From the NCBI GenBank assembly GCA_003221515.1, contig QHSI01000028.1, positions 1 through 42,170 on the forward strand: DNA of 42,170 nucleotides. Reading direction: 5' to 3'. The notes below the pieces were generated by a model that was not told the origin of the DNA, made no database searches, and worked only from the letters and a program-made list of their open reading frames with translations. Positions within the stretch are counted from its first letter, which is position 1. Every line of letters starts with the position of its first letter. Shown piece after piece: positions 1-42,170 of the stretch. The DNA comes from Candidatus Rokuibacteriota bacterium (GTDB lineage: Bacteria; Methylomirabilota; Methylomirabilia; Rokubacteriales; CSP1-6). The translations under genes were made by a program, and so were the position numbers.

Positions 1-636
1 TGCCCACACCTTCCGCGCGAGATCGAGCGTGTAGCTCGGGCCCAGCACCTGATCGGCGACGACGCGGAGCTTCTGGCCCTCCCGTCCCCGGCGCAGCATC
101 GTCTCGACGAAGTTTCCCCTGCCCTGGCCCGAGGTCGCGGCGATGCCGAAGAGGCCACAGACACGGAAGATCACCGTTCGCTCGCAGCGCTCGAGCGCCT
201 GCCGCTCGCCGGCGAGCTTCGACTCGCCATAGGCACTCTGCGGAGCGGGCGGATCGGACTCGAGATAGGGCGTGCGCTTGCGGCCGTCGAACACGTAGTC
301 GGTCGAGAAATGGACGAACGTCGCGCGGAGCGCCTGGCAGGCGGCCGCGACGGTGCCGACGGCCTCCGCGTTCAGCGCGAACGCCTGCGGCCGCTCGTCC
401 TCCGCGCGATCCACCAGGTTGTAGGCCGCGGTGTTGAGAACGTACGTCGGCCGCAGGTCGGCGAGCGTCGACCGCGCCCGGCGGGCGTCCAGGATGTCGA
501 TGTCGCGGGAGCTGAGGCCGATCAGATCGCCCGGCCGGTTGAAGGTCCTGGCGAGATCGAACCCGAGTTGGCCGGTGGCCCCGATCAGGACGAAGCGGTC
601 GCGGCGGCCGGTGTCCCGACCCGGTGGTTCAGCCAC
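1..636 (-). CDS. rmlD: dTDP-4-dehydrorhamnose reductase, C-terminus beyond window
   Basis: This is an NAD(P)-dependent short-chain reductase of the RmlD/RfbD type, which makes the last step of dTDP-L-rhamnose synthesis for surface polysaccharide. About 212 codons are visible and the C-terminal third lies beyond the left edge. The N-terminus shows the nucleotide-binding motif GATGQLG, followed by a substrate-region HFSTDYVFDG and the catalytic YGESK (Y-x3-K). The GTG at 636 is the best start because it precedes the first beta strand by about a dozen residues and overlaps the end of the response-regulator gene by 8 nt, suggesting coupling. A general NAD-dependent epimerase is the alternative, but HFSTDYVFDG favours RmlD. 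Confidence 0.85.
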   Translation of the reverse strand, partial: MAEPPGRDTGRRDRFVLIGATGQLGFDLARTFNRPGDLIGLSSRDIDILDARRARSTLADLRPTYVLNTAAYNLVDRAEDERPQAFALNAEAVGTVAAACQALRATFVHFSTDYVFDGRKRTPYLESDPPAPQSAYGESKLAGERQALERCERTVIFRVCGLFGIAATSGQGRGNFVETMLRRGREGQKLRVVADQVLGPSYTLDLARKVWA

Positions 637-1024
637 CGGCCGCTGAAGACCCGCTCGAGACCGCGAGGGCGACGAGGTGGTCGAGATGCCGGATGTCGAA
701 TGGCTTGGGGATGTACGCGAAGACTCCGCTTCCCAGCGCTTCGGCGGCCGCTCGGGTGTCGGCGTTGGCGGTGATCATGATGACGGGCACGTTCACGCCC
801 AGACCGCGGATCTGCTTCAGGAGCTCGAGGCCGCCCATCCGGGGCATGTGCATGTCGAGCAGGATCAGGTCGAACTGCCCGCGCAGCAGAACGATCAGCG
901 CTTCGGCGCCGTCCTTGGCGGATGAGGTCTCGTACGTGTCCGGGTGGCGGAATTGCCCGAAGAAGTCCTTCAGAACCTCGACGACGGGCGGCTCGTCGTC
1001 GACGATGAGGACGCGCTTGGTCAC
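629..1024 (-). CDS. stand-alone receiver-domain response regulator
   Basis: A CheY-like receiver domain of 131 residues with no output domain. The acidic pocket (D9, D10), the phosphoacceptor D57 in LILLDMHMP, the switch T85 and the conserved K107 in IPKPF are all present, so it should be phosphorylatable. It probably relays a signal by protein-protein contact. No histidine kinase is nearby; the downstream gene is rmlD, with which it overlaps, so a link to polysaccharide synthesis is possible but inferred. The GTG start follows a TATACT hexamer by 6 nt with no ribosome binding site, which points to a leaderless message. Confidence 0.92.
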   Translation of the reverse strand: MTKRVLIVDDEPPVVEVLKDFFGQFRHPDTYETSSAKDGAEALIVLLRGQFDLILLDMHMPRMGGLELLKQIRGLGVNVPVIMITANADTRAAAEALGSGVFAYIPKPFDIRHLDHLVALAVSSGSSAAGG

Positions 1025-1030
1025 GCAGGC

Positions 1031-1036
1031 AGTATA
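1031..1036 (-). promoter_or_regulatory. candidate -10 box (TATACT) of a leaderless gene
   Basis: TATACT on the reverse strand matches the sigma-70 -10 consensus at 5 of 6 positions and lies 6 nt before the GTG start of the response regulator. The first transcribed base would be at or within 1 nt of the start codon. No -35 box is clear. Confidence 0.45.
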
Positions 1037-1184
1037 TGACGGAACATCGGGAATTCACGCCGAGGTCGGCGTGAGTGTCGGGGAACTTTACGCCCGAGTC
1101 GAGCGCTGACGGCGGGTGCGCCAGAACTCCACGCGGCCCAAGCGCTTTGGACGTGGCACGGAAGATGTACGTCTATATCGGTTC

Positions 1185-1490
1185 ATGAGCGCAATCCCCG
1201 AGCGCCGGCGGCACCCGCGGATCCCCGTCTCGTGGGCCGTCCGCATCTCGGTGGACGACGAGACCATCCTCGGCCGGGCCGAGGACGCCAGTCGCAACGG
1301 GCTCTGGGTGACCGTCGCCCCGACGACCGCCCTGAAGCGCGGCAAGTCCTGCTGGATCGACATCCTCAGCGAGGAGATCGGCCGCTTCACGGTCGCGGGT
1401 GAGGTGCGCCACGTCGCCGGCCGGCGGGTCGGTCTGGAAACCACGCGTCCGGTACCGGTGGCGAGGCTCGAGAACGCCGAGAAAGACTGA
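1185..1490 (+). CDS. PilZ-domain protein
   Basis: A 101-residue single PilZ domain, the family that binds cyclic di-GMP and controls motility, biofilm or polysaccharide output. The N-terminal arginine cluster ERRRHPRIPV corresponds to the RxxxR motif, and DASRNGLWV corresponds to (D/N)xSxxG. An upstream in-frame ATG at 1116 would add 23 residues without homology; I prefer ATG 1185, directly before the arginine motif and 5 nt after TATATC. It stands alone between two reverse-strand genes. The GLW in place of the usual GxG/GxxF tail is slightly atypical, so ligand binding is likely but not certain. Confidence 0.85.
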   Translation: MSAIPERRRHPRIPVSWAVRISVDDETILGRAEDASRNGLWVTVAPTTALKRGKSCWIDILSEEIGRFTVAGEVRHVAGRRVGLETTRPVPVARLENAEKD

Positions 1491-1530
1491 AGGACCGCCG
1501 GCTGCGAGCGGTAAAGTCCCTCGACACCCG

Positions 1531-2454
1531 CTATAGCTTCGGAGCCAGGGCCGAGGCGAACAGCTCGAGCTGCTCCATCTCGTCGAACACCGGGTTCAGC
1601 ATCAGGAAGCCGACCCCCGCCCCGGTGATCTCGGACAGCCGCTCGACGCACTCGGCCGGCTCGCCCCACACCGACACCTCGGCGGCGAGCTCGGGCCGGC
1701 CGTAGAACGCGCCGAACCACTCGGCGAGCCTGCGCCCGGCGCGCGCGCGGTCGTGGTCCACCGCGATGTAGACGCGCTTGCCGAGCGGGAACCGCGCGGG
1801 ATCCTTCCCGCTCTCCTTGATCAGGCCGCGGAGCAGCTTGACCTCGTCGAGGAAGGCCTTCGTCGAGATGGAACCCGCGCCGATGAACGCGTCACCCAGC
1901 TCCACGGCGCGCCGGAGCGCGTTCGGGTGGTGGCCGCCGAACCAGAGCGGCGGGTGCGGCTTCTGCAGCGGCTTGGGCTCCATCGACACGTTCTGCAGCT
2001 TGTAGAACTCCCCGTCGAAGGCCACCCGCTCCTCGGTCCAGAGACGCTTCATGACGCGGAGGCCCTCGGCAAAGCGATCGGCACGCCGCGCCGACGTGAG
2101 GCCGAACGCCCCATAGATCCGCGGATTGCCGCCGAGGCCGACGCCGACGTCGAGCCGGCCGCCGCTCAGGTGGTCGAGCGTCGCGAGCGCCTTGGCCAGA
2201 TGGACCGGGCTTCGCAGCGCGGTGAGGAGCACGGCCGGTCCGAGCCGCAGCCGCTCGGTGCACGAGGCGGCGTAGGTGAGCAGCGTGACCGGCTCGAGGC
2301 TCCGGATCGATCCGAGGATCTGCTCGACGACCCACGCGCTCTCGAAGCCGAGGGCTTCGGCGCGCGCGAGGAATTTCTGGATCCCGCGCAGGTCGAACGC
2401 GCCGGACTGAATCGTCTGCGGAATCGCGACGCCGAGCCGCACGCGGCTGTTCAC
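1531..2454 (-). CDS. LLM class flavin-dependent oxidoreductase
   Basis: A 307-residue TIM-barrel enzyme of the bacterial luciferase-like monooxygenase superfamily, using FMN or F420. Typical family blocks are visible: the N-terminal GVAIPQT strand, LGPAVLLTALRSPVHLAKALATLD, GGRLDVGVGLGG, and FGGHHPNALRRAVELGD near the phosphate site. The substrate cannot be predicted. A second LLM gene at 14823 is only distantly similar. Its GTG start is 6 nt after TAGGAT inside TGCTAGGAT, with no Shine-Dalgarno sequence, so the mRNA may be leaderless. It is divergent from the amidohydrolase operon. Confidence 0.9.
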   Translation of the reverse strand: MNSRVRLGVAIPQTIQSGAFDLRGIQKFLARAEALGFESAWVVEQILGSIRSLEPVTLLTYAASCTERLRLGPAVLLTALRSPVHLAKALATLDHLSGGRLDVGVGLGGNPRIYGAFGLTSARRADRFAEGLRVMKRLWTEERVAFDGEFYKLQNVSMEPKPLQKPHPPLWFGGHHPNALRRAVELGDAFIGAGSISTKAFLDEVKLLRGLIKESGKDPARFPLGKRVYIAVDHDRARAGRRLAEWFGAFYGRPELAAEVSVWGEPAECVERLSEITGAGVGFLMLNPVFDEMEQLELFASALAPKL

Positions 2455-2460
2455 GGCCGA

Positions 2461-2469
2461 ATCCTAGCA
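2461..2469 (-). promoter_or_regulatory. candidate extended -10 (TGCTAGGAT), leaderless
   Basis: On the reverse strand TGC precedes TAGGAT, which gives an extended -10 form, and TAGGAT is 6 nt from the GTG of the LLM oxidoreductase. Several other genes in the window show the same GCTANNNT arrangement. Confidence 0.4.
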
Positions 2470-2480
2470 CAGGAGAGCGG

Positions 2481-2489
2481 TGGTATAGT
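2481..2489 (+). promoter_or_regulatory. candidate extended -10 (TGGTATAGT) of the amidohydrolase operon
   Basis: TGG followed by TATAGT (2484-2489) fits an extended -10. The leader would be about 43 nt and carries the ribosome binding site AGGAGAACGGA just before ATG 2539. No convincing -35 is seen. Confidence 0.4.
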
Positions 2490-2538
2490 TGCCGCTGCGG
2501 CGACGGCCGAGCCGTATCCCACGCCAGGAGAACGGAAA

Positions 2539-3711
2539 ATGAGGGGTCTGAAAGATACGATCGCTCGGGCGATCGACAATCTCGGCGACGATCTGGAAGC
2601 CCTCTCGCGCAAGATCCACGACAATCCCGAGCTCGGCTACCTCGAGGTGAAAGCCGCCGGCTGGCTCACCGAATTCCTCACCGGACAAGGATTCAAGGTC
2701 GAGCGCGGTGTCGGCGGCGTCGAGACCGCGTTCCGCGCGACCATCGAGACGGGCGACGGACCGACGATCGCCATCCTCTGCGAGTACGACGCGCTGCCGC
2801 AGATCGGCCACGCGTGCGGCCACAACGCGATCGCGACGGCGGGCGTGGGCGCTGGCGCCGGGCTGGCGGCCGTGCGCGACAAGCTGCCGACGGGACGCTT
2901 GCACGTCATCGGCACGCCGGCCGAGGAGGGCGGCGGCGGCAAGGTGAAGCTGATCCAGGCCGGCGTCTTCCGCGACGTCGACGCCGCGATGATGTGTCAC
3001 GGCTTCGACCAGTGGGCCGGGCACATGGATCTGCTGGGCATCGTGCGGGTGGGCTTCGAGTTCGCCGGCAAGGCGGCGCACGCCGCCGCCGATCCGTGGG
3101 AGGGCGTCAACGCGCTCGACGCGGCGATCCAGACCTACAACAACGTCAGCATGCTCCGCCAGCAGGTGCGCCCCGATTCGCGCATCCACGGCATCATCAC
3201 CCACGGCGGCGCGGCGCCGAACATCATCCCGGAGTTCGCGGCCGCAACCTTCTACGTGCGCGCGCTCAATCTCGACTACATGTGGGAGATCCACAAGCGC
3301 GTGATCGCCTGCGCCGAGGGCGCCGCGAAGTCGACCGGCTGCGGTCTCAAGGTGATTCGGAGCGACGACACGGTGTACGAGACGATGAAGCGGAACGAGA
3401 CGCTGCTCGGCGCCTTCCGCGCCAACATGCAAGCGCTCGGCATCACCGAGGGACCGCCGCTCGGCGACCGCCTCGGCTCGTCGGACGTCGGCAACGTGAG
3501 CCAGGTGATCCCGACGATCCAGCCGATGATGAAGATCGCGCCGGCGGGCACGCCGATCCACTCCCGCGCCTTCGAGGCGGCGGCGGTGAGCCCTATCGCG
3601 CGCGAGGGCACGTTGAACGCCGCGAAGGCGATGGCGATGACGACGCTCGATCTGCTGGCCGAGCCCGCGCTGGTCAAGCGGGCGCAGGACGAGTTCCGGA
3701 GGGCGAAGTGA
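2539..3711 (+). CDS. M20 family amidohydrolase, first paralogue
   Basis: A 390-residue M20/PabB-type metal-dependent amidohydrolase, related to aminoacylase, indole-acetyl-amino-acid hydrolase and p-aminobenzoyl-glutamate hydrolase (AbgB-like). The metal site is seen in HACGHN (C93, H95), the catalytic acid pair in PAEEG (E129, E130) and a further ligand in MMCHGF (H154); the dimerisation lid follows. It would hydrolyse an N-acyl or peptide-like amide, substrate unknown. The ATG at 2539 has a good AGGAG site 8 nt upstream. It overlaps the second paralogue by 4 nt (GTGA). No signal peptide is seen, so it acts in the cytoplasm. Confidence 0.92.
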   Translation: MRGLKDTIARAIDNLGDDLEALSRKIHDNPELGYLEVKAAGWLTEFLTGQGFKVERGVGGVETAFRATIETGDGPTIAILCEYDALPQIGHACGHNAIATAGVGAGAGLAAVRDKLPTGRLHVIGTPAEEGGGGKVKLIQAGVFRDVDAAMMCHGFDQWAGHMDLLGIVRVGFEFAGKAAHAAADPWEGVNALDAAIQTYNNVSMLRQQVRPDSRIHGIITHGGAAPNIIPEFAAATFYVRALNLDYMWEIHKRVIACAEGAAKSTGCGLKVIRSDDTVYETMKRNETLLGAFRANMQALGITEGPPLGDRLGSSDVGNVSQVIPTIQPMMKIAPAGTPIHSRAFEAAAVSPIAREGTLNAAKAMAMTTLDLLAEPALVKRAQDEFRRAK

Positions 3712-4889
3712 GCGCGCCGGTCGACGTCAAACAGAAGGTGGCCGGCGCGGTCGATCGTCTCGCCGACTCGCTCGAGGCGCTCTCCCACCGGATCCACGAC
3801 ACTCCCGAGCTCTGCTTCAAGGAAGAGAAGGCGCACGGCTGGCTCACCGAGTTCCTCGAGAAGCACGGCGCCCAGGTCGAGCGCGGCGTCGGCGGGTTGC
3901 CGACGGCGTTCCGCGCCACGATCAGGGGGACGGGACCGGGGCCGACGATCGCGATCATGGCCGAGTACGACGCGCTGCCCGGGATCGGCCACGCGTGCGG
4001 CCACAACGTGATCGCGACGGCCGGCGCGGGCGCCGGCGCCGCGCTGGCCCAGGCGCTCGGCCGACTCCCGTTCGCGGGGCGCATCCAGGTCATCGGCACG
4101 CCGGCCGAAGAGGGCGGCGCGGGCAAGGTGCGGCTCATGGAGGCCGGCGTCTTCGAGGGCGTGGACGCCGCGATGATGGTCCACGGCCGCGGCGGGACGC
4201 AGGTGTGGCGACCGTCGCTCGGCATCATCAAGGTCAAGGCGGAGTTCTACGGCAAGGCGACGCACGCGTCGTCGTGGCCGTGGCGGGGCGTGAACGCGCT
4301 CAACGCGGTGATCCAGCTCTTCGTGGGGCTCGACCAGATGCGCCAGCAGATCCGCCCGGACGCCCGCATCCACGGGATCATCGTCAAGGGCGGCGAGCAG
4401 CCGAACATCATCCCCGAGTACACGCGGGCCGACTTCTATCTGCGCGCGCTGACCAAAGACTACTGCCAGGAGCTGCTGCGGCGATTCCGTGGCTGCGCCG
4501 AAGGCGCGGCGGCCGCCACCGGCTGCCGGGTCGAGGTGACCGCTGAGCCGACGATCCACGATCCGCTCAAGGCCAACATGACGATGGCGTCCGTCTTCGA
4601 GAAGAACCTGGCGTTCATCGACTTCCCGGTGGACCCGGACGACGGCGAGGCCGGCTATGGCTCGACCGACTGTGGCAATGTGAGCCAGGCCCTGCCGACG
4701 ATCCACCCGTATATCCGAATCTCCCCCGACGGCGTGCCCGGACACTCCCGCGAGTTCGCCGAGTGGGCCCGCTCGCCGATGGCGCGCGCCGGCATGGTCG
4801 CGGGCGCCAAAGCGCTGGCGTTGACCGCGCTCGACCTGCTCGCGGCCCCCGACCAGCTCGCCGCCGCGAAGGAAGAATTCAAACGATGA
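3708..4889 (+). CDS. M20 family amidohydrolase, second paralogue
   Basis: A 393-residue enzyme clearly related to its upstream neighbour over the whole length (the same HACGHN, PAEEGG and HGI(I/T) blocks), so the pair arose by tandem duplication and then diverged. The GTG start at 3708 lies inside the stop of the first gene with GGAGGG upstream, indicating translational coupling. Differences sit mainly in the lid and in the region after the EE pair, where MMVHGRGG replaces MMCHGFDQ, so the two may differ in substrate or form a heteromer. It overlaps the cupredoxin gene by ATGA. Confidence 0.92.
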   Translation: MSAPVDVKQKVAGAVDRLADSLEALSHRIHDTPELCFKEEKAHGWLTEFLEKHGAQVERGVGGLPTAFRATIRGTGPGPTIAIMAEYDALPGIGHACGHNVIATAGAGAGAALAQALGRLPFAGRIQVIGTPAEEGGAGKVRLMEAGVFEGVDAAMMVHGRGGTQVWRPSLGIIKVKAEFYGKATHASSWPWRGVNALNAVIQLFVGLDQMRQQIRPDARIHGIIVKGGEQPNIIPEYTRADFYLRALTKDYCQELLRRFRGCAEGAAAATGCRVEVTAEPTIHDPLKANMTMASVFEKNLAFIDFPVDPDDGEAGYGSTDCGNVSQALPTIHPYIRISPDGVPGHSREFAEWARSPMARAGMVAGAKALALTALDLLAAPDQLAAAKEEFKR

Positions 4890-5230
4890 GGATCCTGGCG
4901 ATCGCCCTCGGGGTGCTCCTGCTCGCGGGCGCCGCGACGCAGGCGGGCGAGATCTCGCTCCGCATCGTCAACGTCGTCACGCCGCAGGACGTGAAGATCT
5001 GGGAGCCGACCTCGATCGCGGCCAAGAAGGGCGACAGCGTCACGCTCCAGCTCATCAACCGTCACGCCGACGAGCACGGCTTCGAGATCGCCGCGTTCAG
5101 CGTCAAGGAAGTCGTGGGGGGCGAGACGACCTCGACGGTCAAGTTCACCGCGGACAAGGCGGGAATCTTCCCGATCAAGTGTCAGCTGCACCCGGCCCAC
5201 GTGGTCGGCCAGCTGCTCGTTCTCGAGTAG
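4886..5230 (+). CDS. secreted cupredoxin-domain protein
   Basis: A 114-residue protein with a signal peptide (residues 1-20, ending AATQA) followed by a cupredoxin fold. Likely type-1 copper ligands are H64 (DEHGFEI), C99 and H102 or H105 (KCQLHPAH). The C-terminal Cys-x2-His-x2-His loop is like plastocyanin-type and nitrous-oxide-reductase-like small copper proteins. The methionine axial ligand is not evident; a glutamine (GQLL) takes that place, as in stellacyanin-like proteins. It overlaps the amidohydrolase gene by 4 nt and is followed 6 nt later by a cytochrome, so it probably carries electrons in the periplasm. Confidence 0.85.
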   Translation: MRILAIALGVLLLAGAATQAGEISLRIVNVVTPQDVKIWEPTSIAAKKGDSVTLQLINRHADEHGFEIAAFSVKEVVGGETTSTVKFTADKAGIFPIKCQLHPAHVVGQLLVLE

Positions 5231-5236
5231 CGTTCA

Positions 5237-6013
5237 GTGGCGGCGCGCCCGGGGGCGTTCGCCCTGCTGGGCGCCGGCCTCGCGCTCGTGCTGGCGGCCG
5301 GCGCCGCGGGGCAGGACACCGACCCCTCGGTGGGCGCCGCGGTGTTCCGCGATAACTGCGCGGTCTGTCACGGGCCGACGGGCGACGGCCAGGGCATGGC
5401 CACGCACCACTTCAAGAGCGTCCCGCGTGACCTCACCAAGGGCCGCTTCAAGTTCCGCTCGACCGCCTCGGGCCAGGTTCCGACCGACGCCGATCTCGCG
5501 CGAACCATCACGCGCGGCGTTCCCTCGACCGGGATGGTGCCCCAGGACCATCTGACCGACGCCGAGCTGCGGGCGGTCATCGCGTTCGTCAAGAGTCTCT
5601 CGCGGCGCTTTGCCGAGAGCCCATCGCCCCGGATCCTTCCCTTGCCGCCGGCGCCGACGCCGACGGTCGAGCGGGTTGCCCGCGGCGCCCAGGCGTACGT
5701 GAAGGGCGAGTGCGCCGAGTGCCACGGCAAAGGGGCTCGAGGGGACGGACCGTCGGCGAAGGACCTCTCGATCAAGCCGACGGACCTGACGCGGCGCCCG
5801 TTCAAGAGCGGCCCGGCTGCGGACGACATCGTCCGCACGCTGATGACCGGGCTCGACGGCACGCCGATGCCCTCGTACTACCAGGTGCTCGAGGACGACG
5901 AGCTCTGGGACCTCGCCTACTGGATCGGCGCGATCGGCGGGCCGCCCCAGACCACGGACGACGAGCGCGCCGGCTGGCACGTCGAGCGGATGCACCAGCG
6001 GCGCGGTCGCTAA
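5237..6013 (+). CDS. periplasmic diheme cytochrome c
   Basis: A 258-residue protein with an N-terminal signal peptide (about 25 residues) and two class-I cytochrome c domains. The heme sites are CAVCH (C41-H45) and CAECH (C159-H163); candidate axial methionines follow each domain (GMVP near residue 100, and TPMPS in the second half). A proline-rich linker (residues 129-143) joins them. It is the last gene of the operon with the cupredoxin, from which it is separated by 6 nt with a GTG start. Its 3' end overlaps the convergent thioesterase by 4 nt. The electron partner is unknown. Confidence 0.9.
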   Translation: MAARPGAFALLGAGLALVLAAGAAGQDTDPSVGAAVFRDNCAVCHGPTGDGQGMATHHFKSVPRDLTKGRFKFRSTASGQVPTDADLARTITRGVPSTGMVPQDHLTDAELRAVIAFVKSLSRRFAESPSPRILPLPPAPTPTVERVARGAQAYVKGECAECHGKGARGDGPSAKDLSIKPTDLTRRPFKSGPAADDIVRTLMTGLDGTPMPSYYQVLEDDELWDLAYWIGAIGGPPQTTDDERAGWHVERMHQRRGR

Positions 6014-6432
6014 CGAGAGGGCCGGGCGTACGTCAACGAGTGGTGCGTCAGCAGCCTCCCGCTCCTGCTGAAGCTCTCGGCAACGCCGTACACGAGACGC
6101 CCGCCGAGCTTCACGACCCGCGCGGTGCAGCGGAACGGCTCGCGCCGCGCGGGGCCGAGGAACGCGCTGGTCATCCCCGCCGTGACCGAGCCATCCCGGG
6201 CGCCCAGGCGGGTCATGATCGCCAGCCACATCGCGACGTCGGCGGCCGCCATGAACACCTGGCCGCTCACGATTCCGCCCGGCCGCTCGAAGAGTGCCTG
6301 GAACGGCACCTCGAGGGTGCATCGGCCGTCGGCGATCGAGTGGAGCCGGAATCCGTACGCCCGCGTGAACCCAACGTCATCCAGGATGCGCTGGAGCTCG
6401 GCCTTCGTGGCGGCGAGCGCCATCGCCGTCAT
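6010..6432 (-). CDS. PaaI-type hotdog thioesterase
   Basis: A 140-residue single hotdog domain of the PaaI/acyl-CoA thioesterase group. GGIVSGQVFMAAADVAMW is the central helix block, with S in place of the usual catalytic Asp/Asn region HGG, and ITRLG...VTAGMTSAFLGPA is the beta-sheet core. I chose ATG 6432 because it overlaps the DinB stop as ATGA. It probably hydrolyses an acyl thioester, perhaps an aromatic acyl-CoA. It is the last gene of the TetR-DinB-thioesterase unit. Confidence 0.8.
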   Translation of the reverse strand: MTAMALAATKAELQRILDDVGFTRAYGFRLHSIADGRCTLEVPFQALFERPGGIVSGQVFMAAADVAMWLAIMTRLGARDGSVTAGMTSAFLGPARREPFRCTARVVKLGGRLVYGVAESFSRSGRLLTHHSLTYARPSR

Positions 6433-7010
6433 CGATCCATCGCGGCCCGCACCTTCTTCACCTGCTTGAGGTGGTCCAGCACGTGCAGCCGCCACGTGAT
6501 TGCGTACGCCTTCCAGTCGAGCTCCTCGACCCAGTGCAGCGGAACGACCTTGCCGTCATCGTCCGTCACGTTGACGACCATCACCAGCGGCGCCCGGGCT
6601 TCGGTGGTGAACTCGGGGTGAACCGCGGCGAGCGTCCGGAGAATCTCACCGTGAATGCGCCCGAGCTCCGCCAGGAGCCAGGGCCATGGACGGTGGAGCG
6701 GCGCCTTGGACTGCAGACTCGCCGGGATCGCCTCGCCCGGCGGGCGAGTGCCGGCCAGCAGGCACCAGAGCTCGTCCAGGCCGGGACGGTGAGTCTCGAC
6801 GAGATGATCCACGACTTCCTGGATCGACCACTCGCCCGGGAACGCGCGCCGGGCGACCGTCGAGGCCGGGAGCGGCCCGAGGAACGCGTGGAGCGCGCTG
6901 AACGACTCGGCGATCCGCTCGTGGATGGTCGCGGCCGGCGTCAGGGTGCCCCTCACCTTGAAGTACTCGCGGGCCTTCGCCTTGGTCGCTGCGACGACGT
7001 CCTGATTCAT
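6429..7010 (-). CDS. DinB-family four-helix protein
   Basis: A 193-residue DinB/YfiT-like four-helix bundle, a family that often binds a metal with three histidines and includes thiol-dependent transferases. Candidate ligands are the His in VVDHLVETH and the pair HVLDH near the C-terminus. EWSIQEVVDHL is the typical DinB signature of the second helix. It starts at ATG 7010, inside the stop of the TetR gene (ATGA), so translation is coupled. The function within this stress- or xenobiotic-type operon is unknown. Confidence 0.85.
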   Translation of the reverse strand: MNQDVVAATKAKAREYFKVRGTLTPAATIHERIAESFSALHAFLGPLPASTVARRAFPGEWSIQEVVDHLVETHRPGLDELWCLLAGTRPPGEAIPASLQSKAPLHRPWPWLLAELGRIHGEILRTLAAVHPEFTTEARAPLVMVVNVTDDDGKVVPLHWVEELDWKAYAITWRLHVLDHLKQVKKVRAAMDR

Positions 7011-7615
7011 GAAACCTCCCGCGTCAGGTAGCGCATCACGGCCTCCGTGCAGAAGCGCGTCGCCTCGGCGACGCTGAACGCGGTCGCGTCGAACGCGAGC
7101 TGGAGCGAGACGCCGTCGACCAGTCCGAGGACCACGGCGGCGGCGCGCCGGCCGTCGGTGTGGCGGAAGGTTCCGGCCCGCACGCCCTGCACGACGACGG
7201 CGCCGATCAGCCGGCGCATCCGCTCGTAGAGGGCCGCGTTGATCTCGCGCAGGCGCCGGTCGTGCATCATCTCGCCCCAGAACTCGACGAACACGATCCA
7301 GAAGGCGCGCTCCTCGACCGCCAGCCGCAGGCACGCCGCCACCAGTGCCCGGAGCCGCGTCTTCGCGTCCTTGCCGCCGCGGGCCTGCGCCGCCGCCACC
7401 CGCCGGTCCAGATCGGCCGTCACCGTCTCGAGCGCGGCCACGAGGATCGCGCGCTTGTCGGCGAAGTAGTAGTGCAGGATCCCCTGGCTCACCCCGGCCT
7501 CACGCGCGACCTTTTTCATGGTGAGCCCCGTGTACCCATCGCGCGCCAGACACCGGATCGTCGCCCTGACGATCGCAGTCCGCCGAAGCGGCGCCACGCC
7601 CCGCTTGGGGCTCAT
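7007..7615 (-). CDS. TetR/AcrR family repressor
   Basis: A 202-residue repressor with an N-terminal helix-turn-helix (about residues 12-58, core VAREAGVSQGILHYYF) and a ligand-binding C-terminal domain of BetI-like type. It heads the three-gene reverse-strand operon and very likely regulates itself: a near-perfect palindrome overlaps the probable -10 region about 35-50 nt before its start codon. The ligand is unknown, but the linked thioesterase and DinB protein suggest an acyl or xenobiotic compound. Confidence 0.92.
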   Translation of the reverse strand: MSPKRGVAPLRRTAIVRATIRCLARDGYTGLTMKKVAREAGVSQGILHYYFADKRAILVAALETVTADLDRRVAAAQARGGKDAKTRLRALVAACLRLAVEERAFWIVFVEFWGEMMHDRRLREINAALYERMRRLIGAVVVQGVRAGTFRHTDGRRAAAVVLGLVDGVSLQLAFDATAFSVAEATRFCTEAVMRYLTREVS

Positions 7616-7649
7616 CCACCCGCCTCGCTCACGTACTCATTCTTTCTTG

Positions 7650-7667
7650 ATTGGCCGACCAATTATC
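7650..7667 (-). promoter_or_regulatory. TetR operator palindrome overlapping a -10 box
   Basis: ATTGGCCGACCAAT (7650-7663) is symmetric at 12 of 14 positions. On the reverse strand GATAAT (7667-7662) is a 5-of-6 match to a -10 box and overlaps one half of the palindrome. Binding there would block transcription of the TetR operon. The AT content of this spot contrasts with the GC-rich surroundings. Confidence 0.55.
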
Positions 7668-7730
7668 TTTCCACGCCGGGTCGACGTCAAGCAACGCCGT
7701 CAGAAGAGTTTTAAGGTATCCAAGCGCGGG

Positions 7731-7853
7731 CCGGGGGCCGAGAGAGGCCCAGATGCGAGGCGCCGCCCGAAGGCGGCGCGCGAGCGTACTTCGAGTACGT
7801 GAGCGTGCCGCCGAGGGCGGCAACGAAGCAGATGGGCCTCTATCGGCCCCCGG
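7731..7853. repeat. multi-branched inverted repeat (cloverleaf-like)
   Basis: Outer arms 7731-7751 and 7833-7853 pair over 21 positions with one mismatch (7742/7842). They enclose three perfect small hairpins: 7760-7767 with 7772-7779 (loop CGAA), 7785-7790 with 7794-7799 (loop TCG), and 7806-7812 with 7816-7822 (loop GAG). The right outer arm covers the last codons and stop of the ThyX-like gene. The design looks like a mobile repetitive extragenic element or a structured 3' RNA; only one copy is in the window. Confidence 0.75.
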
Positions 7854-9456
7854 AGGACCCCCGGCGCCGAGCCGCCGCGCGTTCGGCTTCCAGTCGCTCG
7901 AGATCGACGGTCGAATGATCGGCGAACGTCATCGCGGCGGCGATGGCCGGATGGCGCGCGGCGATGAGCCGGTGCATGGCCTGGCAGATCCGCCGGTACG
8001 CCGGGTGTCCCTGCGGCGTGGTCCGCAGCTCGATCACGTGCATCGCCTCGCGCGCGTTCATCTCCATGTAGAAGCGGACGCGATACGCCATGGACACCGC
8101 GTAGGCGGCGACGTCCGGCAATCCTGCGGCCTCGATCGCGTCGTGGAGCTCGGCCGACTCCCCCAGCACGCGACGCCAGTCCTCGGCGGCGCCGGCCTCG
8201 TCGATCTCCTCGGGCATGACATAGCCGTGGCCCGGCGTGAGCCGCTGCCACTCGAGCGTGAGCAGGCGGTGCCGCTGCAGGTCGCGGAACGCGCCGTAGT
8301 CGCCGAGCACGTCGAAGCGATAGGACGTGCGCTCGAACGCGCGGCCGGGCTTGTGGCGCCGGTTCAGCCGCTTGCCGACGTAAGCCGCCAGCACCGCGCT
8401 GCGCTCGTCCGCCGTCATCCGCCGCGCGGTCTCCAGCAGCTCGGCGTCCCCTCGACTCGAGACCGCGTAGAGCGCGGCGGCGACGATCTTCACCTCGCCA
8501 TCGGGATCGAAGTCGGTGAGCGCGACGACTGCGTCGGGCGTCCTCGTGGTGCGCGACGCGGACATCGGCGGCACCAGCCGCCGCGCGACCTCACGCGTCT
8601 CCTTGCGCGTCTCCTCGAGATATGCGGACCAGGCGCCGCCCCGTTCCGGCACGTCGAGCCGCTTGAGGAACGCGGGGATGACCTTCCGCAGCTCGATCAG
8701 TATCAGGTCGGCGTAGTCCCGAACCTCGCGCAGCGGGTGGGCGCGCATCCGGAGCAGGAGCTGCTCGTATCCTTGGCCCGTGCCGTAGATCCCCACGTTC
8801 GACGTCGTCGCCGCGGGCAGCAGGCCGCGGAGCGTGTCGAGGGCCTTGGCGCGGATCGTCATCCGGTATACGCCCTCGGCCTCGGCCGGATCACGCGGGA
8901 ACTTCGCCTCGTAGAACGCTCGCAGCTTGGGGAGCCAGGCGCGGTAGGTGTCGAAGCACCGGTCGAGCGTCGCGACGTAGCGATCGTGGAGCGAGCCCGT
9001 CAGCTCGGCAGGCACGTGATAGCGGTACCGGCCGTCCGGCCGATCGTCGTAGGGAATGTAGCGCGTCGACTGCTCGAGGTAGGCCATCAAGCGGCCCCAC
9101 TCGAGCACCTTGGTCAGGAGGTTGGAGGCGCCCTCGCACGCCAGGTGCACGCCGCCGAGCTGGGCCACCGAATCGTCGCCGTACTCGCTGAGCACGCGCT
9201 CGTAGAGCTGCTCGGCCCGCTGCGTGCCGGCCTCGGCGTGCGCCGCGCCGCGGCCGGCCGCGGCGGACAGGCCGGCGGCCCCCACGAACTCGTCGACGAA
9301 GAGGCGGCGCAGCGACTTCGGCGACCGGGAGTAGCGGGCGAAGAGGGCGCCCTTCACGACCTCGGGGAGGTCGACGAGCGCGAACACGGGGCCGGTGAGG
9401 CTGGTGAAGTACGGGGCGAGGGCGGCCTGCTCGCTTGCGCTGAACTCTTCGGCCAT
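7840..9456 (-). CDS. double-domain FAD-dependent thymidylate synthase-like protein
   Basis: A 538-residue protein made of two tandem ThyX-like domains, about twice the usual 220-250. The N-terminal half keeps the serine side of the ThyX signature: R122-x7-S130 followed by TRY, with the preceding RH replaced by WG. The C-terminal half keeps R395-H396-R397 but has R405 where the serine should be. Both halves retain C-terminal blocks of the family (RMRAHPLREVRDYAD; NAREAMHVIELR). It may thus be a fused heterodimer-like ThyX or a derived flavoprotein. ATG 9456 follows TAAGAT by 8 nt; an in-frame GTG at 9474 is less likely. The 3' end lies in the inverted repeat. Confidence 0.8.
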   Translation of the reverse strand: MAEEFSASEQAALAPYFTSLTGPVFALVDLPEVVKGALFARYSRSPKSLRRLFVDEFVGAAGLSAAAGRGAAHAEAGTQRAEQLYERVLSEYGDDSVAQLGGVHLACEGASNLLTKVLEWGRLMAYLEQSTRYIPYDDRPDGRYRYHVPAELTGSLHDRYVATLDRCFDTYRAWLPKLRAFYEAKFPRDPAEAEGVYRMTIRAKALDTLRGLLPAATTSNVGIYGTGQGYEQLLLRMRAHPLREVRDYADLILIELRKVIPAFLKRLDVPERGGAWSAYLEETRKETREVARRLVPPMSASRTTRTPDAVVALTDFDPDGEVKIVAAALYAVSSRGDAELLETARRMTADERSAVLAAYVGKRLNRRHKPGRAFERTSYRFDVLGDYGAFRDLQRHRLLTLEWQRLTPGHGYVMPEEIDEAGAAEDWRRVLGESAELHDAIEAAGLPDVAAYAVSMAYRVRFYMEMNAREAMHVIELRTTPQGHPAYRRICQAMHRLIAARHPAIAAAMTFADHSTVDLERLEAERAAARRRGSSGGR

Positions 9457-9464
9457 CCCCCGCG

Positions 9465-9473
9465 ATCTTAGCA
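9465..9473 (-). promoter_or_regulatory. candidate extended -10 (TGCTAAGAT), leaderless
   Basis: TGC plus TAAGAT on the reverse strand lies 8 nt before ATG 9456 of the ThyX-like gene. If used, it excludes the upstream GTG start at 9474, which would lie upstream of the transcription start. Confidence 0.4.
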
Positions 9474-9604
9474 CCAGGCTGCCGCCTGCAGCCCGTCCTG
9501 AATCTGCCCGTCTTGAATCTTGAATCCGCTCGCGAACGGTACTACCATCCCCGCGTTACGGCCCCGATGTGCCGTGTCCTTCACCGTCGAAAGGAGTACG
9601 TCGC

Positions 9605-10810
9605 ATGAGGCGCAAAGCACTGCTCGTCGCCACCCTGATGCTGGCCGGCCTGATCGCGAGCGCACCCGCCGCGCTGGCCCAAACCGACTGCACCAAGGTC
9701 GTCCCGCCCTCGCCGTGGGGACCGAACGACCAGACCGGCGCCACCAACCGGGTGACACCGGCCGTCACGAAGGCCGCGGCCGCGGAGATCAAGGACGGCA
9801 AGGTCGTCGTCATGTCGTACCCGCTGACCGACGGGATTCCGCTCTTCGGAACGCGGTTCTCGAAGACGATCCTGACCGCGACGACGCTCGCCCCCGGCGG
9901 GGCGCTCGGCGAGAACCAGCTGACGTACATGGAGGACACCTGGCTGAGCCAGAGCCACGTGGGGACGCACCTCGACGGCATGGGGCACATCGGCCGCAAG
10001 GATTGCTACTTCAATCAGATCGCGATGGGCAAGTTCATCACGCAGAACAACATGACCAAGCTCGGTCTCGAGCACCTGAAGTCGTTCGCGACGCGCGGCG
10101 TGATCGTCGACATGGTCAAGGTCTATCAGGCCGCCGGCAAGTTCAAAGGCAACTCGGCGTGCAAGAAGCCCTGCATCGAGAAGGGCACCGTCATCACGAA
10201 GGCGGACATCGAGGCCGGCCTCAAGATGTACAACGTGACGCTGCGTGAAGGCGACATCCTCATCGTCCACACCGGCTGGGGCAACCTGTTCGAACAGTAC
10301 CCGGCGCAGAACGCCGTGTACAACTCGGGCGAGCCCGGCATCGGCAAAGAGGCGGCGGCCTGGCTCGTGTCCCAGAAGATCGTCGCGGTCGGCTCCGACA
10401 CCTGGGGCGTCGAGGTGATCCCCGGCGAGGACCCGAAGGAAGCGTTCATCGTCCACAACAGCTGGGGCAACCTGTTCGAACAGTACCCGGCGCAGAACGC
10501 CGTGTACAACTCGGGCGAGCCCGGCATCGGCAAAGAGGCGGCGGCCTGGCTCGTGTCCCAGAAGATCGTCGCGGTCGGCTCTGACACCTGGGGCGTCGAG
10601 GTGATCCCCGGCGAGGACCCGAAGGAAGCGTTCATCGTCCACAACATCCTGCTGACCGACGCCGGCATCCACATCATCGAGAACGTGCGGACGGATTTGA
10701 TGGCCGCCGAAGCCGATCAGACCAAGCGCGCGACGTTCTTCTTCAGCATGACCGTGCCCAAGGCGGTCGGGCTGACCGGCAACTTCGTCGCGATCGAGGG
10801 CATCCGCTAG
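9605..10810 (+). CDS. secreted cyclase-family (kynurenine formamidase-like) protein with internal duplication
   Basis: A 401-residue protein of the Pfam Cyclase family, metal-dependent hydrolases that include kynurenine formamidase. It has a signal peptide (residues 1-26, ending ALAQ) and the metal-binding motif HVGTHLDGMGH. From residue 225 a 62-residue block (GNLFEQYP... to ...EAFIVHN) occurs twice in succession. Without the second copy the protein would have about 339 residues, the expected size. The block contains conserved GSDTWGVEVIPG, so the fold may be disturbed or one copy may loop out. A good AAAGGAG site precedes ATG 9605. The next gene encodes a periplasmic binding protein. Confidence 0.88.
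   Translation: MRRKALLVATLMLAGLIASAPAALAQTDCTKVVPPSPWGPNDQTGATNRVTPAVTKAAAAEIKDGKVVVMSYPLTDGIPLFGTRFSKTILTATTLAPGGALGENQLTYMEDTWLSQSHVGTHLDGMGHIGRKDCYFNQIAMGKFITQNNMTKLGLEHLKSFATRGVIVDMVKVYQAAGKFKGNSACKKPCIEKGTVITKADIEAGLKMYNVTLREGDILIVHTGWGNLFEQYPAQNAVYNSGEPGIGKEAAAWLVSQKIVAVGSDTWGVEVIPGEDPKEAFIVHNSWGNLFEQYPAQNAVYNSGEPGIGKEAAAWLVSQKIVAVGSDTWGVEVIPGEDPKEAFIVHNILLTDAGIHIIENVRTDLMAAEADQTKRATFFFSMTVPKAVGLTGNFVAIEGIR
10277..10648 (+). repeat. 186-bp in-frame tandem duplication inside the cyclase gene
   Basis: Copy 1 is 10277-10462 and copy 2 is 10463-10648. Apart from the few bases next to the junction, they differ at one place that I can see: C at 10396 versus T at 10582, a silent serine change. 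The sequence TCATCGTCCACA occurs before copy 1, at the junction and at the end of copy 2, so unequal exchange at this 12-bp homology explains the event. The near identity means it is recent, or an assembly error. Confidence 0.95.
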
Positions 10811-10821
10811 GACCTTCCGCC

Positions 10822-11874
10822 GTGGGTAGCGCGCTGCGCCCGCCGGCGCCCCGCAGGGGGCGCCGGCGATTCTTTCTATGGATCAGCCCCGGGTGGGGCC
10901 TGCTGCTCTTGCTGCTGGCGGGCGCGAGCGCGCTCGTGGCCCAGGAGCGCCGCTACACCATCGCCTTCGCGAACCTCACCGAAGAGCCGGGCGTAACACT
11001 CGAGGGCACCGGGTTCACCGGCCGCGAGGTGCGCGAGAGCTTCGCGCTGGCGGCCCGCCGTCATCCCATCGATCTCGTGTTCTACGACAACCAGCGGGAT
11101 CCCAAGAAGGCGCTCGCGAACGTCGAGGAGGCGATCGGCCGGAAGGTCCACCTCTACATCCAGTACTGCGACGACCCCGTCACCAACGCGCGGGTCGGGG
11201 AGCGACTGCGCGCCGCGAAGATCGGCGTCCTGGCCATCAACACGCCGGTGCCCGACGCGCCGCTGTACACCCTCGACAACCGCGCGGCCGGCCGCATCGC
11301 CGGCGAGGCGTTGTCGGAGTATGGCGTCAAGAACTGGCGGAGCGCGCCGACGATCGGCGTGGTGCTGGGCAACATGGGGTCCCGGGACCATCGCGTTTCC
11401 GAGCGAGTCCAGGGAGCGACCGAAGGCCTGAAGCGTCATCTCCCCGCGCTCAAGATCTCGACGCTCGATACCCAGGGCAACGCGGCACAGGTGGCGACGC
11501 TGGTCGGCAAGCTGCTGGCGAGTCATCCCGCGACGAAGGTCCTGATCGCCGCGATGGACGACGCCTCGGCGCTGGCGGCGAAGAGTGCGCTCGACTCCGC
11601 GGGGAGACTCCACGACGGCGCCATCGTAGGCCAGGGGGTCGATCGCTCAGTGCACGGCGGGATCAACGACCGCAAGGAGATCGACCCGGCCAACCGCGGG
11701 AGCATCGTGCTCGGCTCGGTGGCGTTCTATCTCGACCGATACGGCTACGACGTCCTTCCGATCGCGATGCGCATGCTGCGGGGCGAGGCGGTGGCGCCGC
11801 GCACGGTGACCGCCCACCGCCTGATCACCGCCGCGAACGTCTTCATCGAGTACCCTCCCTACGACATGAACTGA
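10822..11874 (+). CDS. sugar-type ABC transporter substrate-binding protein (orphan)
   Basis: A 350-residue periplasmic binding protein of the ribose/galactose type (Peripla_BP_4, LacI-like fold). Blocks include the first strand YTIAFANL, VHLYIQYCDD, IGVLAINTPV, and MDDASALAAKSALDSAG. The leader has basic residues before a hydrophobic stretch; RRRFFLW resembles a twin-arginine motif. It starts with GTG 10822, 11 nt after the cyclase stop, so the two are probably cotranscribed. No permease or ATPase is adjacent. A strong hairpin lies within its first codons, so the start is uncertain, although no better in-frame start exists before the hydrophobic segment. Confidence 0.75.
   Translation: MGSALRPPAPRRGRRRFFLWISPGWGLLLLLLAGASALVAQERRYTIAFANLTEEPGVTLEGTGFTGREVRESFALAARRHPIDLVFYDNQRDPKKALANVEEAIGRKVHLYIQYCDDPVTNARVGERLRAAKIGVLAINTPVPDAPLYTLDNRAAGRIAGEALSEYGVKNWRSAPTIGVVLGNMGSRDHRVSERVQGATEGLKRHLPALKISTLDTQGNAAQVATLVGKLLASHPATKVLIAAMDDASALAAKSALDSAGRLHDGAIVGQGVDRSVHGGINDRKEIDPANRGSIVLGSVAFYLDRYGYDVLPIAMRMLRGEAVAPRTVTAHRLITAANVFIEYPPYDMN
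10841..10868 (+). terminator. terminator-like 12-bp hairpin within the start of the binding-protein gene
   Basis: Arms 10841-10852 and 10857-10868 pair perfectly with a GCAG loop and are followed by ATTCTTTCT. This looks like an intrinsic terminator after the cyclase gene or an attenuator between the two genes, but it falls in codons 7-16 of the binding-protein frame. Confidence 0.5.
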
Positions 11875-11881
11875 GGGGCGA

Positions 11882-13132
11882 TCAGCGCCGCGCGGGCGGG
11901 TCGACCGCAAAGAGCCCTTCGGCGCCCGCGCCTACCGCGTCGGGCGACGCGGCGAAGCTGACCGCTCCAGCGTTGCTCATCGCGGCGAACGGATAGAGCC
12001 CGAAGGACACGAGCTTGCCCCCGCCCGGAAGGCCGTCGCCCGCGGCGGCGACTTTCGTGGTGCCGTCGAGACCGGTGACGAACGCCGCGACCGGCGCGCT
12101 CGCGCCGTCCACCGAGGCGATGAATCCGACCGTACCCATCGCGCTCAGCGACGGCCAGAGCCCGAAGTGGGAGAAGACGCCGCCTCCCGGCGCCGCGTCA
12201 CCGAGTCCGACGACTCGCCGGAGTCGATCGTCGATGACGTAGATCGCCCCGGCGATGGGCGCATTCTTCAAGATCGCGTTGAAGGCGACGGCGCCCGCAT
12301 CGTTCAGGGCCACACGTTCGGAGAACTTCGCGAAGATCCCACCGTCCGGCGTCTCATCGCCGGCGGCGACGATCATCCGGACGGCGTCGCCCTTGGCCCG
12401 GAAGACGCCGCCGGGCGCCGCGCGCCCCTCCACGACGGCGCCGAAGGCGATGACACCGCTGCCGTTGATCGATGGTGGCCCGAAGGCCGCGAAGCTGCCA
12501 CCAGCCGGCGTGGGATCGCCCTGGGCGACGACCTTGCGCGTCTTGCCGCCCGCGTGCAGATAGATCGCCTCCAGGCTCTCCCGACCGCGCCGAACGGAGG
12601 CGAGGAAGGCGACGTCGCCACGGTCGTTGATGGCCGGAACGTCGACACTCGCGAGCGTCCCGGACGGAATACCCGGTGCGGTCGCCCCGGCCAACGCCAC
12701 CACTCTCACGCGACGCTCGGACGCCACGAAGATGCCCTCGACGGCCCGGGCGCCGGAGATCGCGGCCGCGAACGCGAGCTCGCCGGCGTTGTTGAGCGCC
12801 GGAATCGGGTGCCGGCCGAATCCCGAGAACACGCCTCCGCCGGGCACGGGATCACCGTCAGCGGCGATCTTGGTGATCCGCGCTCCCGACGCGAGGAAGA
12901 ATCCTTCGCTGGTGCGCCCGCGCACCACCGTGGCGAAGAATGCGACCTGGCCTTTGTCGTTGACGGGCGCCACGATCGGCAGCGACTCGACGCTGAACCG
13001 GTCGAACGCGCCGCCGCCGGGCGCCGGCTGCCCGGTGACGACGACGCGGCGAATGGCCGGGGGCTCCGCGCCGAGCGATCCGGCGGGCGACAGCAACGCC
13101 GCCAGCGCGACAGCGATGCAGGCTCTGAGCAT
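11882..13132 (-). CDS. secreted seven-repeat protein, probable beta-propeller
   Basis: A 416-residue protein with a signal peptide (about residues 1-22) and seven repeats of about 55 residues. Each repeat has the pattern GDxxPGGGxFxxF...xxNxxGxVAFxA...GxF...V. Seven such units fit a seven-bladed beta-propeller. I cannot name the family with certainty; similar repeats occur in choice-of-anchor surface proteins. A binding or scaffold role outside the cytoplasm is likely. Its 3' end is convergent with the binding-protein gene (7-nt gap). ATG 13132 follows TATAGT by 8 nt without a ribosome binding site. Confidence 0.7.
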   Translation of the reverse strand: MLRACIAVALAALLSPAGSLGAEPPAIRRVVVTGQPAPGGGAFDRFSVESLPIVAPVNDKGQVAFFATVVRGRTSEGFFLASGARITKIAADGDPVPGGGVFSGFGRHPIPALNNAGELAFAAAISGARAVEGIFVASERRVRVVALAGATAPGIPSGTLASVDVPAINDRGDVAFLASVRRGRESLEAIYLHAGGKTRKVVAQGDPTPAGGSFAAFGPPSINGSGVIAFGAVVEGRAAPGGVFRAKGDAVRMIVAAGDETPDGGIFAKFSERVALNDAGAVAFNAILKNAPIAGAIYVIDDRLRRVVGLGDAAPGGGVFSHFGLWPSLSAMGTVGFIASVDGASAPVAAFVTGLDGTTKVAAAGDGLPGGGKLVSFGLYPFAAMSNAGAVSFAASPDAVGAGAEGLFAVDPPARR

Positions 13133-13140
13133 GACGTGAG

Positions 13141-13146
13141 ACTATA
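13141..13146 (-). promoter_or_regulatory. candidate -10 (TATAGT) of the repeat-protein gene
   Basis: TATAGT on the reverse strand is 8 nt from ATG 13132, giving a leader of about 1-3 nt. It abuts the 13147-13164 hairpin. Confidence 0.4.
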
Positions 13147-13164
13147 GCGGCTCGATGGAGCCGC
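13147..13164. promoter_or_regulatory. palindrome between divergent secreted-protein genes
   Basis: GCGGCTC and GAGCCGC pair perfectly around a GATG loop. The 36-nt space between the divergent repeat-protein and Cys-rich-protein genes holds this palindrome and the -10 box, so it may be an operator controlling both directions. It may also simply be an RNA hairpin close to ATG 13169. Confidence 0.35.
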
Positions 13165-13168
13165 AGCA

Positions 13169-13414
13169 ATGACGGTCGCCCCGATCGCGCTCGGCGCCCT
13201 TCTGGCGTTCGGCCTGACGAGCGCGAATGGCTCGGTGGCTCAACGGGCGGGCTGGGAATTCACGGGGTCCTGCTACTGCAAGGCATCCGGCGAGCTCCGA
13301 TGCGTTCCAAATCAGACCGAGGTTCAGTGTCGTCACCGCTGCACCGAGGAGCTGTGCGACGAATGGTTCTGGCTCGAGCGACGTCCGTGCTGGAACTGGG
13401 GCTACGGCGGCTAA
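13169..13414 (+). CDS. small secreted cysteine-rich protein
   Basis: An 81-residue protein with a signal peptide (about residues 1-25) and a mature part of about 56 residues with seven cysteines (35, 37, 45, 54, 58, 63, 74) and a Trp-rich tail (WFWLERRPCWNW). The CxC and regularly spaced cysteines suggest disulfide knots or metal binding; an odd number leaves one free thiol or a dimer bond. I recognise no family. Its stop overlaps the ATG of the ZnuA-like gene (TAATG), so the two are translationally coupled and probably function together in the periplasm. Confidence 0.65.
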   Translation: MTVAPIALGALLAFGLTSANGSVAQRAGWEFTGSCYCKASGELRCVPNQTEVQCRHRCTEELCDEWFWLERRPCWNWGYGG

Positions 13415-14352
13415 TGCGCGCGACCGCGCGCGCGCGCTGGAGGCTGGCGCCGCTCGGCGCCCTGCTGCTGATCGCGGCCTGGGGGGCGCCGACTGCGCAC
13501 GGCGCTGAAGCCAGGCTGCGAATCGTCGCCACGCTGCCGGACCTCTTCGTCCTCACGCGCGCCGTGGCGGGTGAAGGAGCAACGGTCGACCTGATCGCGC
13601 GCTTCGGCCAGAATCCCCACGACATGGAAGTCCGGCCGAGCCAGATACTCCTCGTTCGCCGGGCCGACGTTCTCGTCCGCAATGGGCTCGAGGAGGACGC
13701 GTGGATCGACGTGATGGTGAATGCCGGCGCGAACCCGAGAGTGCTCCGCGGCTCGCCCAACGTGGTCGACGCCTCGCAAGGCGTCCACATCCTCAAGGTC
13801 CTGACCGGGCGGGTCGATCGATCGCTGGGAGACGTGCACCCGCTCGGGAGCCCCCACTACACGCTCGACCCGGACAACGTCGCGATCGTCACCGCGAACA
13901 TCGCGGCCGGACTGGCGAGAGCCGCGCCCGAGTCGGCTCGCGCATTCGAGGCCAACCGCCAGGCGTTGCTGGAGAGGGTCGCCGAAGCCGACCGGCGCTG
14001 GAAGGCCGCGCTCGCGCCTTTCCGCGGCACTGCGATCGTGAGCTATCACGACAGCTGGCCGTACTTCTATCGGGCGTTCGGGTTCGTGGAGGGCGGCGTC
14101 GTCGAGGATCGGCCGGGGATTCCTGCCTCACCGCAGCACCTGGCGGCGCTGATCCGCCACATGCGTGAGCAACAGATCAAGGTCATCCTGCACGAGAGCT
14201 GGTATCCCTCGGACCTCACGGCCCGGATCGCCAGGGAGACCGGCGCGAAGCTGCTCGTGGTCCCGCAGTCACCCGGCGCCCTGAAGGGCACCGAGGACTA
14301 CATCACGCACCTGGAGCACCTGGTCAGCGCCCTCGCGAACGCGCTCAAGTAG
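13414..14352 (+). CDS. ZnuA/TroA-like metal-binding protein (orphan)
   Basis: A 312-residue cluster A-I periplasmic metal-binding protein of the zinc/manganese type, with a signal peptide (about residues 1-31). Metal ligands fit H69 (NPHDMEVRPSQ), H148 (HPLGSPHYTLDP) and H212 (SYHDSWPYF), with an acidic fourth ligand near the C-terminal part. The usual His-rich loop of ZnuA is missing, so manganese or another metal is also possible. ATG 13414 is chosen because it precedes the signal peptide and overlaps the upstream stop. No ABC permease or ATPase is in the window. Confidence 0.85.
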   Translation: MRATARARWRLAPLGALLLIAAWGAPTAHGAEARLRIVATLPDLFVLTRAVAGEGATVDLIARFGQNPHDMEVRPSQILLVRRADVLVRNGLEEDAWIDVMVNAGANPRVLRGSPNVVDASQGVHILKVLTGRVDRSLGDVHPLGSPHYTLDPDNVAIVTANIAAGLARAAPESARAFEANRQALLERVAEADRRWKAALAPFRGTAIVSYHDSWPYFYRAFGFVEGGVVEDRPGIPASPQHLAALIRHMREQQIKVILHESWYPSDLTARIARETGAKLLVVPQSPGALKGTEDYITHLEHLVSALANALK

Positions 14353-14361
14353 CTCCCGGGA

Positions 14362-14727
14362 TCAGCTCTTCCGCATGTAGGCCGGCGTCTCGCCGGTGAG
14401 GAAGTCCTCGCGCGGCGGCGCGAAGATGTCGATGACCTCGGTGTCCTCGGGGAACCACGCCTCGTGCTCGACGCCGCCCGGGATCACGCCGAGATCACCC
14501 GGCCCGCACGTGCGCTTCTCGTTGCCGAGACGGAACTCCATCTTCCCCTTGACCACCCAGAAGAGCTGCTCGTGGGGGTGTTGATGGGCGGCCGCGTGGA
14601 CGCCGGCCTTCATCGACCACCACACGATCATCTCTTTGTCGCCGACGAGGATCCGTCGCGTGATCGTGTCCGTGATTTTCTCTTCGGGCAGGTTTTTGAG
14701 CGCGTGGTAGCCCTTCATGCTTGGCAT
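14362..14727 (-). CDS. single-domain cupin
   Basis: A 121-residue cupin barrel. Motif 1 is HQHPHEQ (H48, H50, E53/Q54) ending at KG, and motif 2 is GVIPGGVEHEA (H88), so a metal site is likely. The role could be enzymatic (dioxygenase, isomerase) or sensory; nothing in the neighbourhood decides. ATG 14727 has GGGAGGAGG about 8 nt upstream. It is divergent from the LLM oxidoreductase at 14823, with 95 nt between them. Confidence 0.88.
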   Translation of the reverse strand: MPSMKGYHALKNLPEEKITDTITRRILVGDKEMIVWWSMKAGVHAAAHQHPHEQLFWVVKGKMEFRLGNEKRTCGPGDLGVIPGGVEHEAWFPEDTEVIDIFAPPREDFLTGETPAYMRKS

Positions 14728-14790
14728 CGGACGGCCTCCTCCCGGTGGGTGCCCGAAGATTGATCGGGGACCGTCCGGCTGTCAAGAGAA

Positions 14791-14799
14791 TGCTAGGCT
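14791..14799 (+). promoter_or_regulatory. candidate extended -10 (TGCTAGGCT)
   Basis: TGC plus TAGGCT precedes the LLM gene and gives a leader of about 17 nt with the site GAGGGAGG. It is the same GCTANNNT form seen before the leaderless candidates, here with a normal leader. Confidence 0.4.
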
Positions 14800-14822
14800 C
14801 GGGCTCCACCGAGGGAGGCGAT

Positions 14823-15812
14823 ATGGCCAGGCTCAAGATCGGGTTTATCCCCATCGAAGGCGGCGAGTACTACCGGGAGGCGCTCGACGAAGTCACCCGA
14901 GCGGAAGAGCTCGGCCTCGACTCCGTATGGATGGAGGAGCACCACTCGGTGACGAATCACTACTGGCCGTCGCCGCTCACGGTGCTCGCCGGCTTCGCGA
15001 CGCGCACGTCGCGGATGATGCTCGGCACCGACATCGTCGTCGCCGCCTTCCACCATCCCGTACGCCTCGCCGAGGACGTCGCGATGCTCGACGTGATGTC
15101 CCGCGGGCGCATCACGCTCGGCATCGCGATCGGGTACAAGCCGGACGAGTTCGCGCTCTACGGCGTCGAGCTGGAGAAGCGCGGCGCCAGGTTCGAGGAG
15201 CAGCTGGCGATCATGAAGGCCCTCTGGACCCAGGAGCGGGTGAGCTTCAAGGGCACATACTACACGGTCGACGGTAGGCTCGAGCCGAAGCCCCTGACCA
15301 GACCGCACCCGCCCCTGTGGATCGGCGGCTGGGGCGACATCACCCTCCGACGGGCGGCCACGCTGGCCGACAACTGGATCCCCGGGCCGACCGCCGATCT
15401 CAAGCGCCTGCTCGCCGGCAAGAAGCGCTTCCTCGAGAACCGGCAGGCCGCCGGGCGCGCCGAGGCCGTCACCGAATGGCCCCTGACTCGCGATCTGATC
15501 ATTGCCGAAACCGACCGAAAGGCTCGGGAGCTCGCCGAGGAGCACATCATGATCGCGTACCGGAGGGAGTACGCCGGCGGCTGGCGCCACCCGTTCATCG
15601 ACTCCTCGATCGCGACCGATCTGGACCGGCTCATGGAGGACCGGTTCATCATCGGAGGACCCGATCAGTGCATTCGGCAGATCCGGCGCTTCGTGACGGA
15701 GTACGGAATGACGCATCTGATCTGTCGGACCTTCTTCCCGGGCATGGCGCACGGGCACATCATGCGCGAACTCGATCTGATCGCGCGCGAGGTGGCGCCT
15801 GCGTTTCAGTGA
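14823..15812 (+). CDS. LLM class flavin-dependent oxidoreductase
   Basis: A 329-residue luciferase-like TIM-barrel enzyme using FMN or F420. Family blocks are LGLDSVWMEEHHSV, LGTDIVVAAFHHPVRLAEDVAMLD, GRITLGIAIGY, EPKPLTRPHPPLWIGG and GGPDQCIRQI. The HH pair near residue 40 (EEHHSV) is typical of the alkanal-monooxygenase branch. The substrate is unknown. ATG 14823 has GAGGGAGG 5 nt upstream. The next gene encodes a dihydroorotate-dehydrogenase-like enzyme with its own strong promoter. Confidence 0.9.
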   Translation: MARLKIGFIPIEGGEYYREALDEVTRAEELGLDSVWMEEHHSVTNHYWPSPLTVLAGFATRTSRMMLGTDIVVAAFHHPVRLAEDVAMLDVMSRGRITLGIAIGYKPDEFALYGVELEKRGARFEEQLAIMKALWTQERVSFKGTYYTVDGRLEPKPLTRPHPPLWIGGWGDITLRRAATLADNWIPGPTADLKRLLAGKKRFLENRQAAGRAEAVTEWPLTRDLIIAETDRKARELAEEHIMIAYRREYAGGWRHPFIDSSIATDLDRLMEDRFIIGGPDQCIRQIRRFVTEYGMTHLICRTFFPGMAHGHIMRELDLIAREVAPAFQ

Positions 15813-15831
15813 CGCACGACTCGTAAGTATC

Positions 15832-15840
15832 TGATATAAT
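15832..15840 (+). promoter_or_regulatory. consensus extended -10 (TGATATAAT)
   Basis: A perfect TATAAT (15835-15840) with an upstream TG at the right place. It is strikingly AT-rich for this genome and drives the gene starting at 15864, whose ribosome binding site AGGAAGAG follows within the leader. Confidence 0.6.
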
Positions 15841-15863
15841 GGACGCTTGCAGGAAGAGATTCG

Positions 15864-16937
15864 TTGAAAAGGAGTGGAAGGGCCATCTCAAGCAGCGCCT
15901 ATCGCCTCGATCGGTCCTATCAGTGGAACTACTCGCACGCGCCGGCGCTGCCGAAGGTGCGGCGCCTCGCCCGGGGACAGGGCGGGCGGCTCCTTGGCCG
16001 GCCCGTCAACTCCCGGTTGGGCATCGCCTCGGGACCTTTGCTGAACTCGAAGTGGATCGAAGCCTACGCGCGACGCGGTTTCGACATCTTGACCTATTCC
16101 ACTGTGCGCTCGGCCTATCGGCCGGCACATGTCCTGCCCAACATCCGGCCTGTGGATAACCTCGAGCAAGCGGCGGTCGTCGCACGCCGGTCAGCCGTCA
16201 ACGGCAACACCACGATCGCCATCTCTCTGGGCGAGCCGTCGATGGAGCCTGACGTGTGGCGCAAGGACGTCCGTCGGGCCAGGGAGCGCATCGGGTCAGG
16301 TCAACTGCTGATCGTCAGCGTCATGGGCTCGACGGTCCTGGGCGCGGACATGGAACCGCTCGTCGAGGACTATGCCCGCTGCGCGGCCTGGGCGGCTCAG
16401 AGCGGAGCCGACGCGATCGAGGTCCATCTGGCGACACCGAACCCGCTCTCCGAGCAGGTCCAGATGATTTATGAGAACGTGCCGCTCTCGGCCCACATCC
16501 TCTATCGCGTGCGCACGACGGTGACGGTGCCGGTGCTGGCGAAGCTCGGCGCGTTCAAGACACCGCGACTGCTCCATGAGACGGCGACCAAGCTCGCGCC
16601 GTGGGCCAGCGGCTTCGTGCTCGTCCACGGCCTCACCAGAAAGGTCGTCGACGACAAGGGCGCGGCCGCGTTCGAAGGGGCCGGCCGCGAGCGCGCGGAG
16701 GTCGTCGGCGCCCAAACATTCGAGGTCGCGTCGCGGCAGGTCGAAGAGCTGCTGTCGTGGCGCAAGGCCGGAGCCTGGGATCGCGCGATCCTCGCCGTCG
16801 GCGGCATCTCCACGGTTGAGCGCGCGACCTGGCTCCTCCGTGAGGGCGCCGACGCCGCCCTCGTCGCCACCGCCGCCCTCTTCGACCCCCTGATCGCCAC
16901 CCGCTTCCGCCAAGCCCTCACCACCGCCGTCGCCTAA
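15864..16937 (+). CDS. dihydroorotate dehydrogenase-like FMN protein
   Basis: A 357-residue TIM-barrel flavoprotein related to class-1 dihydroorotate dehydrogenases. Seen are RLGIASGPLLNS (first strand and FMN site), ADAIEVHLATPNP (the usual NxSxPN), VPVLAKLGAF, and the phosphate-binding ILAVGGISTVERA followed by ADAALVATAALFDP. The usual catalytic Cys/Ser loop is not evident, so it may act on another substrate than dihydroorotate. The start is TTG 15864 with AGGAAGAG 5 nt upstream; no ATG or GTG occurs before the conserved part. A perfect extended -10 lies upstream. Confidence 0.72.
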   Translation: MKRSGRAISSSAYRLDRSYQWNYSHAPALPKVRRLARGQGGRLLGRPVNSRLGIASGPLLNSKWIEAYARRGFDILTYSTVRSAYRPAHVLPNIRPVDNLEQAAVVARRSAVNGNTTIAISLGEPSMEPDVWRKDVRRARERIGSGQLLIVSVMGSTVLGADMEPLVEDYARCAAWAAQSGADAIEVHLATPNPLSEQVQMIYENVPLSAHILYRVRTTVTVPVLAKLGAFKTPRLLHETATKLAPWASGFVLVHGLTRKVVDDKGAAAFEGAGRERAEVVGAQTFEVASRQVEELLSWRKAGAWDRAILAVGGISTVERATWLLREGADAALVATAALFDPLIATRFRQALTTAVA

Positions 16938-17092
16938 TCCGGCTTCGAAAGGCCCCGTCCTCGTGGGCGCGCACCCGGCGGCTCGTGCGCCGCTCAGCGC
17001 AACCCGCACCAGCCGACCAAGCGACACCGCGCTATGCTTACGCCGCACTCCGGCGCCGCTCGTAGCGCTCAGACCGAGCGAGTCCGACGCAC

Positions 17093-17216
17093 GGGGGTGG
17101 GGGCGGTGGGCCCTGCGCAACCTGTGTAGTCAGCCTCGCTAGAGCCGCCGACCGCCAGACATCACCAGCACGCACAGTAGCTAGCAGGTTGCGCCGGGCC
17201 CACCGCCCCCGCCCCC
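17093..17216. repeat. long inverted repeat, 32-bp arms
   Basis: Arms 17093-17124 and 17185-17216 match at 30 of 32 positions, enclosing 60 nt. The outer part is G-rich on the left and C-rich on the right; the inner part is GCGCAACCTG/CAGGTTGCGC. It ends 44 nt before the glycosyltransferase gene. It could be an extragenic repeat element or a structured leader. Confidence 0.8.
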
Positions 17217-17247
17217 ACCACCCCCCGACCGACTCGGAAGCGTGTGC

Positions 17248-17253
17248 TACGCT
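17248..17253 (+). promoter_or_regulatory. candidate extended -10 (TGCTACGCT), leaderless
   Basis: TGC plus TACGCT (17248-17253) lies 7 nt before GTG 17261. It supports this start and a leaderless transcript. Confidence 0.35.
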
Positions 17254-17260
17254 ACGACGC

Positions 17261-18256
17261 GTGCGCTGGCTGATAGTTCTTCCGTTTGAGCGCCCCGGGC
17301 TCATGGGGATGGACTTCGCGGTCGAGTTGCGAGAGCTGGGGCACGAGGTCCGCACGTTCGCCTACCGCCGGGACAATCCCCTCTACAAGAACCGCGGGTC
17401 CAAGGCGCTCTATCAGCGACTGATCCTCCGCTGGCTGGAGCGCGCCTGCGCGACGTTCCAGCCCTCGATCGTCCTCGTGGTGAAGGGCAGTCCGATCACG
17501 CCGGCCGCGATCCGCCGGCTGAAAACTCGAAGCGACGCGCTGTTCGTGAACTTCTTCCCCGACAACCCGCTCTGGATGCTGCCGTTCGAGTGCATCGAGC
17601 CCTACGACCTTTTCTTCACCAAGGACCGCCACGCGCTCGTGAGCCTGCAGCAGGTCGGCCTCACCAACGTGCGGTACATGCCTCTCTACTGCATCCCGGC
17701 GGACCACCATCCCGTCACGCCGACCACCGAGGAGCGCACGCGCTACGGCGCCGCGGTCTCGCTCGTCGGGAGCCGGTACGCCTACCGCGAACGCTTCGTG
17801 CAGGCGCTCGAGGGCTATTCGCTCCGGATCTGGGGGTCCGGCTGGCCGCACGCGAAGGATCCGGCCGTGCGGCGGATGGTCGCCGGCGGGCCAGTGTGGG
17901 GGCACGCGAAGCTCTTGGTCTACTCGGCCTCGACGGTGTCGCTGAACCACCACCACCCGATGAACGACATCGTGGGCACCAACAACCGTACCTTCGAGCT
18001 GGCCGGCGCGGGAGCGTGCCAGCTCGCGAGCTACCGGGACGACCTCACGAGCCTGTTCAAGCCGGGCGAGGAAATCCTCGTCTATCGAGATCTCGGCGAG
18101 CTGCGCCGCCACCTCGACTATTACATCGCCCGCCCGGACGAGGCGCGCGCCATCGGCGAAAACGCGCGCCGGCGCGCGCTCGCGGAGCACACGCTCCGTC
18201 ACCGGATCGAGGAGATGCTGGAGGCCGTCGAGACGACGTTCGGGAAACGGTCGTGA
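17261..18256 (+). CDS. CgeB-like glycosyltransferase
   Basis: A 331-residue protein with an N-terminal Rossmann-like part (VRWLIVLPFERPG, residues 1-13) and a C-terminal glycosyltransferase half as in CgeB/spore-maturation-like proteins: NRTFELAGAGACQLASYRDDLTSLFKPGEEILVYRD, then helices with ENARRRALAEHTLRHR. It probably adds a sugar to a surface polymer or protein; the donor is unknown. GTG 17261 fits the first beta strand; a longer frame from 17189 would start inside the inverted repeat. It overlaps the threonine synthase gene by GTGA, which is an unusual partnership. Confidence 0.8.
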   Translation: MRWLIVLPFERPGLMGMDFAVELRELGHEVRTFAYRRDNPLYKNRGSKALYQRLILRWLERACATFQPSIVLVVKGSPITPAAIRRLKTRSDALFVNFFPDNPLWMLPFECIEPYDLFFTKDRHALVSLQQVGLTNVRYMPLYCIPADHHPVTPTTEERTRYGAAVSLVGSRYAYRERFVQALEGYSLRIWGSGWPHAKDPAVRRMVAGGPVWGHAKLLVYSASTVSLNHHHPMNDIVGTNNRTFELAGAGACQLASYRDDLTSLFKPGEEILVYRDLGELRRHLDYYIARPDEARAIGENARRRALAEHTLRHRIEEMLEAVETTFGKRS

Positions 18257-19473
18257 GCGACTCCCTGGCCCAGAGTCTCACCTGCATCGAGTGCGGTGCC
18301 GCTCACTCGCTGACCTACCGGCTCGAGTGCGAGCGGTGCCACGGCCTGCTCGAGCTGCGATACGACATCACCCGCCTCCAGAAGGACGGGCCGGCGCTTC
18401 TGCAGGGCGCGGGGCTCTGGCGCTACGCGCCCGTCCTGCCCATCGGCGATCCCGCCCATCGGGTGACGCTCGGCGAGGGCGGCACGCCTCTCCTCGACTG
18501 CCCGCGGCTCGCGAGCGAGCTCGGCGTGCGCCGGCTGCTGCTGAAATTCGATGGGCCCAACCCGACCGGCACCGTGAAGGACCGGTCGTCGGCCACCGCG
18601 GTCGGCGCTGCACTCCAGTTCGGCTATCGGGCCACGTCGGTCGTCAGCTCCGGCAACGCGGGCTCGTCGATCGCCGCCTACTCGGCACGCGCCGGACTTC
18701 GCTCGCTGATCTTCGCCTACGAGCGGGCGTCGGCCCCGAAGCTCCTGCACATGGCCGCGACCACGACGGACCTCGTCATCTACAAGGGGGTCTACGACGA
18801 CCTCATCTCGATCTGGGACCGGCTCGTCGAGGAGCGGCTGTTCTTCGACTGCGGCGCTTCGCGCAACGCCTACAAACAGGAAGGCAAGAAAACGCTCGCC
18901 TACGAGATCGCCGAGCAGACGGGCTGGAGGCCGCCCGACGTCGTCGTCGCTCCCGTCGCCGTCGGCGAGACGTTCATTGCGACCGCCCGCGGCTTTCGCG
19001 AGCTGCGCGAGGCCGGGTGGATCGCGCGCGCGCCGCTGATGGTGGCCGCGCAGGCGACACGGGCGAACGCCGTCGCGCGCGCGTTCCGCGACGGCACGGC
19101 GATCACCCCGCTCAAGATCGGCTACACGGTGGCCGAGGGGCTGGCCGCCGGTAATCCCGGCAAGAAGGGCGATTGGGTCCTGCGGCTCTTGCGCGAAGGC
19201 AAGGGGCTGGCCGGCGATGCCGAGGACGACGAGATCCTCGCCACCCAGCGGAAGCTCGCGCGGGTCGAAGGCATCTGGGCTGGACCCACTGGCGTCGCCA
19301 CGCTGGCAGTTCTGGCGCGGCTCGTCGCGCAGAAGCTGCTCGATCCGGCACAGACCGTGTGCGCGATCATTAGCGAAACGGGTCTGAAGACCGAAGCCGA
19401 GCCGCCCAGCCGGACGGGAACCGCCTTCGATCACGACTCGCTCAGGCGACTCGTCACCGAGCGCCTGGCCTAG
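18253..19473 (+). CDS. thrC: threonine synthase
   Basis: A 406-residue fold-type II PLP enzyme converting O-phosphohomoserine to threonine. An N-terminal zinc-ribbon-like segment (C11, C14, C26, C29) is followed by GEGGTPLLDCPRL, the PLP lysine K109 in PTGTVKDR, the phosphate-handling SSGNAGSS loop and the conserved YTVAEGLAAGNP. The length fits the shorter threonine synthase class. GTG 18253 overlaps the glycosyltransferase stop. The 3-methyladenine glycosylase gene follows with no spacing. Threonine-synthase-like PLP enzymes of other function exist, so the exact reaction is likely rather than proven. Confidence 0.85.
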   Translation: MSDSLAQSLTCIECGAAHSLTYRLECERCHGLLELRYDITRLQKDGPALLQGAGLWRYAPVLPIGDPAHRVTLGEGGTPLLDCPRLASELGVRRLLLKFDGPNPTGTVKDRSSATAVGAALQFGYRATSVVSSGNAGSSIAAYSARAGLRSLIFAYERASAPKLLHMAATTTDLVIYKGVYDDLISIWDRLVEERLFFDCGASRNAYKQEGKKTLAYEIAEQTGWRPPDVVVAPVAVGETFIATARGFRELREAGWIARAPLMVAAQATRANAVARAFRDGTAITPLKIGYTVAEGLAAGNPGKKGDWVLRLLREGKGLAGDAEDDEILATQRKLARVEGIWAGPTGVATLAVLARLVAQKLLDPAQTVCAIISETGLKTEAEPPSRTGTAFDHDSLRRLVTERLA

Positions 19474-20046
19474 GTGCCGCTGCCCCGGAGCTTCTACCAG
19501 CGGCCGGCGCGCGCCGTCGCGCGCGACCTCCTCGGCTGCGTCATGGTCGCCCGACGGGGGCGCACCGTGACCGCGGGCCGGATCGTCGAGACCGAGGCCT
19601 ATCTGGGGCCCGAGGACGCGGCCTCCCACGCGGCGTTCAGGCCCGGCAGCCGCGCGCTCTTCTATGGACCCGGCGGGTTCGCGTACGTCTACCTGAACTA
19701 CGGCATCCACTGCTGCTTGAACGCGATCGCGAATCCGGCCGGACAGCCGGGCTGCGTGCTGATCCGCGCGCTCGAGCCCGTTCTCGGCATCGCGGTCATG
19801 GCCAGGCGCCGCCGGCTCGACCCCGGCGCGCGCCGACTGGCGAGCGGGCCCGGCAATCTCACGCGCGCGCTCGGGGTGACCCTGCGCGACACCGGCGCTG
19901 ACCTCACGCGCGGGCGCCTCACGATCGAGCCGCCCGACGCCCCGCGCGAGTTCCACATCTCCTCAGGCCCTCGCATCGGTATCACCCGCGCCCCCGGCCT
20001 CCGCCTCCGCTTCTGGATCGCCAACAACCCTCACGTCTCCCGCTGA
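19474..20046 (+). CDS. 3-methyladenine DNA glycosylase (AAG/MPG family)
   Basis: A 190-residue DNA repair glycosylase that removes alkylated and deaminated purines. Family motifs: ARDLLGCVMV near the N-terminus, the catalytic glutamate in IVETEAYLGPEDAASHA, FYGPGGFAYVYLNYGIHCCLN, GCVLIRALEP, and ASGPGNLTRALG in the DNA-binding face. The GTG start directly follows the stop of thrC. The 3' side has a GC-rich hairpin at 20056-20074. Confidence 0.93.
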   Translation: MPLPRSFYQRPARAVARDLLGCVMVARRGRTVTAGRIVETEAYLGPEDAASHAAFRPGSRALFYGPGGFAYVYLNYGIHCCLNAIANPAGQPGCVLIRALEPVLGIAVMARRRRLDPGARRLASGPGNLTRALGVTLRDTGADLTRGRLTIEPPDAPREFHISSGPRIGITRAPGLRLRFWIANNPHVSR

Positions 20047-20055
20047 CCCACGCCC

Positions 20056-20074
20056 GCCCGGCCGCAAGCCGGGC
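20056..20074 (+). terminator. hairpin between convergent genes
   Basis: GCCCGGC and GCCGGGC pair around CGCAA, 10 nt after the glycosylase stop. No T-run follows, so it would be a weak or factor-assisted terminator. Confidence 0.35.
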
Positions 20075-20178
20075 CCGCTCCATGCCGCGCGAAGGCAACA
20101 CCGACCAGCCGATGCAAACGCGCGAGCGATTGGTTGCGCCGGTGGCGCGGAACGAAGTTTCGCCGTCGCCTCGAGGGT

Positions 20179-20203
20179 TAGAGCGGATTGCGCTAGAGCG
20201 GAT
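20179..20203. repeat. short direct repeat TAGAGCGGAT x2
   Basis: Two identical 10-mers start at 20179 and 20194, 15 nt apart, straddling the end of the hydrolase gene. The significance is unknown. Confidence 0.4.
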
Positions 20204-20966
20204 AAGGAACGAGCTCGCGCGCGATCTCGACGTCGCCGGCGAATCGAGCGCGTGCCTCGTCGGCCAGCGCCTCGATCTCGGCGTGGTACTCGGCGCCGAT
20301 GTGGGCCAGGATCAGGCGCCGCACGCCGGCGCGCGCGGCGACGTCCCCCGCCTCCGCGGCCGTCGAGTGCGCGCCCACGTGGCCGCGATCGCGCTCGGAG
20401 TACGTCGCGTCATGGACCAGTGTGTCAGCGCCGCCAGCCAGCGCGACGACGGCGTCACAGGGACGCGTGTCCGATGAATAGACGACGCTGCGACCTCGCG
20501 CCGCGTCGACCCGCACGGCGAAGTTCGGCATCGCGCCGTGCACGTTCGGCGAGGTCCGCACGGCCAGCGGCCCCAAATCGAAGGCGTGAGCGCCCTCGGC
20601 GAGCGCGATCGGGCGCAGGGTGAGAGCAAACATGCCCGGACGCTCGAGCGTATTGAACAGGGTCAACAGATCTCGCAGCGGCCCCACGTGCTCCGGCCGA
20701 CAGTAGATTGTCAGCGGCGCCTGGCGCCCGAGCACCGACAGGTTGCGGATGAGCGCCGGCAAGCCGTAGGCGTGATCGGGATGGATATGGGTGATGACGA
20801 CGACCGCCAGCGCGTTCGGGTCGACGCCGGCGCGACGGAGCTTCTGGATCGGGCTGCCGCCGCAGTCGATCAGGATCCCCCCCTGCGGGACGACGAAGAC
20901 GAGCGACGTCGTATCGCGCGCGGCTGACGGGACGGAGCCCGACGTGCCGAGGAACGCGAAGTGCAT
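20193..20966 (-). CDS. metallo-beta-lactamase fold hydrolase, RNase Z-like
   Basis: A 257-residue hydrolase resembling RNase Z/ElaC and related phosphodiesterases. FLGTSGSVPSAARDTTS at the N-terminus is the family opening, THIHPDHAYGLP is the dinuclear zinc motif, and YSSDTRP and ILAHIGAEY give further ligands. It lacks an obvious long exosite arm, so another phosphodiester or cyclic substrate is possible. Its ATG overlaps the stop of the LolA-like gene (TGATG), so the two form one unit. Confidence 0.85.
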   Translation of the reverse strand: MHFAFLGTSGSVPSAARDTTSLVFVVPQGGILIDCGGSPIQKLRRAGVDPNALAVVVITHIHPDHAYGLPALIRNLSVLGRQAPLTIYCRPEHVGPLRDLLTLFNTLERPGMFALTLRPIALAEGAHAFDLGPLAVRTSPNVHGAMPNFAVRVDAARGRSVVYSSDTRPCDAVVALAGGADTLVHDATYSERDRGHVGAHSTAAEAGDVAARAGVRRLILAHIGAEYHAEIEALADEARARFAGDVEIARELVPYPL

Positions 20967-21727
20967 CAGTGCTCCTGGCGAAGCGCCTCGGGATCGAACA
21001 GAGCGTCAGGGGGATTCGTGTTGACCTGGATCGAGCGGACCGTGATCAGCACGATGAGCTTCCCGTCGATGAACGCCTCCTGACGACGCGGAAAAAAGTA
21101 CACGCCGATCAGGGGGCGATGCTCCGAGAGCGCCAGGTCGACCAGCTTGGGGCCGTTCGGCAGCCGCTCGCGGGTGACGATGCGGACGACGCCGTATTCG
21201 GCGTCGAGCCACACGGCCGGTACCTCGCGCTCCCCGGGCCGGGCGCCGATCACCGTGACAGTACGCCCGCCGATCCGGGCCACGTGGCTCACGTCGTCTC
21301 GCACGCCGCGAGCGCGCCAATCCGCGAGCAGGTCGGTGGCCCGCCGCTGGAACGGAACGACCACGCTCGCGAGCGCCCGCCCCGAATCGATGGCCCGGGC
21401 GTCGTAGACCTTGCCGTCGGCCCGCCGCACCCAGGCGCGGTTGCCGATGGTCACCTGGATCTCGCGCTGGCCCTCGAGGATCTGCTCGAGGCGCTGGTGT
21501 TGCGGGAGCTTGAAGAGCATGCGCTGCTCGCCGGCCGAGATCGGATGCCGCCCGTCCTGATGGTAGAGCGTGAGGCTCTGCAGGATCTCCAGGTCGCTGA
21601 TCCGGACCTCGGCGAGCCGGGCCATGAAGGCTTCCACGGCGGCCCGGGCGTCCTGCGCCACCGCCGCGGCGGGCACGCTCACGCTGATCGCGATCAGCAG
21701 GAGCGGTAGGACGCGGGCGCGCGCCAC
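20966..21727 (-). CDS. secreted LolA-like / lipoprotein-sorting-type protein
   Basis: A 253-residue exported protein: signal peptide (about residues 1-24, ending AVAQD), then a mostly beta region that reads like the LolA/LolB-type half barrel, such as RMLFKLPQHQRLEQILEGQREIQVTIGNRAWVRRADGKVYD. The identification is by overall pattern, not a decisive motif. It would bind a lipid or lipoprotein in the periplasm. GTG 21727 follows TATAAC by 7 nt. It shares a very short promoter region with the divergent tol cluster. Confidence 0.5.
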   Translation of the reverse strand: MARARVLPLLLIAISVSVPAAAVAQDARAAVEAFMARLAEVRISDLEILQSLTLYHQDGRHPISAGEQRMLFKLPQHQRLEQILEGQREIQVTIGNRAWVRRADGKVYDARAIDSGRALASVVVPFQRRATDLLADWRARGVRDDVSHVARIGGRTVTVIGARPGEREVPAVWLDAEYGVVRIVTRERLPNGPKLVDLALSEHRPLIGVYFFPRRQEAFIDGKLIVLITVRSIQVNTNPPDALFDPEALRQEH

Positions 21728-21734
21728 GCTTGTG

Positions 21735-21742
21735 GTTATAAT
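21735..21742. promoter_or_regulatory. overlapping back-to-back -10 boxes for tolQ and the LolA-like gene
   Basis: On the forward strand TATAAT (21737-21742) is a perfect -10 for the tol cluster; on the reverse strand TATAAC (21740-21735) is a 5-of-6 match for the LolA-like gene. The two share four bases, so polymerases cannot occupy both at once. Confidence 0.5.
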
Positions 21743-21749
21743 GCCTGAG

Positions 21750-21791
21750 ATGCGCTCAAGGCAAACATTAAGGAGCGCCTGTGCCTACTGA
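21750..21791 (+). CDS. possible 13-residue leader peptide before tolQ
   Basis: ATG 21750 opens a frame of 13 codons (MRSRQTLRSACAY) that starts 7 nt after the TATAAT box, hence would be leaderless, and ends inside tolQ, overlapping its GTG start by 11 nt. It could couple translation of tolQ, or be chance. Confidence 0.2.
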   Translation: MRSRQTLRSACAY

Positions 21792-22506
21792 CCCATTCGG
21801 TTCCGGCGTTCTCCCGCTCGTCTGGAACTCGGGTCCGATCGCGAAGTTTGTCCTCGTGGTGCTCCTGGTCTTCTCGATCGTGAGCTGGGCGCTCATCGTG
21901 GAGAAGGCGTGGCAGTTCAGGCGGATTCGGCGCCAGACGCTGGAATTCCTTCGCGTCTTCCGCGAGGCGCGGCGCCCGTCCGTGGTGCACGGCGCGGCGC
22001 GGAAGCTCCGGGCGAGCCCGCTCGCGCAGCTCTACTTCGCGGCGTACCAGGAAGTGTCGGGAATCCCCGAAGTGCTCGACAAGGTCCTCGACGATCTCGA
22101 CGAGGGGCTCAATGGCGACCGGCTCGAAGCGGTGAACCGAGCGCTGCGGCGGGCCGCCGCGCTCGAGGTCGCGCAACTCGAGCATTATCTGCCGTTCCTG
22201 GCGACCACCGCGAGCGCCACGCCGTTCATCGGCCTCTTCGGCACGGTGTGGGGCGTCATGGCGGCGTTCCACGGCATCGGCGCCCAGGGCTCGGCGAGCC
22301 TGGCGGTGGTGGCGCCCGGCATCTCCGAGGCGCTCATCGCCACCGCCGCGGGCCTCGGCGCGGCGATTCCCGCCGTCATCGGCTACAACTACTTCGTCAA
22401 CCGCGTGAAGCACTGGGCGGTGGAGATGGAAGGCTTCACGCTCGACCTCCTCAACCTCCTGAGTCGCCCGGCCAAGGTCGGACGCACCGCCAAAGATGGC
22501 ATTTAA
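21781..22506 (+). CDS. tolQ: TolQ proton channel subunit
   Basis: A 241-residue inner-membrane protein of the MotA/TolQ/ExbB family, which with TolR converts proton-motive force into work on the outer membrane. Three transmembrane segments are seen at about residues 18-40, 140-162 and 180-205; TASATPFIGLFGTVWGVM carries the conserved channel threonine and GLFGTVWG. GTG 21781 has AAGGAG 6 nt upstream. It overlaps tolR by 11 nt. Context with TolB, Pal and CpoB makes TolQ more likely than ExbB. Confidence 0.93.
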   Translation: MPTDPFGSGVLPLVWNSGPIAKFVLVVLLVFSIVSWALIVEKAWQFRRIRRQTLEFLRVFREARRPSVVHGAARKLRASPLAQLYFAAYQEVSGIPEVLDKVLDDLDEGLNGDRLEAVNRALRRAAALEVAQLEHYLPFLATTASATPFIGLFGTVWGVMAAFHGIGAQGSASLAVVAPGISEALIATAAGLGAAIPAVIGYNYFVNRVKHWAVEMEGFTLDLLNLLSRPAKVGRTAKDGI

Positions 22507-22924
22507 GACCGACGAATCACCCGGCGCGCGGCGCATCGGCACGAACATGGCCGAGATCAACATCATCCCGCTCGTCGACGTCGTCCTCGTCCTGCTGCTG
22601 ATCTTCATGTTGACGGCGCCCATGATGTACCGCGGCATCGACGTGAACCTGCCGAAGGCCTCGTCCAAGCCGACGGCCGTCGAGGAGCGGATGGTGCTGA
22701 CCGTCACCAAGGACCACGCGCTCTATCTGAACGACCGTCGCCTGTCGTCGAATGGCCTCGAGATGGAGCTCCGCCGCACGTTCGCCAACCGCACCGACAA
22801 GACGCTCTACCTGAAGGCCGACGCCGGGCTCGCCTACGGCGCCGTCGTGGAGACGATGGACCGCGTACGTCGCGCGGGCATCGAGCGGCTCGGCATGGTG
22901 ACCGAGCCTGCTCGGGAGCGCTGA
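22496..22924 (+). CDS. tolR: TolR stator-plug subunit
   Basis: A 142-residue ExbD/TolR protein with a single N-terminal membrane helix (about residues 22-43) holding the essential aspartate D28 in PLVDVVLVLL, then a periplasmic domain ending AGIERLGMVTEP. It begins within the end of tolQ, so the two are made in a fixed ratio. Confidence 0.93.
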   Translation: MAFKTDESPGARRIGTNMAEINIIPLVDVVLVLLLIFMLTAPMMYRGIDVNLPKASSKPTAVEERMVLTVTKDHALYLNDRRLSSNGLEMELRRTFANRTDKTLYLKADAGLAYGAVVETMDRVRRAGIERLGMVTEPARER

Positions 22925-22937
22925 GACCCCGACGGCG

Positions 22938-23792
22938 TTGGCCTCAGTGGGTCTGCGTGTGCGGTACCACATCGGCCCGGCCCTCGAGCGGGGACGGCTG
23001 CCGCTGACGCCCGCTCTCGTGTCGGCGGCCGCGCACGTCGTCTTGCTGGCGGCGGTCGCGGTCGGGGCCATCCTCTGGGGCAAAGCGCCGAGCAAGCCCG
23101 TCATCGTGAACCTCGTGCCCTCCGTTGCGGCCGTGGGCTCTCCGCAGGGTCGCGCCTCCCTGCCCCCGCGGGTGGAAGAAGCGAAGCCGCGGCCGCCCGA
23201 GCTGCCGACGCGTGAAGCGCCACGGGACTTGCCGGCGCGCAACCTGCCGCCGCGGGACTTGCCGGCGCGGGATTTGCCGCCGCGCGACTCGCCAGCGCTG
23301 CCCGATCGCAGCCTACCGACACGCACGGCGGCGGCACTGCCGCGTCCCGACAGCAAGGAGCTGCCGACCGCCCCGAGCCCCGCCCCGTCGAAAACTCCCA
23401 CGCCGACGCCCGTGCAGCGCGAGGCGAGCGCGCCGCCACCGCCGCAGCCGCTCGGGACGGCCTCGGGATCCACCGCTGGCACCGGGCCGGTCAACCTGAA
23501 CGTCACCGATTTTCCGTACGCCTACTACATCCGGCAGGTCCATCAGAAGATCCAGGAGCGATGGAACGGACGCGCGATCCCGGGTCAGCAGCCGTCGGTG
23601 GTGTTCGAGATCGGCCGCGACGGTCGACTCAACGGGGTCGCGATCGACAAGAGTTCGGGCAACGGGTATTACGACCAGGCCGCCCTCAGAGCCATCAACG
23701 ATGCCAGTCCGTTTCCGCCGCTTCCCGTCGAGTACAAGAAGTCGGCGCTGAGGATCGGCTTGCAGTTCGTCTTCGATCCAACAGGGGGATAG
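22938..23792 (+). CDS. TonB/TolA-like energy-transducing protein
   Basis: A 284-residue protein in the tolA position. One membrane helix (about residues 25-47) is followed by a proline-rich periplasmic spacer and a TonB/TolA C-terminal domain (YAYYIRQVHQKIQERWN... to ...LRIGLQFVFD). The spacer has pentapeptide repeats of LPARD/LPPRD type (about residues 96-115) in place of the long helix of classic TolA. TTG 22938 is the first start; in-frame GTGs at 22947 and 22959 are alternatives. Confidence 0.85.
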   Translation: MASVGLRVRYHIGPALERGRLPLTPALVSAAAHVVLLAAVAVGAILWGKAPSKPVIVNLVPSVAAVGSPQGRASLPPRVEEAKPRPPELPTREAPRDLPARNLPPRDLPARDLPPRDSPALPDRSLPTRTAAALPRPDSKELPTAPSPAPSKTPTPTPVQREASAPPPPQPLGTASGSTAGTGPVNLNVTDFPYAYYIRQVHQKIQERWNGRAIPGQQPSVVFEIGRDGRLNGVAIDKSSGNGYYDQAALRAINDASPFPPLPVEYKKSALRIGLQFVFDPTGG

Positions 23793-23796
23793 CTCG

Positions 23797-25002
23797 GTGA
23801 GACGAACGGTCTTCGCAGCCGTTCTGGTCGGGCTCGTCGTCATCGCGTCGCTCGCGCCGTGGGCGCCGCCCTCCGCGCCAGCGCAGGGCGTCGACGTCTA
23901 CATCAACGTCACCGGCGGCGGGAGCAAGAAGCTCAACATCGCGATTCCCACCTTCACGGTCGTCTCGGGCACCGATGCCAGCGGTCACGCGAAGATGCTG
24001 GCGGGCGCGGCCCTGCACGGGCTGCTCGTGGTCCGCGGCGAGCGCCTCGAGGCGGAGATGCGCCTCTACGACCTCACGTCGCCGAACCACGCACTGATCG
24101 CGTCGAAGAAGTTCGATGCGGGGGCGCCCCAGGCGCGACGCCTGGCGCACCGGATCTCCGACGAAGTCGTGCTCCAGTTCACCGGCGAGCCCGGCGTGGC
24201 GGACACGAAGATCGCGTACGTGGTGGGGCGGCCGGGAGCGAGGGAGATCCTCGTCGCCGACTACGACGGCGCCGGCGCGGCGCCGGCGACCCGCAACGGC
24301 TCGATCAATCTCATGCCGGTGTGGAGTCCGGATGCGCGCTCGATCGCGTTCACCTCGTTCATGAACGGCTATCCCGACCTGTTCCGCATGTTTCCGTTCG
24401 AGCCACAGCGCCCCGTGCAGACGCTCGCCGCCTTCTCGGGCATCAACTCGTCCCCGGCCTGGAGCCCCGACGGACGCTTTCTCGCGCTGACGCTCTCGCT
24501 GCACGGCAACCCGGAGATCTACGTGCTCACCGTCGCCACCGGCAAGCTGGAGCGCCTCACCCGACACGCGGCGATCGACACCGAGCCGGTGTGGTCGCCG
24601 ACTGGCCGACAGATCGCCTTCGTCTCGGACCGCGCGGGGCAGCCCCGCATTCACGTGATGGACGCCGACGGTACCAACGTGCGCCAGCTCACGTCAGGGG
24701 GATTCCACACGCAGCCGCGCTGGTCGCCGAAGGGCAACATCATCCTGTACACGCAGCGTCAGGGCACGCACGATCTCTGGGCTATCGACGCGAGCGGCGC
24801 CAATCCGCGTCCGATCACGGCCGGCCCGGGCGACAACCAGGGTGCCGCGTGGGCGCCCGACGGCCGTCACCTCGCGTTCCAGTCGAACCGGACCGGGCGC
24901 TGGCAGCTCTACTTCATGCTCCTCGACGGCTCGGCGCTGACGCAGATACCGCTGGGTGTCAACGACGCGACAAGTCCTACCTGGTCGCCGCGACTGCCGT
25001 GA
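23797..25002 (+). CDS. tolB: TolB periplasmic beta-propeller protein with a shortened N-terminal domain
   Basis: A 401-residue periplasmic protein that links Pal with the Tol motor. After the signal peptide (about residues 1-29) comes an N-terminal domain and then six propeller blades with repeated PxWSPDGRxIAF motifs. The N-terminal domain looks about 40-60 residues short: the strand NIAIPTFTVVSGTDAS leads almost directly to LHGLLVVRGERLEAEMRLYDL, without the usual DLxxSGLF helix region. No frameshift is visible, so this is a deletion. GTG 23797 lies 4 nt after the upstream stop. Confidence 0.9.
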   Translation: MRRTVFAAVLVGLVVIASLAPWAPPSAPAQGVDVYINVTGGGSKKLNIAIPTFTVVSGTDASGHAKMLAGAALHGLLVVRGERLEAEMRLYDLTSPNHALIASKKFDAGAPQARRLAHRISDEVVLQFTGEPGVADTKIAYVVGRPGAREILVADYDGAGAAPATRNGSINLMPVWSPDARSIAFTSFMNGYPDLFRMFPFEPQRPVQTLAAFSGINSSPAWSPDGRFLALTLSLHGNPEIYVLTVATGKLERLTRHAAIDTEPVWSPTGRQIAFVSDRAGQPRIHVMDADGTNVRQLTSGGFHTQPRWSPKGNIILYTQRQGTHDLWAIDASGANPRPITAGPGDNQGAAWAPDGRHLAFQSNRTGRWQLYFMLLDGSALTQIPLGVNDATSPTWSPRLP

Positions 25003-25055
25003 TACGATTGGGGCCTGCGAGCGGGACTTCCCCGGGTGAGGCCAAAGGAGGCGTC

Positions 25056-25634
25056 ATGGTGATTCGCGCTGGGCACCTCATGGTGATGTCGTTGCTGCTG
25101 GCGTTGATGTTGACCGGTTGCGCGAAGCGACCCGCAACGACGGCCGCAACGTCGGCGCCGGCCCCCGCCGCGCCTCCGGTTGGTACGCCATCGACACCCG
25201 AGCCCGCGGCACCGGCAGCGCCGAGCGCGCCGGCGCCCACGCCGACGGCGCCGGCCGCGCCGGCGGCGCGGCCGTCACCGAAGGAGTTCACGTCGATCGC
25301 GGCCCTCCGGGACGTCTTCTTCGACTTCGACAAGTACGACATCAGGCCCGAAGACGCGAAGACCCTCGACGCCAACGCGACCTGGCTGAAGACGAACGCC
25401 GACAACCTCGTGTTGATCGAGGGTCACTGCGACGAGCGCGGCACCAACGAGTACAACCTGGCGCTGGGCGAGCGCCGCGCCAAGGCGACGATGAACTACC
25501 TCGTCTCTCAGGGTGTCCAGGCGAACCGCATCACCATCATCAGCTACGGCGAGGAGCGCCCGATTTGCAACGAAAAGAACGAGTCGTGCTGGAGCAAGAA
25601 TCGGCGCGGCCATTTCCTCGTCAAGCCTCGCTAA
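25056..25634 (+). CDS. pal: Pal peptidoglycan-associated lipoprotein
   Basis: A 192-residue outer-membrane lipoprotein. The lipobox LTGC places the lipid anchor at C22; an Ala/Pro-rich linker (residues 30-72) follows, then the OmpA-like domain that binds diaminopimelate in peptidoglycan: VFFDFDKYDIRPED, LIEGHCDERGTNEYNLALGERRA and ISYGEERP. AAAGGAGG lies 7 nt before ATG. A 53-nt gap from tolB may contain its own promoter, as pal is often needed in excess. Confidence 0.95.
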   Translation: MVIRAGHLMVMSLLLALMLTGCAKRPATTAATSAPAPAAPPVGTPSTPEPAAPAAPSAPAPTPTAPAAPAARPSPKEFTSIAALRDVFFDFDKYDIRPEDAKTLDANATWLKTNADNLVLIEGHCDERGTNEYNLALGERRAKATMNYLVSQGVQANRITIISYGEERPICNEKNESCWSKNRRGHFLVKPR

Positions 25635-25636
25635 GC

Positions 25637-26560
25637 GTGCGTGAGGTCCTGTCGGCGGCCGTCCTCCTTCTCCTCCTCGGCGCCGTCCTGTCGCTGGCCG
25701 GTTGCGCTGAAATGCACGAGGCCACCGGCCTCGCGACGCAGCAGGACGTCTTCCAGATCCGCCAGGACATGGCGGCCGCGCAGCAGGCCGCGCAACGCGC
25801 CAAGTCCGAGGTCGAATCGCTGTCCACGCAGATCGAGCGACGCGTCCGCGATCAAACCGGAGCGAACGAGCGTCAGGTCGCGGCGCTCACGAAGCAAGTC
25901 GACAGCCTCACCGATACGCTGACGACGCTCTCGGCCCGAATGGAGGAGCTGGGCGCGCGCCTGGACACGGTGGGCCGCCAGATGCGTACGATCACTCCGC
26001 CCGCCACCGCGCCGCGGGCTCCGGGCACGGTGACGCCGGGTCCCGGGCCATCGTCGCAAACGCCTTCGAGCACCCCGCCGATGATCGCCGCGCCAGTTCC
26101 GCCGGCGGTTCCGCCGTCTCGACCGACGACAGGCTCGCTCCAGCCTCAGGACATCTACCAGGCGTCGTACATCGACTTCAGCAAAGGAAGTTACTCGCTG
26201 GCGATCGCGGGGTTCCGCGAGTTCCTGCGTCGCTACCCGGATCACGAGCTGGCCGGCAGCGCTCAGTACTGGATCGGCGAGGCGTATCTCTCGGTCGCGC
26301 GGGGGTTCACCGACGCCTCCCAGGGCGACAAGGCCTCGGAGTCCCTGGAGCTGGCCGTACAGGAATTCAAGAAGGTGCTCGCGAACTACCCGCGGGCCGA
26401 CAAGGTCCCGACCGCGCTCTACAAAGAAGCGCTCGCGCTGATCGACCTCAAGCAGCCCGCGCTCGCTCAGGCTCGCCTGCAGTATCTCGTGGACAATTTC
26501 CCGCGCGCCGAAGAGACCTCGCTGGCCCGCGAGCGCCTCGCCTCACTCCGCGGCCGCTAA
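25637..26560 (+). CDS. cpoB: CpoB/YbgF-like Tol-Pal lipoprotein
   Basis: A 307-residue protein: lipobox LAGC near residue 20, a coiled coil (about residues 33-115, QDMAAAQQAAQRAKSEVESL...), a Pro/Thr-rich linker and three TPR repeats (from IYQASYIDFSKGSYSLAIAGFREFL). Known CpoB coordinates cell-wall synthesis with Tol during division; the E. coli protein is periplasmic and soluble, so a lipid anchor here is a variation. GTG 25637 starts 2 nt after the pal stop. Confidence 0.9.
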   Translation: MREVLSAAVLLLLLGAVLSLAGCAEMHEATGLATQQDVFQIRQDMAAAQQAAQRAKSEVESLSTQIERRVRDQTGANERQVAALTKQVDSLTDTLTTLSARMEELGARLDTVGRQMRTITPPATAPRAPGTVTPGPGPSSQTPSSTPPMIAAPVPPAVPPSRPTTGSLQPQDIYQASYIDFSKGSYSLAIAGFREFLRRYPDHELAGSAQYWIGEAYLSVARGFTDASQGDKASESLELAVQEFKKVLANYPRADKVPTALYKEALALIDLKQPALAQARLQYLVDNFPRAEETSLARERLASLRGR

Positions 26561-26588
26561 GCGCTTCCGAGCGCCGTGGGGGGAATTG

Positions 26589-26606
26589 GGGGCCCGTCGA
26601 GGCCCC
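26589..26606 (+). terminator. hairpin after the tol-pal cluster
   Basis: GGGGCC and GGCCCC pair around CGTCGA, 28 nt after the cpoB stop, and the AT-rich TCAATCTAACTAAT follows. It is a plausible terminator between the convergent cpoB and anti-sigma genes. Confidence 0.45.
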
Positions 26607-26615
26607 TCAATCTAA

Positions 26616-27107
26616 CTAATCGTCTAAGCCGAGGACCCAGACGACCGTCACATCCTTTTCGTGAGTCGAATAGATCATGACGGTCCCACGCGGATCCTCG
26701 GTATGGGCGGAGCTGACGACGACCGGACCGTCGGGCACGAACGGCGTGAACACCGTCTGCCAGAGCGTCAGCGACACGATCACGCCGGCGGCCACGGCGC
26801 CGCCGAGCGCCCACCGGGGTCGCCACCAGCGCTCCGGGCGCGCGACCGGCGCGGGCGCGCGTAGACGCGCGTCTTCGACACCGCGGACGATCGCCGGCCA
26901 GAAGCCGCTCCACTCCGGCTCGGCCACGCGCGCGCTCGGGGACAGGCTCCGCTGCAGCAGGGCGCGCAGCCGCCGAAGCTCCTCGGCCTCACGCTGACAG
27001 GACGCGCATCCACCCAGGTGTCGGGCGGTCGACCCCGCGGCACTCTCGTCGAGAGCCCCATCGAGATAGGCACCGATCCGGCGACGGACGAATAGGCAAG
27101 TCAACAC
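26616..27107 (-). CDS. anti-sigma-factor-like zinc-finger membrane protein
   Basis: A 163-residue protein with an N-terminal anti-sigma zinc-finger domain (C4, H30, C34, C37 in HLGGCASC), one membrane helix (about residues 98-118) and a short periplasmic tail. Such proteins sequester an ECF sigma factor in response to envelope signals. No sigma gene is adjacent in the window, which is unusual for the family. The GTG start at 27107 is 45 nt from the divergent hydrolase gene. Confidence 0.8.
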   Translation of the reverse strand: MLTCLFVRRRIGAYLDGALDESAAGSTARHLGGCASCQREAEELRRLRALLQRSLSPSARVAEPEWSGFWPAIVRGVEDARLRAPAPVARPERWWRPRWALGGAVAAGVIVSLTLWQTVFTPFVPDGPVVVSSAHTEDPRGTVMIYSTHEKDVTVVWVLGLDD

Positions 27108-27136
27108 GTTGATTGGACGGCCCCGCCCCCTGCCCG

Positions 27137-27142
27137 TATTCT
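27137..27142 (+). promoter_or_regulatory. candidate -10 (TATTCT) of a near-leaderless gene
   Basis: TATTCT lies 9 nt before ATG 27152; the leader would be about 3 nt and no ribosome binding site is evident. Confidence 0.35.
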
Positions 27143-27151
27143 CATGGCGGC

Positions 27152-27796
27152 ATGATATCCGAACAGTCCGTGGTCATCGACGTGCGCCAGCAACTGATCC
27201 TCGAGGCCCGACTCGCCGTACCGGCCTCTCCAGGTGGCGGTATCGTCGTCTGTCACCCCCATCCGCTGTATGGCGGCGACATGGACAACCCCGTCGTCGT
27301 ACGCGTCCAGGAAGTGTGCGGGGAGCTTGGTCTCGCCACCCTGCGCTTCAATTTCCGGAGCGTCGGCGGCTCGACCGGGAGCCACGCGAACGGCGTCGGC
27401 GAGCAAGACGACGCAGTCGCGGCCCTCGACGTCCTCGCGAAGACGGTGGGCGACCAGCCGCTCGCGATCGCGGGCTACTCGTTCGGCGCGCGCGTTGCCG
27501 CGCTCGTCGCCGGCCGCGACGCGCGGGTCTCGGGCGTGGCCTTGATCGCGCCCCCACTCACGATGTACGACTTCGGCTGCCTCGACGGCCGGCGTATACC
27601 GACGCTCATGGTCGCCGGCACGGCGGACACGTATTGCCCAGCCGATGAGTTCCGGAAGCTCGAGGCGCGGTTCCCGTGGATCGAGACCGTCTCCATCGAG
27701 GGCGCGGACCACTTCTTCTTCGGCAAGCTCTTTCCGCTGGGCCAGGCGGTCGCCGAGTGGGCGCGCCGCCGCTTGCCGGCACGGGGAGCGGGCTAG
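27152..27796 (+). CDS. alpha/beta hydrolase of the dienelactone-hydrolase-like type
   Basis: A 214-residue small cytoplasmic alpha/beta hydrolase. HPHPLYGGDMDNPVV is typical of the family of short hydrolases with an oxyanion HPHP motif; the nucleophile is S110 in GYSFGA, the acid D in AGTADTYCP and the histidine in EGADHFF. The natural substrate is not predictable. The gene ends 4 nt inside the convergent DUF502 gene. Confidence 0.88.
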   Translation: MISEQSVVIDVRQQLILEARLAVPASPGGGIVVCHPHPLYGGDMDNPVVVRVQEVCGELGLATLRFNFRSVGGSTGSHANGVGEQDDAVAALDVLAKTVGDQPLAIAGYSFGARVAALVAGRDARVSGVALIAPPLTMYDFGCLDGRRIPTLMVAGTADTYCPADEFRKLEARFPWIETVSIEGADHFFFGKLFPLGQAVAEWARRRLPARGAG

Positions 27797-28398
27797 ACTC
27801 TCGGGAGCTGTCGGGGCGTGGCGTTGCCCGCCGACAGGATGATGCGCACCCCTTCTTCGACGGCGAGACCCGTCTGGATCACGTCGTCGCGCGAGACGAC
27901 CACGACGTCGCCGAGATAGAGGTTGTTCGTGGGGATGAACACCGTCGCCATCTCGCGCTTGCCGTGCGGGGTATCGATCAGGACCTGGCTCGTGACGAAG
28001 CCGAAGGCGTACTCGCCCTGGCGAGGATGCTCGACGAGCACGACGGCTCCGAAGGAGCTGCGTCGCTCGGGCGAGAAGGAGTCGATCAGCATCTTGATGG
28101 AGGGATAGAGGCGCCGGTAGATCGGTATCCGCAGCAAGATCATGTCGCCCCAGGCCAGCACGCGACGGCCGACGACGTTGCGGGCGATCGTCCCCATCAT
28201 CAGAATGATGCCGACCGCGGTCAGGAAGCCCAGACCCGGCACGGGGCGGCCGAGGATCTTCTCGTACATGGGAGCGAAAACGTCGTCGATGCGGCTCCAG
28301 AAAATCCACAGGAGCCACGCGGTGAGGAAGACCGGAACCGTGAAGAAGAAACCCGCGATGAAGCGGGACTTGAGCCAGTTCTTGAGCCCGGTAACCAT
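27793..28398 (-). CDS. DUF502 inner-membrane protein
   Basis: A 201-residue protein of the DUF502 family, with two N-terminal membrane segments (about residues 13-35 and 56-80) and a soluble C-terminal part (IYRRLYPSIKMLIDSF, FIPTNNLYLGDVVVV). Function unknown; often conserved as a single gene. The ATG at 28398 overlaps the ATG of the divergent SDR gene at the palindrome CATG. Upstream, TGCTATTCT lies 10 nt away on the reverse strand. Confidence 0.88.
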   Translation of the reverse strand: MVTGLKNWLKSRFIAGFFFTVPVFLTAWLLWIFWSRIDDVFAPMYEKILGRPVPGLGFLTAVGIILMMGTIARNVVGRRVLAWGDMILLRIPIYRRLYPSIKMLIDSFSPERRSSFGAVVLVEHPRQGEYAFGFVTSQVLIDTPHGKREMATVFIPTNNLYLGDVVVVSRDDVIQTGLAVEEGVRIILSAGNATPRQLPRV

Positions 28399-29158
28399 GC
28401 GTAATTCGAGAATAGCATCCCGCGCGACCGGCGACGGCAGAGAACGGGAGCGGGCGCTCGTGACCGGCGGAGCGATCCGCGTGGGACGCGCGATCGCCAT
28501 GGCGTTGGCGCGCGCCGGGATGGACGTGGCGATCGGGTACCATCGCTCGGGCCGCGCGGCCCGGCGCGCCGTCGCCGAGCTGCGCGCCGCGGGCGCCCGC
28601 GCCGCCGCCGTCCACGGCGATCTCGCCGACGCGGCGTCCGCGCGCCGGCTGGTCGGCGAGGCCACGCGGGTCCTGGGCGGACTCGACGTCCTCGTCAACA
28701 GCGCCGCCCTCTACGAGCGCACGCCGTTCACGGCCACGACGCCGGCGCAGTACGACCGTCTGCTGGATCTCAATCTCCGCGGCGCGTTCTTCTGCAGCCA
28801 GGCCGCCGCCCGCGTGATGTGGCGGCGCGGCGGCCACATCATCAACATCGGCGACGGCGCGGCGGGCCGCGCGCGCCCGGACTACATCCCCTACGCGCTC
28901 TCGAAGGGCGGGATCGAGACCCTGACGCGGGGCCTGGCGGCGGCGCTTCGATCCCGCGGCATCGCCGTGAACTGCGTCGCCCCGGGCACGGTCCTGCGTC
29001 CGGCCTCGTTTCCCCGGGCGCGCTGGATGAAGCTCACCCGCGGTCGTGAGGAGAGCGTCGCCGACGTGACGGCGGCGGTCGTTTTCTTCGCCACCTGCCC
29101 GCGCTACATCACCGGCCAGACGCTGGCGGTCGACGGTGGCGAGAACGCGGTCAGGTGA
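28397..29158 (+). CDS. pteridine-reductase-like short-chain dehydrogenase
   Basis: A 253-residue SDR with the motif TGGAIRVG (residues 23-30), which is the TGxxxRxG variant of pteridine reductases (PTR1, FolM). The active site is D153, Y166, K170, with the aspartate replacing the usual serine and the same 13/17 spacing as in PTR1. It probably reduces a dihydropterin or a related pterin with NADPH. ATG 28397 is required to include the first beta strand (ALVTGG). Its first 63 nt hold the DUF502 promoter on the other strand. It overlaps the next gene by GTGA. Confidence 0.83.
   Translation: MRNSRIASRATGDGRERERALVTGGAIRVGRAIAMALARAGMDVAIGYHRSGRAARRAVAELRAAGARAAAVHGDLADAASARRLVGEATRVLGGLDVLVNSAALYERTPFTATTPAQYDRLLDLNLRGAFFCSQAAARVMWRRGGHIINIGDGAAGRARPDYIPYALSKGGIETLTRGLAAALRSRGIAVNCVAPGTVLRPASFPRARWMKLTRGREESVADVTAAVVFFATCPRYITGQTLAVDGGENAVR
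28409..28417 (-). promoter_or_regulatory. candidate extended -10 (TGCTATTCT)
   Basis: On the reverse strand TGC plus TATTCT lies 10 nt before ATG 28398 of the DUF502 gene. It sits inside the 5' codons of the divergent SDR gene. Confidence 0.35.
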
Positions 29159-29511
29159 CGAGGGCCGAGGGGATGGCTCACGCCGCGTCAGCGCATCTTC
29201 GCGGCATCGCCGACGTGCTGGCCGCGATCCGCGCGCTTCCCGAGATCCAGGAAAGGCGCCCCGGCATTTTCTACGTTCGCCGCCTGCCCTTCCGGCATTT
29301 CCACGTGCGGGGGGACGATCGCTGGGCGGACGCGAAGATGGGGACGGTGTGGGGACCGAAGATTCCGCTGCCGTTCGACGCCGGCGCGCGGGCGAGATTC
29401 GCGTTCGTGCGCGAGGTCCGCGCCCGCTACGCGGCGTGCGCGACTACGGGGACGAGATCCTCCCGCCGCCCATCACGCGCAGGAAGTCGGAGAGGGACGG
29501 GTAGCGCATGA
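29155..29511 (+). CDS. hypothetical protein, luciferase-domain/DUF5519-like
   Basis: A frame of 118 codons starting at GTG 29155, coupled to the SDR stop. The core RPGIFYVRRLPFRHFHVRGDD...WGPKIPLPFD has the FHxH and PFD features of small proteins known in other bacteria as DUF5519-like, but I am not certain of the family. The last 23 codons overlap the end of the convergent MBL gene (29444) and look like random GC-rich coding, so the true end may have shifted by a frameshift around 29440. Confidence 0.45.
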   Translation: MTRAEGMAHAASAHLRGIADVLAAIRALPEIQERRPGIFYVRRLPFRHFHVRGDDRWADAKMGTVWGPKIPLPFDAGARARFAFVREVRARYAACATTGTRSSRRPSRAGSRRGTGSA

Positions 29512-30142
29512 ACGGGTTGCCGCGCTTCTCGTCGCCGAGCGTCGACGACGGGCCGCCGTAGTTGTGGCCGGGGAGCAGGATCGTCGACTCGGGCAGCGCG
29601 GCCAGCCGCTGCGTGAGCGAATAGTACATCTCGGCCGGATCGCTGCCGGGGAGATCCGTCCGGCCGCACGAGCCGATGAACAGCGTATCGCCCGACACGA
29701 GCCGCCCGTCGATCAGGAAGCATTGCGAGCCCGGCGTGTGCCCGGGCGTGTGCATGAACGTCAGCGTGAGCCGCCCGATCTTCAACGTGTCGTGGTTGTC
29801 GACCTTCACGAGATCGGAGCCGAAGCCCTTGAGGAACTCGCGCTCGGCCGTGTGCACGTACACCTTGGCCTTCACGCGCTCGAGCAGGTCCTCGACGCCG
29901 GGGATACGGCCCGGCATGCCCCACGACTCGAGGCTGCCGCCCACGTGGTCCTGGTGGGTGTGCGTGACGAGCGCGCCGGTGATGGTCATGCCTCGGGACT
30001 GGGCCGCGTCGACGATCGTGTCGATCTCCCACGCCGGGTCGACGACGACGCACTCGCGCGCCACCGGGTCGCCGATGAGATAGACGAAGTTCTGCATCGG
30101 CCCCAGCTCCATCTGCTCGAGGTAGATTCCCTCGCCCGGCAC
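29444..30142 (-). CDS. MBL-fold hydrolase, glyoxalase-II-like
   Basis: A 232-residue metallo-beta-lactamase enzyme like hydroxyacylglutathione hydrolase and related thioester or sulfur dioxygenase enzymes. Seen are the metal motif THTHQDH, HTPGHTPGSQC, SGDTLFIGSCGRTDLPGSD and the C-terminal LPGHNYGG. It has the same arrangement as persulfide dioxygenase-like proteins, so thioester hydrolysis is likely but not sure. GTG 30142 lies 6 nt after TAGGAT with GGGGGC between. It is divergent from the lipoprotein gene. Confidence 0.85.
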   Translation of the reverse strand: MPGEGIYLEQMELGPMQNFVYLIGDPVARECVVVDPAWEIDTIVDAAQSRGMTITGALVTHTHQDHVGGSLESWGMPGRIPGVEDLLERVKAKVYVHTAEREFLKGFGSDLVKVDNHDTLKIGRLTLTFMHTPGHTPGSQCFLIDGRLVSGDTLFIGSCGRTDLPGSDPAEMYYSLTQRLAALPESTILLPGHNYGGPSSTLGDEKRGNPFMRYPSLSDFLRVMGGGRISSP

Positions 30143-30148
30143 GCCCCC

Positions 30149-30181
30149 ATCCTACCCCACCCCCAACGACCACGCTAGAAT
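30149..30181. promoter_or_regulatory. divergent leaderless promoter pair
   Basis: Reverse TAGGAT (30154-30149) lies 6 nt before GTG 30142; forward TAGAAT (30176-30181, in GCTAGAAT) lies 8 nt before ATG 30190. Each would give an mRNA starting within a few nt of the start codon. The 47-nt spacer leaves room for no leader. Confidence 0.4.
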
Positions 30182-30189
30182 GAGGGCGC

Positions 30190-30990
30190 ATGCGCGCGCC
30201 TCTCGCCCGCCCGGCGCTGCTCGCGGCACTCGCGCTGGTCGCCACGTCGTGCGCGTTCCCGGTCGAGGGACGGTTCGCGGGATCCTCGGTGGCCGACCGC
30301 GCGGACCCGACGCGGACCATCGTGCTGATCTACAACCACGGCTTCTCGCGGGAGCGGGCCGGCTCCTACGAAGCGCTGGTTCCGCCGATCCTCCAGCAGG
30401 CACTCGAGCGGAACCCCGACGTCGTGCTGTTCTCACAGGTGCGCAACACCTCACGCCTCCGGCGCACGCAGCACGGCGCCTACATCGAAGCGGCCATCGA
30501 GCAGTTCCGGCGGCGCGACGGGGTGCCGCTCGAGAACATCATCCTGGTGGGCCAGAGCTGCGGCGGGTGGGGATCGCTGCAGGCGGCGGCGTTCACCTAT
30601 CCCAGCGTGGGCGGCGTGGTCGTCTTCGCGCCGACCTGCCACGGCCAACTGCCACACTCGACCGAGGTCGCGATGGCCCGGACCGCTGAGATCGCGCAAC
30701 TCGCCGAGCGGGCGCGTTTTCCCCTAATCATCTTCGTCTACGAAAACGATTCGTACTACCGGTTGGCCGACTGGGATGGGTTCGAGGCCCGCGCGCCACG
30801 GGCGCCCCATCTCCAGATCGAGCGGCTCACCCGCGCGCGGGTGCTCGAGCTCTGCGCCCGGTGCTCGCGCGACAGTCACGGTGCGATGTGGGACGCGCGG
30901 TTCGGCGAGGCGTTCTACGCGTCCCATCTCCAGCCGTTGATCGATCGGGTGCGCGCGCGTATCCGGACGCGCGCCGCCGCCGTCGGGTAG
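30190..30990 (+). CDS. lipoprotein alpha/beta-hydrolase-like protein
   Basis: A 266-residue protein with a lipoprotein signal (lipobox ATSC, C21) followed by an alpha/beta hydrolase-like domain. GQSCGGWGSLQAA holds the probable nucleophile serine in a GxSxG-type turn, VFAPTCHG and the late DSHGAMWDARFGEAF give the likely acid-histidine side. It would be anchored at the outer or inner membrane on the periplasmic side. The substrate is unknown; dienelactone-hydrolase-like and peptidase branches are both possible. Confidence 0.68.
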   Translation: MRAPLARPALLAALALVATSCAFPVEGRFAGSSVADRADPTRTIVLIYNHGFSRERAGSYEALVPPILQQALERNPDVVLFSQVRNTSRLRRTQHGAYIEAAIEQFRRRDGVPLENIILVGQSCGGWGSLQAAAFTYPSVGGVVVFAPTCHGQLPHSTEVAMARTAEIAQLAERARFPLIIFVYENDSYYRLADWDGFEARAPRAPHLQIERLTRARVLELCARCSRDSHGAMWDARFGEAFYASHLQPLIDRVRARIRTRAAAVG

Positions 30991-31002
30991 ACTAGCCGCT
31001 GA

Positions 31003-32772
31003 TCAGCCCTTGAAGTCGTCGGGCACCTTCGGCAGGTCGCCGAGCACCTTGCCGTCCACGGCGTAGATCGCCGGCGCGGCCTTCAGCTTCACCCACGCGA
31101 CGTCACCTTCGCGCTTGCCGCCGATCAGGACCGCCGCGAGCTCGCCGCCGTCGGCCTTCAGCAGCGTCACCTCGAGCGCCGGGGCATCGAGCCCGTATTT
31201 GGCGGGCTCCTCGCCGCCGGGCGCCGCGACCGTCTTCCACTTCAGCGCGCGCAGCGCGTAGAGCAGGTTGTCGACTGTCGCCGCTTTCGCCGAGCCCTTG
31301 CCGCCCTCCACCAGCTTCCAGTCGAGCTCACCGCTGCGCTCGACCACGAGCGTCTGGCCCCCGGCGCGTAGCCGCACGCGCTTGATCTCCTTCGGATCGA
31401 GCCCGGGCAAGAGCGTGCGATCCCGCAGGTCGTCGAGCGACCGCGCGAGGTCGTCGAGCGCCTTGCCGTCGACGAGCACCACCGGGCCCTGACCCGCGAC
31501 GGCGGCGTACGCGGTCGGCGCGCCGCCACGGCGCTCGGGGGAAGGGGCGAGCAGGAGTATCCGCGGCGCCGGCGCGCCCTGCTCCGTCACGCTCACCCGC
31601 ACGGTCGGCTTCGCGAGGTAGCGCGCGATGCCGGAGGCGTCCTCGGTGAGGAACGCCTGGGCCCGCAGCTCGCGCAGCTTGAACAGCACGGCGCCGGCCT
31701 CGACCTGGTCGGCCGGCAGCGCTTCCGGCGCGACGATCTTCCAGCGCTCGTTCTCGCGCGCCAGCGTGACGGCGCCCTTCGGCCCCCTCAGCTCCACTTG
31801 GGAGACCTTGTCGCGATCGACGTCGACCACGACCTTGCTCCGGAGCACCGCGGCGTTCTTCGGCACCGCCGTCCACGTTTCCTCGGGGATCAGGACCACG
31901 CCGGACTCGCCGGCCCGCATCGCGTAGACGCCCTTCTTGGCCGCGTCCACATTGCCGAACAGGAGCGACTTCGTCGCGCGGTCCTTGTCGCGGCCGGTGT
32001 GGATCGCGACCCGCAAGGGCTTGTCGAGCCCATACGGCTGCAGCGAGCGCGGCGACTCCGCCACGAACTCCTTGACGCGGGCCGAGCGGAGCTTCTCGAG
32101 AAAATCGCGCACGGTGTCGCCATCGGCCGGCAGCGCGCGCGGCCGGGTGAGCTTCCACCGCCCGTCGGCCTGCTGGAGATTCAGCGTGTCGTCGCGCGCG
32201 ACGACCTCCACCGCGGTGACGTCCTTCTGGTCGAACGCCAGCACGGTCTTGTCCCGGAACTCGGCGAACGGCCGGGTCGCGTCGCGCAGGATGGACTCGC
32301 CCACGACGAACACGGCGGGCTTGCCCGCCTCGCGCGCGTACACCCACACGCCGGTGGGGCTCTTGGCGCCGAGCGCGAGCCCGATCTGCTTACCGTCCTT
32401 CAGCCGCAGCGTGACCTCGGCGGCCGGCTTGTCGAGGCCGAAATCGCCGGGCGCTTTCGGGTTTGCCTCGATCTCCCGGTCCATGCGCGCGGTGACGACC
32501 GAGTTCACGGTCTCCTCGACCGGAGTACGGTCGCCGCGCGCCTGCACGGGCTCGAGGAGCTGCCAGCCGTCGCCCTCGCGCTTGGCCTTGACGGTCGCGT
32601 CCGGCCGCTTGATCTCGACGTCGGTGACGTCCGCGGTCTCCGCGGTGAAGACGCGCCCCTTGCGGCCTTCGGTCTTCTCGCGCTCGGGGCCCATGCGGAT
32701 TTCGAAGACGTAGTAGAAGACGCCGAGCGCGATGAGGACGACGGCCAGGACCGCGGTCGTCTGCCAGCGCAT
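31003..32772 (-). CDS. DUF4340 domain protein
   Basis: A 589-residue protein with one N-terminal membrane helix (residues 5-24) and a long extracytoplasmic region of repeated DUF4340-type units, each with blocks like YGLDKP...V. and WKLxxP. Known occurrences lie next to GldG-like proteins in ABC exporter operons. It follows gldG with a 10-nt gap and closes this reverse-strand operon. Function unknown; a structural or substrate-handling part of the exporter is inferred. Confidence 0.85.
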   Translation of the reverse strand: MRWQTTAVLAVVLIALGVFYYVFEIRMGPEREKTEGRKGRVFTAETADVTDVEIKRPDATVKAKREGDGWQLLEPVQARGDRTPVEETVNSVVTARMDREIEANPKAPGDFGLDKPAAEVTLRLKDGKQIGLALGAKSPTGVWVYAREAGKPAVFVVGESILRDATRPFAEFRDKTVLAFDQKDVTAVEVVARDDTLNLQQADGRWKLTRPRALPADGDTVRDFLEKLRSARVKEFVAESPRSLQPYGLDKPLRVAIHTGRDKDRATKSLLFGNVDAAKKGVYAMRAGESGVVLIPEETWTAVPKNAAVLRSKVVVDVDRDKVSQVELRGPKGAVTLARENERWKIVAPEALPADQVEAGAVLFKLRELRAQAFLTEDASGIARYLAKPTVRVSVTEQGAPAPRILLLAPSPERRGGAPTAYAAVAGQGPVVLVDGKALDDLARSLDDLRDRTLLPGLDPKEIKRVRLRAGGQTLVVERSGELDWKLVEGGKGSAKAATVDNLLYALRALKWKTVAAPGGEEPAKYGLDAPALEVTLLKADGGELAAVLIGGKREGDVAWVKLKAAPAIYAVDGKVLGDLPKVPDDFKG

Positions 32773-32782
32773 TGCTCGAGGG

Positions 32783-34306
32783 CTAGTTCGCCGCGCGGCG
32801 GCGGATGACGGCGACGATTCCGCCGACGAGCACGAGTCCGGGCAGGACCACCACCGGCAGAAGGAAGACGGCCTGGGCCTGGTTTCCGCTCATGAAGACG
32901 GGGGTCTGCTTCGTGTCCTTGGCGCGGATCGAGATCTGGTCTTCTTCCTCGGCGAGCCAGCTCACGGTGTTGAGGAAGAAGTCGCGATTGCCCTGGATGT
33001 TCAGGAACTGGTTGGCGGCGAGATTGGACGTGCCGTAGACCACGATGCGCGCCTTCGCCAGCGTCGCGACCGCCGCGACGGCCAGCGGCCCCTTCGGATC
33101 TTGAGGATCGGGCTGCGCCACGCCACGGTTGAGGTCCGCGCGGTTGGTCTCGCCCCAGCTCCCCGGGCTCGTGCGCGCCAGCATCTGGACGTTGACGCCC
33201 GGGGGCGGCGTCTTGACCGCGGTGATCGAGCGGGTGAGCGGGAACAGCGTCATGATCCCGCCCATGTCGCGCGTGATCGGATGCGACTCGTACTGTTGCA
33301 CGATCGGCACCTCGGGTCCGATGCCGAACACCTGCCCGATCGGGTTCTGCTCGACCACCAGGTCGTCGTCGAGCTGGAGCCCGTACTTGAGGAGATGCTT
33401 CTTGAACCCCTCGTTCTGGAACGGATTCACCATCGCGAACACTTTGCCGCCGCGGCCCACGTAGGTGTCGAGGGCCGCGAGCTCCGGCGTCAACAAATCC
33501 GTCCGCGGGCCCGGGAGGATCACGACCGTCGCGTCGTCCGGGATCTTGCCCTCGCGGGCGAGCACGAGCGGCTTGACCTCGTAGTTGGATTTCTCCATCG
33601 CCGACTTCGCCTCGGTGAACCCCGGCCGCTCGCTGCTGGCCAGATCGGACTCGCCGTGGCCCTGGATGACGTAGACGGTGCGCTTACCCTCGCGCGTGAC
33701 CTTGACGAGGCCGTTGGTGAGCTTCTCTTCTTCGGGATCGAGCACCTTCTCCGATTTCGCCTTGGTCTCGAGCACGATCGTCCCGTACGACTCGATGCCG
33801 TAGCGGCGAGCCAGGCCGGGCTCGCGATCGGGATCGACGCTGCGCCACGTGAGCTTGCCGTTCGAGTAGCGCGCGTACTGCTTCAGCAGATCCTCGGCCA
33901 CGCGCTTGCCGGGCTGGTCGCTCCGAAAGAAGGCGACCGCGCTCACGTCGGTCTTGAGCCCGCCGAGCAGCTGGATGGTCTGCGGCGAGAGGCTGAAGCG
34001 CTTGTTCTCGGTGAGGTCCCAGCGCGTGCTGTGGCGGGACGACAGCGCCTGCACGACGACGGTGGCGCCGAGCACGAGCAGGAGCGCGACGGCCGTGTTC
34101 ACCCCGTAGCGCACGGTGCGGCGCCCGACGAAGCCGCGGAAGTCCTCGATCCGCGCGACCAGGGAGGCCAGGACCAGCAGCACACCCGCGATCGCGAGCG
34201 CCCACCGGAGCCGGTACAACTCGGGGCGCACGAAGGGCAGGGTCGCCGCGGCCGCCAGCACGACGAGCCCGACGTAGCCGCCCCAGTCGGCGAGCCGCCT
34301 GATCAT
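32783..34306 (-). CDS. GldG-like ABC auxiliary protein
   Basis: A 507-residue protein with two N-terminal membrane helices (about residues 10-28 and 35-53), a third near 68-90, a large extracytoplasmic domain of the ABC-transporter auxiliary type and a C-terminal membrane helix (LLPVVVLPGLVLVGGIVAVI). Typical blocks are WDLTENKRFSLSPQT and ILPGPRTDLLTPEL. In Bacteroidetes GldG is needed for gliding with GldA/GldF; here an export or surface role is more likely. ATG 34306 overlaps the permease stop. Confidence 0.88.
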   Translation of the reverse strand: MIRRLADWGGYVGLVVLAAAATLPFVRPELYRLRWALAIAGVLLVLASLVARIEDFRGFVGRRTVRYGVNTAVALLLVLGATVVVQALSSRHSTRWDLTENKRFSLSPQTIQLLGGLKTDVSAVAFFRSDQPGKRVAEDLLKQYARYSNGKLTWRSVDPDREPGLARRYGIESYGTIVLETKAKSEKVLDPEEEKLTNGLVKVTREGKRTVYVIQGHGESDLASSERPGFTEAKSAMEKSNYEVKPLVLAREGKIPDDATVVILPGPRTDLLTPELAALDTYVGRGGKVFAMVNPFQNEGFKKHLLKYGLQLDDDLVVEQNPIGQVFGIGPEVPIVQQYESHPITRDMGGIMTLFPLTRSITAVKTPPPGVNVQMLARTSPGSWGETNRADLNRGVAQPDPQDPKGPLAVAAVATLAKARIVVYGTSNLAANQFLNIQGNRDFFLNTVSWLAEEEDQISIRAKDTKQTPVFMSGNQAQAVFLLPVVVLPGLVLVGGIVAVIRRRAAN

Positions 34307-35070
34307 CCGTTCCACCGGCGGGCCTCGAGCGAGCGGAGCGTCAGGAACAGCGCGAGCACGATGAAGTTGGCGTAGTAGATGATGTCCTTGGTGTCGAGGA
34401 CGCCCTTCGCGAAGCTGTCGTTGTGCTCGAGGAGCGAGAGGTGCTGGAGCACCCGTCCGGCGGTGCCCCCGGCGTAGTCCGCGCTCCAGCCGAGCACCCA
34501 GAGGAGCAGGAGCACGCCGAACGTGGTGATCGCGGCGACGATCTGGTTCTCGGTCAGCGACGACGCGCACACGCCGACGGCGATGAACGTCCCGCCCATG
34601 AGCAGGAGCCCGAGATACCCGGTGAGCACTGGCCCCCACTCTAGCCGGGCGAAGTAGACGACGATCCCCGGGTAGAGCAGGGTGAGCGCGATCATGATCG
34701 CGTAGAGCGCGAATGCCGCCAGGTACTTGCCGGCCAGCACCGCTCCGTCGCGCACCGGGTACGTCAGCAGCAGCTCGATCGTCCCCGAGCGCCGTTCCTC
34801 GGCGAAGAGCCGCATCGTCACCAGCGGCATCAGCAACAACAAAATCACGCTGATGTTCGAGAAGAGCGGGCGCATGACGCTGTCGCTGACGTTCAGGTCG
34901 CGCCCCATCGCCGGGTTCATCGCCGACTGCATCGAGGCCAGCGTGTAGAAGGCGAAGATCGAATAGAAGAAGTACCCCCCGATCAGCAGGAACATCGTGA
35001 ACACCACCCACGCCACCGGCGACGTGAAGTAGAGGCGCATCTCCTTCTTGAAGATCGGCCACACTCTCAC
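34303..35070 (-). CDS. ABC-2 type permease, GldF-like
   Basis: A 255-residue six-helix membrane protein of the ABC-2 family, with the family block LFAEERRSGTIELLLTYPV after the second helix. It forms the membrane channel with the ATPase encoded immediately upstream, sharing a 4-nt GTGA overlap, and it overlaps the gldG-like gene by ATGA. NPAMGRDLNVSDSV forms an extracytoplasmic loop. Confidence 0.92.
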   Translation of the reverse strand: MRVWPIFKKEMRLYFTSPVAWVVFTMFLLIGGYFFYSIFAFYTLASMQSAMNPAMGRDLNVSDSVMRPLFSNISVILLLLMPLVTMRLFAEERRSGTIELLLTYPVRDGAVLAGKYLAAFALYAIMIALTLLYPGIVVYFARLEWGPVLTGYLGLLLMGGTFIAVGVCASSLTENQIVAAITTFGVLLLLWVLGWSADYAGGTAGRVLQHLSLLEHNDSFAKGVLDTKDIIYYANFIVLALFLTLRSLEARRWNG

Positions 35071-36023
35071 GACCGCGGCGCCTCCTCGGATTCCTCACCC
35101 GCGACGATCCGGATGAAGACTTCCTCGAGCGTCATCCCCACCCGCTTGAGCTCCAGCAGCTCCCACCGCTGCTGCGCGGCCATCCGGAAGATCTCGGACC
35201 GCACGTCACGGTCGCGCGCCGCCTCGACCATGAACCGGCCGGCGCCGTTGGCGCCGGCCAGGTCCTGCACCGACAGGACGCCGGCGATGGCGCGGATCCG
35301 CTCGCGGACGGCGGGCGCCGGGCCGACGATCTCGACTTCGACCCGCGCCGTCGGAAAGAACTGCTCGACGAGCGTGTCGATCGGCCCCTGGGCGACGATC
35401 GAGCCGTTGTTGATGATGATCACGCCACTGCAGACCATGGAGACTTCCGGCAGGATGTGCGTCGACAGGATCACCGTGTGCTGGCCGGCCAGCGACTTGA
35501 TCAGCGAGCGGATCTCGGTGATCTGCTTCGGGTCGAGCCCGATGGTGGGCTCGTCGAGGATCAGCACCTCCGGGTCGCTCACGATCGCCTGCGCCAGCCC
35601 CACCCGCTGCCGGTAGCCCTTCGAGAGCTTGCCGATGAGCCGGTTCTGCACGTCGGCGACCATGCAGCGGTCCATCACGTCGGCGACGCGTCGCTTCCGG
35701 TCGCTCCGCGGCACGCCCTTCACCTCGGCGACGAAGTCGAGGTACGGCGCCACGCGCATGTCGGTGTAGAGCGGCACGTTCTCCGGCAGGTAGCCGATGC
35801 GCCGGCGCACCTCCATGGACTCGTTCAGCACGTCGTGGCCGGCGACCCGTGCCCGGCCGCTCGAGGCCGGCATGAAGCACGCGAGAATGCGCATGGTGGT
35901 GGACTTGCCGGCGCCGTTGGGGCCGAGGAAGCCCACGATCTGGCCCGGCGCGACGCTGAACGACACGTCGCGAATGGCGGCGACGGGTCCGTAATGCTTG
36001 GTGAGTCGTTCGACTTCGATCAT
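35067..36023 (-). CDS. ABC transporter ATPase, GldA-like
   Basis: A 318-residue ATPase: Walker A GPNGAGKST, signature LSKGYRQRVG, Walker B VLILDEPTIGLDP and the H-loop STHILPE are intact. A C-terminal extension of about 80 residues with ferredoxin-like pattern is typical of this subfamily (DUF4162-like). It probably powers export through the GldF-like permease. The ATG at 36023 is 16 nt downstream of a TATAAT box and has no clear ribosome binding site. Confidence 0.93.
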   Translation of the reverse strand: MIEVERLTKHYGPVAAIRDVSFSVAPGQIVGFLGPNGAGKSTTMRILACFMPASSGRARVAGHDVLNESMEVRRRIGYLPENVPLYTDMRVAPYLDFVAEVKGVPRSDRKRRVADVMDRCMVADVQNRLIGKLSKGYRQRVGLAQAIVSDPEVLILDEPTIGLDPKQITEIRSLIKSLAGQHTVILSTHILPEVSMVCSGVIIINNGSIVAQGPIDTLVEQFFPTARVEVEIVGPAPAVRERIRAIAGVLSVQDLAGANGAGRFMVEAARDRDVRSEIFRMAAQQRWELLELKRVGMTLEEVFIRIVAGEESEEAPRS

Positions 36024-36039
36024 ACGGCGGCGGTCACGA

Positions 36040-36045
36040 ATTATA
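36040..36045 (-). promoter_or_regulatory. consensus -10 (TATAAT) of the Gld-like operon
   Basis: A perfect TATAAT on the reverse strand with a leader of about 10 nt before ATG 36023. It suggests the ABC operon has its own promoter after the AAA gene, 56 nt upstream. Confidence 0.5.
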
Positions 36046-36079
36046 CATGGGTTGGCCGAAAGGCGCTGGCCGCTTTCAT

Positions 36080-37021
36080 CTACAGATATTGGCCGTAGCG
36101 GATCTTCTCCACGACCCCGCGCACGCCCTTGTACGCGTCGATCGCGTCGAGCAGGTCGACCGTGGACACCGGCGAGGTGTCCTTGTGCTCGGCGGCGCGA
36201 CGCACCTTGGTCTCGAGGGCGCGCCGAACGATCACCGAGATGTCGGCGCCGCTCATCCCACCCATGACCGGCAGGATCTTGTCGTAGTCGATCTTCTCGA
36301 AGAGCGAGCGCCCGGCCTTGCGCTCCGTCCGGGCGCGGACGAGCTCCAGGATCTCCCGCTGGTCGTCGGCCTGGGGGAGCGCGATCTCGATCAGCCGGTC
36401 CAGCCGCCCCGGCGCGACCAGCGCGGGGTCGAGGGCGTCGGTGCGCGTGGTCGACGCCACCACCAGGACGCGCGCGGCCGTCTGCATCGCGTCGAGCTTC
36501 TCGCACAGCGCCGCCACCAGCCGGGCGCTCGCCTCCCGGGCCTGCGGCGGCGGCAACAGGTGCTCGAGCGAGAGCGCCTCGGCCTCGTCGAGGTAGAGCA
36601 CCGCCGGTCCCTCGGCCATCGCGACCCGGAGGATCTCCTGGAGCAGGTCGCCGGTGTTGGCGCCGAACTTCGAGGTCAGGTTCATCAGCTTGAGGTGATA
36701 GAAGATCGCCTCGCACGCGGTGGCGAGCGCCTGCGCGAGCTTCGTCTTGCCGGTGCCCGGCGGGCCGTACAGGAGCACGCCCTTCGGCGGCTCGATCCCC
36801 CACTGCTCGTAGAGACCCGGGTTGGTCAGCGCGAGGGCGTAGCCCTTGAGACCGGCCTTCGCGTCGCCCAGCCCGCCGACGTCGTCGAAGGTGACGGTCG
36901 TCCGGATCTTCGTCTCGACCCGCCCGGTGAGGTCGCCGAACTTCTCGCCGAGCTTGGCGAAGACGTCCTCGAGGCGCCGCTCGCGCGCCCACTCTTGATC
37001 GGTTCGCTCGGGCGTCGCCAT
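36080..37021 (-). CDS. AAA ATPase
   Basis: A 313-residue single-ring-domain AAA protein. Walker A is GPPGTGKT (residues 86-93), Walker B AVLYLDEAEAL, the second region and arginine finger are in VASTTRTDALDPAL...GRLDRL, close to the Cdc48/FtsH/spastin group. The first about 40 residues are helical. There is no protease or membrane segment. It follows the secreted nuclease-like gene by 5 nt and may be a remodelling factor for an unknown target. The role in this operon is not clear. Confidence 0.88.
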   Translation of the reverse strand: MATPERTDQEWARERRLEDVFAKLGEKFGDLTGRVETKIRTTVTFDDVGGLGDAKAGLKGYALALTNPGLYEQWGIEPPKGVLLYGPPGTGKTKLAQALATACEAIFYHLKLMNLTSKFGANTGDLLQEILRVAMAEGPAVLYLDEAEALSLEHLLPPPQAREASARLVAALCEKLDAMQTAARVLVVASTTRTDALDPALVAPGRLDRLIEIALPQADDQREILELVRARTERKAGRSLFEKIDYDKILPVMGGMSGADISVIVRRALETKVRRAAEHKDTSPVSTVDLLDAIDAYKGVRGVVEKIRYGQYL

Positions 37022-37026
37022 GACGA

Positions 37027-37566
37027 TCAGATCGACGGGCGGCGCGGCGGCGCGGCGCCGCCGGCCTTGTCGAACACGCGCTCCTCCACCAGCACCGGCG
37101 CCTTCGCGCGGATCGCGAGCGCGATGGCGTCGGAGGGGCGCGCGTCGAGCTGAAAGTCGGGCCCGCCGGTGTTGAGGTAGACAATCGCGTAGAAGATGTC
37201 GTCGCGCAGATCGGTGATCACCACACGCGTGAGCGTCACCTTGAGCCGGCCGAAGAGCGTCAGGAACAGATCGTGGGTGAGCGGCCGCGGCGGGGTCACG
37301 CCCTGCAGCGGGACGGCGATCCCGGTCGCCTCCGCGAGCCCGATGGCGAGGATGACCGAGCGCCGGTCGCGCTTGCCCTGAAGCACGACGCTCGGCTGCT
37401 GCGTGTTCTGATCGATCATGACCGCCACCACGTCCACCTCTTGCGCGCCCGTCGGCTTCGGTGGCGCGACGTCGGGCCGGTCGGGGGCCAGGTGCGCCCG
37501 GCCGGGAACGCCGAGCATCGCGAGCATCAACAGCGCCACCGCGCCGAGACGGACGTTCGTATTCAT
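37027..37566 (-). CDS. secreted DUF151 bifunctional-nuclease-like protein
   Basis: A 179-residue protein with a clear signal peptide (about residues 1-24, ending GRAH) and a DUF151 domain: VDVVAVMIDQNTQQPSVVLQGK, IGLAEATGIAVPLQGV and ARPSDAIALAIRAKAPVLV. DUF151 proteins of plants and bacteria act as nucleases inside cells, so a secreted form may have another role. The C-terminus is short and Pro/Arg-rich. ATG 37566 has ACAGGAG 6 nt upstream. It is followed by the AAA gene. Confidence 0.83.
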   Translation of the reverse strand: MNTNVRLGAVALLMLAMLGVPGRAHLAPDRPDVAPPKPTGAQEVDVVAVMIDQNTQQPSVVLQGKRDRRSVILAIGLAEATGIAVPLQGVTPPRPLTHDLFLTLFGRLKVTLTRVVITDLRDDIFYAIVYLNTGGPDFQLDARPSDAIALAIRAKAPVLVEERVFDKAGGAAPPRRPSI

Positions 37567-37594
37567 GCCGGCTCCTGTCTCAAAACGTGGAGTC

Positions 37595-37600
37595 AGTATA
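37595..37600 (-). promoter_or_regulatory. candidate -10 (TATACT) of the nuclease-AAA unit
   Basis: TATACT on the reverse strand with a leader of about 22 nt carrying the ribosome binding site of the DUF151 gene, just after the MFS stop. Confidence 0.4.
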
Positions 37601-37610
37601 GCGCCCCCGG

Positions 37611-38792
37611 TCAGGTGGCGCGACGCTCGGTGAGCGACATGCTGAGCGCGGTGCCGAGCAGGAACAGCGACGCCAGCATGGTCCACATGAACGCGTAGCC
37701 GATCGCGTGCGTGATGTAGCCGAACGCGAACGATCCCGCCGTCTGGCCGACCAGGAAGACCGCGCTGAACATGGCGACGATCACGCCGCGCCTCGTCTCG
37801 GGCGCCGCGTCGGTCACCAGCGCCGCCAACCCTGGATAGAGGAGGCCGTGCGCCCCGCCCGCCATGAGCCCGGCCACGAACAGAACCGGAACGACTGGCG
37901 TGAGGCTCGAGCGGCTCACGACGAAGCCCAGGAGGGCCAGGAGCGCGGTCGCGCCGGTATACACGAACATCGACGGCACGATCACCGCGCGCCGGCCGTG
38001 CGTGTCGATCAGCCGGCCGCCGAACACACGCACGCCGATCGCGGCGACGGCGAACGCGGTGTAGAAGAGCGAGAGGGTCTCGACACCGAGGCTGTCGGCG
38101 AACGTCGGCAAGAACACGAAGATCGTGCCGGTGCCCAGACCGAAGAAGAGGGTCACCGCCATGTGCCGGTGGCGGAGCTCATCGAGGCCGCCGCGCTCCC
38201 AGAACGATCCGGCCAGCGGCGGCGGCCCGCCGGGGCGACCGCCCGGCAGCCGCCACACGAACCCGGCCGCCACGAGGGCCAGGGTGGCGGCCAGCCCGAA
38301 GAGCGGGCGAAATCCGAGCTTGCGCACGATCGCTTCACCGATGAGCGGCGCGACGGCGGTCGCGACGAGGCCCGCGACGCCGTAGATGCCGAGCGCCCAG
38401 CCCCGCCGCTCGGGCGGCGTCAGGTCGAGAACGTAGGAATAGTTCGCCACGAAGAAGGCCGAGAAGCCGATGCCCTGGAGGCCGCGTACGATGGCGAGCA
38501 CCGGAATCGACGGCGCGGCGGTCGCCAGCACCGCCGCCGCCACGACGAGGCCGGCGCCCACGAGCATGAAGGGCCGCCGGCCGAACGCGTCCACCCACGG
38601 GCCCACGAGCGGCTGACACAGGATGCCCACCGCGTTGAAAACCCCCATGACGAGGCCGATCTCGATCTCGGTACCGCCGGCGTTCTCGACGTAGAGCGGC
38701 AGGAGGATGAAGCAGTTCAGGCTCAGGAAAAAAAAGAAGTTGGTGATGGTCGCCTGCACGAAAGCCTTGTCGGCTAGAATGAGCGGCGACAC
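37611..38792 (-). CDS. MFS transporter
   Basis: A 393-residue major-facilitator protein with 12 predicted membrane segments. The motif between helices 2 and 3 is VGPWVDAFGRRPFM, and the corresponding C-terminal copy is GGRLIDTHGRRAVIV. It probably exports a small molecule; the substrate is unknown. The start GTG at 38792 lies 6 nt after a perfect TATAAT, so the transcript is likely leaderless. It is divergent from the double-hotdog gene with 15 nt between start codons. Confidence 0.9.
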   Translation of the reverse strand: MSPLILADKAFVQATITNFFFFLSLNCFILLPLYVENAGGTEIEIGLVMGVFNAVGILCQPLVGPWVDAFGRRPFMLVGAGLVVAAAVLATAAPSIPVLAIVRGLQGIGFSAFFVANYSYVLDLTPPERRGWALGIYGVAGLVATAVAPLIGEAIVRKLGFRPLFGLAATLALVAAGFVWRLPGGRPGGPPPLAGSFWERGGLDELRHRHMAVTLFFGLGTGTIFVFLPTFADSLGVETLSLFYTAFAVAAIGVRVFGGRLIDTHGRRAVIVPSMFVYTGATALLALLGFVVSRSSLTPVVPVLFVAGLMAGGAHGLLYPGLAALVTDAAPETRRGVIVAMFSAVFLVGQTAGSFAFGYITHAIGYAFMWTMLASLFLLGTALSMSLTERRAT

Positions 38793-38798
38793 TCGAAA

Positions 38799-38804
38799 AT
38801 TATA
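38799..38804 (-). promoter_or_regulatory. consensus -10 (TATAAT) of a leaderless gene
   Basis: A perfect TATAAT on the reverse strand, exactly 6 nt before GTG 38792. It is the clearest leaderless arrangement in the window. For the other direction TAGAAT (38775-38780) may serve the gene at 38808. Confidence 0.55.
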
Positions 38805-38807
38805 CGC

Positions 38808-39641
38808 ATGACCACGATAGAAGCCATGCTTCGCCGCGCCATCGAGGCGAGCGGCCCCGACCTGATCCTGACGCTCGACCCCGTATTTCAGGGACTTCCC
38901 GACGCCGCCCACGGCGGCTCCGTGCTCGCGGTGTTCGACGCACTCGCCGGCGTGGCGGGCGCGCGTGAGGTGTCCGGCGTCTACCGGCGGCGCGTTCCCC
39001 TCGGCGCGCCGTTGACGATCGCCCGGACGCGCGCCGACACGACCGAAACGTTCGTCCTCGCCGACGGCACCGGCATCCTCGTCGACGGCCGCGTCGCACC
39101 GGCCTCCGCGGCGCCGCCCCATCCGCGCGCGCCCGACCGTGACGGGGCGCAGCCACTGCCGATCTCGCGCGCGTGCTTCGCGTGCGGCACCGACAACGCG
39201 CTCGGTCTGCGCGCCGAGCTCGGATTCGACGAGGACGCGGTGCGGGCGACGTGGCGCCCGCGCGACGGGTTTCGCCGGGCCGACGGATCGCTGGCGCCCG
39301 CCGCGCTGACCGCACTGCTCGACGAGGCCGCCTTCTGGCTCGGCGCGCTCGAGACCGGCGAGTCCGGCATGACGACCGAGCTGCGGGTGACGCTCCACGG
39401 AACCGCGCCGTTCGGCTCGCCCGTCGTGGTGCGCGGTGCGCGCGCCGCGGTGCAGGCGCGCGCCGGCGACCAGCGCTACTGGGACACCGACGTCGAGGCG
39501 CGGATCGACGGCGCCGTCGTCGCGACGGCCCGCATCACGTTCGTCGCGGTGCGGGGCGCGGCGCGCCGCCTCGTGGCCGGCATGCTCGCGATCAATGACC
39601 CGGCCCGCGTGCAGCGCGTGTTCCCCGCTTACACGCGCTGA
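38808..39641 (+). CDS. double-hotdog protein
   Basis: A 277-residue protein with two hotdog domains: N-terminal (residues 1-105, core GLPDAAHGGSVLAVFDALAG) and C-terminal (residues 120-277, core LAPAALTALLDEAAFW). The linker has CFACGTDNALGL (residues 121-132), a sequence common at the start of PaaI/thioesterase-like hotdog domains. A thioesterase or dehydratase acting on an acyl thioester is likely. There is no ribosome binding site before ATG 38808. Confidence 0.75.
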   Translation: MTTIEAMLRRAIEASGPDLILTLDPVFQGLPDAAHGGSVLAVFDALAGVAGAREVSGVYRRRVPLGAPLTIARTRADTTETFVLADGTGILVDGRVAPASAAPPHPRAPDRDGAQPLPISRACFACGTDNALGLRAELGFDEDAVRATWRPRDGFRRADGSLAPAALTALLDEAAFWLGALETGESGMTTELRVTLHGTAPFGSPVVVRGARAAVQARAGDQRYWDTDVEARIDGAVVATARITFVAVRGAARRLVAGMLAINDPARVQRVFPAYTR

Positions 39642-39688
39642 CGTCGTGGCGGTCGGCGCCCGCGCGGTCGTGCTCGTGGTACCGGCGG

Positions 39689-39872
39689 CTGGGCACGATC
39701 CTCGACGCGAGTTGGCGCTGGCCTCGAGGCGGCCGGGGTCCGGATCTATCCAGAAGGGGGCTATCGGGCCGCATTCGGCGTATGTTTGGCACTGGCGGCG
39801 GGCTCGCTGGCGATGGCCCTGCTGGTGACCGAGACCCGCTGTCGCAACATCTGGAAGCGTGCAGCTCACTGA
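39689..39872 (+). pseudogene. remnant of a membrane transporter C-terminus
   Basis: In frame with a TGA at 39870, codons from 39759 read GYRAAFGVCLALAAGSLAM..., which looks like the last helix of an MFS-type transporter. In another frame upstream (39689) LGTILDAS reads like the preceding helix. The two parts are out of frame, and no start or rest of the gene exists, so this is a decayed tail. The case rests on a short stretch and is uncertain. Confidence 0.35.
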
Positions 39873-39895
39873 GACGGAAAAGAAGGAGACGCGCG

Positions 39896-40285
39896 ATGGC
39901 CAAGACCACTCAGCTCGTCCTGTCACTCAAGTCCAAACCCGGCGTCCTGGCCGGCATCAGCCGCTCGCTGGCCGACGCCCGCGTCAACATCCTCTCGCTG
40001 TCGGCCGCCGAGGCGGCGGGCCGCGGCAAGATCCGGATGACCGTCAGCAACCCGGTCGTCGCGAAACGCGCGCTACGCAAGTCGCGCGTGCGGTTCGTCG
40101 AGGAGGTCGCGTTCGCCAAGCGCTTGCGCAACAAGCCCGGGGCGCTCGCGCGGCTCGTCGAGAAGCTGGCTCGCGGACGGGTCAACATCAGGTCCGCGTA
40201 CGCTACGACCGCGGGGCGCGGGGGAGCTACCGTCGTCATCACCGTGGGCAACGCCGCGAAAGCACGCAAGCTCATCGGTTCATAG
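39896..40285 (+). CDS. double ACT-domain protein
   Basis: A 129-residue protein with two ACT-like domains (about residues 3-62, LVLSLKSKPGVLAGISRSLADARVNILSL, and 70-129, KPGALARLVEKLARGRVNIRSAY), a regulatory fold that binds amino acids. It has no catalytic partner and may be a stand-alone regulator of amino-acid metabolism. AAGGAG lies 7 nt before ATG 39896. It stands alone between a decayed transporter tail and a long inverted repeat. Confidence 0.83.
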   Translation: MAKTTQLVLSLKSKPGVLAGISRSLADARVNILSLSAAEAAGRGKIRMTVSNPVVAKRALRKSRVRFVEEVAFAKRLRNKPGALARLVEKLARGRVNIRSAYATTAGRGGATVVITVGNAAKARKLIGS

Positions 40286-40644
40286 CGCTCGGCGTCGGCG
40301 GAGGGCGACGGGTGGCGGACGGGGTCGCGCGACCACGCGGCACGCGTCCGCATCCCCTTTGCGGCCGGGCTCCATCCGGGCGCCGTGCGTCCGTCGTCGC
40401 TTGGAGGGAACGGGTCGCTGCGACCCCGCCCACCACCCGTCTCCCTCCGCCGTCTCCGCTCTCTCTCCCTCGTAAGCGTGAGCTCTTCAGGATTGGCACG
40501 GCAGCACGGCGGCGCGGCCGCGCGCAGAGGCTTGCAGCGCGCGGGCTTGTCGTTGTCACGGGCTCGGAGCTTGATGCGGCCTGCGCTGGTCGCGGGCGTA
40601 GCGCCTGGCTCGCGCCGGCGTTGACGCGGGCGCGCGAGCGGGGG
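40286..40644. other. 359-nt non-coding region between convergent genes
   Basis: It holds a long inverted repeat (40296-40452) next to the ACT gene and a GC-rich remainder with no credible coding frame. No tRNA or other RNA gene is apparent to me. Confidence 0.6.
40296..40452. repeat. long inverted repeat, 33-bp arms
   Basis: Arms 40296-40328 and 40420-40452 match at 30 of 33 positions around a 91-nt loop, which itself has a 5-bp hairpin (40348-40352 with 40360-40364). It begins 11 nt after the ACT-gene stop. It could act as a two-way transcription stop or as an extragenic repeat. Confidence 0.8.
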
Positions 40645-41790
40645 TTAGCGGAGGGGGCGGAAGAAGGTGCGGATGTCGGTGGCGAGGGCTTCGGGTTCTT
40701 CGAGGGCGGCGAAGTGGCCGCCCGCGGGCATCGGGGTCCAGCGCTGGATGTTGTAGGTGCGCTCGGCCCACGCGCGCGGCGGTAGCAGGATCTCGCGCGG
40801 GAACGCCGCGTAGGCCGTCGGAACGGTCACGCGCTTGCCGTCCGGGATGGGCCACGGTCGGTGGAAGCGCGCGTAGTAGGGCCAGAACGAGGAGTTGATC
40901 GCGCCGGTCACCCAGTAGAGCGTCACGTTCGTCAGCAGCGTGTCCCTCGAGAAGCGCCGCTCGACGTCGCCATCGCAGTCGCTCCACGTCCTGAACTTCT
41001 CCACGATCCAGGCCGCGAGCCCGACGGGCGAATCGCTGAGGCCGTAGGCGAGCGTCTGGGGCTTGGTCCCCTGGATCCACTGATAGCCCGTCTCTTCGCG
41101 CTGCCAGTGCTGGAGCTGCTTGATGTACGCGCGCTCCTCGTCGGTCGGCGAGTCGGGCAGCGCCGGGTCGCGGCGGACCGCGAGCAGGTTCACGTGAATG
41201 CCGGCCAGCCGCTCCGGATACTGGAGCCCGAGCCGCGAGGTGACGAAGGCACCCCAGTCGCCGCCCTGGGCGGCGTAGCGGCGATAGCCGAGCACATCGC
41301 CCATGAGACGCGCGAAGACATCGGCGATCTCCTCGACGCCGAAGCGCGGCTGGTTCGGGCGAAACGAGAAGCCGTAGCCCGGCAGCGACGGCGCCACGAC
41401 CGTGAAGGCGTCGGCCGGGTCGCCGCCGAAGCGCGCCGGATCGGTCAGCATCGGGATGAGGCGCTCGAACTCCACGATCGATCCCGGCCAGCCGTGCGAG
41501 AGCAGCAGAGGCATGGGCGCCGGACCGACGCCGGGCTCGTGGATGAAGTGGAGGTCGATCCCGCCCAGGTCCACGGTGAACTGTCGCAGCCGGTTCAGCC
41601 GTGCCTCGTGAAGACGCCAGTCGTAGCTCGCGCGCCAGTAGTCGACCAGCTCCTTCATGTAGGCGAGGCTCGTGCCGAACTTCCAGCCGGCGTCCGGTGG
41701 CTCGTCCGGCCAGCGCACGCGCGCGAGCCGGGCGCGCAGATCGGTCAGCACCGCGTCGTCCACGTGGATGCTGAACGGGCGCGGCGTCAT
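40645..41790 (-). CDS. epoxide hydrolase (EHN-type alpha/beta hydrolase)
   Basis: A 381-residue hydrolase with the N-terminal EHN domain (residues 1-90, RVRWPDEPPDAGWKFGTSLAYMKELVDYW) and an alpha/beta hydrolase core: oxyanion motif HGWPGS (residues 99-104), nucleophile D178 in GGDWGAF, and the catalytic His in AGGHFAALEEP near residue 359. It opens epoxides to diols and is cytoplasmic. It overlaps the ArsC-like gene by ATGA. An extra in-frame upstream start at 41853 lies inside that gene and is not preferred. Confidence 0.92.
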   Translation of the reverse strand: MTPRPFSIHVDDAVLTDLRARLARVRWPDEPPDAGWKFGTSLAYMKELVDYWRASYDWRLHEARLNRLRQFTVDLGGIDLHFIHEPGVGPAPMPLLLSHGWPGSIVEFERLIPMLTDPARFGGDPADAFTVVAPSLPGYGFSFRPNQPRFGVEEIADVFARLMGDVLGYRRYAAQGGDWGAFVTSRLGLQYPERLAGIHVNLLAVRRDPALPDSPTDEERAYIKQLQHWQREETGYQWIQGTKPQTLAYGLSDSPVGLAAWIVEKFRTWSDCDGDVERRFSRDTLLTNVTLYWVTGAINSSFWPYYARFHRPWPIPDGKRVTVPTAYAAFPREILLPPRAWAERTYNIQRWTPMPAGGHFAALEEPEALATDIRTFFRPLR

Positions 41791-42170
41791 GCCGGCTTGC
41801 CGCCGCTCTGCGATGCAGTCCCTTGCTTCTCCGCGTCGATCCACATTTGCCACGCCTCGGGCGCGTGGCCGATCGCGACGCGCCCGCCGCAGCGGACGAG
41901 CGGTGTCCGGAGCAACCGCGGCTCCGTCAGCGCCTTTTCCAGCAGGCGCTGGGGCGAGTCGCCGGCGACGCGCAGGCCGAGCGCCTTGAAGCGCGCGCCC
42001 TCGCGGTCGATCAGCGCCGCGGCCCCGAACGTTTCCTCGAAGCGGCGCAGCTCGCCGCGCGCCGCCGGCCGCTCCTTCATGTCGACGAAGTGGACGGTGA
42101 CGCCGCGCTCCTTGAAGAAGCGCTGTGCCTTGCGCGTCTCCTGGCAGTCGGTGAAGCCGAAGATCTGGGC
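41787..42170 (-). CDS. ArsC/Spx-like thioredoxin-fold protein, N-terminus beyond window
   Basis: The last about 127 residues of a protein of the ArsC/Spx/YffB type, with its start beyond the right edge. The visible N-terminal part IFGFTDCQETRKAQRFF matches the active-site region of arsenate-reductase-like proteins, with a single cysteine (DCQETRKA) and no second one. RTPLVRCGGRVAIGHAPEAW is the typical C-terminal part. It may be a glutathione-dependent reductase or a regulator. It is coupled to the epoxide hydrolase. Confidence 0.8.
   Translation of the reverse strand, partial: AQIFGFTDCQETRKAQRFFKERGVTVHFVDMKERPAARGELRRFEETFGAAALIDREGARFKALGLRVAGDSPQRLLEKALTEPRLLRTPLVRCGGRVAIGHAPEAWQMWIDAEKQGTASQSGGKPA

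Follow-up and report, generated by a model that had tools for sequence, protein, structure and literature searches.

Complementary active-site halves in a duplicated and fused ThyX, the predicted thymidylate synthase of a Rokubacteria genome

Organisms whose sole thymidylate synthase is ThyX cannot do without it, and the enzyme is a drug target. Its active site is shared among subunits: in M. tuberculosis ThyX, the pocket is built from the RHR motif and Arg199 of subunit A, from Ser71 and Arg190 of subunit B, and from Ser105, Arg107, and Tyr108 of subunit C, together with a backbone contact of Gln103 (PMC6514825). In the T. maritima ThyX numbering that is used hereafter for active-site residues, Arg199 corresponds to Arg174, the subunit B pair to positions 55 and 165, and the subunit C residues to positions 88, 90, 91, and 86, respectively. 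In the T. maritima enzyme, Arg78 stabilises the reduced flavin, and contacts to the flavin, the folate, and Tyr91 come from His53 of a third monomer (PMC11940539); Arg174 activates dUMP, and consumption of the flavin carbinolamine is much slower in the S88A, R90A, and Y91A variants (PMC8316439). A duplicated ThyX was reported in Chloroflexi by Valas and Bourne in 2009, and their paper describes it as 'not characterized' and as the one thymidylate synthase that those genomes encode (PMC3224940).

Here, we analysed a 42,170-nucleotide stretch (hereafter, the window) of contig QHSI01000028.1 from the soil bacterium Candidatus Rokuibacteriota bacterium. A first-pass annotation, made from the sequence alone, had placed a double ThyX protein at positions 7840-9456; these coordinates are right, and Pfam PF02511 (Thy1) matches two stretches of the encoded protein with 139.5 bits in total. 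The gene lies on the reverse strand and encodes 538 residues from an ATG (MAEEFSA start), and its homologues begin to align near this point. An alternative GTG at position 9474 (7840..9474, reverse strand) would give 544 residues, with residue numbers shifted by +6 relative to the 538-residue frame. The N-terminal Thy1 domain (8671..9237, reverse strand; 60.2 bits) and the C-terminal one (7948..8520, reverse strand; 77.7 bits) both exceed the curated PF02511 cut-off of 24.8 bits, and the curated model of canonical ThyX (equivalog TIGR02170, NCBIfam) scores the protein at 64.9 bits, below its cut-off of 87.9. Moreover, the RHRx7S motif is absent from either single domain, as the N-terminal half is without RH and the C-terminal half is without the serine. 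Because no single domain carries the motif and the equivalog score falls short, we keep the double protein apart from canonical ThyX. The genes around it in the window (TetR, DinB, and cyclase genes) gave no functional hint. The adjacent cyclase-family open reading frame (9569-10810, forward strand) contains a direct repeat (10275-10581) of 121 identical bases, with copies 186 bases apart and 61 identical residues, which arose either by recent duplication or through misassembly.

Structure prediction, which had been suggested with the initial annotation, revealed the ThyX fold in both halves. A model of the whole protein, built from 61 aligned homologues, reached a pLDDT of 87.3 and a pTM of 0.86, the latter suggesting that the two modelled halves of the chain pack in a defined way. 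In this predicted model, the C-terminal half superimposes on the solved ThyX chain 6j61_C with a Z of 17.0 and an rmsd of 2.6 over 185 aligned residues. The N-terminal half, modelled alone (pLDDT 84.8, pTM 0.83), superimposes on M. tuberculosis ThyX (3hzg_A) with a Z of 14.1 and an rmsd of 4.4 over 199 aligned residues, while unrelated chains in the same comparison scored a Z of about 5 or below.

To locate the active-site residues, both halves were aligned with the ThyX of T. maritima, that of M. tuberculosis, and the single ThyX proteins of the window's class. The N-terminal half retains a serine at position 55, Glu86, Ser88, Arg90, Tyr91, and Arg147, and is without His79 and mostly without Arg78. 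The C-terminal half retains Arg78, His79, Arg80, Asn163, Arg165, and Arg174, and is without the residues at 86, 88, 90, 91, and 147. From the T. maritima structures, we take Arg147 to belong with the subunit C role. Set against the published subunit partition, the subunit A set is thus found in the C-terminal half only and the subunit C set in the N-terminal half only, and all residues of these two roles occur across the two halves, as expected of a composite site. The initial annotation had read the N-terminal motif as R122-x7-S130-TRY (538-residue numbering), with RH gone, and the C-terminal one as R395-H396-R397 with R405 at the serine position; both readings hold, the full N-terminal stretch being W120-G121-R122-x7-S130-T131-R132-Y133, in which R, S, and RY are retained. 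Our residue alignment adds that the N-terminal half also retains the equivalents of Glu86, Tyr91, and Arg147, and that the C-terminal half has lost those of Glu86, Arg90, Tyr91, and Arg147 as well, yet retains Arg174. The proposal that the halves complement each other in a pseudo-dimer therefore fits at all mapped residues and matches the subunit partition of PMC6514825.

The conservation of this pattern was followed through 95 distinct and nine distant homologues. In the N-terminal half, the stretch E-Q-S-T-R-Y (9058..9075, reverse strand), which holds Glu86, Ser88, Arg90, and Tyr91, has its E, S, R, and Y invariant in all of them. The arginine equivalent to Arg147 (8827..8829, reverse strand) is invariant in the 103 of 103 homologues having a residue there, and the serine equivalent to T. 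maritima Thr55 and M. tuberculosis Ser71 (9169..9171, reverse strand), which belongs to the subunit B role at the FAD phosphate, is found in 103/103. At the RHR position of the same half, W-G-R stands in the window protein (9091..9099, reverse strand); the histidine is missing in 104/104, and the first arginine is replaced by W, D, or other residues in most homologues and retained in 19 (n = 104). In the C-terminal half, R-H-R (Arg78-His79-Arg80; 8266..8274, reverse strand) is retained in all 103 homologues having these residues, with three plasmid members showing RHNR at this site, and the arginine equivalent to Arg174 (8023..8025, reverse strand), the residue of dUMP activation according to PMC8316439, is retained in 99/99. 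The N-A-R stretch (Asn163 and Arg165; 8050..8058, reverse strand) is present in 90/90 members of groups I and II having the residue, and is not retained in phage and Bacillus-plasmid members. The positions of Glu86, Ser88, and Arg90 are occupied in the C-terminal half by W-Q-R-L-T (8236..8250, reverse strand); according to the residue table of the homologues, no Glu, Arg, or Tyr occurs at the equivalents of 86, 90, and 91, and a serine occurs at that of 88 in 2/104. Across all 95 + 9 homologues, the lost positions are either variable or fixed as another residue. Conservation of the signature halves had been named early on as a check on the annotation, and since the split is invariant in the 95 distinct and nine distant homologues, it is not due to chance.

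Of the subunit B residues, His53 and Arg165 are retained in the N-terminal halves of a second double type from the window's class (families f5 and f7; 34-36% identity to the window protein in two comparisons) and of the Bacillus/Paenibacillus plasmid members. In the window's own group (group I), the N-terminal half carries D, S, and Q at 53, 55, and 165, so that this part of the role appears worn down, and His53 is gone from both halves, being D in the N-terminal and P in the C-terminal one. Therefore, folate binding in this group must differ in part.

Homologues of the double protein occur in several phyla as well as in phages and on plasmids, and were assembled independently. The nine distant members, from phages, plasmids, and Parabacteroides, show the identical residue partition at identities as low as about 23%, and the split is unchanged in phage and Bacillus/Paenibacillus members with 22-26% identity to the window protein. 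These distant members include a viral contig, phage Tunturi_5, and Vibrio jumbo phages, as well as plasmid records from Euzebya, Miltoncostaea, Parabacteroides distasonis, Paenibacillus, and Bacillus; in our judgement, the genes of the P. distasonis record look chromosomal despite its label. In this cultured gut bacterium, a dihydrofolate reductase gene lies four genes downstream of the split double ThyX. In a phylogenetic tree, in which long branches meet and which should be read with corresponding caution, the N-terminal halves form one clade (100/99) and the C-terminal halves another (91/97), apart from single ThyX; one old duplication fits this separation. Two features of the single-domain proteins were also recorded. 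One ThyX of the same class (G014:C83:34400-38100, locus L101) bears, just before its RHR, a long insert in a 627-residue open frame that looks like an intein, and the single ThyX proteins of the sister families f6 and f10 (loci L084, L085, L088, and L113) carry RHR-x8-S instead of RHR-x7-S.

Whether the window's genome holds another thymidylate synthase had been raised with the initial annotation, and profile searches of that genome detected neither ThyA (PF00303) nor any other ThyX. FolA, whose absence is expected for cells using a ThyX reaction, was likewise missing from the genome and from the class, apart from one contig (L131) discussed below, and matches to thymidine kinase were weak, partial, and not credible. 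Of 57 family genomes searched, 46 contain a Thy1 match and four more yielded fragments when searched with the double protein itself; the remaining seven, in which both searches left no trace of the gene, count against this role, although they may be incomplete assemblies. The search was extended to 50 further genomes from other groups, and as these had been chosen for carrying the double gene, their counts speak for mutual exclusion and not for frequency: ThyA was found in 0/50, and no other intact ThyX gene in 49/50, two of them having an additional match that is partial or broken. The single exception, a Gemmatimonadetes metagenome-assembled genome (G095), has a canonical ThyX alongside the double one, which lies on a 3.4-kb contig and is likely misbinned.

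The single full-length ThyA of the window's family, with FolA beside it, is in genome G089 on contig L131 (G089:C74), and a natural swap of enzymes was considered and rejected. The contig has 50% G+C, as against 69% in the window, its ribosomal and nucleotide genes look foreign, and we regard it as probable contamination; it also carries a thymidylate-kinase-like gene. Weak ThyA matches in two other genomes (G006 and G007) covered the middle of the profile only and were not counted. With the queries used, the loci of the double gene in bacterial genomes showed no adjacent gene of the dNTP pathway. In phage Tunturi_5, the double ThyX directly follows a dCMP deaminase gene and has a dUTPase gene nearby, and in Euzebya, dcd is the third gene upstream. 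The best reading of these genomic data is that the double protein is the predicted sole thymidylate synthase of its organism.

Judging from sequence and fold together, we consider it highly probable that the window encodes a duplicated and fused ThyX, in which each copy has given up those parts of the site that its partner provides, and that this protein is the organism's predicted thymidylate synthase. In the proposed mechanism, ThyX would have been duplicated and fused, followed by complementary loss of active-site parts between the copies. The C-terminal half would act as the flavin side (subunit A role), binding FAD through Arg78-His79-Arg80 and activating dUMP through Arg174. The N-terminal half would act as the dUMP side (subunit C role, and probably the subunit B role as well), binding and covering dUMP with Glu86, Ser88, Arg90, Tyr91, and Arg147. 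Two chains would then assemble into a pseudo-tetramer that resembles ordinary ThyX in shape and has two composite sites in place of four. The subunit B role (His53, Thr/Ser55, and Arg165) is probably played by the N-terminal half of the second chain, because the f5/f7 and Bacillus-plasmid types retain these residues there, whereas in the window's own group, where they are worn down, this half may or may not play it; a full site would thus probably need the second chain, and a single pseudo-dimer may be insufficient. The predicted reaction would convert dUMP, methylene-THF, and NADPH to dTMP and THF via reduced FAD, and one copy of each T. maritima role residue is indeed retained in the double protein, except for His53 in group I.

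Other explanations of the double protein were weighed against the same data. It might be a flavoenzyme with another job, such as methylation of UMP as in PolB or that of a ThyX-like protein dispensable for thymidylate, which would then be provided by an unknown enzyme or by salvage. The score below the TIGR02170 cut-off and the loss of His53 from both halves of group I would agree with such a function, as would the fold, which is also that of PolB and of the dispensable C. glutamicum ThyX; according to the titles of structures 3ge9 and 4p5a, the latter is not the cell's thymidylate synthase and PolB also accepts UMP. However, each residue that contacts dUMP or FAD in roles A and C occurs once across the two halves, the carrier genomes contain no other known synthase and no convincing thymidine kinase, and genes close to the Euzebya copy and to a phage copy encode enzymes producing dUMP or dUTP, so that we regard another job as unlikely.

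Catalysis by the C-terminal half alone, as a normal ThyX-like homo-oligomer with the N-terminal half as a structural or regulatory leftover, appears more improbable still. This half does hold RHR, NAR, and Arg174, and both its Pfam score and its fold Z are higher than those of its partner, but it is missing Glu86, Ser88, Arg90, Tyr91, and Arg147, all of which are present without exception in the N-terminal half, and the slow S88A, R90A, and Y91A variants of T. maritima ThyX (PMC8316439) speak against a site that does without them. A leftover is further disfavoured because it would not retain exactly the residues that its partner lacks. That the gene is a pseudogene in decay, or that misassembly joined two thyX genes, is scarcely conceivable: the exact 61-residue repeat in the neighbouring frame makes local artefacts possible, but the double gene has an open frame with many invariant residues, and its independently assembled homologues span several phyla as well as phages and plasmids.

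The preferred reading, a fused enzyme with complementary halves, would be a clear case in which a multi-subunit enzyme was duplicated and the copies then lost complementary parts of the active site. Separation of the subunit roles would allow each of them to be changed alone, which is hard in a homotetramer, where any substitution affects all the sites at once. The preferred reading further suggests which enzyme makes dTMP in Rokubacteria, Vicinamibacteria, Acidimicrobiia, and others. In this branch of ThyX, the homotetramer has likely been replaced by a fused enzyme of complementary domains, on which many uncultured bacteria of soil and freshwater would depend as their sole thymidylate synthase.

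Compared with the closest known systems, the double protein shares with T. maritima (TM0449) and M. tuberculosis ThyX the Thy1 domain, the fold, and the residues contacting FAD and dUMP. It differs in having two domains per chain, each with an incomplete site and neither with RHRx7S, and in a predicted two sites per four domains as opposed to four. The tandem architecture is that of the duplicated Chloroflexi ThyX, which likely belongs to the same family; the passages of that report considered here contain no residue analysis (PMC3224940). Tandem ThyX has hence been known since 2009, and a split ThyX site or complementary loss between halves was not found in the literature that we searched, which consisted mainly of open-access journal articles. 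Public-record proteins from Euzebya, P. distasonis, the Bacillus/Paenibacillus plasmids, and Tunturi_5 share both the double architecture and the residue partition, and are named 'FAD-dependent thymidylate synthase' or 'thymidylate synthase', as deposited or by automatic annotation. To our knowledge, none of them has had its function tested. In mammalian adenylyl cyclase, the homologous C1 and C2 domains of one chain form one common catalytic site, and although this enzyme belongs to an unrelated family and catalyses an unrelated reaction, its C1/C2 pair works alike to the arrangement proposed here for the double ThyX.
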